Assembly (NCBI RefSeq): GCF_000092925.1 | Contig: NC_014217.1 | Coordinates: forward strand, 3,100,001 to 3,164,000 | Direction of reading: 5' to 3' | DNA: 64,000 bases | From: Ancylobacter novellus DSM 506 | GTDB taxonomy: Bacteria; Pseudomonadota; Alphaproteobacteria; Rhizobiales; Xanthobacteraceae | Shown: positions 1 to 64,000 of the stretch, in pieces | Numbering within the stretch: position 1 is the first letter of the stretch | How the letters are laid out: the number at the start of each line of letters is the position of its first letter | Translations under genes and position numbers: made by a program | Notes under the pieces: model-generated | The model's input: the letters and a program-made list of their open reading frames with translations, nothing else | What the model was told of the DNA's origin: nothing | The model's database searches: none

Positions 1-2
1 TG

Positions 3-344
3 GCACTCAACATCCTGTGGTCGGGCTGGTCGGTGCTGAAGGAGAGCGTCGGCGGGCTGCTCGATCAGGCGGTACCGGCCGACACGCTCTCGCGCATCCG
101 CCGCATCATCGCCGCCGAGGCGACCGGCGCCATCGAGGCGCACGACCTGCGCACCCGGCAGGCGGGGCGGACGATCTTCGTCGACTTCCACCTCGTCGTG
201 CCCGGCGACATGCCGGTGAGCGAGGCACACACGATCTGCGACCGCATCGAGGACGCGCTGGAGGCCGAAGTGGCCGACGTGCTCGTCACCATCCACGTCG
301 AGCCGGAAGCCAAGGCCAAGCAGCACGGCGTGCCGGTGCTGTGA
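3..344 (+). CDS. Cation diffusion facilitator (CDF) efflux transporter, C-terminal part
   Basis: The reading frame is open from the window edge, so only the last 113 residues are present. It begins in the end of the last membrane region (ALNILWSGW), runs into the conserved SVGGLLDQAVP segment and continues as the cytoplasmic ferredoxin-like dimerisation domain with the EAHDLRTR, FVDFHLVVPGDM and DVLVTIHVEPE motifs typical of CDF proteins. CDF transporters export divalent metals (zinc, iron, cadmium, cobalt or manganese) in exchange for protons. The metal-binding residues that would indicate specificity lie upstream of the window, so the substrate is unknown. A long palindromic repeat follows 30 bases after the stop. 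Confidence 0.85.
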   Translation, partial: ALNILWSGWSVLKESVGGLLDQAVPADTLSRIRRIIAAEATGAIEAHDLRTRQAGRTIFVDFHLVVPGDMPVSEAHTICDRIEDALEAEVADVLVTIHVEPEAKAKQHGVPVL

Positions 345-375
345 CGGACGGCCTTCTCCCGTTCACTCCAGACAA

Positions 376-484
376 CCCTCATCCTGAGGTGCCCGGCATC
401 AGCCGGGCCTCGAAGGATGCTCATCCGAGCGCGCCTCAACGACCATCCTTCGAGGCTCGCTGCGCTCGCACCTCAGGATGAGGG
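376..484. repeat. Long nested intergenic palindrome, first copy
   Basis: The outer arms CCCTCATCCTGAGGTG (376-391) and CACCTCAGGATGAGGG (469-484) are exact inverted copies. Inside them CCTCGAAGGATG and CATCCTTCGAGG form a second inverted pair (near 408-419 and 444-455). Each half also has its own small GC-rich hairpin. A close relative lies at 15718-15827. Such head-to-head palindromes are common between genes in this order of bacteria. It could fold into a cruciform or a long RNA hairpin and probably ends transcription in both directions between the converging CDF and transglycosylase genes. Confidence 0.85.
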
Positions 485-530
485 TGCGCCAGAGGCGAGC
501 CGGGATCGCGTCCCTCTCTCTTCCTTCAAG

Positions 531-569
531 CGATCCCGGATCGGCCTGTCGGCCGCCCGGGATGACGTC
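531..569. repeat. Short intergenic palindrome, CGATCCCGG type
   Basis: Imperfect inverted repeat around CGATCCCGGATCGG...GCCCGGGATGACGTC. Related elements occur at 3984-4025, 4573-4612 and 15644-15681, always between genes. It sits just downstream of the minus-strand transglycosylase gene and may serve as its transcript end. Confidence 0.6.
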
Positions 570-584
570 TCTACAAGCTTGCGT

Positions 585-1820
585 TCACCGCCCCGCGCGG
601 AGCGCCGTGACCAGTTCCACCGTCGGATAGGAATCGGCCGGCATGCCCAGGCGCATCTGCTCGGTGCGGATCGCCTGCCGCGTCGCCGCGCCGACGATAC
701 CGTCGACCCGCCCGACATGATGGCCGCGCGCATTGAGCAGGCGCTGCAGCTCCACCACCTGCGCCATGGACAGCACCGGAATGGCCTTGCCCTGCCCGCG
801 GTTGAACGGCCCGGCGCCGGTCACGCGGGTGGCGAGATAGGCGGCCGAGGTGGCGTAGACCAGCGAGTTGTTCCACTCGGTGAAAACATCGAAATTCGGA
901 TAAGCGAGGAAGGCCGGGCCGTTGCGGCCCATCGGCAGCAGCAGCGAGGCGGGAAGCTGGTCGGCCGGCAATTGCCCGCCGCCGGCGCGCATCACGCCCA
1001 TGCGCGCCCACTGCGCGCGCGGCAGCTTGATGGCGAGGTCCGCCTGGTCCCAGGGCAGGTTTTGCGGCACCCGCACTTCCTCCAGCCAGGGCTGGCCGGC
1101 CTTCCAGCCGAGCGCGCGGATGTAATTGGCGGCAGAGGCCAGCGCGTCCGGCGCCGAGCGGATCAGATCGACCCGCCCGTCGCCGTCGAAGTCGACGCCG
1201 TAGTTGAAATAATGGTCAGGCAGGAACTGGAACTGGCCGAGCTCGCCCGCCCATGGCCCGCGCATGGTCTGCGGGGTGAGGTCGCCGCGGTCGATAATCT
1301 TCAGCGCCGCCAGAAGCTGGGTGCGGAAGACGTCGGCGCGCCGGCAGTCCCAGGCCAGCGTCGCCACCGAGCGGATGGTCGACTTGTCGCCCATATTGGC
1401 GCCGAAATCGGTCTCCAGCCCCCAGAAAGAGACCAGCACCGCGCCGGGCACGCCGAATTGCTGCTCGATGCGCTGGAATAGCGCCGGATTGCGCTGGATC
1501 TGCTGGCGGCCCTGCTGGATGCGATAATTCGCGACCATGCGGTCGGAGAACTGGAAGAAGCTCTGGCCGAACACCTTCTGCCCGCGATCGGTGGCGACGA
1601 TGTCGGGGGCATAGGCGATGCCGTTCAGCGCCGTCGCCACGGTACGCGGCGAGACGCCCTGCGCCACCGCCTGCTGCTTGAAGCCCGCTATGAACTGGTC
1701 GAAGCCGGCACCGTTATTGCCGCAGCTCTGCTGGGCGAGCGCCGCGGCCGGCACGGCGAAAGGCGCGGCGAGCGCCGCCGCAAAAGCGGCCCGCCGGAAC
1801 AGGGTCTTCAGGCTGCGCAT
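585..1820 (-). CDS. Lytic murein transglycosylase, MltB/SLT_2 family, with peptidoglycan-binding domain
   Basis: A 411-residue exported enzyme predicted to cleave the glycan strand of peptidoglycan to 1,6-anhydromuropeptides in the periplasm. Residues 1-30 form a signal peptide (RR, hydrophobic stretch, AAALAQ). The SLT_2 catalytic domain spans about 37-330 and shows the signature SFWGLETDFG with the catalytic Glu at 136, followed by ELGQFQFLPDHY and the DFDGDGRVDL calcium-like loop. A C-terminal PG_binding_1 domain (about 350-408, VELQRLLNARGHHVGRVDG) anchors it to the wall. No lipobox is evident, so it is probably soluble. Its promoter would lie in the 130 bases shared with the thiC riboswitch leader, which is transcribed the other way. 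Confidence 0.9.
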   Translation of the reverse strand: MRSLKTLFRRAAFAAALAAPFAVPAAALAQQSCGNNGAGFDQFIAGFKQQAVAQGVSPRTVATALNGIAYAPDIVATDRGQKVFGQSFFQFSDRMVANYRIQQGRQQIQRNPALFQRIEQQFGVPGAVLVSFWGLETDFGANMGDKSTIRSVATLAWDCRRADVFRTQLLAALKIIDRGDLTPQTMRGPWAGELGQFQFLPDHYFNYGVDFDGDGRVDLIRSAPDALASAANYIRALGWKAGQPWLEEVRVPQNLPWDQADLAIKLPRAQWARMGVMRAGGGQLPADQLPASLLLPMGRNGPAFLAYPNFDVFTEWNNSLVYATSAAYLATRVTGAGPFNRGQGKAIPVLSMAQVVELQRLLNARGHHVGRVDGIVGAATRQAIRTEQMRLGMPADSYPTVELVTALRAGR

Positions 1821-1952
1821 GCATTCCCCCGGATCGTTGAGCGTCGTTCCTCGCGAATCAGCAATCTACAGGAAATGCGGCAGCGTCGGGGTGACGGGCG
1901 CGGGCGCGAATTGACTTCGCCGCCGGCTTGGGCCGACAATCGACCCGTTCCA

Positions 1953-3972
<2,020 letters not shown>

Positions 3973-3983
3973 CGGTCTCATCA

Positions 3984-4025
3984 ACCCTCATCCCGGACGC
4001 CCGCAGGGCGATCCGGGATGAGGGT
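3984..4025 (+). terminator. Palindrome behind thiC, possible terminator
   Basis: ACCCTCATCCCGGA (from 3984) and TCCGGGATGAGGGT (to 4025) are exact inverted arms around a short GC-rich loop. No run of T follows, so if it ends transcription it is not a classical intrinsic terminator. It belongs to the same family of CCCGG palindromes found elsewhere in the window. Confidence 0.5.
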
Positions 4026-4090
4026 ACGAGGCAAAGACTCTTCGGCAGATTCCCCCTACCCTCGCCGCCTCCAGCAATCCGGAACGCGCC

Positions 4091-4525
4091 ATGTCCCCCG
4101 TACGCCCTATCCCCGCTGTCCTCGCCGTGGTCGAGCGCGGCGGCGAGGTGCTGCTGGTGCGGCGGGCCAATCCGCCGGACCAGGGGCTGTGGGGCTTTCC
4201 CGGCGGGCGCATGGAGATGGGCGAGACCCATCTCGAGGCGGCGCTGCGCGAGCTCGGCGAGGAGACCGGCATCGAGGCCGATTCGCCGCGCCTCATCACC
4301 GTGCTCGACTTCATCGAGCATGATCCGGCGGGCGCCCTCGCCCATCATTTCGCGATGATCGCGGTGCTGTGCCGCTGGCGCACCGGCGAAGGCGTGGCGG
4401 CCGATGACGCCCTCGAAGCGCGCTGGTTCGGCGCGGAGGCGCTGGCCGGCCTCGGCGCCAGTGCCAGCCTGAAAGTCGGCTTCCTCGCCGACCTCGCGCT
4501 CGCCATCCCGCGCGAGGCGGAATAG
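4091..4525 (+). CDS. Nudix hydrolase
   Basis: A 144-residue single-domain protein. The Nudix box GX5EX7REUXEEXGU is complete at residues 39-61 (G39, E45, R53-E54-L55, E57-E58, G60). Nudix enzymes hydrolyse nucleoside diphosphates linked to another group, with the box binding magnesium. The N-terminal strand AVLAVVERGGEVLLVRRA and LWGFPGGR are typical of the ADP-ribose/MutT-like group; the substrate cannot be told from sequence. It is separated from thiC by a palindrome and converges on the oxlT1 terminator, so it probably has its own promoter. Confidence 0.85.
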   Translation: MSPVRPIPAVLAVVERGGEVLLVRRANPPDQGLWGFPGGRMEMGETHLEAALRELGEETGIEADSPRLITVLDFIEHDPAGALAHHFAMIAVLCRWRTGEGVAADDALEARWFGAEALAGLGASASLKVGFLADLALAIPREAE

Positions 4526-4530
4526 CCCAA

Positions 4531-4557
4531 GAAAAAAGGGCCTCCCGGAGGAGGCCC
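4531..4557 (-). terminator. Intrinsic terminator of oxlT1
   Basis: Read on the minus strand, the 8-bp arms GGGCCTCC (4538-4545) and GGAGGCCC (4550-4557) flank a 4-base loop and are followed by a run of T (AAAAAA at 4532-4537 on the plus strand). This is the right orientation and distance to end the transcript of the minus-strand antiporter gene at 4628. The plus-strand side lacks a T run. Confidence 0.85.
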
Positions 4558-4572
4558 TCGATGGTTCCCGAG

Positions 4573-4612
4573 CGATCCCGGATCGCCGCTCGCGCGGCGT
4601 CCGGGACGACGT
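4573..4612. repeat. Short intergenic palindrome, CGATCCCGG type
   Basis: Imperfect inverted repeat CGATCCCGGATCGCCG...CGGCGTCCGGGACGACGTC between the Nudix gene and oxlT1, related to the copies at 531, 3984 and 15644. Confidence 0.55.
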
Positions 4613-4627
4613 CGGACGAGTTCGGAC

Positions 4628-5941
4628 TCAGTGCCCGCCGGCCGGAGCCGGCGCCAGGGTGATGCCGTTTTCCTTCGCCCATACCGCGTTGGCGGCGTGG
4701 TGCTTCACCAGCATCGGCCGCAGCACCAGCAGGGCGCAGAAGGCGGCGGAGAGGTCCATGGCGGCGACCGTGTAGAGCACGGACGACCAGGTGCCGGTGA
4801 GCTCCATCAGGATGTTGCCGAACGGGACAAGCAGCGCCGCCACGCCCTTGGCGCAGTAGAGCACGCCGTAGATCTTGGCGACGTTCTTGGTGCCGAAGGT
4901 GTCGGCGGTGGTGGCCGAGAACAGCGAGTACACTTCACCCCAGGCCAGGAACACCATGCCCGAGAGGATGAGGAACGCCCACGGATTGTGGCCGAAGGTG
5001 CCGAGCGCGACGATGCCGAGGCCTTCCATGGTGAAGGCGACGAACATGGTCTTCTCACGGCCGATATGGTCGGAGATCCAGCCGAACAGCGGGCGAGAGA
5101 TGCCGTTCAGGATGCGGTCGAGCATCAGCGCGAAGGGCAGAGCCGCCATGGTGAAGAAGTAAACGTTCACCTGGAAGTTCTTCACACCGAGGTCCTCGGC
5201 GATGACGCCGAGCTGGGCGACGGCCATCAGGCCGCCGGTGACGGTGCCGATGAACATGGCGCCGAGCACCCAGAACACCGGAGTGCGCAGGGCTTCCGGC
5301 AGGGTGTAGTCGCGGCGGGACTGGGCGACCTTGTCGGAGCCCTTCAGGTCCTTCGGCGGAGCCTTCAGGAACAGGGCGGCGATCATGATCACGCTGCCCT
5401 GGATGAGGCCGAAGAACCAGAAGGTCTCGGACACGCCCGAGGAGGCGAGCATGTTGGCGATCGGCAGGATGGTCAGCGCCGAACCGGCGCCGTAGCCGCC
5501 GGCGGTGAGGCCGACCGCGAGACCGCGCTTCTCGGGGAACCACTTGATCGCGGCGTTGATGCAGGTGGCATACACGCAGCCGACGCCGATGCCGCCGATG
5601 ATGGCGCCGACATAGTACATGGTCAGCGTGTCGGCATAGGAATTGATCATCCAGGACAGGCCCGTGAAGGCGCCGCCGACGAACACCATGACCCGCGGGC
5701 CGTACTTGTCGATGAAGTAGCCTTCGATCGGCGCCAGCCAGGTCTGCACCACCACGAAGATGGTGAAGGTGGTCTGGATCGCCGCGCGCGACCAGCCGAA
5801 TTCCTTGGTGATCTCGGGGACGAACAGGGTCCAGGCGTACTGGATGTTGGCAGCGGCGACCATGCAGACGATGCCGCAGATCAGCTGGATCCAGCGCAGA
5901 TTGTTGGTCGGCGCGTGGGCCGACGCGACGGATGTACTCAC
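4628..5941 (-). CDS. oxlT: Oxalate/formate antiporter OxlT-like, MFS family (paralog 1)
   Basis: A 437-residue major-facilitator protein with 12 predicted membrane segments, close throughout to the second copy at 6592-7890. Family hallmarks are WIQLICGIVCM...NIQYAWTLFVPEI, GYFIDKYGPR, GGIGVGCVYATCINAAIKWFP and SRPLFGWISDHIGRE. Oxalobacter OxlT exchanges oxalate for formate using a membrane Arg and Lys; an Arg is present in the eighth segment (DRILNGISR) and a Lys in the eleventh (LYCAKGVAAL), though I have not aligned them. I chose the GTG at 5941 because GGGAGAGGAG lies about ten bases upstream and the N-terminus then matches its paralog; a longer form would begin at 6013. A GntR-type operator and a terminator bracket the unit. 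Confidence 0.87.
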   Translation of the reverse strand: MSTSVASAHAPTNNLRWIQLICGIVCMVAAANIQYAWTLFVPEITKEFGWSRAAIQTTFTIFVVVQTWLAPIEGYFIDKYGPRVMVFVGGAFTGLSWMINSYADTLTMYYVGAIIGGIGVGCVYATCINAAIKWFPEKRGLAVGLTAGGYGAGSALTILPIANMLASSGVSETFWFFGLIQGSVIMIAALFLKAPPKDLKGSDKVAQSRRDYTLPEALRTPVFWVLGAMFIGTVTGGLMAVAQLGVIAEDLGVKNFQVNVYFFTMAALPFALMLDRILNGISRPLFGWISDHIGREKTMFVAFTMEGLGIVALGTFGHNPWAFLILSGMVFLAWGEVYSLFSATTADTFGTKNVAKIYGVLYCAKGVAALLVPFGNILMELTGTWSSVLYTVAAMDLSAAFCALLVLRPMLVKHHAANAVWAKENGITLAPAPAGGH

Positions 5942-6530
5942 GGGGGCGATCTCCTCTCCCAAATCTATCAAGCGCCGCGGATCGGCTTGTTGTTGCGGTC
6001 GCTCCGTCCGCACGGGACGGGCGCCGGCTTATCGTTGGCCGCGGGCGGCCTTTCTGCCTCCCGCGACGGCCGCTGGCGCGGCATGCTTTCCCAATAGGTT
6101 GATGCGGCTTCCGCCCCCGCGCCGGCACCGCGAGCTGTCCGGCTTTGCGTGTGACGCAGGGTTGCGGAACCGATCCGCTGAGACAGGATCATAATCGACA
6201 ATATTATGTATGCCAATTCCCCTTTATGACTCTTCGACAGCAACGTAAATTCAAAGTCGACGTCTAATTGTCACTTTTCAACGCTGATCGTTGCTAAAGA
6301 TAATTCCCTCTCGTCGGCACCTTCCCTTGCGCCTTTTCATGGAAGTCGAAGAGACGTTTAACGATGACGCTAAGTAATCGTAACGCATGGATGCCGGAGC
6401 ATTCGACCTGACGCCGGCATGGGCGTGACCATGACGTCCTCCCGCACCGCGTGTGAGAGCGACCGATTACGTTTTCAATTCTTCAGGATCGAAAGAGGAG
6501 GCAAGCGATTCGGCCGGTATCGCCACACCA
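5942..6530 (-). promoter_or_regulatory. oxlT1 upstream region with operator-like site at 6200-6214
   Basis: No credible gene lies in this stretch of nearly 600 bases. The part nearest oxlT1 is GC-rich leader; from about 6190 to 6410 it is AT-rich and probably holds the promoter. AATAT-TATGT-ATGCC at 6200-6214 matches the right half and spacing of the GGYAT-N5-ATRCC motif seen before other oxalate genes, with a degenerate left half; the wider right flank GTATGCCAATT is identical to that of the site at 9936-9950. Confidence 0.55.
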
Positions 6531-6560
6531 AAGAAAAAGGGCGCGTCCGAAGACGCGCCC
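6531..6560 (-). terminator. Intrinsic terminator of oxlT2
   Basis: On the minus strand, 9-bp arms GGGCGCGTC (6539-6547) and GACGCGCCC (6552-6560) with a CGAA/TTCG tetraloop are followed by a T-rich tract (AAGAAAAA at 6531-6538 on the plus strand). It sits about 30 bases after the stop of the second antiporter gene. Each antiporter therefore appears to have its own transcript. Confidence 0.87.
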
Positions 6561-6591
6561 TCAAGGCGACGACGAAAGAGGCGGATGCAGC

Positions 6592-7890
6592 CTATTCGGC
6601 GGCCACCGTCCGGGCCGCGCCCTCGGCGGTGCGCTTGCCGTGCGAGGCCCGCAGCGGCTTCAGCACCACCAGCGCCATCACCGCGGCGACGATGTTCAGC
6701 GCGGCGGCGGTGAGGAACACCGCGTGCCAGCTGCCCGTCATCGTGGTGAGGATCGAGGTGAACGGCACGATCAGCGCCGCCGTGCCCTTGGCGGTGTAGA
6801 GCAGGCCGGCATTGGTGGTGGCGAACTTCGAGCCGAAGGCGTCGCCGCACATCGCCGGGAACAGCGAGTAGATCTCGCCCCAGGCGAAGAAGACGAGGCC
6901 GGTCAGGATGACGAACAGCACCGGGTTCTGGCCGAACACGCTCAGCGCGTAGATGCCGACGCCCTCGATGGCGAAGGCGACGAACATGGTGTTCTCGCGG
7001 CCGATCTGGTCCGACACCCAGCCGAAGAACGGGCGGGTGAGGCCGTTCAGCACGCGGTCGATGGCGGCGGCGAAGGTCAGCGCCGGCAGCGTGATGCCGA
7101 TCAGGCTCACCGGGATGTCGGCGATGCCGAAGTCCTTGGCGATCGGGCCGAGCTGGGCGGTCGCCATCAGGCCGCCGGCGGCCATCATGACGAACATCGC
7201 GTACATCACCCAGAACAGCGGGGTGGAGAGCATCTCCTTCGGCGCGAAGTCGCGGGCCGACTGCGCCACCTTGGTGGCGACGTTCACCGCGAAGGCCGCG
7301 ATCTGCTCCTTCTTCGGGGCGGCGAGGAACAGGGCGAGCACGGTGATGACGATGCCCTGGCCGATGCCGAAGTAGAAGAAGGCCGCCTCGTAGCCCTGAT
7401 TCTTGATCATGTTCTGGATCGGAATCACGGTCAGCGCCGAGCCCGCGCCGAAGCCGGCGGCGGTGATGCCGGCGGCGAGGCCGCGGCGATCGGGGAACCA
7501 CTTCAACGAATTGCCGACGCAGGTGCCGTAGACCGCGCCGGCGCCGATGCCGCCCAGCGCCGCGCCGACATAGAGCATGGTGAGCGTGGTGGCGTAGGAG
7601 TTGAGCACCCAGGCGAGGCCGCAGAGCACGCCGCCGAACAGCACCACGACGCGCGGGCCGTACTTGTCGACGAACCAGCCCTCGACCGGCACCAGCCAGG
7701 TCTCGGTGACGATGAAGATGGAGAAGGCCACCTGGATCGCCGCGCGATCCCAGCCATGGGTCTCCTGCATCGGATTGACGAAGAAGGTCCAGCCATACTG
7801 CATGTTGGCGATCATGCACATGCAGATGACGCCGAACACGAGCTGCAGCCAGCGCGTCTTGTTCACGGATGACGTTGCGGCAGATGTCAT
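6592..7890 (-). CDS. oxlT: Oxalate/formate antiporter OxlT-like, MFS family (paralog 2)
   Basis: A 432-residue 12-segment MFS transporter, clearly a paralog of the gene at 4628-5941 and in the same orientation. It shares WLQLVFGVICM, NMQYGWTFFVNPM, WFVDKYGPR, LKWFPDRRGLAAGITAAGFGAGSA, DRVLNGLTRPFFGWVSDQIGRE and the AKGTAAL segment carrying the candidate substrate-binding lysine. The ATG at 7888-7890 is preceded by CGAGGAT and starts MTSAATSS. It is divergent from gntR1, and the 540 bases between them contain an 18-bp perfect palindrome and two operator-like sites. The two copies may differ in direction, affinity or counter-ion (for example formate versus another dicarboxylate); sequence alone does not say. 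Confidence 0.87.
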   Translation of the reverse strand: MTSAATSSVNKTRWLQLVFGVICMCMIANMQYGWTFFVNPMQETHGWDRAAIQVAFSIFIVTETWLVPVEGWFVDKYGPRVVVLFGGVLCGLAWVLNSYATTLTMLYVGAALGGIGAGAVYGTCVGNSLKWFPDRRGLAAGITAAGFGAGSALTVIPIQNMIKNQGYEAAFFYFGIGQGIVITVLALFLAAPKKEQIAAFAVNVATKVAQSARDFAPKEMLSTPLFWVMYAMFVMMAAGGLMATAQLGPIAKDFGIADIPVSLIGITLPALTFAAAIDRVLNGLTRPFFGWVSDQIGRENTMFVAFAIEGVGIYALSVFGQNPVLFVILTGLVFFAWGEIYSLFPAMCGDAFGSKFATTNAGLLYTAKGTAALIVPFTSILTTMTGSWHAVFLTAAALNIVAAVMALVVLKPLRASHGKRTAEGAARTVAAE

Positions 7891-8022
7891 TTTATCCTCG
7901 AACGTTTCCCAACGTAATGAGTGTGGAAATCTTAGGTTGTTCTTGTTGAATGCACGTAGGCCACGCTGCACACGCAAGGGCAACGACCCGACATTGCGGC
8001 GACCATACTATGGTTTTTCGGT

Positions 8023-8042
8023 TATGCAAAATTTTGCATACC
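8023..8042. promoter_or_regulatory. Perfect 18-bp palindrome and overlapping operator-like site
   Basis: TATGCAAAATTTTGCATA at 8023-8040 is a perfect inverted repeat. Overlapping it, AAAAT-TTTGC-ATACC at 8028-8042 has the right half of the GGYAT-N5-ATRCC motif. It lies about 135 bases before oxlT2 and about 390 before gntR1 in their shared divergent promoter region, and is probably bound by a FadR-type regulator. Confidence 0.65.
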
Positions 8043-8266
8043 AGGAATGCACGCCATTTAACAGTAAGATGACTGACGTAACGTCACATTACGATAGGGA
8101 ATATTTGTCGAATATTACGTTGGGGCACCTTCCGCACAGAAGCCTGCTGGACTCTGCGTCAGCCGGGGGCGCACCCACCATCCCGGAACGGCGCCCCCCT
8201 CGTTCGGGCGGCACGGAAACGCGCGCTATGCCCGGATGCCCCGCACAAGGCTGCCAATGGACATTC

Positions 8267-8281
8267 TGTATGTGTTATACG
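8267..8281. promoter_or_regulatory. GntR-type operator-like site before gntR1
   Basis: TGTAT-GTGTT-ATACG contains the perfect inner inverted repeat GTAT-N5-ATAC with the same spacing as the other sites. It is about 150 bases before the gntR1 start, suggesting control of that gene by itself or by GntR2. The rest of the 7891-8431 gap shows no gene. Confidence 0.55.
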
Positions 8282-8431
8282 ATCCTTGTTCGGATCGGTT
8301 TCCCGAAGAGAATCGCCAATGATCGGGGAAGCCGACCGGAATAAAGCCCGGTCCACCGGGCGCCCTGCGCCGGTGGCGCGGCGGTATTCAACAAGAACAA
8401 CAAGCTGTGCAAACTGACGAGGAAACGACCC

Positions 8432-9133
8432 GTGGAAAGCGCCGACACCCAAACCCGACTGAACATTGCTCCGCTGGCCGCGAATACAAGCCTGCGGACC
8501 CTCGCCTACGATGCCATCAAGAAGGCCATCACCGAGATGGACATGTATGGCCAGGAGAGCGAGATCCGGCTCGACGAGCGCCAGCTCTCGCATGATCTCG
8601 GCGTCAGCCGCACGCCCATCCGCGAGGCGCTCACGGTGCTGGAGCAGGAAGGCTTCGTGCGCTCGGTGCCGCGCCGCGGCATCTTCGTGGTGCGCAAGTC
8701 CAAGAGCGAGATCATCGACATGATCATCGTCTGGGCGGCGCTCGAGAGCATGGCGGCGCGCCTCGCCGCCACCCGCGCCAGCGACCGCGACCTCGCCGAG
8801 CTGCGCGAGCTCTTCCACGATTTCGACGAGGAAGCGCCGGCCGAGCACATGAACGAGTACTCGAACGCCAATATCCGCTTCCACCAGACCATCATCCGGC
8901 TCTCGGGCTGCGAGATGATTGCGGAGATGACGGAGAACCTGTTCATCCATATCCGCGGCATCCGCGCCGTCTCCATCCGCCAGGAGAACCGCTCGGAGCG
9001 TTCGCTGCAGGAGCACCGGGGCATCATCGCCGCGCTCGTCGGGCGCGACGCCGATCTCGCCGAGCGGCTGGTGCGCGAGCATACGCTGGGCCTCGCCGCC
9101 CATGTGGAAAAGCACGGCCGCTTCCCGCTCTGA
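8432..9133 (+). CDS. FadR-subfamily (FCD) GntR transcriptional regulator 1
   Basis: A 233-residue regulator. The winged helix-turn-helix covers about residues 20-90, with RLDERQLSHDLGVSRTPIREALTVLEQEGFV and the wing RRGIFVV. The FCD ligand-binding domain follows, with conserved histidines in NIRFHQTIIRLSG, LFIHIRGIR and LQEHRGIIAAL that usually hold a metal contacting small carboxylates. It is divergent from oxlT2 and about half identical by eye to GntR2 at 9996-10721. The location suggests an oxalate- or formyl/oxalyl-CoA-related signal; this is inferred. The GTG at 8432 follows GAGGAAACGACCC; later starts would cut into the arm before the DNA-binding domain. Confidence 0.88.
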   Translation: MESADTQTRLNIAPLAANTSLRTLAYDAIKKAITEMDMYGQESEIRLDERQLSHDLGVSRTPIREALTVLEQEGFVRSVPRRGIFVVRKSKSEIIDMIIVWAALESMAARLAATRASDRDLAELRELFHDFDEEAPAEHMNEYSNANIRFHQTIIRLSGCEMIAEMTENLFIHIRGIRAVSIRQENRSERSLQEHRGIIAALVGRDADLAERLVREHTLGLAAHVEKHGRFPL

Positions 9134-9234
9134 CCGGCCGGGCGGGCGCGGCCGCGGCCGGACACCGACGTGGCCCCTCGCCGCCCGGCGGCGGGCAGGC
9201 CGACCTTCCGGCCTCGCGCGCAGGGAGAGAGCCG

Positions 9235-9699
9235 ATGACCGCCATCACGCCCGACCGCATGATCGCGGAGGACGCGCGCGCCGGCGACCCGTGCGGCCCC
9301 AGCCGCAAGCTGTGGATCAGCGAGGCCGGCGGCCTCACCCAGTTCGGCGCCTTCGTCGAGATTCTGCCGCCCGGCTCGCGCTCCTCCATCAAGCACTGGC
9401 ACAGCGCGGAGGACGAGCTGGTCTACGTGCTGGACGGAGAGGTCACCCTCGTCGAGGGCGACACGCGGACATTGCTGCGCCCCGGCGACGCGGCGACCTT
9501 CCGGGCCGGCGTGCCCGTCGGCCATTCGCTGGAGAATCGGGGCCCGGCGCCGGCGCGCTTCCTCATCGTCGGCACCCGCGCGGCGACCGACACCACCACC
9601 TATCCCGACATCGGCCTGACCTGCCGCCGCGCCCCTTCGCTGCCGGCCGACATCTGGACCGACCGCGACGGCAACCCCGCCTCCTGTCCCTACGACTGA
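9235..9699 (+). CDS. Single-domain cupin protein
   Basis: A 154-residue protein with one cupin barrel. The first cupin motif is complete (KHWHSAEDELVYVLDGE: two His and one Glu as metal ligands), and the second motif has RPGDAATF and a His in VGHSLEN. It starts at an ATG after GGGAGAGAGCCG. Cupins of this type include small oxalate-decarboxylase-like proteins and sugar-acid enzymes. Being placed between two oxalate-island regulators, about 100 bases behind gntR1 and probably co-transcribed with it, makes a role in oxalate or glyoxylate handling or sensing plausible, but no activity can be assigned. Confidence 0.8.
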   Translation: MTAITPDRMIAEDARAGDPCGPSRKLWISEAGGLTQFGAFVEILPPGSRSSIKHWHSAEDELVYVLDGEVTLVEGDTRTLLRPGDAATFRAGVPVGHSLENRGPAPARFLIVGTRAATDTTTYPDIGLTCRRAPSLPADIWTDRDGNPASCPYD

Positions 9700-9787
9700 C
9701 GTCGGCGTGGTCTTCCACGCCAGCACGTTTCTCCCGCAGTTCGCTGCAAGCCGCGCCCGGCCGCTCTCGCCAGCGCCGTGGAGGCGT

Positions 9788-9802
9788 GGTATATTGCATA
9801 CG
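9788..9802. promoter_or_regulatory. GntR-type operator-like site downstream of the cupin gene
   Basis: GGTAT-ATTGC-ATACG matches GGYAT-N5-ATRCC with one deviation. It lies about 200 bases before gntR2 and about 150 bases before a second site. The 296-base gap between cupin and gntR2 shows no convincing gene. Confidence 0.55.
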
Positions 9803-9935
9803 CAACGAGAGGCGATGGAACGCGGATCGGCAGCTTGCATTGGTACGAAGCTACGCCCGCCGCGCCGGAACGCCCTTACGCTGAGGAAAAGGGAGCTCGA
9901 TCGTCCCTCTACCGGGACAACCGAATTGACATGTT

Positions 9936-9950
9936 GGTATTTGGTATGCC
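9936..9950. promoter_or_regulatory. GntR-type operator overlapping the gntR2 promoter
   Basis: GGTAT-TTGGT-ATGCC is a perfect match to GGYAT-N5-ATRCC, extended by TT before and AATTT after. A TTGACA hexamer at 9926-9931 directly precedes it, so a bound regulator would cover the space between -35 and -10. The gntR2 start is 46 bases downstream. Confidence 0.68.
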
Positions 9951-9995
9951 AATTTCCCGGAAATCCCCGGCGGAGAGCCCGCAGAGGACACTTCC

Positions 9996-10721
9996 GTGAG
10001 CAGCAAGGCAGTCGTGAGCAAGCGCTGGCAAGGCGGTGAGAATGGCCTGACCATCGAGCGCCTGCCGGCCAAGGAGAGCTTCAAGAGCAAGGCCTACGCC
10101 GCTCTCAAGGAAGCCATCACCAACATGAACATCTATGGCTCGAGCGAGCCGATGCTGCTCGACGAGCGGGATATTTCGGAGCGTCTCGGCGCAAGCCGGA
10201 CGCCCATCCGCGAGGCGGTCGCGATGCTGGAGCAGGAAGGCCTGCTCCGCGCGGTGCCCCGGCGGGGAATTATGGTGGTTCGCCGCTCCAAGCCGGAGAT
10301 CATCGAGATGATCGAGGCGTGGGCGGCACTGGAAAGCATGGCGGCTCGCCTCGCGACGCAACGCGCGAGCGACGAGGCGATCGCCGAGCTGAGGAGCTTG
10401 TTCAAGGAGTTCGATCTGTCCCGGATCGAGCGTGATCGGTGCGACGAATATTCGACGGCGAATATCGCGTTCCACCAGGCGCTGATCCGGCTGAGCGGCT
10501 CCAGCATGCTCGTCGCGATGACGGAAAACCTGTTCTTCCATGTACGGGCCATCCGCCATCGCACGATCTTCGAGATGGATAGGGCGCAGCGTTCGGCGGC
10601 CGACCATCTGGAGATCATCTCTGCTCTCGAGGCGCGGGACGCGGACCGCGCCGAGCGTCTGGTACGAGACCATACGCTCCGGCTGGCACGGCACGTCGAG
10701 AGCCACGTAGACCTAGATTAG
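9996..10721 (+). CDS. FadR-subfamily (FCD) GntR transcriptional regulator 2
   Basis: A 241-residue paralog of GntR1. DNA-binding part: MLLDERDISERLGASRTPIREAVAMLEQEGLLRAVPRRGIMVV. The FCD effector domain carries His in NIAFHQALIRLSG, LFFHVRAIRH and ADHLEIISAL. The GTG at 9996 follows AGAGGACACTTCC. It is the first gene before oxc, with only 42 bases between them, so it is probably the head of a gntR2-oxc-frc transcript and the likely direct regulator of oxalate catabolism. An operator-like site overlaps its own promoter, indicating autoregulation. Confidence 0.88.
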   Translation: MSSKAVVSKRWQGGENGLTIERLPAKESFKSKAYAALKEAITNMNIYGSSEPMLLDERDISERLGASRTPIREAVAMLEQEGLLRAVPRRGIMVVRRSKPEIIEMIEAWAALESMAARLATQRASDEAIAELRSLFKEFDLSRIERDRCDEYSTANIAFHQALIRLSGSSMLVAMTENLFFHVRAIRHRTIFEMDRAQRSAADHLEIISALEARDADRAERLVRDHTLRLARHVESHVDLD

Positions 10722-10763
10722 GGCGGCAGAAGCCGCCGAAGGACGTTTGGGAGGGAATACGGG

Positions 10764-12503
10764 ATGTCCGCAGTCGCACAGGTAATCGACGTGAATGCTG
10801 GAGCCGAGGTCGAGCAGGAGCTCACCGACGGTTTCCACCTCGTCATCGACGCGCTGAAACTCAACGGTATCGAGACCATCTACGGCGTGCCCGGGATTCC
10901 GATCACGGATCTGGGCCGCATGGCGCAGGCGGAAGGCATCCGCGTCGTCTCGTTCCGCCACGAGCAGAACGCCGGCAACGCCGCCGCCATCGCCGGCTTC
11001 CTCACCAAGAAGCCGGGCATCTGCCTCACCGTTTCGGCGCCGGGCTTCCTCAACGGCCTGACCGCCCTGGCCAATGCCACCACCAATTGCTTCCCGATGA
11101 TCCTCATCTCGGGCTCCTCGGAGCGCGAGATCGTCGACCTGCAGCAGGGCGACTATGAGGAGATGGACCAGCTCGCCATCGCCAAGCCGCTCTGCAAGGC
11201 TGCCTTCCGCGTGCTGCACGCGCAGGACATCGGCATCGGTGTCGCCCGCGCCATCCGCGCCGCGGTCTCCGGCCGTCCGGGCGGCGTCTATCTCGACCTG
11301 CCGGCCAAGCTGTTCTCCCAGGTGATGGACGCGGCCGAAGGCACCAAGTCGCTGGTCAAGGTCATCGACGCCGCTCCCGAGCAGCTTCCGTCCCCGGCTG
11401 CGATCAAGCGCGCCCTCGACGTTCTGAAGTCGGCCAAGAAGCCCCTCATCATCCTCGGCAAGGGCGCGGCCTACGCGCAGGCCGACGAGGAGATCCGCTC
11501 CTTCGTCGAGACCTCCGGCATTCCGTTCCTGCCGATGTCCATGGCCAAGGGCATCCTGCCCGACACCCATCCGCTCTCGGCCGGCGCTGCGCGCTCGACC
11601 GTGCTGAAGGATGCGGACGTCGTCCTCTTGATCGGCGCGCGCCTCAACTGGCTGCTATCGCACGGCAAGGGCAAGACCTGGGGTGACGCGCCCAAGAAGT
11701 TCATCCAGGTCGACATCGAGCCGAAGGAGATGGACTCCAACGTCGAGATCGTCGCCCCGCTCGTCGGCGACATCGGCTCGGTCGTCGCGGCCCTGAACAA
11801 CGGCATCAAGTCCGGCTGGCAGGCCCCGGCCGCCGAGTGGACCGACGCAATCAACGCCCGCAAGGAGGTCAATATCTCCAAGATGGCCCAGCGCCTCTTG
11901 AAGAACTCGACCCCGATGGACTTCCACTCGGCGCTCGGCGCGCTGAAGCAGGTCATCAAGGAGCGTCCGGACGCCATCCTCGTCAACGAGGGCGCCAACA
12001 CGCTCGACCTCGCCCGCGGCGTCATCGACATGTACCAGCCGCGCAAGCGCCTGGACGTCGGCACCTGGGGCGTGATGGGCATCGGCATGGGCTTCGCCGT
12101 CGGCGCGGCGGTCGAGACCGGCAAGCCGGTGCTGGCGGTCGAGGGCGACTCGGCCTTCGGCTTCTCCGGCATGGAGGTGGAGACGATCTGCCGCTACAAC
12201 CTGCCGGTCACCGTTGTCATCTTCAACAATAACGGCATCTACCGCGGCACCGACACTGACCCGACCGGCCGCGATCCGGGCACCACCGTGTTCGTCCCGG
12301 GCAGCCGCTACGACAAGATGATGGAGGCCTTCGGCGGCGTCGGCTACCACGTCACCACGCCGGACGAGCTGAAGAAGGCCGTCGACGCGGCCATGGACTC
12401 GGGCAAGCCGACCCTCATCAACGCGGTGATCGACCCGGCGGCCGGCAGCGAGAGCGGCAACATCGGCAGCCTCAACCCGCAGAGCGTCGTGAAGAAGAAG
12501 TAA
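10764..12503 (+). CDS. oxc: Oxalyl-CoA decarboxylase
   Basis: A 579-residue thiamine-diphosphate enzyme that converts oxalyl-CoA to formyl-CoA and CO2. The pyrimidine domain contains [13 protein letters not shown] and the cofactor-activating Glu67 in RHEQNAG. The central domain follows, and the diphosphate domain has [13 protein letters not shown]...NNNGIY as the ThDP/magnesium motif. The C-terminal [10 protein letters not shown] matches the flexible lid known to close over the substrate in Oxalobacter Oxc. A strong ribosome site (GGGAGGGAATACGGG) precedes the ATG. It lies between gntR2 and the two frc genes; together Frc and Oxc form the cyclic oxalate-to-formate pathway. Confidence 0.97.
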
Positions 12504-12604
12504 TCGAGCCGGGACGGGTGGGGAGCGGCCACGGCCCCACCCGTTCCATTCCCTATCCAACGACACAACGGCGGAAAACGCCGGGTCATCTTGAGAGGAA
12601 CCCC

Positions 12605-13882
12605 ATGGGCAAGGCTTTGGACGGCGTTCGCGTCCTCGATTTCACCCATGTTCAGTCAGGCCCTACTTGCACGCAGCTTCTCGCGTGGTTCGGTGCCGAT
12701 GTGATCAAGGTAGAGCGCCCCGGCGAGGGCGACGTCACGCGTGCTCAGCTGCGCGACGTCCCCAACGCGGACAGCCTCTACTTCACCATGCTGAACGCCA
12801 ACAAGCGTTCCATAACGCTCGACACCAAGAACCCCGAGGGCAAGAAGGTCCTCGAGGAGCTGGTGAAAAGCTGCGACGTGATGGTGGAGAATTTCGCCCC
12901 CGGCGCCCTGGACCGCATGGGTTTCAGCTGGGAGCGCATCCAGGAGCTGAACCCGCGCATCATCCTCGCTTCGGTCAAGGGCTTCGGCCCCGGCCCGTTC
13001 GAGGACTGCAAGGTTTATGAGAACGTCGCCCAGTGCACCGGCGGCTCGGCCTCGACCACGGGCTTCCGCGACGGCTTTCCTCTCGTCACCGCCGCCCAGA
13101 TCGGCGATTCCGGCACCGGCCTGCACCTGGCGCTCGGCATCGTGACGGCGCTCTACCAGCGCACGCTCACCGGCCGCGGCCAGAAGGTGCTCTGCGCCAT
13201 GCAGGACGCGGTGCTGAACTTCTGCCGCGTCAAGCTGCGCGACCAGCAGCGCCTGGAGCGCGGCCCGCTGCGCGAATACAGCCAGTTCGGCGAGGGCATC
13301 CCCTTCGGCGATTCGGTGCCGCGCGCCGGCAACGATTCCGGCGGCGGCCAGCCGGGCCGCATCCTGAAGTGCAAGGGCTGGGAGACCGATCCCAACGCCT
13401 ATATCTACTTCATCACCCAGGGCCCGGTCTGGGACAAGATCTGCGACGTCATCCACGAGCCGGACTGGAAGACCGACCCGGCTTACGCGACGCCGGCGGC
13501 CCGCCTGCCGCACCTCAACGAGATCTTCACCCGCATCGAGGCGTGGACCATGGCCCACACCAAGTTCGAGGCGATGGAGATCCTCAACGAGCTCGACATC
13601 CCCTGCGGCCCGGTGCTGTCCATGAAGGAGATCGCCGAGGACCAGTCGCTCTACGCGACCGGCACGCTGGTCGAGGTCGACCATCCGACCCGCGGCAAGT
13701 ACCTGACCGTCGGCAATCCGATCAAGCTCTCCGACAACGACGTGCCGGTGGAGCGCTCGCCGCTGCTCGGCGAGCACACGGAAGAAATCCTCGCCGAGGT
13801 GCTCGGGCTTGGCGGCGACGAGATCGCCCGCATCAAGGCCTCGGGCGCCATCGGCCAGGCGGTCCGCCTCGCGGCGGAATGA
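12605..13882 (+). CDS. frc: Formyl-CoA:oxalate CoA-transferase, paralog 1
   Basis: A 425-residue class III CoA-transferase. The ATG at 12605 follows GAGAGGAACCCC. Conserved N-terminal block: [14 protein letters not shown] and [19 protein letters not shown]. The catalytic aspartate is Asp168 in [13 protein letters not shown] (Asp169 in the Oxalobacter enzyme), and a glycine-rich lid (SGGGQPG) is present. Residue 48 is Gln, as in E. coli YfdW, rather than Trp as in Oxalobacter FRC. It differs from paralog 2 by one deletion before the catalytic Asp and a longer C-terminus. Donor specificity (formyl-CoA, succinyl-CoA or other) is open. Confidence 0.92.
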
Positions 13883-14148
13883 GATTCGCGGCGCCGTGCG
13901 GCGGCGCCCGAAGGAGAAGACCCGCCGGGCAAGGGCATTCCCCTCGTCCGGCGGCCTGCATCCAGGGTGAACGAAAAGAAGGCGTGAATTCCGGAGTCGA
14001 TCACCACCTGGGAGTTGCCTCGCGTTCATGCGAACCGGGGCTTGGGGAGAAGGAAGTGTTTCCATCCGAGAGGGATGGAAATTCTCAATCCGGCGGCAGG
14101 GTGAGCCTCCGCCCGGACTGTTAACGCTTAGAAGGGAAGTCGACCGAG

Positions 14149-15399
14149 ATGTCTAAGCCGCTCGAAGGTATAAAGATCATCGATTTCACGCACGTCCAGG
14201 CCGGTCCGGCCTGCACGCAGCTCCTCGCCTGGTTCGGCGCCGATGTGATCAAGGTCGAGCGCCCCGGTGCGGGCGACGTCACGCGCAACCAGCTGCGCCA
14301 TGTGAAGGACGCGGACGCGCTCTACTTCACCATGCTGAACTCCAATAAGCGCTCGCTGACGCTCGACACCAAGACGGCGCAGGGCAAGGAAGTCCTGACC
14401 AAGCTGATCCAGGAATCGGACGTCATGGTCGAGAACTTCGGCCCCGGCGCCCTCGACCGCATGGGCTTCACCTGGGAGCACATCCAGTCGCTCAACCCGG
14501 GCATGATCCTCGCCTCGGTGAAGGGCTTCTCGGAAGGCCACGCCTATGAGGACCTGAAGGTCTACGAGAACGTCGCGCAGTGCGCGGGCGGCGCCGCCTC
14601 CACCACCGGCTTCTGGGATGGTCCGCCGACCGTTTCCGCCGCCGCTCTGGGCGACTCCAACACCGGCATGCACCTCGCCATCGGCATCCTCACGGCGCTG
14701 CATCAGAAGATCAAGACCGGCAAGGGCCAGAAGGTCGCCGTGTCCATGCAGGACTCGGTGCTCAACCTCTGCCGCGTCAAGCTGCGCGACCAGCAGCGCC
14801 TCGACGCGCTGGGCTATCTCGAAGAGTACCCGCAGTACCCGCACGGCGAGTTCTCCGACGTGGTGCCGCGTGGCGGCAACGCGGGCGGCGGCGGCCAGCC
14901 GGGCTGGGTGCTGAAGTGCAAGGGCTGGGAGACCGACCCGAACGCTTACATCTACTTCACCATCCAGGGCCATGCCTGGGCGCCGATCTGCAAGGCGCTG
15001 GGCAAGCCGGAGTGGATCGACGACCCGGCCTACAACACCGCCGAGGCGCGCCAGGACAAGATCTTCGACATCTTCGCTTTCATCGAGAGCTGGCTCGCCG
15101 ACAAGACGAAGTTCGAGGCCATCGACATCCTGCGCAAGTTCGACATCCCCTGCGCCCCGGTGCTGTCGATGAAGGAGATCGCCAACGACCCGTCGCTGCG
15201 CGCCAGCGGCACCGTGGTCGAGGTCGATCACCCCAAGCTCGGCAAGTACCTGACCGTCGGCTCGCCGATCAAGTTCTCGGACGTCACCGTCGAGGTCACC
15301 GCCTCGCCGCTGCTCGGCCAGCACACCAACGAAGTGCTCGCCCAGCTCGGCTACTCGCAGGAAGAAATCTCCGCGATGCACGACGCCAAGGCCGTTTGA
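14149..15399 (+). CDS. frc: Formyl-CoA:oxalate CoA-transferase, paralog 2
   Basis: At 416 residues this matches the length of E. coli YfdW. The catalytic residue is Asp169 in [13 protein letters not shown], residue 48 is Gln, and the glycine-rich lid AGGGGQPG is complete. Transfers CoA from formyl-CoA (or another donor) to oxalate in the cytoplasm. A 266-base spacer separates it from paralog 1, with GGAAGT before the ATG. It is the last gene of the row and is followed by a strong terminator at 15580. This copy looks the more canonical Frc; paralog 1 may have a different donor or simply add dosage. Confidence 0.94.
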
Positions 15400-15579
15400 T
15401 CGACGGTTCGGCAATGCGGGGTGGCGCCAAGGCGCCGCCCTTTCGCGGTCCACCGCGGAACCAATCGGCCCTCCCGGACATAGCCTTGCGACATGGACGC
15501 TTGGCGGACGGGAACGGCCTCCGAGCCTCCCGGAGCCGACACGAAGGGTTTCCCGACGTTAGGTTCCTCCTAGGCGACT

Positions 15580-15611
15580 GCCGGCGCTCCTTCGAGCGCC
15601 GGCATTTTTTT
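15580..15611 (+). terminator. Intrinsic terminator behind frc2
   Basis: Perfect 10-bp arms GCCGGCGCTC (15580-15589) and GAGCGCCGGC (15594-15603) with a four-base loop, followed by ATTTTTTT. It ends the gntR2-oxc-frc1-frc2 row, 180 bases behind the frc2 stop. Confidence 0.9.
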
Positions 15612-15643
15612 GTGCGGATGAAAGGCGTCATCCCCAATCGAAG

Positions 15644-15681
15644 ACGTCATCCCGGAACGACCGCAGGCCGTATCCGGGATC
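15644..15681. repeat. Short intergenic palindrome, CATCCCGG type
   Basis: CGTCATCCCGGA...TATCCGGGATCG inverted repeat, directly followed by the long palindrome at 15718. Same family as the copies at 531, 3984 and 4573. Confidence 0.6.
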
Positions 15682-15717
15682 GCGTGCCGCCAGTTTCTTC
15701 TGAGATTGACGTTGAGC

Positions 15718-15827
15718 ACCCTCATCCTGAGGTGCGAGCGCAGCGAGCCTCGAAGGATGGTCGCTCAAGCGCACCAGGACGGAGCATCCTTCGAGGCCCG
15801 GCCATTGGCCGGGCACCTCAGGATGAG
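15718..15827. repeat. Long nested intergenic palindrome, second copy
   Basis: Outer arms CCCTCATCCTGAGGTG (15718-15733) and CACCTCAGGATGAGG (15813-15827), with the inner pair CCTCGAAGGATG / CATCCTTCGAGG, as in the copy at 376-484. The middle GC-rich stems of the left and right halves are exchanged relative to the first copy: GCGAGCGCAGCG is here on the left. It separates the converging frc2 and iclR genes. Confidence 0.85.
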
Positions 15828-15853
15828 GTCCTCTTGGGGGACAGAAAGCCCCC

Positions 15854-16672
15854 TCACCTTCCTGAATAGCGCAGGGTCAGCCGCGCCGCGGCCTCGCGCA
15901 CCTGCGCGCCGAGGTCGGCGATGCGCTCGGGCGGCATGCGCACGGTCGGGGCCGAGATCGAGATCGCGCCCACCGGCTCGCGCCATTCGTCGAGCACCGC
16001 GGCGGCGACGCAGCGCATGCCGGGCGTGTGCTCCTCGTCGTCGATCGAGTAGCCGCGCGCGGCGATCTCGGCGAGGTCGGCCTGCAGCGCGCGCCGGCTC
16101 ACATGGGTATGCTCGGTGAAGCGCTGGAGCTGGTCGTCGCCGAGCCAGGCGCGCCGCGCCTCCGGGTTCATCGTCGCGAGGATCGCCTTGCCGCCACCCG
16201 AGGCGTGGATCGGCAGGTCGCCGCCGATGCGGAAGAAGGCACGCACCGCCGCATGGCTCTCGACCTGAGCGACGCAGATGAGGTGCGGCCCGTCGATCAG
16301 CGACAGGTTCACCGTCTCGTTCACACCGTGCGAGAGTTCACGCAGCAGCGCGCGGGCGATCTCCGGCAGCTTGCGGATGCGCAGATAGGCCGAGCCGACG
16401 CGGAACAGGCCGACGCCGACCATCCAGGAGCCGGTGGCGGCATCGTGTCCCACCAGCCCGCGCCGCTCCAGCGTGGTCAGCAGCCGGTGCACGGTCGAGG
16501 TCGGCAGTTCGGCGCTGCGCGCCAGCTCGCTGAGCGACAGGCCGTCGGAACGCGCCAGCACCTCCAGCAGCGCGATGGCGCGGTCGAGCGACTGCACCTC
16601 GCCGCCGGGCTCGGCGCCGCCGGTCGAGGACGGGCGGCCGCGGCGGCGCACGATCGGGACGGCCTGAGTCAT
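15854..16672 (-). CDS. IclR-family transcriptional regulator, AllR-like
   Basis: A 272-residue regulator. Residues about 26-85 form the IclR winged helix (QSLDRAIALLEVLARSDGLSLSELARSAELPTSTVHRLLTTLERRGLV is the span; key part LPTSTVHRLL). The C-terminal effector domain contains the conserved NLSLIDGPHLICVAQVES, ASGGGKAILA and GMRCVAAAVLDEWREPVGAISIS blocks. AllR of E. coli, of this family, represses gcl and is released by glyoxylate. This gene is divergent from gcl, and the gap between them holds two inverted repeats. A glyoxylate-responsive repressor of the gcl operon and itself is the natural reading; the effector is inferred. Confidence 0.88.
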   Translation of the reverse strand: MTQAVPIVRRRGRPSSTGGAEPGGEVQSLDRAIALLEVLARSDGLSLSELARSAELPTSTVHRLLTTLERRGLVGHDAATGSWMVGVGLFRVGSAYLRIRKLPEIARALLRELSHGVNETVNLSLIDGPHLICVAQVESHAAVRAFFRIGGDLPIHASGGGKAILATMNPEARRAWLGDDQLQRFTEHTHVSRRALQADLAEIAARGYSIDDEEHTPGMRCVAAAVLDEWREPVGAISISAPTVRMPPERIADLGAQVREAAARLTLRYSGR

Positions 16673-16860
16673 CCGAAGAACATCCTCCCAAGTCGCACGT
16701 TATCCCGTGCGCTTCGTCTCGTCGGGCCGCCCTGCCCGCCCGTCTCCGGCGCATGCGGACGGGTGGTGCGGACCTTGTACTAGCATAAAGGCGCATCCGC
16801 CGCTTTTTCGCAAATCAGAAAAGCATCCCATATTGCGGAAATCCGGGTGACGTGGCATGT

Positions 16861-16897
16861 TTTCCGCGCTTTCGGAAATTCATTCCGCATTGCGGAA
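16861..16897. promoter_or_regulatory. Tandem IclR-type operators between iclR and gcl
   Basis: Two inverted repeats lie close together: TTTCCG-N6-CGGAAA at 16861-16878 and TTCCGC-ATT-GCGGAA at 16883-16897. A further half-site, ATTGCGGAAAT, occurs near 16832. IclR-family proteins commonly bind paired palindromes of TTCC/GGAA arms. The 400-base gap (16673-17072) holds nothing else recognisable. Confidence 0.7.
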
Positions 16898-17072
16898 AGA
16901 ATTATGCCGCCCCGCAGCACGGCGCCAGGTCTTCGAACCTCGCGCCCGCATGCCCCCGGCGGCCGCCGGAACCGGAGATTTTGATCACGTCCGAAAGCCG
17001 GTGCGGAACGCCGCCAGCCCTGGAACGACAGGGCGACGCCCGCCGGCGACAACGACGTTAGGAGGAAGTGCC

Positions 17073-18839
17073 ATGGCCAAGATGCGTGCCGTCGACGCGG
17101 CGATCCGCGTTCTCGAGAAGGAAGGCGTCACCACCGCTTTCGGTGTCCCGGGCGCCGCGATCAACCCGCTCTATTCCGCGATGCGGGCCCACGGGAAGAC
17201 GCGCCACGTGCTGGCGCGTCACGTCGAGGCCGCCTCGCACATGGCCGAGGGCTACACCCGCGCCAAGGCCGGCAATATCGGCGTGTGCATCGGCACCTCC
17301 GGCCCGGCCGGCACCGACATGATCACCGGCCTGTACTCGGCCGCCGCGGATTCGATCCCGATCCTGTGCATCACCGGCCAGGCGCCGCGCGCACGCCTCT
17401 ACAAGGAAGACTTCCAGGCGATCGACATCGAGTCCATCGCCAAGCCGGTCGCCAAGTGGGCGGTGATGGTCCGCGAGCCCGCGCTGGTGCCTATGGTGTT
17501 CCAACAGGCCTTCCACGTCATGCGCTCGGGCCGCCCCGGCCCGGTGCTGATCGACCTGCCGATCGACGTCCAGCTGGCCGAGATCGAGTTCGACGAGGAC
17601 ACCTACGAGCCGCTGGCGGTCTACAAGCCGGCCGCGACCCGCAAGCAGGCCGAGAAGGCCATCGCCATGCTGAACGAGGCGGAGCGTCCGCTGATCGTCG
17701 CCGGCGGCGGCATCATCAACGCCGACGCCTCCGACAAGCTGGTGGAGTTCGCCGAACTCACCGGCGTGCCGGTCATCCCGACCCTGATGGGCTGGGGCAC
17801 TATTCCCGACGACCACGACCTGATGGCCGGCATGTGCGGCCTGCAGACCTCGCACCGCTACGGCAATGCCAACATGCTGGCGTCGGACTTCGTGTTCGGC
17901 ATCGGCAACCGCTGGGCGAACCGCCACACCGGCTCGGTCGATGTCTACACGAAGGGCCGCAAGTTCATCCATGTCGACATCGAGCCGACCCAGATCGGCC
18001 GCGTCTTCGGCCCGGATCTCGGCATCGTCTCGGACGCCGGCGCCGCGCTCGACCTCTTCATCGAGGTGGCCAGGGAATACAAGACCGCCGGCAAGCTGAA
18101 GGACCGCGGCGACTGGGCCAAGGAATGCCTCGGCCGCAAGAAGACCATGCTGCGCAAGACGCATTTCGACAACGTGCCGCTCAAGCCGCAGCGCGTCTAT
18201 GAGGAGATGAACGAGGCGTTCGGCCGCGACACCCGCTACGTCTCGACCATCGGCCTGTCGCAGATCGCCGGCGCGCAGATGCTGCACGTCTACAAGCCGC
18301 GCAACTGGATCAATTGCGGCCAGGCCGGCCCGCTCGGCTGGACCCTGCCCGCCGCCCTCGGCGTGCGCGCGGCCGACCCGGATGCAGAGATCGTGGCGCT
18401 GTCGGGCGACTACGACTTCCAGTTCCTCATCGAGGAGCTCGCGGTCGGCGCCCAGCACAAGCTGCCCTACATCCATGTGGTCGTGAACAACTCCTATCTG
18501 GGTCTGATCCGTCAGGCGCAGCGCGGCTTCAACATGGACTTCGAGGTCTCGCTCGCCTTCGACAACATCAATGCCGACGAGAATGCCGGCTATGGCGTCG
18601 ACCATGTGGCGGTGGCCGAGGGCCTCGGCTGCAAGGCGGTGCGCGTCTCCTCGCCCAACGAGTTCAAGGACGCCTTCGTCAAGGCCAAGGCGCTGATGAA
18701 GGAGCATCAGGTGCCGGTGGTGATGGAGTTCATCCTCGAGCGCGTCACCAACATCGCCATGGGCACCGAGATCGACGCGGTGAACGAGTTCGAGGAAGTC
18801 CTCGACCTGCCGCTGGAAGGCGCCGCCGCCAAGGCGTGA
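17073..18839 (+). CDS. gcl: Glyoxylate carboligase
   Basis: A 588-residue ThDP- and FAD-binding enzyme that joins two glyoxylates into tartronate semialdehyde and CO2. The ATG at 17073 has GGAGGAAG eight bases upstream. Diagnostic for Gcl is Val51 in [13 protein letters not shown], where nearly all other ThDP enzymes have the activating Glu; Oxc in the same window keeps it (RHEQNAG). ThDP motif: [15 protein letters not shown]...[12 protein letters not shown]. It opens the gcl-hyi-glxR row and is controlled by the adjacent IclR-type protein. Glyoxylate here would come from oxalyl-CoA reduction or purine breakdown. Confidence 0.97.
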
Positions 18840-18845
18840 GTGATG

Positions 18846-18869
18846 CGGGGGCCTCACGGCCCCCGTTTT
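18846..18869 (+). terminator. Terminator-like hairpin between gcl and hyi
   Basis: Perfect 8-bp arms CGGGGGCC (18846-18853) and GGCCCCCG (18858-18865), a TCAC loop and TTTT. It lies six bases behind the gcl stop, inside what is otherwise one operon. It could reduce read-through into hyi, or protect the gcl message end. Confidence 0.7.
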
Positions 18870-19004
18870 GCGCCGGGGGCTGAGCCTTTCGCTTCCGCCC
18901 CGCGCGCTTTCGTGCCACGACGGCGCGTGCTGCGATACCGCGGGGGCCTCGCGCCCGAGAATGTCCCCGCGCCCAACAATCCTGTCCCTGCCTAGGAGCG
19001 GTCC

Positions 19005-19790
19005 ATGCCCCGTTTTGCCGCCAATCTCACCATGCTGTTCAACGAGGTGCCCTTCCTCGACCGGTTCGAGAAGGCCGCCGCCGCCGGGTTTGCCGGCGTG
19101 GAATATCTGTTTCCCTACGACTTCCCGGTCGAGGAGCTGGTCGGAAAGCTCAAGGCCAACGGCCTGACGCAGGTGCTGCACAACATGCCGGCCGGCAACT
19201 GGGGCGGCGGCGAGCGCGGCATCGCCATCCTGCCCGACCGCGTCGACGAGTTCCGCGCCGGCGTCGACAAGGCCATCACCTATGCGACCGCCCTCGGCGC
19301 GCCGCAGGTGAACATCCTCGCCGGCATCGCCCCCGCCGGGGTCGAGCGCGAGGTGCTGCACAAGACCTTCGTCGAGAACCTGAAATACGCCGCGCCGAAG
19401 GTGAAGGAAGCCGGCATCAAGCTGCTGATCGAGCCGATCAACACCCGCGACATTCCGGGCTTCTTCCTGAACTACACGAAGCAGGCGAAGGCGATCATCG
19501 AAGAGGTCGGCTCCGACAACCTCTTCATCCAGTACGACATCTACCACATGCAGATCATGGAAGGGGATCTCGCCCGCACCATCGAGGCGAACCTCGCTCT
19601 GATCCCGCACATCCAGCTCGCCGACAATCCGGGCCGCAACGAGCCCGGCACCGGCGAGATCAACTACGAGTTCCTGTTCCGCTTCCTCGATTCCATCGGC
19701 TACACCGGCTGGATCGGGTGCGAGTACAAGCCGAAGGGCGACACGGCGGCCGGCCTCGGCTGGCTGAAGACGCTCACCGGCGCGGCGTGA
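19005..19790 (+). CDS. hyi: Hydroxypyruvate isomerase
   Basis: A 261-residue TIM-barrel protein that interconverts hydroxypyruvate and tartronate semialdehyde. The start PRFAANLTMLFNEVPFLDRFEKAAAAGF and the motifs HNMPAGNWGGGERG, LLIEPIN (metal/catalytic Glu) and WIGCEYKPKG (second Glu) are typical of Hyi. The ATG follows TAGGAGCGGTCC. It is placed between gcl and glxR as in E. coli and many proteobacteria. The 165-base gap before it contains a terminator-like hairpin. Confidence 0.95.
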   Translation: MPRFAANLTMLFNEVPFLDRFEKAAAAGFAGVEYLFPYDFPVEELVGKLKANGLTQVLHNMPAGNWGGGERGIAILPDRVDEFRAGVDKAITYATALGAPQVNILAGIAPAGVEREVLHKTFVENLKYAAPKVKEAGIKLLIEPINTRDIPGFFLNYTKQAKAIIEEVGSDNLFIQYDIYHMQIMEGDLARTIEANLALIPHIQLADNPGRNEPGTGEINYEFLFRFLDSIGYTGWIGCEYKPKGDTAAGLGWLKTLTGAA

Positions 19791-19837
19791 CGTCGCATCG
19801 GTCAAGAAACGCAGTCTAGGAAAACGAGGACAAGACG

Positions 19838-20728
19838 ATGGCGAAGGTTGGATTTGTCGGTCTGGGGATCATGGGCAACCCGATGGCGGGCCACCTCATC
19901 GACGCGGGCCACACGCTCTATCTGTATGACATCAAGCCGGTGCCGGCGGAGCTGACGGGCAAGGGCGGCGTCGCCTGCGCCAACGGCACCGAGGTGGCGA
20001 AGAACGCCGACATCATCATCATCATGGTGCCGGACACCCCGCATGTGGGCGCCGCGCTGTTCGGCGAGGGCGGCATCGCCGCCGGCCTCACCCCCGGCAA
20101 GATCGTCGTCGACATGTCGTCGATCGCCCCGGTCGAGACCAAGGAATACGCCAAGAAGGTCAACGAGCTGGGCTGCGACTATCTCGACGCGCCGGTCTCC
20201 GGCGGCGAGGTCGGCGCCAAGGCCGCCTCGCTCACCATCATGGTCGGCGGCCCGGAAGGCGCCTTCGAGACGGTGAAGCCGCTCTTCGAGAAGATGGGCA
20301 AGAACATCACCCTCGTCGGCGGCAATGGCGACGGCCAGACCACCAAGGTGGCGAACCAGATCATCGTGGCGCTGACCATCCAGGCGGTCGGCGAGGCGCT
20401 GCTGTTCGCCTCCAAGGCGGGTGCCGACCCGGCCAAGGTGCGCCAGGCGCTGATGGGGGGCTTTGCCAATTCGCGCATCCTTGAGGTGCATGGCGAGCGC
20501 ATGGTGAAGCGGACCTTCAACCCGGGCTTCCGCATCGAGCTGCACCAGAAGGACCTGAACCTGGCGCTCAACGGCGCCCGCCAGCTGCAGATGTCGCTGC
20601 CGGCCACCGCGCTGGCGCAGCAGCTGTTCAGCGCCTGCGCCGCCAATGGCGGGGCGGCGTGGGACCACTCAGCTCTGGTCAAGGCGCTGGAAATGCTCGC
20701 AAATCACACCGTCGCGCCGGATGCGTGA
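19838..20728 (+). CDS. glxR: Tartronate semialdehyde reductase (2-hydroxy-3-oxopropionate reductase)
   Basis: A 296-residue member of the beta-hydroxyacid dehydrogenase family that reduces tartronate semialdehyde to D-glycerate with NAD(P)H. Residues 1-30 form the dinucleotide fold (KVGFVGLGIMGNPMAGHLIDAGH). The substrate loop DAPVSGGEVGAK and the catalytic lysine in GQTTKVANQ are present, as is the C-terminal KDLNLAL segment. It follows hyi by 47 bases and completes the glycerate pathway. Glycerate kinase, the next step, is not in the window. Confidence 0.95.
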   Translation: MAKVGFVGLGIMGNPMAGHLIDAGHTLYLYDIKPVPAELTGKGGVACANGTEVAKNADIIIIMVPDTPHVGAALFGEGGIAAGLTPGKIVVDMSSIAPVETKEYAKKVNELGCDYLDAPVSGGEVGAKAASLTIMVGGPEGAFETVKPLFEKMGKNITLVGGNGDGQTTKVANQIIVALTIQAVGEALLFASKAGADPAKVRQALMGGFANSRILEVHGERMVKRTFNPGFRIELHQKDLNLALNGARQLQMSLPATALAQQLFSACAANGGAAWDHSALVKALEMLANHTVAPDA

Positions 20729-20760
20729 TCTCGATCCGATATTGCATTCACTTTGAAGTC

Positions 20761-20783
20761 TCGGGGGCGCTCTGCGCCCCCGA
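20761..20783 (+). terminator. Hairpin behind glxR
   Basis: Ten-bp perfect stem TCGGGGGCGC / GCGCCCCCGA with a three-base loop. Only a short T run (TTT at 20788) follows, so termination may need Rho or be partial. Confidence 0.5.
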
Positions 20784-21030
20784 AGCGTTTCTGGAAATAG
20801 TAAGCATTGCTGCCCCGGTAGTGGAATTCCGCTGCGGGGTAGTCTTTTGAGCGTCACGACGAACAATTGTTCTGGCCTATACACCGTGGACAAGCCGGCA
20901 TTTCCCGAAGTAACTTGTCGGACACGTCGCTAACACGCCCCGCGATGCCCGCGATGCGGCCCAACATGCGCGACGTATTATCACGCCCATGAACATCGCT
21001 CTTGACGAGGGCCTCAATCTGCCCAATCAT

Positions 21031-21045
21031 GGCATACAAAATACC
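21031..21045. promoter_or_regulatory. GntR-type operator before the panE-like gene
   Basis: GGCAT-ACAAA-ATACC is a perfect match to GGYAT-N5-ATRCC, 51 bases before the panE-like start. Its complement with flanks (TTTGGTATTTTGTATGCCA) closely resembles the site before gntR2. The rest of the gap 20784-21030 shows no gene. Confidence 0.68.
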
Positions 21046-21096
21046 AAACAAAGTTCCGGACCTCGCGGGGGTGAGTCCGGACGAGGAGGGAGTCCA

Positions 21097-22074
21097 ATGA
21101 AGGTCTGCATCTACGGTGCCGGCGCGATCGGCGGTTATGTCGGCGTCCAGCTCAAGCGCGCGGGTGTCGACGTGAGCCTGGTGGCCCGCGGCGCACATCT
21201 CGAAGCCATGAAGCGCAACGGCCTCAAGCTGCTCATCGAGGATGAGGAGCGCGTCGAGCACATCCCGTGCTCCGACAACCCGGCCGAACTCGGCCCGCAG
21301 GACTATGTCATCGTCGCGCTGAAGGCCCATTCGGTGCCGGGCGTCGTCGACGCCATGCAGCCGCTGCTCGGCAACGACACGGCCGTCGTCACCGCGGTGA
21401 ACGGCGTGCCCTACTGGTACTACTACAAGCACGGCGACCAGCTCGAAGGCCGCACGCTGGAGAGCGTCGATCCGGGCGCCAAGCAGTGGAACGGCCTGCG
21501 CCCCGAGCGCGCCATCGGCTGCATCGTCTATCCGGCGACCGAAGTGGTCGAGCCGGGCGTCATCAAGCACGTCTATGGCGACAAGTTCCCGCTCGGCGAG
21601 CCCTCGGGCGAGATCACCGAGCGCGTGACCAAGCTTTCCGAGGCCTTCGCCGCCGGCGGCCTGCGCGCGCCCGTTCTGCCCAACATCCGCGACGAGATGT
21701 GGCTGAAGCTGTGGGGCAACCTCTGCTTCAACCCGATCAGCGCCCTCACCCACGCCACCCTCGACGTCATCGCTTCCGATCCGGGCACCCGCGCGGTCGC
21801 CAAGGCGATGATGCTGGAGGCGCAGGAGATCGCCGTGCAGTCCGGCGTGAACTTCCGCGTCGGCGTCGAGCGGCGCATCGACGGCGCTGGCGCGGTCGGC
21901 GCGCACAAGACCTCGATGCTGCAGGACCTCGAGCGCAACCGCGCCATGGAGATCGACCCGCTCGTCACCGTGGTGCAGGAGATGGGCAAGCTTGCCGGCA
22001 TCCCGACGCCGACAATCGACGTCGTGCTCTCCCTCGTCCGCCAGCGCGCGCAGATCGCCGGCTGCTACAACTGA
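21097..22074 (+). CDS. PanE/ApbA-family 2-ketoacid reductase, probable oxalyl-CoA reductase (PanE2-like)
   Basis: A 325-residue NADPH-type reductase. GAGAIG at residues 7-12 is the dinucleotide loop, and the C-terminal ketopantoate-reductase domain has a conserved Lys in EMWLKLWGNLCFNPISALT. A very strong ribosome site (GAGGAGGG) precedes the ATG. True PanE makes pantoate from ketopantoate and normally sits with pan genes. This one lies behind the oxalate and gcl genes and next to an oxalate-type operator. In Methylobacterium extorquens the paralog PanE2 reduces oxalyl-CoA to glyoxylate, and that role fits here exactly: it would connect Frc to Gcl. Fold is certain; the substrate is inferred. 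Confidence 0.75.
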   Translation: MKVCIYGAGAIGGYVGVQLKRAGVDVSLVARGAHLEAMKRNGLKLLIEDEERVEHIPCSDNPAELGPQDYVIVALKAHSVPGVVDAMQPLLGNDTAVVTAVNGVPYWYYYKHGDQLEGRTLESVDPGAKQWNGLRPERAIGCIVYPATEVVEPGVIKHVYGDKFPLGEPSGEITERVTKLSEAFAAGGLRAPVLPNIRDEMWLKLWGNLCFNPISALTHATLDVIASDPGTRAVAKAMMLEAQEIAVQSGVNFRVGVERRIDGAGAVGAHKTSMLQDLERNRAMEIDPLVTVVQEMGKLAGIPTPTIDVVLSLVRQRAQIAGCYN

Positions 22075-22085
22075 GTTCGGCGACA

Positions 22086-22859
22086 ATGGCAAACTGGGTT
22101 CGTTTCCAGCGCTCGGGCGCTGCCGGCTTCGGCACGCTCGAGGGCGACACCATCACTGTCCATAGCGGCAGCATGTTCAACGGCGCGCAGCCGACCGGGG
22201 AGCGCGTCGCGCTCGCCGAGGTCGAGCTGCTCGCCCCAACCGAGCCGACGAAAGTCATCGCGCTTTGGAATAACTTCCATGCGCTGGCTGCAAAGCTGGG
22301 CTCGCCCGTACCGGCCGATCCGCTCTATCTGCTGAAGGCCGGATCGTCGCTGACCACCCCCGGCGCCACCGTGCGCCGGCCGCCCTCCTATGACGGCAAG
22401 GTGGTGTATGAGGGCGAGCTCGGCATCGTCATCGGCAAGACGGCGACGGGCGTTTCCGAAGAGGAAGCCGGGGATTACATCTTCGGCTACACCTGCGTGA
22501 ACGACATCACCGCCGCCGACATCATCAACAAGGACGCCACCTTCGCGCAGTGGGTGCGGGCCAAGAGTTTCGACGGTTTCGGGCCCTTCGGCCCGGTGGT
22601 GGCGACGGGCGTCGACCCGTCCAGCCTCGTCGTGCGCACCGTGCTCAATGGCGAGGAGCGCCAGCGCTACCCGATCAGCGACATGGTGTTCTCGGCCGCC
22701 CAGCTGGTCAGCCGCATCTCGCACGACATGACGCTCAATCCGGGCGACGTGATCTGCTGCGGCACGTCGGTCGGCGTCGGCACCATGAAGGCCCCGAGCA
22801 ACACGGTGGACATCGTGATCGAGGGCATCGGGACGCTCAGCAACACTTTCGTGCAGTAG
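22086..22859 (+). CDS. Fumarylacetoacetate hydrolase (FAH) family protein
   Basis: A 257-residue single-domain FAH-fold protein. The divalent-metal ligands are present: Glu109 and Glu111 in YEGELGIVIGK and Asp140 in CVNDITAADI. Also conserved are FDGFGPFGPVV and ISHDMTLNPGDVICCGTSVGVG. Family members cleave C-C bonds of acylpyruvates or decarboxylate oxaloacetate. It starts 11 bases after the panE-like gene, so the two are co-expressed and share the oxalate-type operator. It could act on a side product such as oxaloacetate, an oxalyl adduct or a hydroxypyruvate tautomer; I cannot assign a substrate. Confidence 0.78.
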   Translation: MANWVRFQRSGAAGFGTLEGDTITVHSGSMFNGAQPTGERVALAEVELLAPTEPTKVIALWNNFHALAAKLGSPVPADPLYLLKAGSSLTTPGATVRRPPSYDGKVVYEGELGIVIGKTATGVSEEEAGDYIFGYTCVNDITAADIINKDATFAQWVRAKSFDGFGPFGPVVATGVDPSSLVVRTVLNGEERQRYPISDMVFSAAQLVSRISHDMTLNPGDVICCGTSVGVGTMKAPSNTVDIVIEGIGTLSNTFVQ

Positions 22860-22959
22860 CGTCTTGGCGCTGTAGCGCCTATAGGGGAATAGGATACGCC
22901 AATCGACGGGAACGCCGCGTGGGCGCTCCCGGCCGTCCGGTTGTGGAGGAGCGGATTTA

Positions 22960-24158
<1,199 letters not shown>

Positions 24159-24159
<1 letters not shown>

Positions 24160-25055
24160 TGTCGGTTCTCATCAATAAAGACACCAAGATCATCACCCAG
24201 GGCTTCACCGGCAAGAACGGCACCTTCCACTCCGAGCAGGCGCTGGCCTATGGCTCGAAGGTGGTCGGCGGCACCTCGCCGGGCAAGGGCGGCTCGACCC
24301 ATCTCGGCCTGCCGGTGTTCGACACCGTCGCCGAGGCGCGCGAGAAGACCGGCGCCGACGCCTCGGTGGTCTACGTGCCGCCGCCGGGCGCGGCCGACGC
24401 CATCTGCGAGGCGATCGCGGCGGAGATCCCGCTCATCGTCTGCATCACCGAGGGCATCCCGGTGCTCGACATGGTGAAGGTGCGCCGGGCACTGGACGGC
24501 TCCAAGTCCCGCCTCGTCGGCCCGAACTGCCCCGGCATCGTCACCGCCGGCGAGTGCAAGATCGGCATCATGCCGGCCAACATCTTCCGCAAGGGCAATG
24601 TCGGCATCGTCTCGCGCTCGGGCACGCTGACCTATGAGGCGGTGTTCCAGACCTCGCAGGAGGGCCTCGGCCAGACCACCGCGGTCGGCATCGGCGGCGA
24701 TCCGGTCAAGGGCACCGAGTTCATCGACGTGCTCGAGCTGTTCCTCGCCGACGACGCCACCGAGTCGATCGTGATGATCGGCGAGATCGGCGGCTCGGCC
24801 GAGGAAGACGCGGCGCAGTTCCTCAAGGACGAGGCCAAGCGCGGCCGCAAGAAGCCGATGGTCGGCTTCATCGCCGGCCGCACCGCCCCTCCCGGCCGCC
24901 GCATGGGCCATGCCGGCGCCATCATCTCCGGCGGCAAGGGCGGCGCCGAGGACAAGATCGCGGCGATGGAAGCGGCCGGCATCGTGGTCTCGCCCTCGCC
25001 GGCGCGGCTCGGCAAGACGCTGATCGAAGTGCTGAACAAGCGCGTCGCCGCCTGA
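24159..25055 (+). CDS. sucD: Succinyl-CoA synthetase (ADP-forming) alpha subunit
   Basis: A 298-residue subunit. The start codon overlaps the sucC stop by one base (TGATG), a sign of tight co-translation. It has the CoA-binding N-terminus ([19 protein letters not shown]), the conserved [11 protein letters not shown] and [11 protein letters not shown] blocks, and the active-site phospho-histidine His251 in [10 protein letters not shown]. It carries the phosphoryl-transfer half of the enzyme whose other half is SucC. A strong terminator 28 bases behind it ends the panE-FAH-sucCD row. The same reservation about substrate (succinate, malate or oxalate) applies as for sucC. Confidence 0.92.
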
Positions 25056-25082
25056 GCGGCTTCGCCATCTCCTAAAAGCGAA

Positions 25083-25110
25083 AGCCCCGCGCCATGGCGC
25101 GGGGCTTTTT
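25083..25110 (+). terminator. Intrinsic terminator behind sucD
   Basis: Stem AGCCCCGCG / CGCGGGGCT with a CCATGG loop (25083-25106) and five T. The plus-strand row of oxalate-island genes ends here, and the minus-strand small gene at 25116 converges on it. Confidence 0.92.
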
Positions 25111-25115
25111 CGTTG

Positions 25116-25244
25116 TCAAACCGGGAAGCATTCCGGCGGCAGCGCCGCCGTGTCCTCATGGCCCAGCGTCTCGGCGATCAGGATCGTCATCCACGCATGA
25201 GCAACGATGAGCAGCGGCAGAACGGGAAACACCGTCTGGAACAT
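25116..25244 (-). CDS. Small single-span membrane protein, 42 residues, unknown function
   Basis: Not a known family. The ATG (25242-25244) has a good ribosome site, GGAGTTACGCGC, on the minus strand. The protein begins MFQTVFPVLPLLIVAHAWMT, continues ILIAETLGHEDTAALPPECF and ends PV. Residues 5-27 form one hydrophobic helix, followed by a short acidic tail with one Cys. An operator-like GGTAT-N5-ATACT lies 51 bases upstream, as before the oxalate genes, so it may be a co-regulated helper, for example a small partner of the OxlT transporters or of a kinase. The start, spacing and operator support a real gene; conservation has not been checked. Confidence 0.55.
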   Translation of the reverse strand: MFQTVFPVLPLLIVAHAWMTILIAETLGHEDTAALPPECFPV

Positions 25245-25294
25245 GCGCGTAACTCCAATCGTCCGTGTTGCAGTGCAACGTAACGAATGTATCT

Positions 25295-25309
25295 GGTATG
25301 TGGTATACT
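25295..25309. promoter_or_regulatory. GntR-type operator-like site before the 42-residue membrane protein
   Basis: GGTAT-GTGGT-ATACT matches GGYAT-N5-ATRCC in eight of ten arm positions. A nearby GTTGCA-G-TGCAAC inverted repeat occurs at 25267-25279. The stretch 25245-25540 shows no other gene. Confidence 0.5.
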
Positions 25310-25539
25310 TAATATCAGATAGCGAGCCTGCACGAGGCGCATGGCCTGACGTCTTCTAAGCGGACGCCAGCAACAGACATGGATTGCGGAAGGACGGCCA
25401 GCCAGCGCATGGGCCGGCGCCCGACGCTGGAGGAGATGAGTAAAGAGGGGCGGAGCTTTCGCGAGTGGGGATGACCACGCGGGACAGTCGGGAGCCCGGT
25501 CCGCAACGAGCTTGTCTCGGCGATAGGCGCCGTCTCGCC

Positions 25540-25623
25540 CTCATGGCCGGGCTCGACCCGGCCACCCAGTGACTGGGCGCGCCAGATTCCCATGGATCCC
25601 CGGGTCAAGCCTGGGGATGAGGG
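25540..25623. repeat. Paired intergenic palindromes, GGCCGGGCTCGACCCGGCC type
   Basis: ATGGCCGGGCTCGACCCGGCCA is followed about 35 bases on by CCCCGGGTCAAGCCTGGGGATGA. The same two-part element recurs at 29678-29762, and a single half-like copy at 52059-52081. Confidence 0.7.
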
Positions 25624-25668
25624 AAATTGAAATGCTGATCGGTCTCCGGGAAGTCCCGCGCCCTGCCC

Positions 25669-27141
25669 TCAGGGCGCGGGAGCGTTGTTTTCCTTCGCCG
25701 GCGGGGCCGCCAAGCCCCAGGCCGAGAAGGCCTGCCGGAATGCCTGATCGCCGGCCTCGCCCTTTTCCAGCACGAGTATGGCGCGGCGGCCGTTCTCGAA
25801 CACGATCGGCAGGTCGAGCCAGTTGCGCGTGATCAGGAAGCTGAGATTGCGCTGGATGTCGCTGTCGAGCGCCGACAGGCCGATCAGGAAATAGCTCGGC
25901 GCCACCCGCACGGCGAGGCCGACCAGCGGCGCGCCCTGCGCGCTTTCCGACGCCTTGGCGCGCATGCCCGGCACGTTGGAGACGTTGCCGAGGTCAAAGT
26001 TCGGCGGCAGCTTGAACTGCACCTCGATGATGTGGGACGCCGGGATGCTGGTGTCCTGGTTTCGGCGCAGCGTCAGCGTCGCCGAGATGTCGCGGGCGGG
26101 AATCGTGATGTCGGCGCGGATGCCGACATCCGGCGCCGTGCCGGCGCTGCCGGGGCTGCGCTCGGTGCTCCACTTCACCGTGCCCACATATTGCTGCAGG
26201 CCCTGTTCGCCGCCGCCCGCGCTCTCCTCGAACAGCACGGCGCGCTGCGGAGCGTCGATGCCCTGCGCCGCGGTGCCTGACGGCGCGTTCTGTGCCGGCT
26301 GCGCGGGCTGGCCCGACTGCGCCGGCCGGGAGCTGTCCGGTGCCTGGGCGATACGGTCGGTCGACTTCGGCGCGTCGGGGGTCGCGGGGCGAGCCGGCGC
26401 CTGAGCGGTCTGCGGCGCCGAGGCGGGAGCCCCGCCGACCAGCGCCAATATGGTCTCGCGCTGGGTATAGCCGACCACCGCGCCGGCGATCAGCAAAGCG
26501 AGGAAGATCAGCGCGCCGAACAGCCGGACACGGCCGCTGCCACCGGAGGTCTCCTCGGGAACTTCGGCGGCGATGCTGTCGCCGTCGTCGGCCGTGGCCT
26601 GCCCGGCCTCGTCGTCATCGGACAGCGCGGCGGCCTCGCGGGCACGCACCATGCGCGCCGCCTCGCTGCGCCAGTCGTGACGCTCGCCTTCATCCTTGCC
26701 GGCATAGCCCTCCGGCTCGATGCCCGCCGCCACCGCCTCGGCCTCGCTCGGCGCGAAATCGCCCGTCGGTTCAGCGGGGCGCACTGGCGCGGACGGCGAT
26801 TCGGCCGCCGCCGGTCGCGGCGGCGGAGGAACGGCGGGCGCCGAGGGAGCCGGCGTCACGGGCGGCGTGGCCGGCGACGGAGTGGCGGGAGCGGAAGTAT
26901 TCGGTGCAGAAGTCGGAGCCGCCGGCGCCGAGACCCCATGATCGGCCTCGATGCGGCGGATCGCGTTCTCCAGCGCCTGCTGCTCGCGCTCGACGTCGTC
27001 CTCCGGCAGCGGCGGCTCGACGGCGCGCAGCTGCGCGGTCAGCGCCCGCCGCGCCCGCTCATAGACCGCCTTGCGGGCCTCCGCCGACTTGTCGGGAAGG
27101 CCGCCGATGGCGCGCGCGAGGAGCGGGTAATAATCGGCCAT
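25669..27141 (-). CDS. Conserved alphaproteobacterial membrane protein next to purA
   Basis: A 490-residue protein of unknown function. Residues 1-70 are a conserved helical start (MADYYPLLARAIGGLPDKSA...RARRALTAQLRAVEPPLPE, RIEADHG). About 70-125 is a proline/alanine-rich linker, 126-205 is acidic and charged, and one membrane helix spans about 207-225 (LFGALIFLALLIAGAVVGY). The remaining C-terminal half is probably periplasmic, with a Pro/Ala linker and a folded region from about 300. From general knowledge, related proteins stand beside purA in many Hyphomicrobiales. It follows purA by 20 bases and is likely co-transcribed. Confidence 0.75.
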   Translation of the reverse strand: MADYYPLLARAIGGLPDKSAEARKAVYERARRALTAQLRAVEPPLPEDDVEREQQALENAIRRIEADHGVSAPAAPTSAPNTSAPATPSPATPPVTPAPSAPAVPPPPRPAAAESPSAPVRPAEPTGDFAPSEAEAVAAGIEPEGYAGKDEGERHDWRSEAARMVRAREAAALSDDDEAGQATADDGDSIAAEVPEETSGGSGRVRLFGALIFLALLIAGAVVGYTQRETILALVGGAPASAPQTAQAPARPATPDAPKSTDRIAQAPDSSRPAQSGQPAQPAQNAPSGTAAQGIDAPQRAVLFEESAGGGEQGLQQYVGTVKWSTERSPGSAGTAPDVGIRADITIPARDISATLTLRRNQDTSIPASHIIEVQFKLPPNFDLGNVSNVPGMRAKASESAQGAPLVGLAVRVAPSYFLIGLSALDSDIQRNLSFLITRNWLDLPIVFENGRRAILVLEKGEAGDQAFRQAFSAWGLAAPPAKENNAPAP

Positions 27142-27161
27142 GAGAGGGAATCAGTTGCCGG

Positions 27162-28457
<1,296 letters not shown>

Positions 28458-28531
28458 GAGCCAAGCTCCTGCTTGCGACGTGCGGACCGGCCCGGCGCCA
28501 TTCAAGGCGCGCCCTGCCCGCACAGACAAAA

Positions 28532-28556
28532 CCCCGGCGAAACGATCCGTCCGGGG
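28532..28556 (-). terminator. Terminator-like hairpin in the purA leader
   Basis: On the minus strand CCCCGG...CCGGGG, with a 13-base loop, is followed by TTTTGT. It lies about 75 bases before the purA start. As no minus-strand gene is seen upstream, it may be an attenuator for purA rather than a gene end. Confidence 0.4.
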
Positions 28557-28749
28557 CTGCACCGTCTTAAGGGATCGTTCCGGGTGAGGCAAGGACGCCC
28601 GGATGCCGCATCGGAAGCCCGTCGGCATGCCCTGACGCTGGCGCAAATGGCAGGGCGGTATTGCACCCCCGCAAGCGCTACGAGATTGCGCCGGCGGCTC
28701 CAACGCATGATTTTCAAGGCGCGGCGCCATGACGCCGCAAGGAGCCGCC

Positions 28750-29640
28750 ATGACCAGTCCGACCCTCGCCGCCCGCCCCGTCGATGCCTCTCCCCTGCCC
28801 GCCGCCCTGAAGATGGGCGCGGTGCGCCTGCGGGTACGTGACGCGGCCCGCTCCCTCGCCTTCTACACCGGCACGGTCGGCCTTGCGGTGCTGAGCACCG
28901 GCACGGACGGAATCATCCGCCTCGGCGCCGGCAACGAGGTCATCGTCGAACTGGAAGTCTCCCCCGAGGCGCGCCCCCGCCACCCCGGCACCACCGGCCT
29001 GTTCCATGTCGCGATTCTCGTTCCCGACCGCCCGGCGCTCGCCGTGGTGGCGCGCCGGCTCATCGCGCAGAATGTACGCCTCGGCGCCTCCGACCATCTG
29101 GTGAGCGAGGCGCTCTATCTCGACGATCCCGACGGCAACGGCATCGAGATCTACCGCGACCGCCGGCCGGACGAATGGAACTGGGACGGCGCCACCATCG
29201 AGATGGCGACCTACCGGCTCGATTTGCGCGCGCTCATCGCCGACGCACCGGCCGGCGTGCCGCTCGGTGCGCCGATGCCTGAAGGCACCAAGGTCGGCCA
29301 TGTGCATCTGCAGGTCGGCGACCTCACGGCCGCCCGCCGCTTCTATGTCGACCATCTCGGCTTCGACGTGACCACCGACCGCTATCCCGGCGCGCTCTTC
29401 GTCAGCGCCGGGCGCTACCACCACCATCTCGGGTTGAATGTCTGGCACAGCCGCGGCGGCGGCCCCGCTCCCGCCGGCAGCGTCGGCCTCGTGCATTTCG
29501 AGGTGATCCTGCCGGATGCGAAGGCCGTCGAGGCGCTGCGCGCCCGGCTCGTCGCCGCCGGCGAGAGCGTCACCCCCATCGGGGGCGGCTTCAGCATCGC
29601 CGATCCCTGGGGCACGCGGCTGCAGGTACGTGCCGCGTGA
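28750..29640 (+). CDS. VOC-superfamily protein, catechol 2,3-dioxygenase (CatE)-like
   Basis: A 296-residue protein with two glyoxalase/extradiol-dioxygenase modules (about 25-135 and 180-295). Candidate metal ligands are His in GLFHVAILV, His in GHVHLQVGD and Glu in HFEVILPD, together with the [13 protein letters not shown] strand. CatE-like proteins open catecholic rings, but many relatives have other activities. The ATG at 28750 follows AAGGAGCCGCC; an ATG seven codons earlier lacks such a site. It stands alone, divergent from purA and followed by a palindromic repeat. Confidence 0.75.
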
Positions 29641-29677
29641 GGGTGTGACGAGTTCACAACCGGGAAGCTGGGAGGCT

Positions 29678-29762
29678 CACCATGGCCGGGCTTGGCCCGG
29701 CCATCCAGTGACCGGGTGCAGGCGAAAAGGCTGGGTCCCCGGGCCAAGCCCGGGGATGACGG
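29678..29762. repeat. Paired intergenic palindromes, GGCCGGGCTTGGCCCGGCC type
   Basis: ATGGCCGGGCTTGGCCCGGCCA then CCCCGGGCCAAGCCCGGGGATGA; the second copy of the paired element at 25540-25623, in the same orientation. It lies between the VOC gene and the DMT transporter in a 265-base gap with no gene. Confidence 0.7.
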
Positions 29763-29905
29763 AAGTGGAATTGCAAGCCAGATTCTGAGCCGCCATCGGC
29801 TGCCCCGTTGCAGCGATAAGATTATTTCATGGCCCGGGCGGGTTTAACCGCGCGCGAAATGCTCTAACCATTCGCGCGCCAACGACCCCGCTTCCGGTGC
29901 CTGCC

Positions 29906-30823
29906 ATGTTCCGTCGCCTGCTCGACGCGCCCTATCTCCTGCTCACCCTGGTGTCGCTGTTCTGGGCCGGCAACATCGTGCTCGGCCGCCACATTGCCGG
30001 CCATGTGCCGCCGGCGACGCTGGCCTGGCTGCGCTGGGTGCTCGCCATCCTCATCCTGCTGCCCTTCGCCTGGCGGGCGATGAAGGCCGACTGGTCGGTG
30101 GCGCTGCGCCACTGGAAGCTGCTGGCGGTGCTGGGATTCACCGGCATCACCCTGTTCAACACCATGCAGTACCACGCGTTGGAGTTCACGCCGGCCCTCA
30201 ACGTGCTGCTCATCCAGTCCACCGGGCCGCTGATGATCGCCTTCTGGTCGCTGGTGCTGAACGGCGAGAAGCTCTCCGTCGGGCAGGCCATCGGCATCAG
30301 CCTGTCGCTGCTGGGGGTGCTCACCATCATCTGCCGCGGCGACCCAGCGGTACTGGCGAACATCGAATTCAACCAGGGCGACCTCTGGATGCTCGCCGCG
30401 CTGATGGTCTACGGCATCTATTCCTCGCTGCTGGTGCAGCGCCCGAAGCTGTCGCAGCTCGGCTTCCTCGGCTTCACGCTCAGCATCGGCGCGCTGCTGC
30501 TCACGCCGATCTTCATTGCCGAGCGGGCGGTGAGCCCGCCGATCACCTTCGACGCGCGCGCGCTCGGCTCCATTGCCTATGTCGCCGTCTTCCCCTCGGT
30601 GCTGGCCTATCTGTTCTTCAATCGCGGCGTCCAGCTCGTCGGGCCGAACCGCGCCGCGCCGTTCTTCCACTTGATGCCGGTGTTCGGCTCGGCGCTCGCC
30701 ATCGTCTTCCTCGGCGAGCGCCCGCACCTCTACCACGCCGCCGGTTACGCGCTGGTTCTGTCGGGGGTGATCATCGCCACCCTCTGGGCGCCCAAACGAG
30801 TCAGCCCAGCTCGAAGCTCGTGA
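29906..30823 (+). CDS. DMT-superfamily (EamA) permease
   Basis: A 305-residue membrane protein with two EamA repeats and about ten membrane helices: the first repeat includes SLFWAGNIVLGRHIAG...LAWLRWVLAILILLPF and the second SIAYVAVFPSVLAYLFFNRGVQLVGPNRAA...FLGE. Such proteins usually export amino acids or other metabolites. The substrate is unknown. ATG at 29906 was taken; a GTG three codons earlier is also possible. Its end overlaps the end of the converging GNAT gene by 23 bases. Confidence 0.85.
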   Translation: MFRRLLDAPYLLLTLVSLFWAGNIVLGRHIAGHVPPATLAWLRWVLAILILLPFAWRAMKADWSVALRHWKLLAVLGFTGITLFNTMQYHALEFTPALNVLLIQSTGPLMIAFWSLVLNGEKLSVGQAIGISLSLLGVLTIICRGDPAVLANIEFNQGDLWMLAALMVYGIYSSLLVQRPKLSQLGFLGFTLSIGALLLTPIFIAERAVSPPITFDARALGSIAYVAVFPSVLAYLFFNRGVQLVGPNRAAPFFHLMPVFGSALAIVFLGERPHLYHAAGYALVLSGVIIATLWAPKRVSPARSS

Positions 30824-31640
30824 CGCCGTAGAGCCTCTCCAGCGCCACCGGCCGGATCGGGCCGGTATACATGCGCGCGGTCTCGAACACCGGGGCGAGG
30901 CCGTGCCGGCGCGCCAAGGCGAGGGCCGCGACGTTCGGCTCGGGCACATCGAGCACAATCTCGCCCGCTCCCGCCGCCGCGCGAAGCGCCCGGAACACGA
31001 TCTCAGCCGCTTCTTCGTCCTGCGCCACCAGCGGACCGATCTTCCAGCCCGCCCGCGCCGGCCGCACCACGCCCCAGCCGGCGAGCGCGCCGTCGCGGAT
31101 GAGCGCCCGGCCGGCATGGCCCGGCGTGCTCAGCCACGCCTTGAGGAAGGCCGTGCGGGACGCCGGGAAGATCGCCGCGTCGCTCGCCTCGACGACCGCG
31201 AAGGGCAGCGTCGAAAGATCGACCGTATCACCCGCCTCGCCGTCTCCCGGCGCGCCGGCGAAGCGGATGTTGCGATAGGCGAACGTGAACCCCTGCTTCG
31301 CATAGTTCTCCTGCTGCGCCACCACGCCGTCGAGGCCGATGGTGCGCGCGCCGGCATGGGCAAGGCCGGCCTGCCACAGCTTGAAGCCGATGCCACGCCC
31401 GCGCAGCTCCGGCCGCACGATGTAGAAGCCTAGGAAGGCGAAGGCCTCGTCGTAGTTGACCACCGAGATCACCGCCGCCGGCTCTCCGTCGAGCTCGGCG
31501 ACGAGGAAGCCCTCGGGGTCCACCACACTGAAGCAGGCGGCGTCATCCAGGCCGGGATTCCACCCCTCCCCCGCCGCCCAGTCGATGGCGAGCCTTATTT
31601 CCTCCGGCCGCAGCGAACGGATAGTGAGGGAGCCGGTCAT
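30801..31640 (-). CDS. GNAT-family N-acetyltransferase, YitH-like two-domain
   Basis: A 279-residue protein. The first GNAT domain (about 5-130) has the acetyl-CoA loop RPELRGRGIGFKLWQ. A second GNAT-like C-terminal module (about 150-275, GWGVVRPARAGWKIGPLVA) matches the arrangement of YitH-type acetyltransferases. Substrate unknown. The ATG at 31640 was chosen because the protein then starts directly with the first strand (MTGSLTIRSLRPEE). It diverges from the small channel gene with 36 bases between starts, and converges with the DMT gene. Confidence 0.82.
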   Translation of the reverse strand: MTGSLTIRSLRPEEIRLAIDWAAGEGWNPGLDDAACFSVVDPEGFLVAELDGEPAAVISVVNYDEAFAFLGFYIVRPELRGRGIGFKLWQAGLAHAGARTIGLDGVVAQQENYAKQGFTFAYRNIRFAGAPGDGEAGDTVDLSTLPFAVVEASDAAIFPASRTAFLKAWLSTPGHAGRALIRDGALAGWGVVRPARAGWKIGPLVAQDEEAAEIVFRALRAAAGAGEIVLDVPEPNVAALALARRHGLAPVFETARMYTGPIRPVALERLYGVTSFELG

Positions 31641-31676
31641 TGCTGAAACCGCTGATTCGTTGCTGGAGTGTCCATC

Positions 31677-32111
31677 ATGCTCGGTGAAATGGTCATCGGC
31701 ACCCTCGTGAACATCGCCGTGATCCTCGTGCATCTGGCGGCGACGTTCCTGCTCGTCTCCTTCGTCCGCCCGCTGGCGCACCGGCTGGCCGCCTTTCCAC
31801 GCATGCGGCTGACGCTCGCGCTTCTCGTCACCAGCAGCGTGCTGCTCATCGCCCATCTGGTCGAGGTCAGCCTCTGGGCCGGCGTGTTTCTCTACCGCGA
31901 ACTGGTGCCGACCCTCGAAGCCGCCTTCTATTCCGCCTTCGTCGGCTACACGACGCTCGGCTTCGGCGACCTGCAGCAGGGCGAGCACACCCGCCTGCTC
32001 GGCCCGATGGCGGCGGGCAGCGGCATCATGATGTTCGGCTGGACCACGGCGCTGATGATCTTCGTGCTGCAGGACCACATGCCGCGCCTCGTCCGCCACC
32101 GCGAGGACTAG
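31677..32111 (+). CDS. Small two-helix potassium-channel-type protein
   Basis: A 144-residue membrane protein with an Ion_trans_2 pore. Helices lie near 8-28, 45-75 and 115-135, and a pore loop with the filter-like TTLGFGD is at about 98-104, where classical potassium channels have TVGYGD. It lacks a cytoplasmic RCK domain, so it is a minimal pore, presumably tetrameric in the inner membrane. The ATG at 31677 sits nine bases behind GGAG; a GTG at 31668 would add three residues. Function in ion balance is inferred from the filter only. Confidence 0.75.
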   Translation: MLGEMVIGTLVNIAVILVHLAATFLLVSFVRPLAHRLAAFPRMRLTLALLVTSSVLLIAHLVEVSLWAGVFLYRELVPTLEAAFYSAFVGYTTLGFGDLQQGEHTRLLGPMAAGSGIMMFGWTTALMIFVLQDHMPRLVRHRED

Positions 32112-32113
32112 GT

Positions 32114-32467
32114 CTATTTCTCCGTGCAGGAAGCGATGGGCGGGGCGTCCTCACCCTTGGTGAGGTCGTAGAGGTCGGCGCCGCGCCCCTTGCTCCACCA
32201 GATGTATGGCCCGCCGGCATAGCGCGCGCCGGAGCCGGACAGCACGTTGGACAGCACCAGGAACTGGCCCTTGAAGGAAAGCGTCGCCAGCGCCACCGGC
32301 GGCGCGTTGATGTAGCTGACCGCCACCGGCCCGAAGGCGCCGCAGTCGTAATTCGCCTTGATGGTCTCCGGCTTCGCTCCGCCCGGCAGCGGGATGACGA
32401 TGTTGTCCGCCTGTGCCGCCACGGGCACGACGAGCAAGGCGAGGGCGAGGATGGCAGCCTTCATCAT
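32114..32467 (-). CDS. MliC-family inhibitor of C-type lysozyme
   Basis: A 117-residue exported protein. Residues 1-20 are a signal peptide (hydrophobic AAILALALLVVPVAAQA). The mature part has the MliC/PliC signature: ANYDCG...VAVSYIN, then SGARYAGGPYIWWSKGRGADL, which inserts into the lysozyme active site in known members, and two Cys. No lipobox Cys is seen at the cleavage site, so it is probably periplasmic (PliC-like). The GGAG ribosome site fits the second ATG; a GTG six bases earlier would overlap the upstream deacetylase stop. It is co-directional with that gene and nearly touches it. Confidence 0.82.
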   Translation of the reverse strand: MMKAAILALALLVVPVAAQADNIVIPLPGGAKPETIKANYDCGAFGPVAVSYINAPPVALATLSFKGQFLVLSNVLSGSGARYAGGPYIWWSKGRGADLYDLTKGEDAPPIASCTEK

Positions 32468-32469
32468 CT

Positions 32470-33387
32470 TCACTCCGGCTTGTGGTTCTCATGCCAGTGC
32501 CGCGCGATGTCGATGCGGCGCGGCAGCCAGACGCGGTCGTGTTTGGCGATATGGTCGAGGAAGCGCTGCAGGCCGAGCACCCGCCCCGGCCGGCCGACCA
32601 GCCGGCAATGCAGCCCGACGCTCAGCATCTTCGGCGCCTCGGCCCCTTCCGCATAGAGCGCGTCGAAGCTGTCGCGCAGATAGGCGAAGAACTGCTCGCC
32701 CGTGTTGAAGCCCTGCGGCGTGGCGAAGCGCATGTCGTTGGTGTCGAGCGTGTAGGGGATGGAGAGGTGCGGCCCCTTCGGCCCCTCGACCCAGAACGGC
32801 AGGTCGTCGGAATAGATGTCGGAATCGTAGAGGAAGCCGCCCTCCTCCATCACGATCAGCCGCGAATTCTCCGAGGTGCGCCCGGTGTACCAGCCGAGCG
32901 GGCGCTCGCCGACGATCTCCGTGTGCAGGCGGATGGCGGTGTCGAAGTCGGCCTTCTCCGCCTCGTAGGAATGGTTGCGGTAGTCGATCCATTTCAGCCC
33001 GTGGCTGGCGATCTCCCACCCCGCCTCCTTCATCGCCGCCACCGCTTCCGGGTTGCGGGCGAGCGCGGTGGTCACGCCATAGACGGTGACCGGGATGGCG
33101 CGGGAGGTGAACAGCCGCCACAGCCGCCAGAAGCCGGCGCGCGAGCCATATTCGTAGATCGACTCCATGTTCATGTGCCGTTGGCCCAGCCAGGGCTGGG
33201 CGCCGACGATCTCGGACAGGAACGCCTCGGAGGCGGCATCGCCATGCAGGATGTTGTTCTCGCCGCCCTCCTCGTAATTGATGACGAACTGCACGGCGAC
33301 GCGCGCGCTGCCCGGCCATCTCGGGTCCGGCGGGGTGCGGCCATAGCCGATCATGTCGCGGGGATAGGCGGAATCGAGCTTGAACAT
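32470..33387 (-). CDS. Polysaccharide-deacetylase-fold hydrolase, PuuE-like
   Basis: A 305-residue protein that matches the PuuE group (cofactor-independent allantoinase in purine breakdown) by eye: YPRDMIGYGRTPPDPRWPG, FVINYEEGGE, NMESIYEYGSRAGFWRL, the metal-His motif ASHGLKWIDY and GWYTGRTSENSR. PuuE opens allantoin to allantoate, a route that ends in glyoxylate and urea. No other purine catabolic gene is in the window, so the assignment rests on similarity. The ATG at 33387 (MFKLDSAYPRDM) was chosen; GGGACAG lies before it. Confidence 0.78.
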   Translation of the reverse strand: MFKLDSAYPRDMIGYGRTPPDPRWPGSARVAVQFVINYEEGGENNILHGDAASEAFLSEIVGAQPWLGQRHMNMESIYEYGSRAGFWRLWRLFTSRAIPVTVYGVTTALARNPEAVAAMKEAGWEIASHGLKWIDYRNHSYEAEKADFDTAIRLHTEIVGERPLGWYTGRTSENSRLIVMEEGGFLYDSDIYSDDLPFWVEGPKGPHLSIPYTLDTNDMRFATPQGFNTGEQFFAYLRDSFDALYAEGAEAPKMLSVGLHCRLVGRPGRVLGLQRFLDHIAKHDRVWLPRRIDIARHWHENHKPE

Positions 33388-33561
33388 GGCTGTCCCGGGC
33401 AAGGCGATGTCGTCCAGCCGTCAGGCTAGTCGGTTAGAGGCGGGTGAGGAACACTCCCGCAGGATCGCCGCGTAAAGTCCGCCGCATAAATCTTGCATCG
33501 CCTCTCGACAACACCGCGCTCGGCGGTCTTGATGTTCGCGAACAGCTACCCAAGGTGCCCG

Positions 33562-34206
33562 ATGCCGCTTCCCGATCCCAGCTTCCTCCTCGCCCGCGCC
33601 CCCGTCGTGCCTGTCGTCACCGTGCCGAGCGTGGCCGCCGGGGTGAAGCTCGCCAAGGCGCTGACCGAGGGTGGGCTGCCGCTGATCGAGGTAACGCTGC
33701 GCACGCCGGCCGCGCTCGAGGCCATCGCCGCCATCGCCGCCGAGGTGCCGGAGGCCATCGTCGGCGCGGGCACCGTGACCCGCCCCGAGCTGATCCAAGC
33801 CTCCATCGACGCCGGCGCGCGCTTCCTGGTCAGCCCCGGCTGTCCGCCGGCGCTCGCCGAGGCGCTGGCCGAGGCGCCGGTGCCGGTCATGCCGGGCTGC
33901 GCCACCGCCACCGAGGCGATGACGCTGCACGCGCTCGGCTTCCCGGTGCTGAAGCTGTTCCCGGCCGAATCGGTCGGCGGCGTCGGCCTGATCAAGTCGC
34001 TCGCCGGCCCGCTCCCGGACCTGCGCTTCTGCCCGACCGGCGGCATCGGCCCGTCGAACGTCGGCACCTATCTGGCGCAGTCCAACATCCTCGCCGTCGG
34101 CGGCTCCTGGGTCGCCCCGAGCGAGGCCATCGCGCTCGGCGATTGGGAGCAGATCGTGGCGCTCGCCAAGGCCGCGGCGAAGCTGTCACGGGCGGCCTTC
34201 CCATAG
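33562..34206 (+). CDS. eda: 2-dehydro-3-deoxy-6-phosphogluconate (KDPG) aldolase
   Basis: A 214-residue class I aldolase that splits KDPG to pyruvate and glyceraldehyde 3-phosphate in the Entner-Doudoroff pathway; it can also split 4-hydroxy-2-oxoglutarate to glyoxylate and pyruvate. Catalytic residues are visible: Glu43 in LIEVTLRT and the Schiff-base Lys131 in VLKLFPAE; CPTGGIGPSNVGTYL forms the phosphate site. Length matches the E. coli enzyme. No edd is beside it. The SDR gene follows by 21 bases. Confidence 0.92.
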   Translation: MPLPDPSFLLARAPVVPVVTVPSVAAGVKLAKALTEGGLPLIEVTLRTPAALEAIAAIAAEVPEAIVGAGTVTRPELIQASIDAGARFLVSPGCPPALAEALAEAPVPVMPGCATATEAMTLHALGFPVLKLFPAESVGGVGLIKSLAGPLPDLRFCPTGGIGPSNVGTYLAQSNILAVGGSWVAPSEAIALGDWEQIVALAKAAAKLSRAAFP

Positions 34207-34227
34207 GCCGAAGCAGGAGCGCGCCGC

Positions 34228-34947
34228 ATGGGTAAGCCGCTCGTCGTCATCACCGGCGCCACCCACGGCATCGGCCGGGCGCTCGCCGCCCGCTTCGCCG
34301 CCGACGGCCATCCGCTCTTGCTGATCGCCCGCCATGCCGAGCCGCTGGGCGAGGAGCTGTCGGGCGACACGATCCGCCAGGCGACGGTCGACGTCACCGA
34401 CGCGGCGGCGATGCATGCCGCCATCCGCGGCGCCGAAGCCGCGTTCGGGCCGACCGAATGCCTGATCAACAATGCCGGCTTCATCCATATCGGCACGCTG
34501 GAAGAGCGCGACCCGGCCGACATCGGCTATGAGGTCGACGTGCTGTTCAAGGGCGTGCTGAACGGCATCCATGCCGTGCTCGGCGGCATGAAGGCGCGGC
34601 GCAGCGGCACCATCATCAACATCACCTCCATCGGCGACCGCACCCCCGGCCCCGAGGGCGAGCCCTACCACGCCGCCAAGGCCGCGGTGCGTTCACTCTC
34701 CGCCTCGCTGCAGAAGGGCCGCGCGGCGGACAATGTGCGGGTGATCAACGTCGCGCCGGGGCTGGTGCGCACCAATATCCACGCCACCATGGGCATCAGC
34801 TTCGAGGAATATTGCCGTCGCCTCGGCAATCCCGAGTTCATCAGTGCGGAAGAGCTGGCGGAGATCGTGTTCTTCTGCTGGAGCCAGCCCCAGCGTATCT
34901 GCGTGCGCGACATCGTGGTGATGCCGACGACGTCGGATTTCGGGTGA
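34228..34947 (+). CDS. Short-chain dehydrogenase/reductase (SDR)
   Basis: A 239-residue classical SDR. The cofactor loop TGATHGIG is at 9-16, NNAG at 81-84, and the catalytic Ser134, Tyr147 and Lys151 (NITSIGD, YHAAK) are all in place. The absence of a basic residue after the glycine loop leaves NAD or NADP preference unclear. It probably shares a transcript with eda, hinting at a sugar- or hydroxyacid-related substrate, but this is not assignable. The frameshifted hicA reads antisense into its 3' end. Confidence 0.85.
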   Translation: MGKPLVVITGATHGIGRALAARFAADGHPLLLIARHAEPLGEELSGDTIRQATVDVTDAAAMHAAIRGAEAAFGPTECLINNAGFIHIGTLEERDPADIGYEVDVLFKGVLNGIHAVLGGMKARRSGTIINITSIGDRTPGPEGEPYHAAKAAVRSLSASLQKGRAADNVRVINVAPGLVRTNIHATMGISFEEYCRRLGNPEFISAEELAEIVFFCWSQPQRICVRDIVVMPTTSDFG

Positions 34948-34959
34948 GGCAGAACGGGC

Positions 34960-35153
34960 TCAGAAGGCCTTGGGCAGGCCGCTTCCTTGAGGATGCCGTT
35001 TACCGTGTGCCGGGACTTCGTACCCTTGTCGATGATCAGGGTGCGTCCCGTCGTCGGGTGCCACCACACGACGTGATCGCCCTTGGCCTCGCGCAGATGC
35101 TCCCAGCCGTTGTCCATCAGGATACGGCGCAGCGCCGGCCAGAAATCGCTCAT
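34960..35153 (-). pseudogene. hicA: HicA-type toxin, frameshifted near its C-terminus
   Basis: The first 57 codons give a HicA mRNA-interferase fold (MSDFWPALRRILMDNGWEHL, GDHVVWWHPTTGR, SRHTVNGILKEA). HicA proteins usually end in a Leu-Pro-Lys motif. Here the bases after KEA, around 34977-34980, lack one G: restoring it gives A-G-L-P-K-A-F and a TGA at 34960, for 64 residues. As written, the frame instead runs on to 34665, antisense into the SDR gene, for 162 residues. Either a real inactivating deletion or a sequencing error. It overlaps the upstream antitoxin-like gene by four bases (ATGA). Confidence 0.7.
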
Positions 35154-35377
35154 GCAGCGTCGAGCTTCACGTGGTCGGATACGTGCGCGATGATCTCGAT
35201 CGAAACGTCGTCGGCCGTCTCACCATTGATTTCGAGAGCATCGGGAACGACCAGCTTGAGCCGTTCGCGCAGCACCTCGATCGATGGCGCCTCGGTGAAG
35301 ATGCGCAGGTCCTCGACGACGCTGCTCCAGACCTGCGCTTCCTGATCCCAGATTGCCCTCGCGACGACCACGCGCAT
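35150..35377 (-). CDS. hicB: HicB-like antitoxin, DUF1902 type
   Basis: A 75-residue protein with the partial RNase-H-like fold of HicB/DUF1902 proteins (VVVARAIWDQEAQVWSSVVEDLRIFTEAPSIEVLRERL). It overlaps the HicA-type gene by four bases, so the pair is translationally coupled with antitoxin first. It lacks the DNA-binding C-terminal domain of full-size HicB, so autoregulation by itself is doubtful. An inverted repeat lies just upstream. If the toxin is inactive, this gene is a remnant. Confidence 0.72.
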   Translation of the reverse strand: MRVVVARAIWDQEAQVWSSVVEDLRIFTEAPSIEVLRERLKLVVPDALEINGETADDVSIEIIAHVSDHVKLDAA

Positions 35378-35391
35378 CGGATCAGTCCTCC

Positions 35392-35425
35392 ATCCATGTC
35401 GGGCACATGATCGCCCGACATGGAT
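35392..35425. repeat. Perfect 13-bp inverted repeat between serA and hicB
   Basis: ATCCATGTCGGGC (35392-35404) and GCCCGACATGGAT (35413-35425), with an eight-base loop. It lies 15 bases before the hicB start and 25 after the serA stop. It may be the operator of the toxin-antitoxin unit or the end of the serA transcript; no T run follows in either direction. Confidence 0.65.
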
Positions 35426-35449
35426 GATCCGTCAAAGCACCAAGTCGCC

Positions 35450-37036
35450 TCAAAACACCAGCGGCTTGGCCTGCTTGACCGAGGGGATCTGCTGCACCTT
35501 GTCGAGCAGCTCGGCCGGCACCTTGCCGTCGACCTCGACCAGCGCGATGGCGTCGCCGCCCTGCCGGTCGCGGCCGAGCGCGAAGGTGGCGATGTTGATG
35601 CCGGCGTCGCCGAGCAGCGAGGCGAAGCGGCCGACGAAGCCGGGCCTGTCCTCGTTGGTCACGTAGAGCATGGACGGCGCGAACTCGGCGTCCACCTTGA
35701 TGCCCTTGATCTCGACGATGCGCGGGCGGCCGTCGGCGAAGACGGTGCCGGAGACCGAACGCTCCATCTTGTCGGTGATGACGGTGAGCGTGACGAGGCT
35801 CTCATAGTCACCGGCGACCTCGCGGGTGGTCTCCTCCACCACGATGCCGCGCTCCTTGGCGACGCTCGGGGCGGAGACGACGTTCACGTCCTGCAGCGCC
35901 GGGCGCAGCAGGCCGGCCACCGCGGCCGAGGTCAGCGCCTTGATCTTCAGGCTCGCCACCGCGCCGTCATAGGTGATGCGCACGGTCTTGATGTCGGTGT
36001 CGGTGAGCTGGCCGGCGAAGGAGCCGAGCTTCTCGGCGAGCTCGATGAAGGGCTTCAGCTTGGGCGCCTCTTCCGCGGTGATCGAGGGGAAGTTCACCGC
36101 GTTGGAGATCGCCCCGCGCAGCAGATAGTCGCTCATCTGCTCGGCGACCTGCAGCGCGACGTTCTCCTGCGCCTCGGTGGTGGAGGCGCCGAGATGCGGG
36201 GTGCAGATCACGTTGGGCAGGCCGAAGAGCGGGTTCTCGGTCGCCGGCTCGGTGACGAACACGTCGAAGGCCGCGCCCCCCACCTGGCCGGACTGAAGCG
36301 CCTCGGCCAGCGCCGCCTCGTCGACGAGGCCGCCGCGCGCGCAGTTGACGATGCGCACGCCCTTCTTGGTCTTGGCGATGGCCTCGGCCGAGAGGACGTT
36401 CCTGGTCTTGTCGGTCAGCGGCGTGTGCAGGGTGATGACGTCGGCGCGGGCAAGAAGATCGTCCAGCTCCACCTTCTCGACGCCGAGGTCGAGGGCGCGC
36501 TCGGGCGACAGGAACGGGTCGAAGGCGATGACCTTCATCTTCAGGCCGAGGGCGCGGTCGGCGACGATGGAGCCGATATTGCCGCAGCCGATGATGCCAA
36601 GCGTCTTGGCGGTCAGCTCGACGCCCATGAAGCGGTTCTTCTCCCATTTGCCGGCCTGGGTGGAGGCGTCGGCGGCGGGGATCTCGCGGGCCAGCGCGAA
36701 CATCATGGCGATGGCGTGCTCGGCGGTGGTGATGGAGTTGCCGAAGGGCGTGTTCATCACGATCACGCCCTTGGCGGTGGCGGCCGGGATGTCGACATTG
36801 TCGACGCCGATGCCGGCGCGGCCGACCACCTTCAGCCTCGTGGCGTTCGCCAGGATCTTCGGCGTCACCTTGGTGGCCGAGCGGATGGCGAGGCCGTCAT
36901 AATTGCCGATGATCTCGGCAAGCTTGTCCTTGTCCTTGCCGAGGGCCGGCTGGAAATCCACCTCGACGCCGCGATCCTTGAAGATCTGCACGGCGGCCGG
37001 GGAAAGAGCGTCGGAAATCAGAACGCGGGGAGCCAT
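35450..37036 (-). CDS. serA: D-3-phosphoglycerate dehydrogenase
   Basis: A 528-residue enzyme, first step of serine synthesis from 3-phosphoglycerate. Order: substrate/NAD domains (GRAGIGVDNVDIPAA; GCGNIGSIVADRALGL as the NAD loop; ARGGLVDE and TPHLGASTTEAQ with the catalytic Arg/Glu/His set), then the allosteric-substrate-binding domain (about 320-450) and a C-terminal ACT domain (about 455-528, YVTNEDRPGFVGRFASLLGDAGINIATF). This long form is usual in alphaproteobacteria. It follows serC in the same direction with a 229-base gap. Confidence 0.96.
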   Translation of the reverse strand: MAPRVLISDALSPAAVQIFKDRGVEVDFQPALGKDKDKLAEIIGNYDGLAIRSATKVTPKILANATRLKVVGRAGIGVDNVDIPAATAKGVIVMNTPFGNSITTAEHAIAMMFALAREIPAADASTQAGKWEKNRFMGVELTAKTLGIIGCGNIGSIVADRALGLKMKVIAFDPFLSPERALDLGVEKVELDDLLARADVITLHTPLTDKTRNVLSAEAIAKTKKGVRIVNCARGGLVDEAALAEALQSGQVGGAAFDVFVTEPATENPLFGLPNVICTPHLGASTTEAQENVALQVAEQMSDYLLRGAISNAVNFPSITAEEAPKLKPFIELAEKLGSFAGQLTDTDIKTVRITYDGAVASLKIKALTSAAVAGLLRPALQDVNVVSAPSVAKERGIVVEETTREVAGDYESLVTLTVITDKMERSVSGTVFADGRPRIVEIKGIKVDAEFAPSMLYVTNEDRPGFVGRFASLLGDAGINIATFALGRDRQGGDAIALVEVDGKVPAELLDKVQQIPSVKQAKPLVF

Positions 37037-37265
37037 GGTTTTCGTCCAGTCAGACGGTTGAGATCGACCCGCCGCCGGCGGGAGGGAACAGCGAAGCGTT
37101 CATGGGACGAGCTGAGCGCCATGCGGAGAAACGCGGCCGGGAGGAGAAAGCCAGTCTCCGCAATGACGCCGGGCACGGGCAACAACGCGCCTTTCCGACG
37201 CGCGATGCCCGCCGCCGGCCCCTTCGCCATTCCCTCGCGTCGGCGGCGGGAAATGGATCGGGAGC

Positions 37266-38441
<1,176 letters not shown>

Positions 38442-38545
38442 TTTAGCCATCCTTCCAGATGGACGTCCCACGGTGGGGTGGGATAGCCCGGAGCGGGATG
38501 TACTCCTCGCCCCGGTGCCGCGCAAGCGGAATTTCGCCGCGCCGC

Positions 38546-39256
38546 TCAGTCGAGCAGGTAGCGCACGCCTACGCGCACTTCATGCGCGCTCTGGTGGAAG
38601 TTCAGCGTGTTGGTGACATCGTCGAGATTCACATAGCGATAGCCGAGATCCAGCTGCCAGTTCGGCGCGAGATTCACGGCGACGCCGCCCATGAGCGCCC
38701 AGGCGAAGCCCCAGCCATCGATATCGCCGACGCTGACGCCGAGCGCCTCGATGTCGCTGGCGGAGATGTAGCCGCCGCCGATGCCGGCGCCGACATAGGG
38801 CGTGAGGTTCGACCAGGTGCCGAGATCGGCATAGACGTTGGCGAGGATCGTCGTGGTGCTGTAGTCGGCCGACAGGCCGAGCGCCGCATAGTCCGCCTTG
38901 GTGCGGTAGTCGGCGGTGACGTCGATCCGCCATACATCGTTCAGCCGCACGCCCGCGCCGATGCCGAACATCCAGGCGTCGTCCAGCTCGGGCGACAGGA
39001 TGACCGGGAAGATCGGGACCTCGGCCCAGTCCGGCAACTCGTTGAACACGTAGCCGACGTCGCCGCGCAGATACCAGCCGCTGGTCTCCTCGAGCTTCGG
39101 CGCCTTGGCCAGCAGATCCTCGGCGCTCATATCCGCGCCCATGTCGAGACCGACATCGGCGGCCTTCGCCGTCACCGCGGGAAACATGACGGCGGCAAGC
39201 AGACCCGCCTGCATCGCCACGGATATCCCACGGCACGACAACACGCCCCGACGCAT
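38546..39256 (-). CDS. Outer-membrane beta-barrel protein
   Basis: A 236-residue protein with a signal peptide (about 1-33, ending VTAKAAD) and an OmpA/Omp25-like eight-strand barrel: [73 protein letters not shown] and a C-terminal strand [11 protein letters not shown]. Alphaproteobacteria have many such proteins; they serve as structural or adhesion barrels. It lies 105 bases upstream of serC in the same direction, but is probably separately transcribed. Confidence 0.85.
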
Positions 39257-39403
39257 AGGCCCCTACCCCGACTCACCAACCCACGGCACCGGGACAGGCC
39301 CGGCGAATTTCGGCCCGTGCACTTTGGCGGCCAGTGCTTAAGAAGCGCTTAACCTTAACGATTAACCACGATCCTTAAGCCGGGCGGGCCGGCGGCACCG
39401 CGC

Positions 39404-40237
39404 TCACGCCTGCTTGGCGGCGCGCGCGGCGGCTTCCAGATGCGGGGTGAGCTGCGGGTCGAGCTTCAGCGCCATGGCCAGCCGGGCGAGGAAGGCGCGC
39501 TCGCTGGTGTTGTCGGCGTCGATGGCGAGCAGCGCGGTGATGTAGACCTCGGCCGCCTCCTCGGGCGTCGAGACCTCGCGGGCGAGGCTCTCCGCGCTCG
39601 CCGGATTGGCGAGCTCCTGGGTCAGGAAGCGTTCGGCCTCGTCGAGCTGCGCGCCCTGCTCGCCCAGCTTGGTGGTGATGGCGGCGCGCTCGACATCGTC
39701 GATATGGCCGTCGGCGAGCGAGGCGGCGATCATCGTGCGCAGCAGCGTCACCGGGAAATGGTTGTGGTCGGCCTGTGCCGGGTGGAACGGCGAATGCGCG
39801 GGCGGCAGCTGCGGCTGCTGCGCCGGCAGCGGGGTGGCCGCCTGCTGCGGCTGCTGGCCCTGCTGGTAGTTCTGGTACGCTTTGTAGGCGAGCGTACCGA
39901 CGAGGGCGAGGCCGCCGAGCGCCACCGCATTGCCGGCGAGCTTGCGTCCGCCCTTGCTGCCCAGCACCATGGAGACCAGCGCGCCGGCCGCCGCGCCGGA
40001 GGCGAGCGAGCCGCCATTATTGCCGAGATACTCCTTCGCCTTGCTCATCAGGTCGCCGCTGCCGGAAGGCTGTGAGCCCGGCGCGCCGGAAACCCCGCCG
40101 GTGACGTTGCCCGCGAGCCCGCCGAGCAGGCTGCCGAGCGGATTTTGCTGCGCGGAGACATTGCCCTGGCCACCCGTCTGCGGCGTGAGGAACTGGTCGA
40201 GGAGCCGCTTGGCGTCGAAATTTCCGGTGTTGAACAT
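39404..40237 (-). CDS. DUF533 (YebE-like) membrane-associated protein
   Basis: A 277-residue protein. Residues 1-60 are Gly/Gln-rich (FDAKRLLDQFLTPQT...LGSLLGGLAGNVTGG). A glycine/alanine helix at about 75-115 (GAAAGALVSMVLGSKGGRKLAGNAVALGGLALVGTLAYKAYQ) probably inserts in the inner membrane, then comes a Gln/Pro linker. The C-terminal 120 residues form a helical TerB-like domain (LLRTMIAASLADGHIDDVERAAI...YITALLAIDADNTSERAFLARLAMAL). The family is conserved but without a proven function. Confidence 0.85.
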   Translation of the reverse strand: MFNTGNFDAKRLLDQFLTPQTGGQGNVSAQQNPLGSLLGGLAGNVTGGVSGAPGSQPSGSGDLMSKAKEYLGNNGGSLASGAAAGALVSMVLGSKGGRKLAGNAVALGGLALVGTLAYKAYQNYQQGQQPQQAATPLPAQQPQLPPAHSPFHPAQADHNHFPVTLLRTMIAASLADGHIDDVERAAITTKLGEQGAQLDEAERFLTQELANPASAESLAREVSTPEEAAEVYITALLAIDADNTSERAFLARLAMALKLDPQLTPHLEAAARAAKQA

Positions 40238-40384
40238 GTCGCGTCCTGCTCTCTGAGGTTTCGACGGACGTAGATACCGAACATGGCTTCCGCAAGGAGA
40301 ACCCGCGGCCGGCGATCAGCATTCAGTGATAGCGCATTCCATCTGATCGGCGCATGACACGCCAGAGCAGTCCCGCGTCGCCCG

Positions 40385-40401
40385 GCGACAAGGCGTGTCG
40401 C
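40385..40401. promoter_or_regulatory. Inverted repeat GCGACA-N5-TGTCGC upstream of soxB
   Basis: GCGACA (40385-40390), AGGCG, TGTCGC (40396-40401): perfect arms, about 140 bases before soxB. Related hexamers stand before gbcA and the GlxA-type gene at 52919. It is a candidate binding site for one of the GlxA/GbdR-type activators. The rest of the 301-base gap 40238-40538 shows nothing else clear. Confidence 0.5.
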
Positions 40402-40538
40402 ATTCGTTCAACAGTTGCGCCGAAACAATGCTCGCTTGGCAGGCGACGGCGCGCGAGCATGTCTCATCCTGGTCATGCGGGCCTGTCACCCGCAGGCGGC
40501 GGCGTCACCGTCGAAGCTTACGGTTGCGGAGGCGAACC

Positions 40539-41789
40539 TTGCAGAAATTCTCCGGCTTCGAGCTGTTCCGCCGGGCGCTCGGCGGCCATCAGGGCTGGCA
40601 GCCGCAATGGCGCACCCCCGAGCCCAAGGCGTCCTACGACGTCATCATCGTCGGCGCCGGCGGCCACGGCCTCGCGACCGCCTATTATCTCGCCAAGGAG
40701 CACGGCATCCGCAACGTCGCGGTGATCGAGCGCGGCTGGCTGGGCGGCGGCAACACGGGCCGCAACACCACCATCGTGCGCTCCAACTACCTGTTCGACG
40801 AGAGCGCCGGGCTCTACGAGCACGCGGTGAAGCTGTGGGAAGGCCTCTCCACCGACCTCAACTACAACGTGATGTATTCCGCGCGCGGCGTGCTGATGCT
40901 GGCGCACAATCATCACGACGAGATCAGCTTCAAGCGCCACGTCCATTCCAACCGCCTCAACGGCGTCGACAATGAGTGGCTGAACGCCGAGCAGGTGAAG
41001 GAGTTCTGTCCGCCGCTCAACATCAAGTCGATGCGTTACCCGATCATCGGCGGTGCGCTGCAACGGCGCGGCGGCACGGCACGGCACGACGCGGTCGCCT
41101 GGGGCTTCGCCCGCGCCGCGGATTCGCGCGGCGTCGATATCATCCAGAACTGCGAGGTGAAGGGCATCCGCCGCGGCCCCGACGGCGCGGTGGAAGGCGT
41201 CGAGACCTCGAAGGGCTTCATTGGCGCGAAGAAGGTCGGCGTGGTCGCCGCCGGTCACACCTCGGTGGTCATGGCCATGGCGGGCCTGCGCATGCCGCTG
41301 GAGAGCTATCCCTTGCAGGCGCTGGTGTCGGAGCCGGTGAAGCCGGCCTTCCCGACCGTGGTGATGAGCAACACCATCCACGCCTACATTTCGCAGTCCG
41401 ACAAGGGCGAGATGGTGATCGGCGCCGGCACCGACGCCTACACCTCCTATTCCCAGCGCGGCGGGCTGCACATCACCACCCACACGCTCGACGCCATCTG
41501 CGAACTGGTCCCGCAGTTCCGCCGCCTGCGCATGCTGCGCAACTGGGGCGGCATCGTCGACGTCACCCCCGACCGCTCGCCGATCATCGCCAGGACCCCG
41601 ATGCCGGGCCTTTATGTGAATTGCGGCTGGGGCACTGGCGGCTTCAAGGCGACGCCGGGCTCGGGCCATGTCTTCGCCCACACCATCGCCCGCGACGCGC
41701 CGCACGCGATCAACGCGCCCTTCACGCTGGAGCGTTTCCGCGACGGCTTCCTGATCGACGAGGCGGCCGCGGCCGCCGTGGCGCACTGA
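40539..41789 (+). CDS. soxB: Sarcosine oxidase, beta subunit
   Basis: A 416-residue flavoprotein subunit of heterotetrameric sarcosine oxidase, which demethylates sarcosine to glycine, passing the methyl group to tetrahydrofolate. FAD loop [14 protein letters not shown] at about 36-48; the region [15 protein letters not shown] holds His183, at the position where FMN is covalently bound in known SoxB. The C-terminal [16 protein letters not shown] is conserved. The start is an unusual TTG at 40539 with GGAGG six bases before it; this gives the usual SoxB N-terminus ([14 protein letters not shown]), while earlier ATG codons give no recognisable extension. First gene of soxBDAG. Confidence 0.95.
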
Positions 41790-41800
41790 GGAGCTGCCCC

Positions 41801-42088
41801 ATGCTCATCATCGACTGCCCCTGGTGCGGCAAGCGGCCCGAGATCGAGTTCCGCTATGGCGGCGAGGCGCATATCGCCCGCCCGGCCGACCCGTCCGCGC
41901 TCACCGACCAGGAATGGGCAGACTTTCTCTACAGCCGCACCAATCCCAAGGGCCTGCACGCCGAGCGTTGGCGCCACATCCATGGCTGCGGCCGCTATTT
42001 CAACGCCGTGCGCGACACGGTGAGCGACTTCTTCGTCGTCACCTACAAGGCCGGCGAGGCGCGCCCGGACATCGGCGGGGACAAGTGA
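41801..42088 (+). CDS. soxD: Sarcosine oxidase, delta subunit
   Basis: A 95-residue zinc-binding subunit. The metal site is visible as CPWCG at 6-10, together with a later His/Cys pair (HIHGCGRYF). EWADFLYSRTNPKG is typical of SoxD. Eleven bases separate it from soxB (with GAGGAGC as ribosome site), and one base separates it from soxA. Confidence 0.95.
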   Translation: MLIIDCPWCGKRPEIEFRYGGEAHIARPADPSALTDQEWADFLYSRTNPKGLHAERWRHIHGCGRYFNAVRDTVSDFFVVTYKAGEARPDIGGDK

Positions 42089-42089
42089 C

Positions 42090-45000
42090 ATGACCAACCG
42101 CTTCCGCACCGCGTCCGGCGGGCGCATCGACCGCACGGCGCCCGTCACCTTCCGCTTCGACGGCACGACCTATAACGGCTTCAAGGGCGACACGCTCGCC
42201 TCGGCGCTGATCGCCAATGGCGTCCACCTCGTCGGCCGCTCGTTCAAATATCACCGCCCGCGCGGCTTCCTCTCGGCCGGCTCGGACGAGCCGAACGCGC
42301 TGGTGACCGTCGCCCGCGACGCCGCCCGCAGCGCGCCAAACCTGCGCGCCACGCAGGTCGAGCTCTATGACGGGCTGAAAGCCGCGAGCCAGAACCGCTG
42401 GCCCTCCCTCAACTTCGATGCCGGCGCGATGAACGACCTGTTCTCGCCCTTCCTGCCGTCCGGCTTCTACTACAAGACCTTCATGTGGCCGGCGGGGGCG
42501 TGGAAGCGCTTCTACGAGCCGAAGATCCGCGCGATGGCCGGCCTCGGCGTCGCGCCAACGCTGCCGGACCCCGACCGCTACACCCAGAACTACGCCCATT
42601 GCGACGTGCTCGTCGTCGGCGCCGGCCCGGCGGGCCTTGCGGCGGCGCTGGCCGCCGCCGAGAGCGGCGCGAAGGTGATCCTCGCCGACGAGCAGGCCGA
42701 GTTGGGCGGCTCGCTGCTGTCCGAGAGCTCGGCCACCATCGAGGGCGAACCGGCGGCCGAATGGCTGGCGGAGACGCTCGCGACCCTCGAGGCGCGCGAC
42801 AACGTCACCCTGCTCACCCGCACCACGGCCTTCGGCTATTTCCCGCACAACCTCATCGCGCTGGCCGAGCGCGTGACCGAGCACCTCGCCGCTCCCGATC
42901 CCGACCTGCCGCGCGAGCGGCTGTGGCAGGTGCGTGCGAAAGAGGTCGTGCTCGCCACCGGCGCGCTGGAGCGCCCGCTGGTGTTCCCCGACAATGACCG
43001 GCCCGGCGTGCTGCTGGCCGACAGCGGGCGGACCTATCTCAACCGCTATGGCGCGAAGCCCGGCGAGCGCGCGGTGATCTTCACCGCCTGCGACGCCGGC
43101 TACCGTACTGCGCTCGACCTCGCCACCGGTGGTGTCACCATTTCTGCCATCGCCGATCTGCGCGCCAATCTCGATGGCGAGCTGCCCGCCCGTGCGCTCA
43201 AGGCCGGCATCGATGTGCGCCCCTCCACCGTCGTCACCGGCACGTCCGGCCGGCTGCGCGTCGCCTCGGCCGATCTCGCCAAGGTGACGGGCGGCGACGT
43301 CGCCTCTTCGGAGAAGGTGGCCTGCGACGTCGTGCTGATGTCCGGCGGCTTCACGCCTTCCGTCCACCTGTTCTCGCAGTCGCGCGGCAAGCTCGTTTGG
43401 GACGCGGCGAGCGGCGCCTATCTGCCCGGCACCTCGGTCGAGCGCGAACGTTCCGCCGGCGCCTGCCGCGGCGTCTATGGCCTGCAGCGCGTGCTGGAGG
43501 ACGGCTATGCGCAGGGCGAGGCGGCGGCGAAAGCCTCGCGCGATTTCGCCTCCCCCGCCCGCGGCGCCACGCCCGCCCCGGCGGCCTCCTCCCGCGCCTT
43601 CATGGCGCAGGCGGACGATCTCGGCACCGACGGCTTCATCGGCGCCACGCCGCATGGCCGCAACCGGGCCTTCGCCAAGGCCTTCGTCGACTGGCAGAAC
43701 GACGTCACCTCCAAGGACATCAAGCTCGCCACCCGCGAGGGCTTCCGCTCCATCGAGCATGTGAAGCGCTACACCACGACGGGCATGGCGACCGACCAGG
43801 GCAAGACCTCCAACATGAATGCCCTCGGCATCGTGTCGGAGGCGCTGAAGGAGGAGGTGCCGAAGATCGGGCTCACCACCTTCCGCCCACCCTTCACCCC
43901 GACCACCTTCGGCATCTTCGCCGGGGCCGCGCGCGGCGACCTGTTCGATCCGCTCCGCAAGACCGCGATCCACGACTGGGCGGCCGAGCACGGTGCCGCC
44001 TTCGAGGACGTCTCGATGTGGAAGCGCGCGCATTACTTCCCCAAGGCCGGGGAGGGCATGCACGCCGCGGTCGCCCGCGAGTGCAAGGCGGTGCGCTCGA
44101 GCGTCGGCATGTTCGACGCCTCGACGCTGGGCAAGATCGAGGTGGTCGGCCCGGACGCCGCCGAGTTCATGAACCGCATCTACACCAATGCCTGGGCCAA
44201 GCTCGAACCCGGCCGGCTGCGCTACGGCGTCATGCTACGCGAGGACGGCTTCGTCATGGATGACGGCGTCGTCGGCCGCCTCGCCGAGGACCGCTTCCAT
44301 GTCACCACCACCACCGGCGGCGCCCCGCGCGTGCTCGCCCATATGGAGGACTACCTCCAGACCGAGTGGCCGGACCTCGACGTGTGGCTGACCTCCACCA
44401 CCGAGCAATGGGCGGTGATCGCCGTGCAGGGGCCGAATGCCCGTGCCGTGCTGCAGCCGCTCATCGAGGGCATCGACCTCTCCAAGGACGCCTTCCCGCA
44501 TATGAGCGTGCGCGAGGGCCGCATCTGCGGCGTGCCCACGCGCCTGTTCAGCGTCTCCTTCACCGGCGAGCTCGGCTTCGAGGTCAACGTGCCCGCCGAA
44601 TATGGCCGCTTCGTCTGGGAGGCCATCTTCGCCGCCGGCGAGCCCTTCGGCATCACGCCCTACGGCACCGAGACCATGCATGTGCTGCGCGCCGAGAAGG
44701 GCTACATCATCGTCGGCCAGGAGACGGACGGCACGGCGACGCCGGACGACGTCAATCTCGGCTGGGCGGTCGGCAAGGCGAAGAAGGACTTCGTCGGCAA
44801 GCGCTCGCTGGCCCGCGCCTCCATGTCGGCGCCCGACCGCAAGCAGCTGGTTGGCCTGCTGACCAAGGAGCCGGCCATCGTGCTGGAGGAAGGCGCGCAG
44901 ATCGTCGCCGACCCCGGCGCGCCTGTGCCGGTGCCGATGCTCGGCCACGTCACCTCGTCCTATCCCAGTTCCACGCTCGGCCGCTCCATCGCGCTGGCGG

Positions 45001-45125
45001 TGATCAAGGGCGGGCGGGCGCGCATCGGCGAGACGCTGTTCGTCGCCATGCCCGACCGCGCCATCGCGGTCGAGCTGGTCGAGCCGAGCTTCTACGATCC
45101 CAAGGGAGAGCGCCTCAATGCTTGA
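42090..45125 (+). CDS. soxA: Sarcosine oxidase, alpha subunit
   Basis: A 1011-residue subunit. Residues about 20-110 form a ferredoxin-like domain (FKGDTLASALIANG, SFKYHRPRGFLSAGSDEPN). An NAD-binding module follows, with VVGAGPAGLAAA at about 174-186. A linker leads to the C-terminal tetrahydrofolate-binding GcvT-type domain from about 615 (WKRAHYFPK, STLGKIEVVGPDA, SFTGELGFEVNVP). It brings NAD and folate sites to the complex, so that the methyl group leaves as 5,10-methylene-THF. Its end overlaps soxG by eight bases. Confidence 0.97.
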   Translation: MTNRFRTASGGRIDRTAPVTFRFDGTTYNGFKGDTLASALIANGVHLVGRSFKYHRPRGFLSAGSDEPNALVTVARDAARSAPNLRATQVELYDGLKAASQNRWPSLNFDAGAMNDLFSPFLPSGFYYKTFMWPAGAWKRFYEPKIRAMAGLGVAPTLPDPDRYTQNYAHCDVLVVGAGPAGLAAALAAAESGAKVILADEQAELGGSLLSESSATIEGEPAAEWLAETLATLEARDNVTLLTRTTAFGYFPHNLIALAERVTEHLAAPDPDLPRERLWQVRAKEVVLATGALERPLVFPDNDRPGVLLADSGRTYLNRYGAKPGERAVIFTACDAGYRTALDLATGGVTISAIADLRANLDGELPARALKAGIDVRPSTVVTGTSGRLRVASADLAKVTGGDVASSEKVACDVVLMSGGFTPSVHLFSQSRGKLVWDAASGAYLPGTSVERERSAGACRGVYGLQRVLEDGYAQGEAAAKASRDFASPARGATPAPAASSRAFMAQADDLGTDGFIGATPHGRNRAFAKAFVDWQNDVTSKDIKLATREGFRSIEHVKRYTTTGMATDQGKTSNMNALGIVSEALKEEVPKIGLTTFRPPFTPTTFGIFAGAARGDLFDPLRKTAIHDWAAEHGAAFEDVSMWKRAHYFPKAGEGMHAAVARECKAVRSSVGMFDASTLGKIEVVGPDAAEFMNRIYTNAWAKLEPGRLRYGVMLREDGFVMDDGVVGRLAEDRFHVTTTTGGAPRVLAHMEDYLQTEWPDLDVWLTSTTEQWAVIAVQGPNARAVLQPLIEGIDLSKDAFPHMSVREGRICGVPTRLFSVSFTGELGFEVNVPAEYGRFVWEAIFAAGEPFGITPYGTETMHVLRAEKGYIIVGQETDGTATPDDVNLGWAVGKAKKDFVGKRSLARASMSAPDRKQLVGLLTKEPAIVLEEGAQIVADPGAPVPVPMLGHVTSSYPSSTLGRSIALAVIKGGRARIGETLFVAMPDRAIAVELVEPSFYDPKGERLNA

Positions 45126-45696
45126 GCGCACGATGCCTACCCCGATCTCCGCCAATCCGCTCGACGTGCTGGCCGCCATCTCGCGCCCCATCGAGGCGGC
45201 ACGGCTCGTCGCCCTCGGCCCGGCCACCCGGTTGGCCTTCCGCGGCCGCGAGGCGGCGATAGCCCCCGCGGGCGAGGCCTTCGGCGTCGCCCTGCCGCGC
45301 GAGGCGTGCCGGAGCCATCAGGCGGAGGGCCGCTTCGCCCTCTGGCTCGGACCGGACGAATGGCTGCTCATCGTCCCCGGCGCGGAGCCGGCGCCGATCT
45401 TCCAGGCTATCGAAGCCGCGACCGCCGGCATGCCGCGCTCGCTGGTCGACGTGTCCGCGCGCAGCGTCGGCATCGAGATCGCCGGCGCCAAGGCCGCCTT
45501 CGTGCTGAACCAGGGCTGCCCCCTCGATCTCTCGCTCGACGCCTTCCCGGTCGGGATGTGCACCCGCACCGTCTTCCACAAGGCCGAGATCGTGCTGGTG
45601 CGCCTTGCGCCCGACGTCTTCCACATCGATGTCTGGCGCTCCTTCGCACCCTATGTCTGGGAACTGCTGGAAGAGGGCCGGCGCGAGCTGGCCTGA
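45118..45696 (+). CDS. soxG: Sarcosine oxidase, gamma subunit
   Basis: A 192-residue subunit with a GcvT-like fold: FALWLGPDEWLLIVPGAE, SLVDVSARSVGIEIAGAKAAFVLNQGCPLDL, FHKAEIVLVRLAPDVFHIDVWRSFAPYVW. It starts inside the last codons of soxA, showing coupled translation, and closes the soxBDAG row. GlyA and PurU, often behind it in other bacteria, are absent; sdaA follows instead after 139 bases. Confidence 0.93.
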   Translation: MLERTMPTPISANPLDVLAAISRPIEAARLVALGPATRLAFRGREAAIAPAGEAFGVALPREACRSHQAEGRFALWLGPDEWLLIVPGAEPAPIFQAIEAATAGMPRSLVDVSARSVGIEIAGAKAAFVLNQGCPLDLSLDAFPVGMCTRTVFHKAEIVLVRLAPDVFHIDVWRSFAPYVWELLEEGRRELA

Positions 45697-45835
45697 GATT
45701 TGCCGTTCCCCGGCGCCAACCGGGAGACGCGTCAGACATGCGACAAGAACAAGGGGCCGCCAAAGGTCCTGCCAGAGGAAACCGTCCGGCCGCACGCCTC
45801 ACCCGCCTGCGCGACCGAGGGAATGTGATGCGTCC

Positions 45836-47200
45836 ATGATCAGCGCGTTCGAGCTCTTCAAGATCGGCATCGGCCCCTCCTCCTCGCACACGGTGGGGCC
45901 GATGGTGGCCGCCGCCGCCTTCGCCGAACGGCTCACCTCGGACGGCGTGCTCGGCCGCGTGGCGCGGGTCGAGGTGGCGCTGTTCGGCTCGCTCGCCTGG
46001 ACCGGCAAGGGCCACGGCACCGACAAGGCGGTCATCCTCGGCCTCTCCGGCGAGCGCCCGCGCACCGTCGACCCGGATCGCGCCGACGCGCTCGTCGCCG
46101 GCGTCGCGGCCGAGAGGCAGCTCTCCCTCGCCGGTCACCGCCTCATCGGCTTCGATCCCGAAACCGACATCCTGTTCGATAGCAAGGCGCCCACGCCCAA
46201 GCACCCGAACACGCTCGCGCTGCGGGCCTACGCCGCCGACGGCGCGCTCATCGCCGAGGAACGCTGGTGCTCCATCGGCGGCGGTTTCGTCGCCCCCGAA
46301 GAGGATGTCGGCCGCCCGGCGCCGCCGGAAGAGGTCGCGCTACCCTATCCCTTCCGCAATGCCCGCGATCTGCTCGCCATGGCGGAAACCGCCGGCCTCT
46401 CCATCACCGGCCTCGTCGCCGCCAATGAGCGTGCCCGCCGGCCCGCAGCGGAAGTCGATGAGCATCTCGACGGCGTCATCGACACCATGATGGCCTGCGT
46501 CGACCGCGGCATCGCCACCTCCGGCGAATTGCCCGGCGGGCTGAAGGTGAAGCGCCGCGCCCGGGCGATCCACCAGGCGCTCATCGCCCGCAACGCCCGC
46601 ACGCCGCACGAGATCATGGACTGGGTCAGCCTCTACGCCATTGCGGTGAACGAGGAGAACGCCGCCGGCGGGCGCGTCGTCACCGCCCCGACCAATGGCG
46701 CGGCGGGCGTGGTGCCGGCGACGCTGCGCTACTATCGCGATCATTGCCCCGGCGCCGACCGGGCGGGCATGCACACCTTCCTGCTCGCCGCCACCGCCAT
46801 CGGCGCGCTGTTCAAGATGAACGCCTCCATCTCCGGCGCCGAGGTCGGCTGCCAGGGCGAGGTCGGCGTCGCCTGCTCCATGGCGGCGGCAGGTCTCTGC
46901 GCGGCGCTGGGCGGCAGCAACGCGCAGGTCGAGAACGCCGCCGAGATCGGCATGGAGCATCATCTCGGCATGACCTGCGATCCCATAGGCGGCCTCGTGC
47001 AGGTGCCCTGCATCGAGCGCAACGCCTTCGGTGCGATCAGCGCGGTCAACGCCGCCTCACTGGCGCTGCATGGCGACGGCACGCACATCGTCCCGCTCGA
47101 CAAGGTCATCGCCACCATGCGCGAGACCGGCCGCGACATGGCCTCCAAATACAAGGAGACCTCGCTCGGCGGCCTCGCGGTGAACCTGCCGGAATGCTGA
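45836..47200 (+). CDS. sdaA: L-serine dehydratase (iron-sulfur dependent)
   Basis: A 454-residue single-chain enzyme that deaminates L-serine to pyruvate and ammonia, the same length as E. coli SdaA. The N-terminal beta domain has [13 protein letters not shown], and the alpha domain has the cluster cysteines Cys339, Cys381 and Cys392 (GCQGEVG, CDPIGG, PCIERNA) with the same 42- and 11-residue spacing as Cys343/385/396 of known enzymes. GAGGGAAT precedes the ATG. Placed behind soxBDAG, it completes the route from betaine through glycine and serine to pyruvate; glycine-to-serine conversion (GlyA) would be encoded elsewhere. Confidence 0.96.
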
Positions 47201-47249
47201 AGCGCGACCGGCCCGCCGGCCAACCGGCATCATCTTTGCTACCGCAGGC

Positions 47250-47261
47250 AGCAAATTTGCT
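47250..47261. promoter_or_regulatory. Perfect palindrome AGCAAATTTGCT before the GlxA-type regulator
   Basis: A 12-bp palindrome 22 bases before the regulator start, with a further TTTGCT at 47235 and GCTGC behind it. The core CAAATTTGC also stands before the second GlxA-type gene (52849-52857). Possible autoregulatory site. Confidence 0.45.
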
Positions 47262-47283
47262 ATGCTGCGATCCGGAGCAGGCC

Positions 47284-48339
47284 ATGAACCAGCAGCGACC
47301 TCTTCCCCAAGGTGCCTCCGCGAGCGCGGCCAATGCCGCGCCGGTGCTGAATGTCGGCTTCATCCTGGCCGACAATTTCACCCTGTCGGCCTTCTCGCTG
47401 ATGGTTGATCAGTTCCGCCTCGCCGCCGACGACGGCGACCGCTCGCGCCCGATCCTGGCGCGCTGGCAGGTCATGTCGTCCCGGCCCGAGCCGATCCGCA
47501 CGAGCTGCGGCGTCACCGTGGCGCCGTCCGGCCCGCTCGCCGACCCCGCGAACTTCAACTACATCATCGTCGTCGGCGGCCTGTTGCATGGCGGCAAGCA
47601 GCTCGACGAGGAGAGCGTCGCCTATCTCAAGCGCGCCGCCCGCGCCGGCGTGCCGCTGGTCGGTGTGTGCACCGGCTCCTTCGTGCTCGCCCGTGCCGGA
47701 CTGATGACGGGCCGGCGCTGCTGCGTGTCCTGGTACCACTATCAGGACTTCCTCGACGAGTTCCCGCACCACACGCCGGTCGCCGACCGGCTCTATGTCA
47801 TCGACGGCGACCGCATCACCTGCGCCGGTGGCGGCGGCGCGGCGGACCTCGCCACCGCGCTGGTGGAGAAGTTCCTCGGCCGCGCCATTGCCCAGAAGAG
47901 CCGCCATGTGCTGCTGCTCGACCGCCAGCGGCCCGGCACCGAATCCCAGCCGCACCCGCCGATCGCCGACCTCGTCGCCGACGACCGCGTGCGCCGCTCG
48001 CTGCTGCTGATGGAACAGCACCTCGCCGACCCGCTGCCCATCGCCGACATCGCCCGCCGGCTGCAGCTCTCCACCCGCCAGCTCGAGCGGCTGTTCCAGA
48101 CCGTGATGGGCCAGCGCCCGGCCGAGTTCTACCGGCGGCTGCGCCTGCGCTATGCGCGCTTCCTGCTCGATACGACGGGACGCTCGGTGACCGACATCGC
48201 GCTTGAGGCGGGCTTCTCCGATTGCGCGCATTTCTCCCGCCAGTTCAAGGCGCAGCACGGCTTCACCCCGTCGGATGCGCGTGCCCGCGCCCCCGGCCCC
48301 GCCGCCCAGAGCGTCGCCGCGCACCGGCTGTTCGAGTAG
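47284..48339 (+). CDS. GlxA-family AraC-type transcriptional regulator 1
   Basis: A 351-residue activator of the GlxA type: a DJ-1/PfpI-like domain (about 22-200; [51 protein letters not shown]) joined to a C-terminal AraC HTH pair (about 240-335; [26 protein letters not shown] and [26 protein letters not shown]). Relatives control betaine, sarcosine and carnitine catabolism in Pseudomonas (GbdR, SouR, CdhR). Directly behind soxBDAG-sdaA, a SouR-like role is likely. ATG at 47284. Confidence 0.87.
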
Positions 48340-48345
48340 TCGGTA

Positions 48346-48783
48346 TTAGAGACCCGTCGCGATCAGGATCGCCCCGCCGCCGATCAGGGCGACGCCGGCC
48401 CAGCCGATCGTGGTCAGCTTTTCGCCGAGAAAGAGCGCCGCGAACAGCGCCACCAGCACCACGCTGAGCTTGTCGATCGGCGCGACGCGCGCGGCGTCCC
48501 CGAGTTGCAGGGCCCGGAAATAGCAGAGCCACGACGCGCCCGTCGCCAGCCCCGACAGCACGAGAAAGAGCAGCGAGCGCAACGAGACGGTGCCGAGCCC
48601 CTGCCAGCCGCCGGTCAGCGTCAGCATGCCGGCGATGGCGGCGAGGATGACGACGGTGCGGATGAAGGTCGCGAAGTCCGAGCCGACATTCGCCACGCCG
48701 ACCTTGGCGAAGATGGCGGTGAGCGCCGCGAACACGGCCGAGAGCAGGGCCCAGAGCTGCCAGCTTGCGAGGAAGGATTTCAT
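48346..48783 (-). CDS. EamA-domain small transporter (single-repeat DMT)
   Basis: A 145-residue membrane protein with about five helices and one EamA repeat (LWALLSAVFAALTAIFAKVGVANVGSDFATFIRT, ATGASWLCYFRALQLGDAARVAPIDKLSVVLVALFAALFLGEKL). Such half-size DMT proteins act as dimers; the substrate is unknown. The ATG at 48783 was chosen over one eight codons earlier. It converges with the GlxA-type gene with only six bases between. Confidence 0.8.
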   Translation of the reverse strand: MKSFLASWQLWALLSAVFAALTAIFAKVGVANVGSDFATFIRTVVILAAIAGMLTLTGGWQGLGTVSLRSLLFLVLSGLATGASWLCYFRALQLGDAARVAPIDKLSVVLVALFAALFLGEKLTTIGWAGVALIGGGAILIATGL

Positions 48784-48855
48784 TGAGATTATTTTTCCGC
48801 GAGGCATCGCCGCACCGGCCGACTCCTCCGCCGGCCACCGGCTGTTCGAGCAGTA

Positions 48856-49149
48856 TCAGGCTGCGCGCACAGGCGCGATGGCGGCGAGCTCCGGCAGCTT
48901 CGCCGCGGTGGCGGCAAGATCGAAATTCGTCTGCAGGTTCATCCAGAATTCCGGCCCGGTGCCGAAATAGCGCCCCAGCCGCAGCGCGGTATCTGCGGTC
49001 ACCGGCGTCTCCTCCCGCGCCAGCCGCTCGATCCGGGTACGCGGCACGCCGAGCGCCCGCGCGACCCCATAGGGCGTGAGCGCGAGAGGCAACAGGAATT
49101 CCTCGCGGAGGATCTCGCCGGGATGGACTGGAGGGTTGGGACCGAGCAT
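48856..49149 (-). CDS. higA: HigA-family antitoxin
   Basis: A 97-residue XRE-type helix-turn-helix protein with the HigA signature: HPGEILREEFLLPLALTPYGVARALGV, PVTADTALRLGRYFGTGPEFWMNLQTNFDL. It neutralises the HigB toxin encoded nine bases upstream and represses the pair by DNA binding. As in other hig loci the toxin gene comes first. Confidence 0.92.
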   Translation of the reverse strand: MLGPNPPVHPGEILREEFLLPLALTPYGVARALGVPRTRIERLAREETPVTADTALRLGRYFGTGPEFWMNLQTNFDLAATAAKLPELAAIAPVRAA

Positions 49150-49158
49150 GCGCCTTCC

Positions 49159-49440
49159 TCAGTGATAGTCCGTGATCTCGACATCGCCGGCATGGCCGTC
49201 GCGCCAGACGAAGCAGAGGCGGAACTGGTCGTTGATGCGGATCGAATATTGACCCACGCGATCGCCCTTCAATGCCTCCAGCCGGTTGGACGGTGGAACC
49301 CGCAACGCATCGAGCCCGACCGCAGCGTTCAGCATCGCCAGCTTGCGCTGCGCCGTCCGCATCAGGTCGGGCGGAAACCCTTTGCCGATGGTGCCGCTCC
49401 ACACCGCTTCCGTGCGCTTGTCCTTGAAGTTCAGGATCAC
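49159..49440 (-). CDS. higB: HigB-family (RelE superfamily) mRNA-interferase toxin
   Basis: A 93-residue toxin that cleaves mRNA on the ribosome: MILNFKDKRTEAVWSGTIGKGFP...RTAQRKLAMLNAA, SNRLEALKGDRVGQYSIRINDQFRLCFVWRDG. The C-terminal strands with basic residues and the tail DVEITDYH match the HigB family. Both genes are intact, in contrast to the hicAB-type pair at 35 kb. The module sits between the two halves of the betaine island. Confidence 0.92.
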   Translation of the reverse strand: MILNFKDKRTEAVWSGTIGKGFPPDLMRTAQRKLAMLNAAVGLDALRVPPSNRLEALKGDRVGQYSIRINDQFRLCFVWRDGHAGDVEITDYH

Positions 49441-49498
49441 GGGAGGCCCAGCATTCGACGTTGACGTATCATGTCACGATACGCACGAGCGCACAAGC

Positions 49499-49511
49499 CG
49501 ACAAATGTCGC
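49499..49511. promoter_or_regulatory. Inverted repeat CGACA-AA-TGTCG before gbcA
   Basis: CGACA (49499-49503), AA, TGTCG (49506-49510) followed by C. It lies about 105 bases before gbcA, and shares the GACA/TGTC core of the soxB repeat but with a shorter spacer. Candidate activator site. Confidence 0.4.
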
Positions 49512-49613
49512 TTTCAGCAAACTCCCCGTCGTATCCGTGAAAGTCGCGACGCCCCTTCCGTCGAACAATTCCAGACGAGCAGCGGGCTTCGGGACCCGCG
49601 AGGGAGAGACGCG

Positions 49614-50873
49614 ATGCTGGACACCACCGACACGCCGCTGAAGGCGCTGATCCGCCGCCGCAAGCCGGGCTACAGTCTGGAGGCCCCGTTCTACACCTCC
49701 CCCGAGATCTTCCAGGCCGATCTCGACATCATCTTCGGCCGGCACTGGATTTTCGTCGGCGTCGATCCCGACATCCCCGAGCCGGGCGACGCCATGAAGT
49801 TCGACATCGGCACGAACTCCATCTTCGTGGTGCGCGACGACGACAACGAGGTCCGCGCTTTCCACAATGTCTGCCGCCACCGCGGCGCGCCAATCGTGCA
49901 CGACTACAAAACCACGGTCGGCAACCTCGTTTGCCGCTATCACTCCTGGACCTACGGCCTCGACGGCAAGCTGCTCTTCGCCGAGCATATGGGCGCGGAT
50001 TTCGACCCGTCCTGCCACGGCCTCAAGCCCGTGCATGTACGCTCGCTGGAAGGGCTGATCTTCGTCTGCCTCTCCGACGACCCGCCGGCCGATTTCGACG
50101 TCATGGCGGCGAAGATGGCGCCCTATCTCGCCCCGCACGATTTGAAGAACGCCAAGGTCGCCTTCGAGAAGGACATCATCGAGCCGGGCAACTGGAAGCT
50201 CACCATGGAGAACAACCGCGAGTGCTATCACTGCGCGGGCAACCATCCCGAGCTGACCGTGCCGCTCTTCGCCTATGGCTTCGGCTTCGCCCCGGAGGAG
50301 CTCGACGAGCACGGCCGCAAGGAGGCCGAGGATTATGCGAAGCTCGTCACCTCCTCGCACCGCGAATGGGAGAGCTGCGGCTTCCCGTCGGAATGCGTGG
50401 AGCACCTCGACGACATGATCACGGGCTTCCGCACCGAGCGTCTGCCGCTCGCCGGCGACGGCGAGAGCCACACCGGCGACACTCGCGCCGCCTGCAAGAA
50501 GCTGCTCGGCAAGATCAACGATCCCCGGCACGGCGCGCTGCATTTCTGGACCCAGCCCAATAGCTGGCACCACTTCATGTCCGACCACGCCGTGGTGTTC
50601 TCGGTGCTGCCGCTCGATGCCGAGCGCTCGCTGCTGCGCACCAAATGGCTCGTCCACAAGGATGCGGTCGAGGGCGTCGACTACGACATAGAGAACCTCG
50701 TCGCGGTGTGGGACGCCACCAACGACCAGGATTCGACGTTGGTCGGCTATTGCCAGGAGGGCGCGCGCAGCCAGGCCTATGAGCCCGGCCCCTACTCGCC
50801 GCACACCGAGATGCTCGTGGACAAGTTCTGCAACTGGTACATCGGCCGCATGGCCGAGCATCTCGGCCGCTGA
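49614..50873 (+). CDS. gbcA: Glycine betaine monooxygenase, Rieske oxygenase subunit
   Basis: A 419-residue Rieske non-heme iron oxygenase. The 2Fe-2S site is C87-R-H89 ... C107-x2-H110 (CRHRGAP, CRYHSW). The mononuclear-iron site is in NWKLTMENNRECYHCAGNH, with His206 and His211. With GbcB it demethylates glycine betaine to dimethylglycine and formaldehyde. The ATG at 49614 follows GAGGGAGAGACGCG. The neighbours gbcB, a GbdR-like regulator and dgcAB support betaine rather than stachydrine or carnitine as substrate. Confidence 0.9.
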   Translation: MLDTTDTPLKALIRRRKPGYSLEAPFYTSPEIFQADLDIIFGRHWIFVGVDPDIPEPGDAMKFDIGTNSIFVVRDDDNEVRAFHNVCRHRGAPIVHDYKTTVGNLVCRYHSWTYGLDGKLLFAEHMGADFDPSCHGLKPVHVRSLEGLIFVCLSDDPPADFDVMAAKMAPYLAPHDLKNAKVAFEKDIIEPGNWKLTMENNRECYHCAGNHPELTVPLFAYGFGFAPEELDEHGRKEAEDYAKLVTSSHREWESCGFPSECVEHLDDMITGFRTERLPLAGDGESHTGDTRAACKKLLGKINDPRHGALHFWTQPNSWHHFMSDHAVVFSVLPLDAERSLLRTKWLVHKDAVEGVDYDIENLVAVWDATNDQDSTLVGYCQEGARSQAYEPGPYSPHTEMLVDKFCNWYIGRMAEHLGR

Positions 50874-50875
50874 CG

Positions 50876-52042
50876 ATGGATGCGCTGAACCCGATGGCTT
50901 CGCCCGATCCCGCCGCGCTCCGCCTCTCCGGCGCCCTGCCGGACTGGAATCCGGAGGCTGACGACGCGCTGATCGTGCGCGCCATCCGCGAGGAGACGCC
51001 GGACGTGAAGACCTTCGTGCTGGCGCCGAAGGACCCGTGCGTCTTCCGCTACCAGCCCGGCCAGTTCCTCACGCTGGATCTGAACATCGGCGGCGAGAGC
51101 ATCAACCGCTGCTACACCATCGCCTCCGCCCCGACGCGCCCGCACACCATCTCCATCACGGTGAAGCGGGTGCCGGGCGGGCCGGTGTCGAACTTCCTGC
51201 ACGACAACATCCGCGTCGGCTCGGTGCTGCACGCGGTCGGGCCGATGGGCGACTTCTCCTGCTTCGCGCAGGGCACGCCGTCCCCGTCGCCGAAATATCT
51301 ATTCCTGTCGGGCGGCTCGGGCATCACCCCGCTGATGTCGATGGCGCGCAGCTTCCACGACCTCGCCGAGCCGCGCGACCTCATCTTCGTGCATGCCGCG
51401 CGCTCGCCGGTCGACATCGTCTTCCGCAATGAATTGGAGCTGATGGCGCGCAACCAGCCGGACAGCTTCCGCTTCGCGCCGATCTGCGAGGCGGATTCCC
51501 CGCGCGAGCCCTGGCACGGGCTGCGCGGGCGGCTCAATCTCGGCCTGCTCAACCACATCGCCCCGGACTACAAGGAACGCGAAATCTTCGTCTGCGGCCC
51601 GGCGCCCTTCATGGCGGCGGTACGCGAGATGCTGAAGACCGCCGGCTTCGACATGAGCCGGCACCATGAGGAGAGCTTCGACTTCGCCGAGCTGGCCAAG
51701 GCCGAGCCGGAAGTCGCGGCCGAGGTCGAGATCGCCGAGGGCGTACAGGCGGTTCAGGAGGCGCTCGCGCCGGGCGTGACCACCTACACGATCGAGTTCG
51801 CCAAGCAGAAGCGCAGCATCGAGTGCCGCTCCGACATGTTCGTGCTGGACGCCGCCCGCCGCGCCGGGGTGCGGCTGCCCTCCTCCTGCGCGAAGGGGCT
51901 GTGCGGCACCTGCAAGTCGAAGCTGATCTCCGGCACGGTCGACATGAAGCACGGCGGCGGCATCCGCCAGCGCGAGATCGACGCCGGCATGGCGCTGCTA
52001 TGCTGCTCCAAGCCGACCAGCGACCTGGTGGTGGATCGCTGA
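50876..52042 (+). CDS. gbcB: Glycine betaine monooxygenase, reductase subunit
   Basis: A 388-residue electron-transfer subunit. The FAD domain (RCYTIASAP, KRVPGGPVSNFLHD) and NAD domain (LFLSGGSGITPLMSM, EIFVCGPAPFM) are followed by a C-terminal plant-type ferredoxin with Cys338, Cys343, Cys346 and Cys376 (CAKGLCGTC ... LLCC). It passes electrons from NADH to GbcA. It starts two bases behind the gbcA stop, so the two are co-translated. Confidence 0.92.
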   Translation: MDALNPMASPDPAALRLSGALPDWNPEADDALIVRAIREETPDVKTFVLAPKDPCVFRYQPGQFLTLDLNIGGESINRCYTIASAPTRPHTISITVKRVPGGPVSNFLHDNIRVGSVLHAVGPMGDFSCFAQGTPSPSPKYLFLSGGSGITPLMSMARSFHDLAEPRDLIFVHAARSPVDIVFRNELELMARNQPDSFRFAPICEADSPREPWHGLRGRLNLGLLNHIAPDYKEREIFVCGPAPFMAAVREMLKTAGFDMSRHHEESFDFAELAKAEPEVAAEVEIAEGVQAVQEALAPGVTTYTIEFAKQKRSIECRSDMFVLDAARRAGVRLPSSCAKGLCGTCKSKLISGTVDMKHGGGIRQREIDAGMALLCCSKPTSDLVVDR

Positions 52043-52058
52043 CCATCCAAAGGCGTCG

Positions 52059-52081
52059 ATGCCCGGATCAAGTCCGGGCAT
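52059..52081 (+). terminator. Palindrome behind gbcB
   Basis: ATGCCCGGA-TCAAG-TCCGGGCAT, perfect nine-base arms, 16 bases behind the gbcB stop. It resembles half of the paired palindromes at 25540 and 29678. It may end the gbcAB transcript although no T run follows. Confidence 0.5.
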
Positions 52082-52111
52082 GACGTCATTACGGCTGGCG
52101 ACGGAACTGGA

Positions 52112-52801
52112 TTACCGCAGCGCGTCGATGGCGCCGGTGACGGACTGCTTCAGCCCGTCATAGGCGGCGGCTGTGCCGGCGACGGTGCGGTCGACCATCT
52201 CGCCCGCGCTCGGCAACGAGGGAAGCCGCAGGCCCAGGAAGCTGTCGTCCTCTGCCTGGGCCCGGTTCTCGACGATCGCCGGCGGGAGCTCCCGATCGGC
52301 CGTCCGATCGGACGCCTCCATCGGCGCGGAGACCACCACCGGATAGGAGGTGCGCACGATCATCGGATCGCGCGTGTCGCAGCCCGCACCGCAGCGGTCG
52401 AAGCGCTCGACGCCGGTCGGCAGGTTGACGGCCGTGGCCATCGCCCCGACCGGCTTGCCCGCGTCACCCTTCGCTGTCTCCAGCTTGGATTTGGCGCGCG
52501 TCGACATGCCCGGGCGATAGACCGACGCCGGCTGGATGGCGCGGATCATCGCCGGCGCCTGCAGCCGGTCAGCCTTCTGCAGGAGATCGTCGTCGAGCTG
52601 GATCGGCTGGGCGACGAGGCGGGCGAGGTTCTTGACGCTTTCCTGCGCGCTCGCCTGGTCGGCGATGCCGCGCTCATAGCCCTCGCTCTCGGCGACGACA
52701 TAGGTGCCGGCGGCGATGATGAGCGCGAAGCCGACCGGCAGCATGAGACGACCGGTACGGCCGGCGGCGAAGGCGGAAAGAGAGGTCCTGCTGAAGCGCA
52801 T
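52112..52801 (-). CDS. Membrane-anchored protein of unknown function
   Basis: A 229-residue protein not matched to a family. A short basic start (MRFSRTSLSAFAAGRTGRL) leads into one membrane helix at about 19-38 (MLPVGFALIIAAGTYVVAE), and the rest is likely periplasmic, with helical, acidic segments. It contains two close Cys (RCGAGCDTRDP at about 136-146) that could form a disulfide or bind metal, and a C-terminal helix rich in Ala/Thr. A start five codons earlier (52816) is equally possible. It is divergent from the GlxA-type gene and converges with gbcB. Confidence 0.6.
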   Translation of the reverse strand: MRFSRTSLSAFAAGRTGRLMLPVGFALIIAAGTYVVAESEGYERGIADQASAQESVKNLARLVAQPIQLDDDLLQKADRLQAPAMIRAIQPASVYRPGMSTRAKSKLETAKGDAGKPVGAMATAVNLPTGVERFDRCGAGCDTRDPMIVRTSYPVVVSAPMEASDRTADRELPPAIVENRAQAEDDSFLGLRLPSLPSAGEMVDRTVAGTAAAYDGLKQSVTGAIDALR

Positions 52802-52821
52802 GGAAGGAATCCCCATTGTCC

Positions 52822-52857
52822 TGTCGCCATTCCCACCTTCCCTCGCGACAAATTTGC
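52822..52857. promoter_or_regulatory. TGTCGC...GCGACA inverted repeat before the second GlxA-type gene
   Basis: TGTCGC (52822-52827) and GCGACA (52845-52850), with 17 bases between, followed directly by the CAAATTTGC core (52849-52857) also found before the first GlxA-type gene. It lies 60-100 bases before the regulator start. Confidence 0.45.
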
Positions 52858-52918
52858 GGCACCTTTGCCGCGCAGGGATGGCCGAGCAGGGGTATTGTGA
52901 AGCCTTCACCCGCGGATA

Positions 52919-53896
52919 TTGACCGTGCCCGACCTCGCCTCGTTCACCCGTATCGGCTTCCTCACCCTGCCGAACTTCTCGATGATCGCCTGCGCCAACG
53001 CGTTGGAAGCGCTGCGCATGGCGAATTACGTGACCGAGGCCGAGACCTATTCCTGGCGCATCCTGACACTGGATGGCGCGCCTGCCGCCGCCAGCAATGG
53101 TTTGACACTCATTCCCACCCTGCCTCTCGCCGAATCCGGCCCACTCGACCTGCTCCTCGTCTGCGGCGGCATCGACGTGCGCCATGCCGCCACCCCGCCG
53201 ATCGAGGACGCGCTGCGCCGGCTCTCGCGCCGGGGCGTGGCGCTTGGCGCGCTGTGCACCGGCAGCTTCGTGCTCGCCGATGCCGGGCTGCTCGATTTCT
53301 ACCGCTGCGCCGTGCACTGGGAGAATCTCTCCGCCATCCGCGAGGAATTCCCGCAGATCGACTTCGTCGAAGAGGCCTTCGTCATCGACCGCGACAGGCT
53401 CACCTGCACCGGCGGGGTGGCGCCGCTGGAGATGATGCTGGCACTGATCGAGGCGCGTGGCGGACGCCCGCTGGCCGACAAGGTGTCGGAGCAGTTCATC
53501 GTCGACCGCGCCCGCCCGGCGCGCGCCCGGATCGAGCCGCGCCCGCGCCCGGCGCTCCCCGATCCGACGCTCGCCCGCGCCGTGCGCCTCATGCAGGCGG
53601 CCATCGAGCAGCCGCCCGGCATCGCCACCATCGCCCGCAAGCTCGATGTCTCGCCGCGTCATCTGGAGCGCCTGTTCCGGCGCCATCTCGGGGTGACGCC
53701 GGCCGCCTACCATCTCGGCCTGCGGCTGGAGCGGGCGCGCGAATTGCTGCGGCTCTCGCCGCTTCCCGTCACCGATGTCGGGCTGGCCTGCGGCTTCCAG
53801 TCGGCGGCGCATTTCTCCACCGCCTATGCCCGCCGCTTCGGTCGCCCGCCGAGCGTCGAGCGGCGCGGGGCTGGGCTGCCCAAGGCGAAAGGGTGA
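52919..53896 (+). CDS. GlxA-family AraC-type transcriptional regulator 2, GbdR-like
   Basis: A regulator of about 325 residues with a DJ-1/PfpI-like domain ([66 protein letters not shown]) and a C-terminal AraC HTH pair (PPGIATIARKLDVSPRHLERLFRRHLG; VTDVGLACGFQSAAHFSTAYARRFG). The phrase LPNFSMIACANALEALRMAN is the style of GbdR, which senses betaine and dimethylglycine and activates gbcAB, dgcAB and sox genes in Pseudomonas. The start is either TTG at 52919 or GTG at 52925; neither has a strong ribosome site. Confidence 0.86.
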   Translation: MTVPDLASFTRIGFLTLPNFSMIACANALEALRMANYVTEAETYSWRILTLDGAPAAASNGLTLIPTLPLAESGPLDLLLVCGGIDVRHAATPPIEDALRRLSRRGVALGALCTGSFVLADAGLLDFYRCAVHWENLSAIREEFPQIDFVEEAFVIDRDRLTCTGGVAPLEMMLALIEARGGRPLADKVSEQFIVDRARPARARIEPRPRPALPDPTLARAVRLMQAAIEQPPGIATIARKLDVSPRHLERLFRRHLGVTPAAYHLGLRLERARELLRLSPLPVTDVGLACGFQSAAHFSTAYARRFGRPPSVERRGAGLPKAKG

Positions 53897-53978
53897 TACG
53901 CGTAAATCCGCTTGCGAGGCCGACGGCGGAGGCGCAAACTTTTTTTTATTATTCGCCGCCCTTTGATAGATAATCCCA

Positions 53979-55655
53979 ATGACCACGCTGTCGCGCCCGC
54001 GCTCGCCGAGCTTCGCCGAGCTCTTCACCCCGAAACTCGTCACCGTGCTGCGCGAGGGCTACGGCCTCGCCGGATTCAAGGCGGACGCGCTGGCCGGATT
54101 GACGGTCGCCATCGTCGCCCTGCCGCTCTCCATGGCCATCGCCATGGCCTCGGGCACCACGCCCGAGCGCGGGCTCTACACCGCCATCGTCGGCGGCCTC
54201 TTCGTCTCGGCGCTCGGCGGCAGCCGCTTCCAGATCGGCGGCCCGGCCGGTGCCTTCATCGTGCTGGTGGCGATGACCGTCGAGCGGCACGGCATAGAGG
54301 GCCTGCTGCTTGCGACCTTCCTGTCGGGCATCTTCCTCGCCGTCATCGGCTTCCTGCGGCTCGGCACCTATGTGAAGTTCATCCCCTATCCGGTGACGGT
54401 CGGCTTCACCGCCGGCATCGCGGTGATCATCTTCTCCAGCCAGCTAACCGATCTGCTCGGCCTCACGCTGACGGTAAAGGAGCCGGCGGCGATCATCCCG
54501 AAGCTCGAGGTTCTCGCGCGCGCGTTGCCGACGCTGAACGCCGCCGCCTTCGGCATCTCGCTGCTCACCATCCTCGTCATCGTCGGCGTCAAGAAATTCG
54601 CGCCGCACTGGCCGAACCTGCTCATCGCCGTCGCGCTGGCGAGCGCCGCGGCCGCCGTGCTCGGCCTGCCGGTGGAGACCATCGGCACCCGCTTCGGCGG
54701 CATCCCCTCCAGCCTGCCCATGCCGGTGCTGCCGGACTTCTCGCCCGACAAGGTGATGGCGGTGGTCCCGGACGCCGCCGCCTTCGCCCTGCTGGGCGCC
54801 ATCGAATCCCTGCTCTCCGCCGTCGTCGCCGACGGCATGACCGGGCGCCGCCACCGCTCCAATTGCGAGCTGGTGGCGCAGGGCGTCGCCAATATGGCCT
54901 CGGCCATGTTCGGCGGCCTGTGCGTCACCGGGACCATCGCCCGCACCGCGACGAATGTCCGCGCCGGCGCCCGCGGGCCAATCTCCGGCATACTGCACTG
55001 CCTGTTCCTGCTGGTCTTCATGCTGGTGGCCGCCCCGCTCGCCAGTTACATCCCGCTCGCCGCCCTCGCCGGCGTGCTGGCGGTGGTCGCCTGGAACATG
55101 GCGGAGAAGCAGGCGATCGCCGCGCTGCTGCGCTCGGGCTGGGGCGACGCGCTGGTGGTGCTGGCGACGCTGCTGCTCACCGTCTTCCGCGACCTCACCG
55201 AGGGCATCGTCGTCGGCTTCACGCTCGGCACGCTCTTGTTTCTGCACCGCATGTCGCAGACCGTCGCCATCGAGGCCGCCCCGCTCGCCACCGAGGATCA
55301 GGCGGACAATGGCGACGCCGCCGCGACCACGCCGCAGGACGACCCGGACGTGGTGGTCTATCGGCTCTCGGGTGCCTTCTTCTTCGGCGCCGCCTCCATG
55401 GTCGGCTCGGTGCTCGACAGCATCGCGCGCCTGCCGAAGCGCTTCGTGCTCGACTTCGAGCAAGTGCCCTTCATCGATTCCACCGCCGCCGCCATGCTGG
55501 AGAGCTTCGCCCACAAGATGCAGCACGCCGGGGTGCGCGTGGTCGTCACCGGCACCAACGCCTCGATCCGCCGCGTGCTGTGGAATCACGGCCTGCGCGC
55601 GCCACTGGTGCGCTACCGAAATACGGTCACGGAGGCTCTGCGCGAACGCCGCTGA
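53979..55655 (+). CDS. SulP/SLC26-family anion transporter with STAS domain
   Basis: A 558-residue protein. The membrane domain of 10-14 helices (about 25-430) starts with GLTVAIVALPLSMAIAMASGTTPERGLYTAIVGG and has the SRFQIGGPAGAF and AIESLLSAVVADGMTGRRHRSNCEL motifs. The STAS domain (about 445-550; VVVYRLSGAFFFGAAS, DFEQVPFIDSTAAAMLESF) is complete. SulP proteins carry sulfate, bicarbonate or dicarboxylates. It lies between the GbdR-like regulator and dgcA; this could be chance, or it could supply an anion related to the pathway. A T-rich stretch (53940-53947) lies upstream. Confidence 0.9.
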   Translation: MTTLSRPRSPSFAELFTPKLVTVLREGYGLAGFKADALAGLTVAIVALPLSMAIAMASGTTPERGLYTAIVGGLFVSALGGSRFQIGGPAGAFIVLVAMTVERHGIEGLLLATFLSGIFLAVIGFLRLGTYVKFIPYPVTVGFTAGIAVIIFSSQLTDLLGLTLTVKEPAAIIPKLEVLARALPTLNAAAFGISLLTILVIVGVKKFAPHWPNLLIAVALASAAAAVLGLPVETIGTRFGGIPSSLPMPVLPDFSPDKVMAVVPDAAAFALLGAIESLLSAVVADGMTGRRHRSNCELVAQGVANMASAMFGGLCVTGTIARTATNVRAGARGPISGILHCLFLLVFMLVAAPLASYIPLAALAGVLAVVAWNMAEKQAIAALLRSGWGDALVVLATLLLTVFRDLTEGIVVGFTLGTLLFLHRMSQTVAIEAAPLATEDQADNGDAAATTPQDDPDVVVYRLSGAFFFGAASMVGSVLDSIARLPKRFVLDFEQVPFIDSTAAAMLESFAHKMQHAGVRVVVTGTNASIRRVLWNHGLRAPLVRYRNTVTEALRERR

Positions 55656-55775
55656 GCGGCCGGTCGCAACTCTACCGGCGCGATGGCGCAAATCTTCTGT
55701 TCGCCATAGGCGCATGCGACCTATCGTGCGACCATCGGACCGATATCCGTGGTCGAGGGAGCGCACGCGGCCATC

Positions 55776-57815
55776 ATGATCGCCAATGCCGAGGCATTGC
55801 TGAAACCCTTGACCATCAAGGGCCTCACCATCCGCAACCGCGTGATGTCGACGTCGCACGCCCCCGGCTACGGCAAGGACGGCAAGCCGCAGGAGCGCTA
55901 CCAGCTCTACCATATGGAGAAGGCGCGGGGCGGCATCGGGCTCACCATGTTCGGCGGCTCCTCCTCGGTCGCCATCGACAGCCCGGCGGCGCCTTGGGCG
56001 CAGATCTCGGTCGCCGACGACAGCGTCATCCCCTATTTCCAGCAATTCGCCGAGCGCGTGCACGCCCACGGCGCCAAGCTGATGATCCAGCTCACCCATA
56101 TGGGCCGGCGCACCAAGTGGGACACGGAGAACTGGTTCCCCACCCTCTCCTCCTCGGTGCGGCGCGAGCCGGCCTCGCGCACCATCCCCCGCGCGATGGA
56201 CAAGAACGACATACGCCGCGTGGTGAAGGCCTTCGCTGACGCGGTGAAGCGCTGCAAGGAAGGCGGGCTCGACGGCTGCGAGATATCCGCCGCCCACGGC
56301 CATCTCGTCGACCAGTTCTGGTCGCCGTCGGTCAACGAGCGCACCGACGAATATGGCGGCTCGCTCGCGAACCGCATGCGCTTCGGCCGCGAGGTGCTGG
56401 AGGCCATGCGCGAGGCGGCCGGCGACGACTATGTCATCGGCATGCGCATGTCCGGCGACGAGATGATCGCCGACGGCCTCTCCCATGAGGATTGCGTCGA
56501 GATCGCGGGTACCTATGCCCGCGACGGCCTCGTCGACTTCCTCAACATCATGGGCGGCCAGGCGCGCGACGAGATGAGCCACGCCATCTCGCTGCCCAAC
56601 ATGGCCTTCCCGGTCGCGCCCTTCCTGTTCCTGCCGAGCGCCATCAAGCGCGAGGTGGAGGTGGCAGTGTTCCACGCCCAGCGTGTCACCGATCTCGCCA
56701 CCGGTGCGCGCGCCGTCGCCGAGGGTCATGTCGATATGATCGCCATGACCCGCGCCCACATCGCCGACCCGCATCTGGTCAAGAAGCTGATGGAAGGCCG
56801 CGACGACGATATCCGCCAATGCGTCGGCGCCGGCTACTGCATCGATCGCATCTATGTCGGTGGCGACGCTTTGTGCATCCAGAACGGGGCGACGGGGCGC
56901 GAAGCCACCATGCCGCACGTCATCCCGAAGGCGGAAGTCGCGCGCAAGGTGGTGGTGGTCGGCGCCGGCCCCGGTGGGCTGGAGGCGGCCCGCGTCTGCG
57001 CCGAGCGCGGCCACAAGGTGGTGCTGTTCGAGAAGGAGCCGGTCGTCGGCGGCCAGATCAACATCGCCGCCAAGGCCACCTGGCGCGAGGCGCTCTCCGG
57101 CATCCCGCGCTGGCTGCATGCGCAGGTGCAGAAGAAGGGCGTCGACATAAGGCTCGGCCGCACCGCCACCGACGCCGACGTGCTAGCGGAAGCGCCGGAC
57201 GTTGTGATCATGGCGACCGGCGGGCTGCCATCGCATGGCCACGCCAAGGGCCACGAGCACGCAGTCACCACCTGGGACGTGCTGACCGGCAAGGTCGAGC
57301 CCACCGGCTCGGTGCTGCTCTATGATGAGATTGGCGGCCACAACGCCGCCTCCACCGCCGAGGTGCTAGCGAAGAAGGGCTGCCTCGTCGAGATGGTGAC
57401 GCACGACCTCCAGGTGGCGCAGGAGGTCGGCACCACCAACAAGCCGGTGCACCTGCGCGAGCTCTACAAGCTCGGCGTGGTGATGACGCCGAACACCGAG
57501 TTGATCGAGATTTATCCCGAGGGCAATCGCCTCATCGCCGCCCTGCGCAACACCATGACCGACGCCGAAGAGGAACGGGTGATCGACCGCGTCGTGGTCG
57601 ATTACGGCACCGTGCCGGTGGACGGCCTGTTCGAGACGCTGCGCGGTTCTTCCGTCAATGATGGCGAGACCGACCTCGACGCCCTCGTCGCCGGCCGCCC
57701 GCAACGCTGGACCGGGCAGCCCGGCTTCGCCCTCTACCGCGTCGGCGACGCCTGGACCGGCCGCAACATCCACGCGGCGATCTACGACGCGCTGCGGCTG
57801 TGCAAGGATCTGTGA
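55776..57815 (+). CDS. dgcA: Dimethylglycine demethylase subunit DgcA
   Basis: A 679-residue iron-sulfur flavoprotein of the Old Yellow Enzyme/trimethylamine-dehydrogenase group. An FMN TIM barrel (about 8-340; LTIRNRVMSTSHAPGYGKDG, FWSPSVNERTDEYGGSLANRMRF) is followed by the 4Fe-4S segment (CVGAGYCIDRIYVGGDALC) and an FAD/NAD-like module (VVVVGAGPGGLEAARVCAERG). With DgcB it demethylates dimethylglycine to sarcosine. I took the ATG at 55776; a GTG nine codons earlier follows no better ribosome site. It heads dgcA-dgcB-etfA-etfB. Confidence 0.9.
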   Translation: MIANAEALLKPLTIKGLTIRNRVMSTSHAPGYGKDGKPQERYQLYHMEKARGGIGLTMFGGSSSVAIDSPAAPWAQISVADDSVIPYFQQFAERVHAHGAKLMIQLTHMGRRTKWDTENWFPTLSSSVRREPASRTIPRAMDKNDIRRVVKAFADAVKRCKEGGLDGCEISAAHGHLVDQFWSPSVNERTDEYGGSLANRMRFGREVLEAMREAAGDDYVIGMRMSGDEMIADGLSHEDCVEIAGTYARDGLVDFLNIMGGQARDEMSHAISLPNMAFPVAPFLFLPSAIKREVEVAVFHAQRVTDLATGARAVAEGHVDMIAMTRAHIADPHLVKKLMEGRDDDIRQCVGAGYCIDRIYVGGDALCIQNGATGREATMPHVIPKAEVARKVVVVGAGPGGLEAARVCAERGHKVVLFEKEPVVGGQINIAAKATWREALSGIPRWLHAQVQKKGVDIRLGRTATDADVLAEAPDVVIMATGGLPSHGHAKGHEHAVTTWDVLTGKVEPTGSVLLYDEIGGHNAASTAEVLAKKGCLVEMVTHDLQVAQEVGTTNKPVHLRELYKLGVVMTPNTELIEIYPEGNRLIAALRNTMTDAEEERVIDRVVVDYGTVPVDGLFETLRGSSVNDGETDLDALVAGRPQRWTGQPGFALYRVGDAWTGRNIHAAIYDALRLCKDL

Positions 57816-57832
57816 GCTTCGAAGGCGCGCCC

Positions 57833-59755
57833 ATGACCGACGCCGCGCTCAGCCTCTCGCTCGTCATCCTCGCCCTCGCGCTCATCGCGGCGGCGATGAT
57901 GGTGCGGCGCGCGCGTCTCTGGCGCATCGGAAAGCCGGCGACGATCGACTGGGTGGCGGGCCTCCTCGCTCTGCCCAAACGCTACCTCGTCGACGTCCAT
58001 CACGTCGTCGGCCGCGATCCCTATGCCGCGCGGATGCACGCGCTCGCTGCCGGCGGGCTGCTCGGCGGCTCGGCGCTCGCACTCCTCGCGCTGATCCCGC
58101 CGCTCGGCGCGTCGCGCCTGTTCTGGGCCGCCATTGCCCTCGCCTTCGCCACCGCGTTCATCGGCGGCTTCATGGTCGGGCGGCGGCGCATCCCCTCAAA
58201 GCCGACGCGGCTCTCCGGCGGCCGCTTCCAGCGCCTGCCCTTCTTCCTCGCGGGCTACAGTCTCGGCGCGTTGCTGGTCGCACTGGACGCCGCGCTCGGC
58301 GGCGCGATCTGGCCGCTCGCCTGGCTCGGCCTTTGGCTGGCGGCGGCCGGCGGCTTTGGACTGGTGCTGCAGATCGACCGCGGACCGATGCGCCATGCCT
58401 TCGCAGGCGCGGCGCACCTCGTCGCCCATCCGCGTCCCGGCCGCTTCGAGGGCCAGCTTGCGACGGCACTGGCGCCCCTCGACCTCGACACCCCCCGTCT
58501 CGGCGCGGCGACGCCGTCGGACTTCGCCTTCAACCGGCTGATCGGCTTCGACGCCTGCATCCAGTGCGGGCGCTGCGAGGTCGCCTGCCCGGCCTTCGCC
58601 GCCGGCCAGCCGCTGAACCCAAAGCGCCTCATCCAGGACCTCGCCGCCAGCCTCCAACCGAACGCCACCAACGCGTCCTACGCCGGCAGCCCCTATCCCA
58701 ACGCCCGCCCCGTCGCCGGCATCGGCGGGCCGGCCAAGCCCATCGTCGGCGCCGGGGCGATGATCCACCCGGATACGCTGTGGTCCTGCACCACCTGCCG
58801 CGCCTGCGTCGAGGAATGCCCGATGATGATCGAGCATGTCGACGCGATCGTGGAGCTGCGGAGATTCCAGACGCTGGAACTCGGCGCCCTGCCGCCCAAG
58901 GCGGCGCCGCCGCTCACGGAGATGCGCTATGCCGACGAGCCGGGCGGCCGCCCGCTCAAGGCCCGCACCGATTTCGCCGCCGGGCTTACCCTGCCGCTGA
59001 TCTCCGCCAAGGGTCGCGCCGAGGTGCTGCTCTGGCTCGGCGAGGGTGCCTATGAGCTGCGCTATGGCCGCACGCTTCGCGCGCTGGTGACGCTGCTGCA
59101 CCGGGCCGGCGTCGATTTCGCGGTGCTCGGCGAGGAAGAGCGCGACTGCGGCGACCTCGCCCGCCGGCTCGGCGACGAGGCGACCTTCCAGCGCCTCGCA
59201 CGGGAGAACATTGCGACGCTTTCGCGCTACTCGTTCATGCGCATCCTCACCGCCGACCCGCACGCGCTGCACGCGCTGCGCAACGAGTACCGGGCCTTCG
59301 GCGGCGCCTACGAAGTCGTCCACCACGCCGCCTTCCTCGACGAGCTTGTGGCCGCCGGGCGGCTCCCCTTGGGCGCGCTGGCGGAAGCCCGCGTCACCTA
59401 TCACGACCCCTGCTATCTCGGCCGCTACAATGGCGAGTTCGACGCCCCCCGCCGCCTGCTCGATCGGCTGGGCCTCGAGCGGCTGGAAATGGAGCGCTCG
59501 GGTAAGCGCTCCATGTGCTGCGGCGGGGGTGGCGGCGCGCCGGTGAGCGACATCGAGGGTGAGCGCCGTATTCCCGACCTGCGCATGGGACAGGCTGCGG
59601 CCACCGGCGCGGCCATCGTGGCGGTGGCCTGCCCGCAATGCTCGGCCATGCTGGAGGGCGTCACCGGCGAGCGGCCGCAGGTCGCCGACATCGCCGAGCT
59701 GGTGCTGATGGCAGCCGACGCGGCAGCGACCTTGCAGCCGGCACCGGCAACATGA
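57833..59755 (+). CDS. dgcB: Dimethylglycine demethylase subunit DgcB
   Basis: A 640-residue membrane iron-sulfur protein. About five helices lie in the first 200 residues, then two ferredoxin-type clusters (CIQCGRCEVACP and CTTCRACVEECP), then CCG-type cysteine-rich domains (YHDPCYLGRYN, MCCGGGGG) like those of heterodisulfide reductase. It probably passes electrons from DgcA to the quinone pool or the dedicated ETF. The ATG is 15 bases behind dgcA; its stop overlaps the etfA start by four bases (ATGA). Confidence 0.9.
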   Translation: MTDAALSLSLVILALALIAAAMMVRRARLWRIGKPATIDWVAGLLALPKRYLVDVHHVVGRDPYAARMHALAAGGLLGGSALALLALIPPLGASRLFWAAIALAFATAFIGGFMVGRRRIPSKPTRLSGGRFQRLPFFLAGYSLGALLVALDAALGGAIWPLAWLGLWLAAAGGFGLVLQIDRGPMRHAFAGAAHLVAHPRPGRFEGQLATALAPLDLDTPRLGAATPSDFAFNRLIGFDACIQCGRCEVACPAFAAGQPLNPKRLIQDLAASLQPNATNASYAGSPYPNARPVAGIGGPAKPIVGAGAMIHPDTLWSCTTCRACVEECPMMIEHVDAIVELRRFQTLELGALPPKAAPPLTEMRYADEPGGRPLKARTDFAAGLTLPLISAKGRAEVLLWLGEGAYELRYGRTLRALVTLLHRAGVDFAVLGEEERDCGDLARRLGDEATFQRLARENIATLSRYSFMRILTADPHALHALRNEYRAFGGAYEVVHHAAFLDELVAAGRLPLGALAEARVTYHDPCYLGRYNGEFDAPRRLLDRLGLERLEMERSGKRSMCCGGGGGAPVSDIEGERRIPDLRMGQAAATGAAIVAVACPQCSAMLEGVTGERPQVADIAELVLMAADAAATLQPAPAT

Positions 59756-60936
59756 GCCGCCCCCGCAAGAACCCCCGCACTGAACGCGCCGCCCGCCGCG
59801 TCGAAGGCGGCGCCCGGCCGCGCTTCGACCTCGCGGCGACGGCGAAGGAGACTGGCCGCCCGCGCCGCGATCCCCGCGCGGAGGAGCGCCTCGCTCTCGT
59901 GCCCGGCACGGCGCGGCGCCGGCTTGACCGCACACAACGCATTGCGGTGACAGCGGTTTCTCAGGCCTCCGTACCCGTGGCGGAGGCGGCACCGACCGTC
60001 CGCATTATCGCCGAGCCAGCCTATCTCGTCGCCGTCGTGCCGGACGCGCCGAGTGGACGACTCACCCCGCATGATCGCCAGCTCCTCGGCGCCGCACGTC
60101 TCTTGGCCGATATTGGCGGCGGTGCGGTACTGGCCTTGGCGGAGGCCGACGACCTCGCCTCGGCCGGCGCCGACCGCGTGCTGGCGCTCCCCGTCACCGG
60201 CTATGATCCCGAGGCCAGGGCCTTGGCGCTTCAGGCGATTCTCGCCGGGCTGGACATCCGCCACGCGCTGTTCCCCGAAAGCCCGGACGGTGGCGACCTC
60301 GCCCGCCGTCTCGCAGCGCTGACCGGCGAAGAACTGTTCGCCGGCGCCGAAAGCCTGTCACCCAAGGCCGTCACCCGCGCCGCGCAGGGCCGCCGCGTCG
60401 AGCAACGCCGCGCCCCGCCACGCCTGATCAGCCTTGCCGCCGATGCGGTGGCGGCCCATGGCGGCGAGCGGCACGAGGCGCGCGCCGTCGAATTCGGCTT
60501 CCCGGACGTGGAACCCGGCGCGATCCTCTCCGCCGAGTTCATCCCCGCCGATCCGGCCAAGGTGTCGCTGGCGGAGGCCGAGTTCGTCGTCTCGGCCGGC
60601 AACGGCGTGAGCGACTTCAATGCCTTCCGCGCGCTGGTCGCAGCGCTCAACGCCACCCCCGGCGCCAGCCGCGTCGTGTGCGACGCCGGGCTGATGCCGC
60701 GCGCGGCGCAGGTCGGCGCTTCCGGCACGGTGCTGGAGGCGAACTGCTACTTCGCCCTCGGCATCGCCGGCGCGCCGCAGCATTTGCAGGGCGTCGCCCG
60801 CTGCGAGCATGTGGTGGCAGTGAACACCGACCTGCACGCCGCGATGATCGAGCGGGCGGGACTCGCAGTGGTGGCGGATGCGCAGCAGGTGATGCCGGCG
60901 CTCCTGAAGCTCCTCGACGAGGAGGCGGGCGGATGA
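59752..60936 (+). CDS. Electron transfer flavoprotein alpha subunit, pathway-specific, with long N-terminal extension
   Basis: A 394-residue EtfA/FixB protein, longer than usual because about 70 basic residues (RPRKNPRTERAARR, RRDPRAEERLALVPG) precede the normal fold. The FAD domain is recognisable in EAEFVVSAGNGVSDFN, CDAGLMPRAAQVGASGTVLEANCYFALGIAGAPQHLQGV (span about 320-365) and VVAVNTD. It takes electrons from DgcAB. The alpha gene comes before the beta gene here. The extension might dock it to the membrane protein DgcB. Confidence 0.85.
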   Translation: MSRPRKNPRTERAARRVEGGARPRFDLAATAKETGRPRRDPRAEERLALVPGTARRRLDRTQRIAVTAVSQASVPVAEAAPTVRIIAEPAYLVAVVPDAPSGRLTPHDRQLLGAARLLADIGGGAVLALAEADDLASAGADRVLALPVTGYDPEARALALQAILAGLDIRHALFPESPDGGDLARRLAALTGEELFAGAESLSPKAVTRAAQGRRVEQRRAPPRLISLAADAVAAHGGERHEARAVEFGFPDVEPGAILSAEFIPADPAKVSLAEAEFVVSAGNGVSDFNAFRALVAALNATPGASRVVCDAGLMPRAAQVGASGTVLEANCYFALGIAGAPQHLQGVARCEHVVAVNTDLHAAMIERAGLAVVADAQQVMPALLKLLDEEAGG

Positions 60937-61697
60937 GGATCGCCGTGCTGCTTTCCGCCGGCCGCCATGCCGTCTCCGGCCATCCCGCGCCGGTGCCGGT
61001 CGAGTTGCAGGCGATCCGGCTCGCGCATGAGCTCGGCGGCGAGGTGACGGGCCTGCACGCCGGGCCCGACGCCGCCCCACTGAAGGACGCCCTCGGCCAC
61101 GGCCTGCCCCACCTTCTCCATTATAGGATCGCACCGACCGACGACCCTCTGCCCAGCCTCGCCGCCGCGCTCAGTGAAAGCGCCTTCGACCTCGTGCTCG
61201 CAGGCCGCGCTGGCCAGGGCGGCGAGGATACGGGCCTGCTGCCCTATGCGCTCGCCCGCACGCTTGGCCTGCCACTCGTCCCCGATGCCGCCGCGCTGGC
61301 GGAAGGTCCGCAGCCAGGCACGCTTGCCGTGGAACAAGCACTGCCGCGCGGCGCCCGCCGCCGGCTCGCCGTGCGGCTGCCGGCGCTGGTAACGGTGCAT
61401 CCCGCCGCGCCCGCCGCGCTGCCCTTCGCCTTCGCGGCGGCGCGGCGCGGCGTGGTCGAGACGCACCCGGGGCTTCCTGCGCCGCGCATGGCAACGCAGA
61501 TCGAAGAGCGTCCCTATCGCGCGCGGCCCAAGCTGATCGCCAAGGCGGCGGCCGGCGCCTCCGCAGCCGAGCGCCTGAAGGCGGCGACGGAGGCGGCGAG
61601 CGGCGGCGGCCGGCTGCTGGTTGATCCAGCGCCGGAAGAGGCGGCGCGCGAGATTTTGACGCATCTCCGGGACATCGGCGTGCTGCGCAGCCGCTGA
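60933..61697 (+). CDS. Electron transfer flavoprotein beta subunit, pathway-specific
   Basis: A 254-residue EtfB/FixA-like protein overlapping the alpha gene by four bases. It shows EtfB-type blocks such as LAHELGGEVTGLHAG, FDLVLAGRAGQGGEDTGLLPYALARTLGLPLVPDAAAL and RRLAVRLPALVTVHP, and a C-terminal IGVLRSR. It forms the heterodimer with the alpha subunit and ends the dgc operon. Sequence is rather divergent from housekeeping EtfB, fitting a dedicated partner. Confidence 0.83.
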   Translation: MRIAVLLSAGRHAVSGHPAPVPVELQAIRLAHELGGEVTGLHAGPDAAPLKDALGHGLPHLLHYRIAPTDDPLPSLAAALSESAFDLVLAGRAGQGGEDTGLLPYALARTLGLPLVPDAAALAEGPQPGTLAVEQALPRGARRRLAVRLPALVTVHPAAPAALPFAFAAARRGVVETHPGLPAPRMATQIEERPYRARPKLIAKAAAGASAAERLKAATEAASGGGRLLVDPAPEEAAREILTHLRDIGVLRSR

Positions 61698-61849
61698 TTT
61701 TCAGCCCGCCGTGTCAGCCGCCTGTCAGCAAGATCGTGCAAGGCCTGTCGGGACGACCGTCGCAAGGCCGGGCCGTCACGCAAAAGACATCCAACGACTT
61801 CATCCAGAATTGCCGGACACGGCAGAGCGGGGACGGCGAGAACCAGGCG

Positions 61850-63556
61850 ATGAACGAAGCCATCGGAGCGCCGTCGGCGGCGCCTTTGTCCGCCCGCTCC
61901 CCTGACATGTCGGCGCGCTGGCGCCTCGTCCTGCTCGTCGGCCTCGTGCTCGCCTGCCTGCTGCCGGGCCTGTTCTCCATCCCCATCGTCGACCGCGACG
62001 AGGCACGCTTCGCCCAGGCCTCGCGGCAGATGGTAGAGAGCGGCGACTATGTCGTGCCGCGCCTCGGCGAGGCCACCCGCTTCAAGAAGCCAATCGGCAT
62101 CTACTGGCTGCAGGCGGCGGCGGTGAAGCTCACCGGTCATGACGCCAATGCGCCGATTTGGGTGTTCCGCCTGCCCTCGCTGTTCGGCGCGCTGATCGCG
62201 GTTTTGGGCACCTATGCGGTCGGCCGGCGCCTATTCGGCGGGGAGGCAGGCTTCCTCGCCGCGGCGTTGATCGGAACTTCGTTGATCCTCGCGGTCGAGG
62301 CCAAGCTGGCCAAGACCGACGCCGTGCAACTCGCCGCCGCCGTGACCGGTCAATGGGTGCTGGCGCGCGCCTATCTCGCGCCCGCCGGCGAGCGGCTGGG
62401 CCGCGCCTGGGCGCTGCTGTTCTGGGGCGCGATGGCGATCGGCATCCTCATCAAGGGGCCGATCGTGCCCATGCTGGCGGCGCTCACGGCCGCTTCGCTT
62501 TGCTTGTGGGACCGCAAGGCGGCCTGGCTGAAGCAGCTGCGGCCGGCGCTGGGTATCCCCTTCATGCTGGCGCTGGTGCTGCCCTGGCTGATCGCCATCC
62601 TCGTGCATTCAGGCACCGACTTCTTCCGGGAATCGGTGGGCCACGACCTGCTCGCCAAGGTCGCGACCGGACAGGAAACGCATGGGCTGCCACCGGGCGC
62701 GCATTTCGCCGTTTTCTGGTTCGCCTTCTGGCCCGGGGCCGCTCTGGTCGCCGCCGCCGTTCCCTGGATCTGGGCAAACCGCACGGTGCCGGCGGTGCGC
62801 TTCTGCCTCGCCTGGCTGATCCCGTTCTGGATCGTCTTCGAGCTGATCGCCACCAAGCTGCCGCACTACACGCTGCCGGCCTATCCCGCGTTGGCCCTGC
62901 TTGCGGCAGCGGCGCTGACCGCGCCGCGCGAGGGGCCCGACGCGCTGTGGAAACGCGTGCTCGGCACGCTCTCGGCGATTGGTGGCGCGCTCGGGGCGAT
63001 CGCCAGCCTCGTCGTGTTCTATTTGCTCGAAGGGCATCTGCCGCCGCTCGCCCTCTCGCTTGCCGTCCTTGTCGTCGTCATCGCCCTCTATGCCGCCCGG
63101 CAGGCGCTCAAGCTCGGCCTTGCGGCCGCGGCACGCGTGCTGCTGGTCGAGGCCCTCGCGCTCTATGTCCTGCTCTTCGCCGTCGTCGCGCCGCGGGCGG
63201 AGAGGATGTGGATCGCCCCGCGTCTCGCCGCGGCGGTGAGCCATGTTCCTTGCGCCGCGCCGCAGATCATGGTGGCGGGCTTCAGCGAGCCGAGCGTGCT
63301 GTTCGTGCTCGGCAAGGACACGCGGTTCGGCGACGGCGTGACCGCGGCGGATTTCCTCGCGCAGCCCGGCTGCCGCGCGGTGATCATTGCCGATCACCAG
63401 CAGCAACTCTTCGACATCCGCAACAAGGTCCTGCGCCGCTCGCCCGCTCTCGTGACCACCACGGACGGCGTCAACAGCGCCAATTCGCGCCACCTCAACT
63501 TCAACATCTATGTCGCCGCGCCGGACGCGCCCTCCGCGGAAGGAACAAAGCCATGA
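61850..63556 (+). CDS. ArnT-like glycosyltransferase (GT83/PMT family)
   Basis: A 568-residue inner-membrane enzyme with 11-13 helices. The catalytic DRDEARFAQASRQM in the first periplasmic loop, RFKKPIGIYWLQAAAV and TKLPHYTLPAYPALALL are hallmarks of ArnT-type transferases, which move a sugar from undecaprenyl phosphate to lipid A or other surface glycans. The sugar (aminoarabinose, galacturonic acid or other) is not evident. The ATG at 61850 is the likely start; its stop overlaps the next gene by four bases, so both act together on lipid A or a lipid-linked sugar. Confidence 0.87.
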   Translation: MNEAIGAPSAAPLSARSPDMSARWRLVLLVGLVLACLLPGLFSIPIVDRDEARFAQASRQMVESGDYVVPRLGEATRFKKPIGIYWLQAAAVKLTGHDANAPIWVFRLPSLFGALIAVLGTYAVGRRLFGGEAGFLAAALIGTSLILAVEAKLAKTDAVQLAAAVTGQWVLARAYLAPAGERLGRAWALLFWGAMAIGILIKGPIVPMLAALTAASLCLWDRKAAWLKQLRPALGIPFMLALVLPWLIAILVHSGTDFFRESVGHDLLAKVATGQETHGLPPGAHFAVFWFAFWPGAALVAAAVPWIWANRTVPAVRFCLAWLIPFWIVFELIATKLPHYTLPAYPALALLAAAALTAPREGPDALWKRVLGTLSAIGGALGAIASLVVFYLLEGHLPPLALSLAVLVVVIALYAARQALKLGLAAAARVLLVEALALYVLLFAVVAPRAERMWIAPRLAAAVSHVPCAAPQIMVAGFSEPSVLFVLGKDTRFGDGVTAADFLAQPGCRAVIIADHQQQLFDIRNKVLRRSPALVTTTDGVNSANSRHLNFNIYVAAPDAPSAEGTKP

Positions 63557-63897
63557 GCCTCGTCAACGCCGCGCTGTTCAATCTGGGGCTGGTCAATCCC
63601 TGGCTCGTGCTGGGCTTCCTCGGCCAAGGCCTGTTCACCGCGCGCTTCCTGGCGCAGTGGATCGTCAGCGAGCGGGCTGGACGCAGCATCGTGCCGGCCA
63701 TCTTCTGGCTGTTCTCCATCGGCGGCGGCCTCACCTTGCTGGTCTATGCGCTCTACCGCCAGGATCCGGTGTTCATCGTCGGCCAGGCCGCCGGCCTGCT
63801 GATCTATGGCCGCAACGCCTACTTCATCCTGCGGGAACGGACGGCGCAACGCGCCATCACTCAACTACAGGCCGAGGCGGTCGACCGTGCCAGCTAG
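63553..63897 (+). CDS. Lipid-A-disaccharide synthase N-terminal-domain (LAB_N) membrane protein
   Basis: A 114-residue protein with three helices and the LAB_N signature: VLGFLGQGLFTARFLAQWIVSERAGRSIVPAIFWLFSIGGG, RQDPVFIVGQAAGLLIYGRN. Such small SWEET-like proteins accompany glycosyltransferases and are thought to help flip or position lipid-linked sugars. Overlap with the ArnT-like gene (ATGA) shows one operon. Confidence 0.88.
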   Translation: MSLVNAALFNLGLVNPWLVLGFLGQGLFTARFLAQWIVSERAGRSIVPAIFWLFSIGGGLTLLVYALYRQDPVFIVGQAAGLLIYGRNAYFILRERTAQRAITQLQAEAVDRAS

Positions 63898-64000
63898 GAT
63901 CGCATTCGGCTGAGGTTAGTTCTTCGCCGGCGAATTTGTTTATTTGTTAATTCTTTCATATCTACGTCATCTACGCCTGTTCTTATATCTGCATTATGGA
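63898..64000. other. AT-rich right end of the window
   Basis: The last 100 bases are clearly richer in A and T than the rest (TTTGTTTATTTGTTAATTCTT...). No gene starts here. It is probably the terminator or promoter zone at an operon boundary. Confidence 0.4.

Follow-up and report, generated by a model that had tools for sequence, protein, structure and literature searches.

The panE gene of the Ancylobacter oxalate island is predicted to encode an NADPH-dependent oxalyl-CoA reductase (acylating glyoxylate dehydrogenase, EC 1.2.1.17) built on the PanE/ApbA scaffold, a reading to which we assign a probability of about 0.89. This function had been proposed in the initial annotation of the gene and is supported by phylogeny, by the gene's neighbourhood, by regulation in common with oxc, and by an orthologue of 73% identity that matches ApbA2, a protein for which a genetic test on oxalate exists. 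The enzyme type itself is already known as PanE2/ApbA2, reportedly since the 2012 work of Schneider et al. on PanE2 of Methylobacterium extorquens AM1 (cited in PMC3720670), and the Ancylobacter protein is a further member of it.

Within the window, by which we mean the whole 64-kb stretch of DNA that was analysed, panE is an intact open reading frame without internal stops. It belongs to an island comprised of two MFS transporter genes, two GntR/FCD regulator genes, a cupin gene, oxc, two copies of frc, an IclR regulator gene, gcl, hyi, glxR and panE itself (Table 1). As the initial annotation had it, panE is preceded by gcl, hyi and glxR, each of whose products exceeds an NCBIfam cut-off; downstream, 11 bp separate it from an FAH-family gene, behind which lie sucC and sucD. 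The two frc paralogues (12605–15399) are adjacent and both exceed the formyl-CoA transferase cut-off, and differing CoA donors are possible for them. Between the IclR gene and gcl (16673–17066) lie several TTCCGCA/TGCGGAA-like repeats, perhaps IclR sites.

Table 1. Genes and control elements of the oxalate island, in positions of the window.
Feature	Position	Strand	Basis or remark
MFS transporter (OxlT-like by context)	4628..6013	-	profile search
MFS transporter	6592..7983	-	69% identical to gene annotated oxlT in Azospirillum
Second GntR/FCD regulator	8432..9133	+	profile search
Perfect operator copy before GntR-oxc-frc unit	9934..9952	+	0 mismatches to TTGGYAT-N5-ATRCCAA
GntR/FCD regulator, probable operator reader (inferred)	9996..10721	+	profile search
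oxc, oxalyl-CoA decarboxylase	10764..12503	+	NCBIfam
frc, first copy, formyl-CoA:oxalate CoA-transferase	12605..13882	+	NCBIfam
frc, second copy	14149..15399	+	NCBIfam
IclR-family regulator, divergent from gcl	15854..16672	-	profile search
gcl, glyoxylate carboligase	17073..18839	+	NCBIfam; start codon taken from sequence
hyi, hydroxypyruvate isomerase / 2-oxo-tetronate isomerase family	19005..19790	+	NCBIfam
glxR, 2-hydroxy-3-oxopropionate reductase	19838..20728	+	NCBIfam
Sigma-70-like promoter of panE, TTGACG-17 nt-AATCAT	21002..21030	+	pattern search: 1 found vs 0.2 expected
Operator before panE, ATGGCATACAAAATACCAA	21029..21047	+	1 mismatch to TTGGYAT-N5-ATRCCAA; overlaps end of -10 box
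Shine-Dalgarno AGGAGG	21084..21089	+	7 nt before ATG
panE, oxalyl-CoA reductase, PanE2/ApbA2 type (predicted)	21097..22074	+	325 aa; family model named 2-dehydropantoate 2-reductase
FAH-family protein, 257 aa	22086..22859	+	profile search; 11 bp after panE
sucC, succinate-CoA ligase beta	22960..24159	+	NCBIfam; genome's only sucC match at E 0.01
sucD, succinate-CoA ligase alpha	24159..25055	+	named by neighbourhood and 49% match to annotated sucD in locus L129

The gap between glxR and panE is 368 bp long and contains a sigma-70-like promoter and an operator, which suggests that panE does not merely close the gcl operon; from this promoter-like site it would open a transcription unit of its own, panE–FAH, possibly extending through sucCD. 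The operator had been described as a perfect oxalate-type site. It is indeed present and common to the oxc unit, but it is perfect only before GntR–oxc–frc and carries one mismatch before panE, whereas the very strong ribosome site claimed for the gene is borne out by its AGGAGG at 7 nt from the ATG. Because the operator overlaps the end of the -10 box, its placement is as expected of a repressor site, and because it is common to panE and the oxc unit, panE belongs with oxc regulation and not with the gcl operon alone. We infer that a GntR protein binds this operator and responds to an inducer.

At up to three mismatches the 64-kb window holds seven matches to the operator against 1.69 expected, and none of 100 shuffles reaches seven. 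Among 21 Ancylobacter-type loci, the window itself included, the longest invariant upstream run consists of 17 operator bases, ATGGCATACAAAATACC, and the next-longest (7 and 6 bases) are GGAGGGA, CTTGAC and CGACGT; GGAGGGA lies in the ribosome site and CTTGAC in the promoter, both invariant in 21/21. Of the 81 loci with enough upstream DNA, 46 have an operator with at most three mismatches no farther than 350 bp upstream; such a site occurs in 39 of 737 control windows. Beyond the Ancylobacter-type loci the site is present in 25 of 60, at no more than 100 bp from the start in 21 of these. Two overlapping weak operator-like sites with three mismatches also follow sucD (25293–25318); we rejected them as the operator of a further gene, there being no convincing gene behind them.

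Both PanE/ApbA Pfam domains, and with them the two-domain fold, are present in the panE product. It scores 526 bits on NCBIfam NF005089, a 2-dehydropantoate 2-reductase subfamily with a cut-off of 223, and only 45.7 bits on the PanE equivalog model NF005087, whose cut-off of 351 it does not reach and on which E. coli PanE scores 524.6. The two proteins share their fold and, in the alignment, the Lys and Glu that we take to be catalytic (Lys176 and Glu256 of E. coli PanE) and the Asn and Ser that presumably contact the substrate (Asn98 and Ser244), but all 26 proteins aligned from the wider family retain the same four residues, which are therefore not discriminating. E. coli PanE differs from the Ancylobacter protein in its low identity (22%), in belonging to another NCBIfam equivalog and in lacking an insert of about 22 residues that follows the Asn-Gly motif of the latter. 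Arg31 of the panE product aligns with Arg31 of E. coli PanE, a residue with a role in NADPH preference, and this alignment suggests that the Ancylobacter protein would also prefer NADPH.

The structure model of the product (pLDDT 94.8) has ketopantoate reductases as its top structural matches, and the matches place D-mandelate dehydrogenases on the same fold. One matched ketopantoate reductase, 5ayv, was by its title solved with CoA and 2-oxopantoate, providing a precedent for CoA binding on the PanE/ApbA fold. PDB entry 3ghy from Ralstonia solanacearum is by title a 'putative' ketopantoate reductase that names no tested substrate, and it is not among the proteins of the tree described below.

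To place the protein among characterised enzymes, we used Methylobacterium bullatum as a stand-in for M. extorquens PanE2 and Cupriavidus necator strain A5-1 as a stand-in for ApbA2 of C. necator H16; the panE product is 73% identical to the A5-1 orthologue and 47% identical to the M. bullatum homologue. According to passages in PMC7486775, a search with M. extorquens PanE2 led to H16 ApbA2, which is 51% identical to it and is encoded near frc–oxc. The A5-1 and M. bullatum proteins are 49.7% identical, close to the published value, while two other A5-1 ApbA_C paralogues reach 26–28%, so the A5-1 orthologue is very probably ApbA2, and ApbA2 falls through it into the same clade as the Ancylobacter protein. 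In a tree of 55 chosen proteins, this clade A (27 rows, including the window and Cupriavidus) has a support of 97/96 and joins its sister, the Methylobacterium clade B (9 rows, 46–50% identical to the Ancylobacter protein), at 98/97, with E. coli PanE, proteins of 31–41% identity and PanE-like paralogues all outside. The protein therefore does not cluster with E. coli PanE, the sole named ketopantoate reductase included, in a tree that has long branches, above all that of E. coli PanE. As to the precedent on which the initial annotation relied, PMC8411744 describes PanE2 as characterised and used in vitro to reduce oxalyl-CoA to glyoxylate; of the tested enzymes, however, ApbA2 is the closest to the Ancylobacter protein, and the Methylobacterium homologues form a sister clade.

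Gene neighbourhoods were compared for the best 80 of 492 relatives, all at least 70% identical, with gene calls made at set score limits; the closest relatives among these 80 are from Ancylobacter and Starkeya. At these best 80 of 492 loci, oxc, frc or gcl is near panE in 68, a close FAH gene in 54 and sucC in 27, and panB or panC in none. Such oxalate neighbours are seen again and again in Ancylobacter, Xanthobacter, Rhodopseudomonas, Bradyrhizobium, Cupriavidus and Phyllobacterium; a Phyllobacterium plasmid carries panE–FAH–regulator, sucD–sucC–frc–TPP enzyme and oxlT as a single block. The genes oxc, frc and gcl, along with OxlT-like genes, are all absent from 11 of the 80 loci; 10 of these loci are short or end less than 1.1 kb upstream of panE, and the exception (L041) is neither and carries sucCD. 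The same four kinds of gene are also missing near L145, L159 and L161, three of another five clade-A loci, and near all five clade-B loci from the family, three of which have an FAH gene. One family genome (G058) holds both a clade-A (L145) and a clade-B (L144) reductase gene, the FAH gene adjoining the clade-B copy. On a Rhodobacteraceae plasmid (L126, 6472–8981), a clade-A reductase gene overlaps an AMP-binding ligase gene behind an ABC transporter, in a stretch without frc or oxc, an arrangement that perhaps reflects ATP-driven oxalate activation, or another substrate.

The A5-1 gene has frc, OxlT-like, FAH and GntR genes nearby, as in Ancylobacter, and the M. bullatum homologue, of the same subfamily and with the same insert, adjoins OxlT-like and FAH genes. 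In Cupriavidus, however, the reductase gene and a GntR gene are placed together upstream of frc, whereas in Ancylobacter it has its own promoter-like site and lies between glxR and FAH–sucCD. The fate of the product would also differ, as PanE2 of M. extorquens feeds the serine cycle, in contrast to Gcl in Ancylobacter. A literature search combining oxalate, oxalyl-CoA and 2-dehydropantoate 2-reductase gave a single match, which concerned a mycobacterial small RNA.

In the pathway that we propose, Frc would transfer CoA to oxalate, and the resulting oxalyl-CoA would enter one of two branches. By decarboxylation, Oxc would turn it into formyl-CoA, which goes back into the Frc cycle, with formate providing reducing power, while the panE reductase would convert it to glyoxylate and free CoA, the glyoxylate then passing to glycerate via Gcl, Hyi and GlxR. 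Through the operator that also precedes oxc, panE would be switched together with oxalate decarboxylation. Since the reductase would release free CoA instead of formyl-CoA, the Frc cycle would need another CoA donor, for which the simplest candidate is succinyl-CoA from the neighbouring sucCD, used by one of the two Frc copies. The accompanying claim that the island would serve energy alone without the reductase proves too strong, as passages in PMC7486775 report that an apbA2 deletion in C. necator H16 raises the doubling time on oxalate from 6.5 h to 10 h but still permits growth.

A second question is whether the protein also reduces ketopantoate. In the genome of 4,765,023 bases, panE (3.12 Mb) is far from both panB (1.10 Mb) and panC (1.55 Mb), consistent with the earlier remark that no pan genes are near it. 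The panE product is the genome's only ApbA_C protein above cut-off. A second ApbA_C match (1.51 Mb) was rejected as PanE at 13.2 bits, below cut-off, as was a second ApbA match (2.94 Mb, 41 bits), whose frame reads by motif as GpsA, presumably the glycerol-3-phosphate dehydrogenase. Three other Ancylobacter genomes likewise have a single ApbA_C protein each, the panE orthologue, and the reductase (at least 47% identity), present in 49 of 100 family genomes, is the only ApbA_C in 12 of the 49. Together with the retained substrate-binding residues of E. coli PanE and the presence of panB and panC, these genomes would fit a protein that reduces both oxalyl-CoA and ketopantoate, for want of any other PanE. 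We nevertheless regard such a double role as unlikely. No ApbA_C match at E 0.001 is found in 7 of the 100 family genomes, six of them at least 97% complete, and all seven have panB and panC, so this lineage can do without PanE and another enzyme can serve; moreover, the insert after the Asn-Gly motif would alter the pocket region. That no other panE exists in the genome, which the initial annotation had named as a refuting outcome, is therefore true but not diagnostic.

Rhodopseudomonas pentothenatexigens, which, as its name says, needs pantothenate, was considered as a natural test of pantothenate supply. It has panB, panC and a panE orthologue and lacks one ApbA_C paralogue (about 80–90 bits) that, matched by score, is present in 7/7 other Rhodopseudomonas searched, the five that were placed falling in one clade. 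We dropped this test, as three of these paralogues that we aligned have no equivalents of Asn180 and Asn184 and, by score, a more PanE-like paralogue is kept. The alternative ketopantoate reducer is perhaps IlvC, by analogy with Corynebacterium glutamicum, where IlvC is reported to be the only ketopantoate reductase (cited in passages of PMC4353338), a precedent that also argues against the double role.

It is improbable that the same enzyme works mainly in reverse, converting excess glyoxylate, such as that derived from glycolate, to oxalyl-CoA for Oxc and thence to CO2. Passages in PMC7486775 describe this as a secondary route in C. necator when the glycerate pathway is deleted, but the growth defect on oxalate reported there shows the reductive direction, and the importer-like MFS genes, frc, gcl and oxc-type operator of the island suggest oxalate as the input. 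Activity on another small 2-oxo acid, such as glyoxylate or hydroxypyruvate, would make the protein a PanE-fold reductase akin to the D-2-hydroxyacid dehydrogenases. Although D-mandelate dehydrogenases share that fold and PanE annotations are known to mislead (passages in PMC4353338), we find this highly improbable, as the protein groups with the ApbA2 orthologue and the Methylobacterium homologues, and hydroxypyruvate and tartronate semialdehyde are already served by Hyi and GlxR. We give least credence to the protein being a ketopantoate reductase and nothing else, with its gene in the oxalate island by accident, since the name and score of NF005089 and the lack of another PanE in the genome are set against the low score on the E. 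coli PanE equivalog, 22% identity to that enzyme, oxalate neighbours in six genera and the operator common to oxc.

If panE encodes an oxalyl-CoA reductase, the FAH-family gene behind it may belong to the same pathway. Close relatives of its product occur in 38 of 100 family genomes, at 58–100% identity and at least 343 bits, and a gap separates them from the rest (at most 43% and 168 bits). All 38 genomes have the reductase, 11 have the reductase alone and none of the 51 genomes without reductase, among which we counted one with a 104-residue piece of it (G026), has the close FAH relative (Fisher p 5e-18 over the 100 family genomes, kinship ignored). The distance from the FAH gene to the nearest reductase gene is at most 400 bp in 24 of the 38 and at most 20 kb in 7 more; it is greater in 2, and in 5 the two are on different contigs. 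Relatives of the protein in the PDB are named acylpyruvase, decarboxylase and isomerase, and a literature search found no work joining fumarylacetoacetate hydrolase, oxalate and formyl-CoA transferase. Given that in the 100 family genomes the FAH gene occurs only with the reductase, and that it also lies beside clade-B reductases (in M. bullatum and in three of five family loci), its product probably acts before Gcl and other routes diverge, and its substrate is probably oxalate, oxalyl-CoA, glyoxylate or a by-product.

The island sucCD (22960–25055) holds the only sucC match in the genome and therefore probably also serves the TCA cycle. In Afipia, Propylenella, Cupriavidus metallidurans and Phyllobacterium loci, too, sucCD is close to the reductase gene or to frc, and in the island it may provide CoA for activating oxalate. 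According to passages in PMC3720670, however, succinyl-CoA gave no oxalyl-CoA with YfdE or UctC, which speaks against this idea for that type of transferase. We see about even odds that oxalyl-CoA reduction works as a fixed module, with an FAH-family enzyme that has gone unrecognised as one component and the island sucCD giving succinyl-CoA to Frc to make up for the CoA released by the reductase.

The FAH gene is the freshest lead from this analysis, and FAH and sucCD mark two concrete gaps in the pathway, while genomes in which the panE reductase is the sole PanE-type protein pose the question of how ketopantoate gets reduced. If the predicted function holds, the database name 2-dehydropantoate 2-reductase, as applied to this clade, conceals a key step by which soil bacteria assimilate oxalate, and renaming at the level of the clade would allow oxalate assimilators to be separated from pure oxalate oxidisers in genomes.
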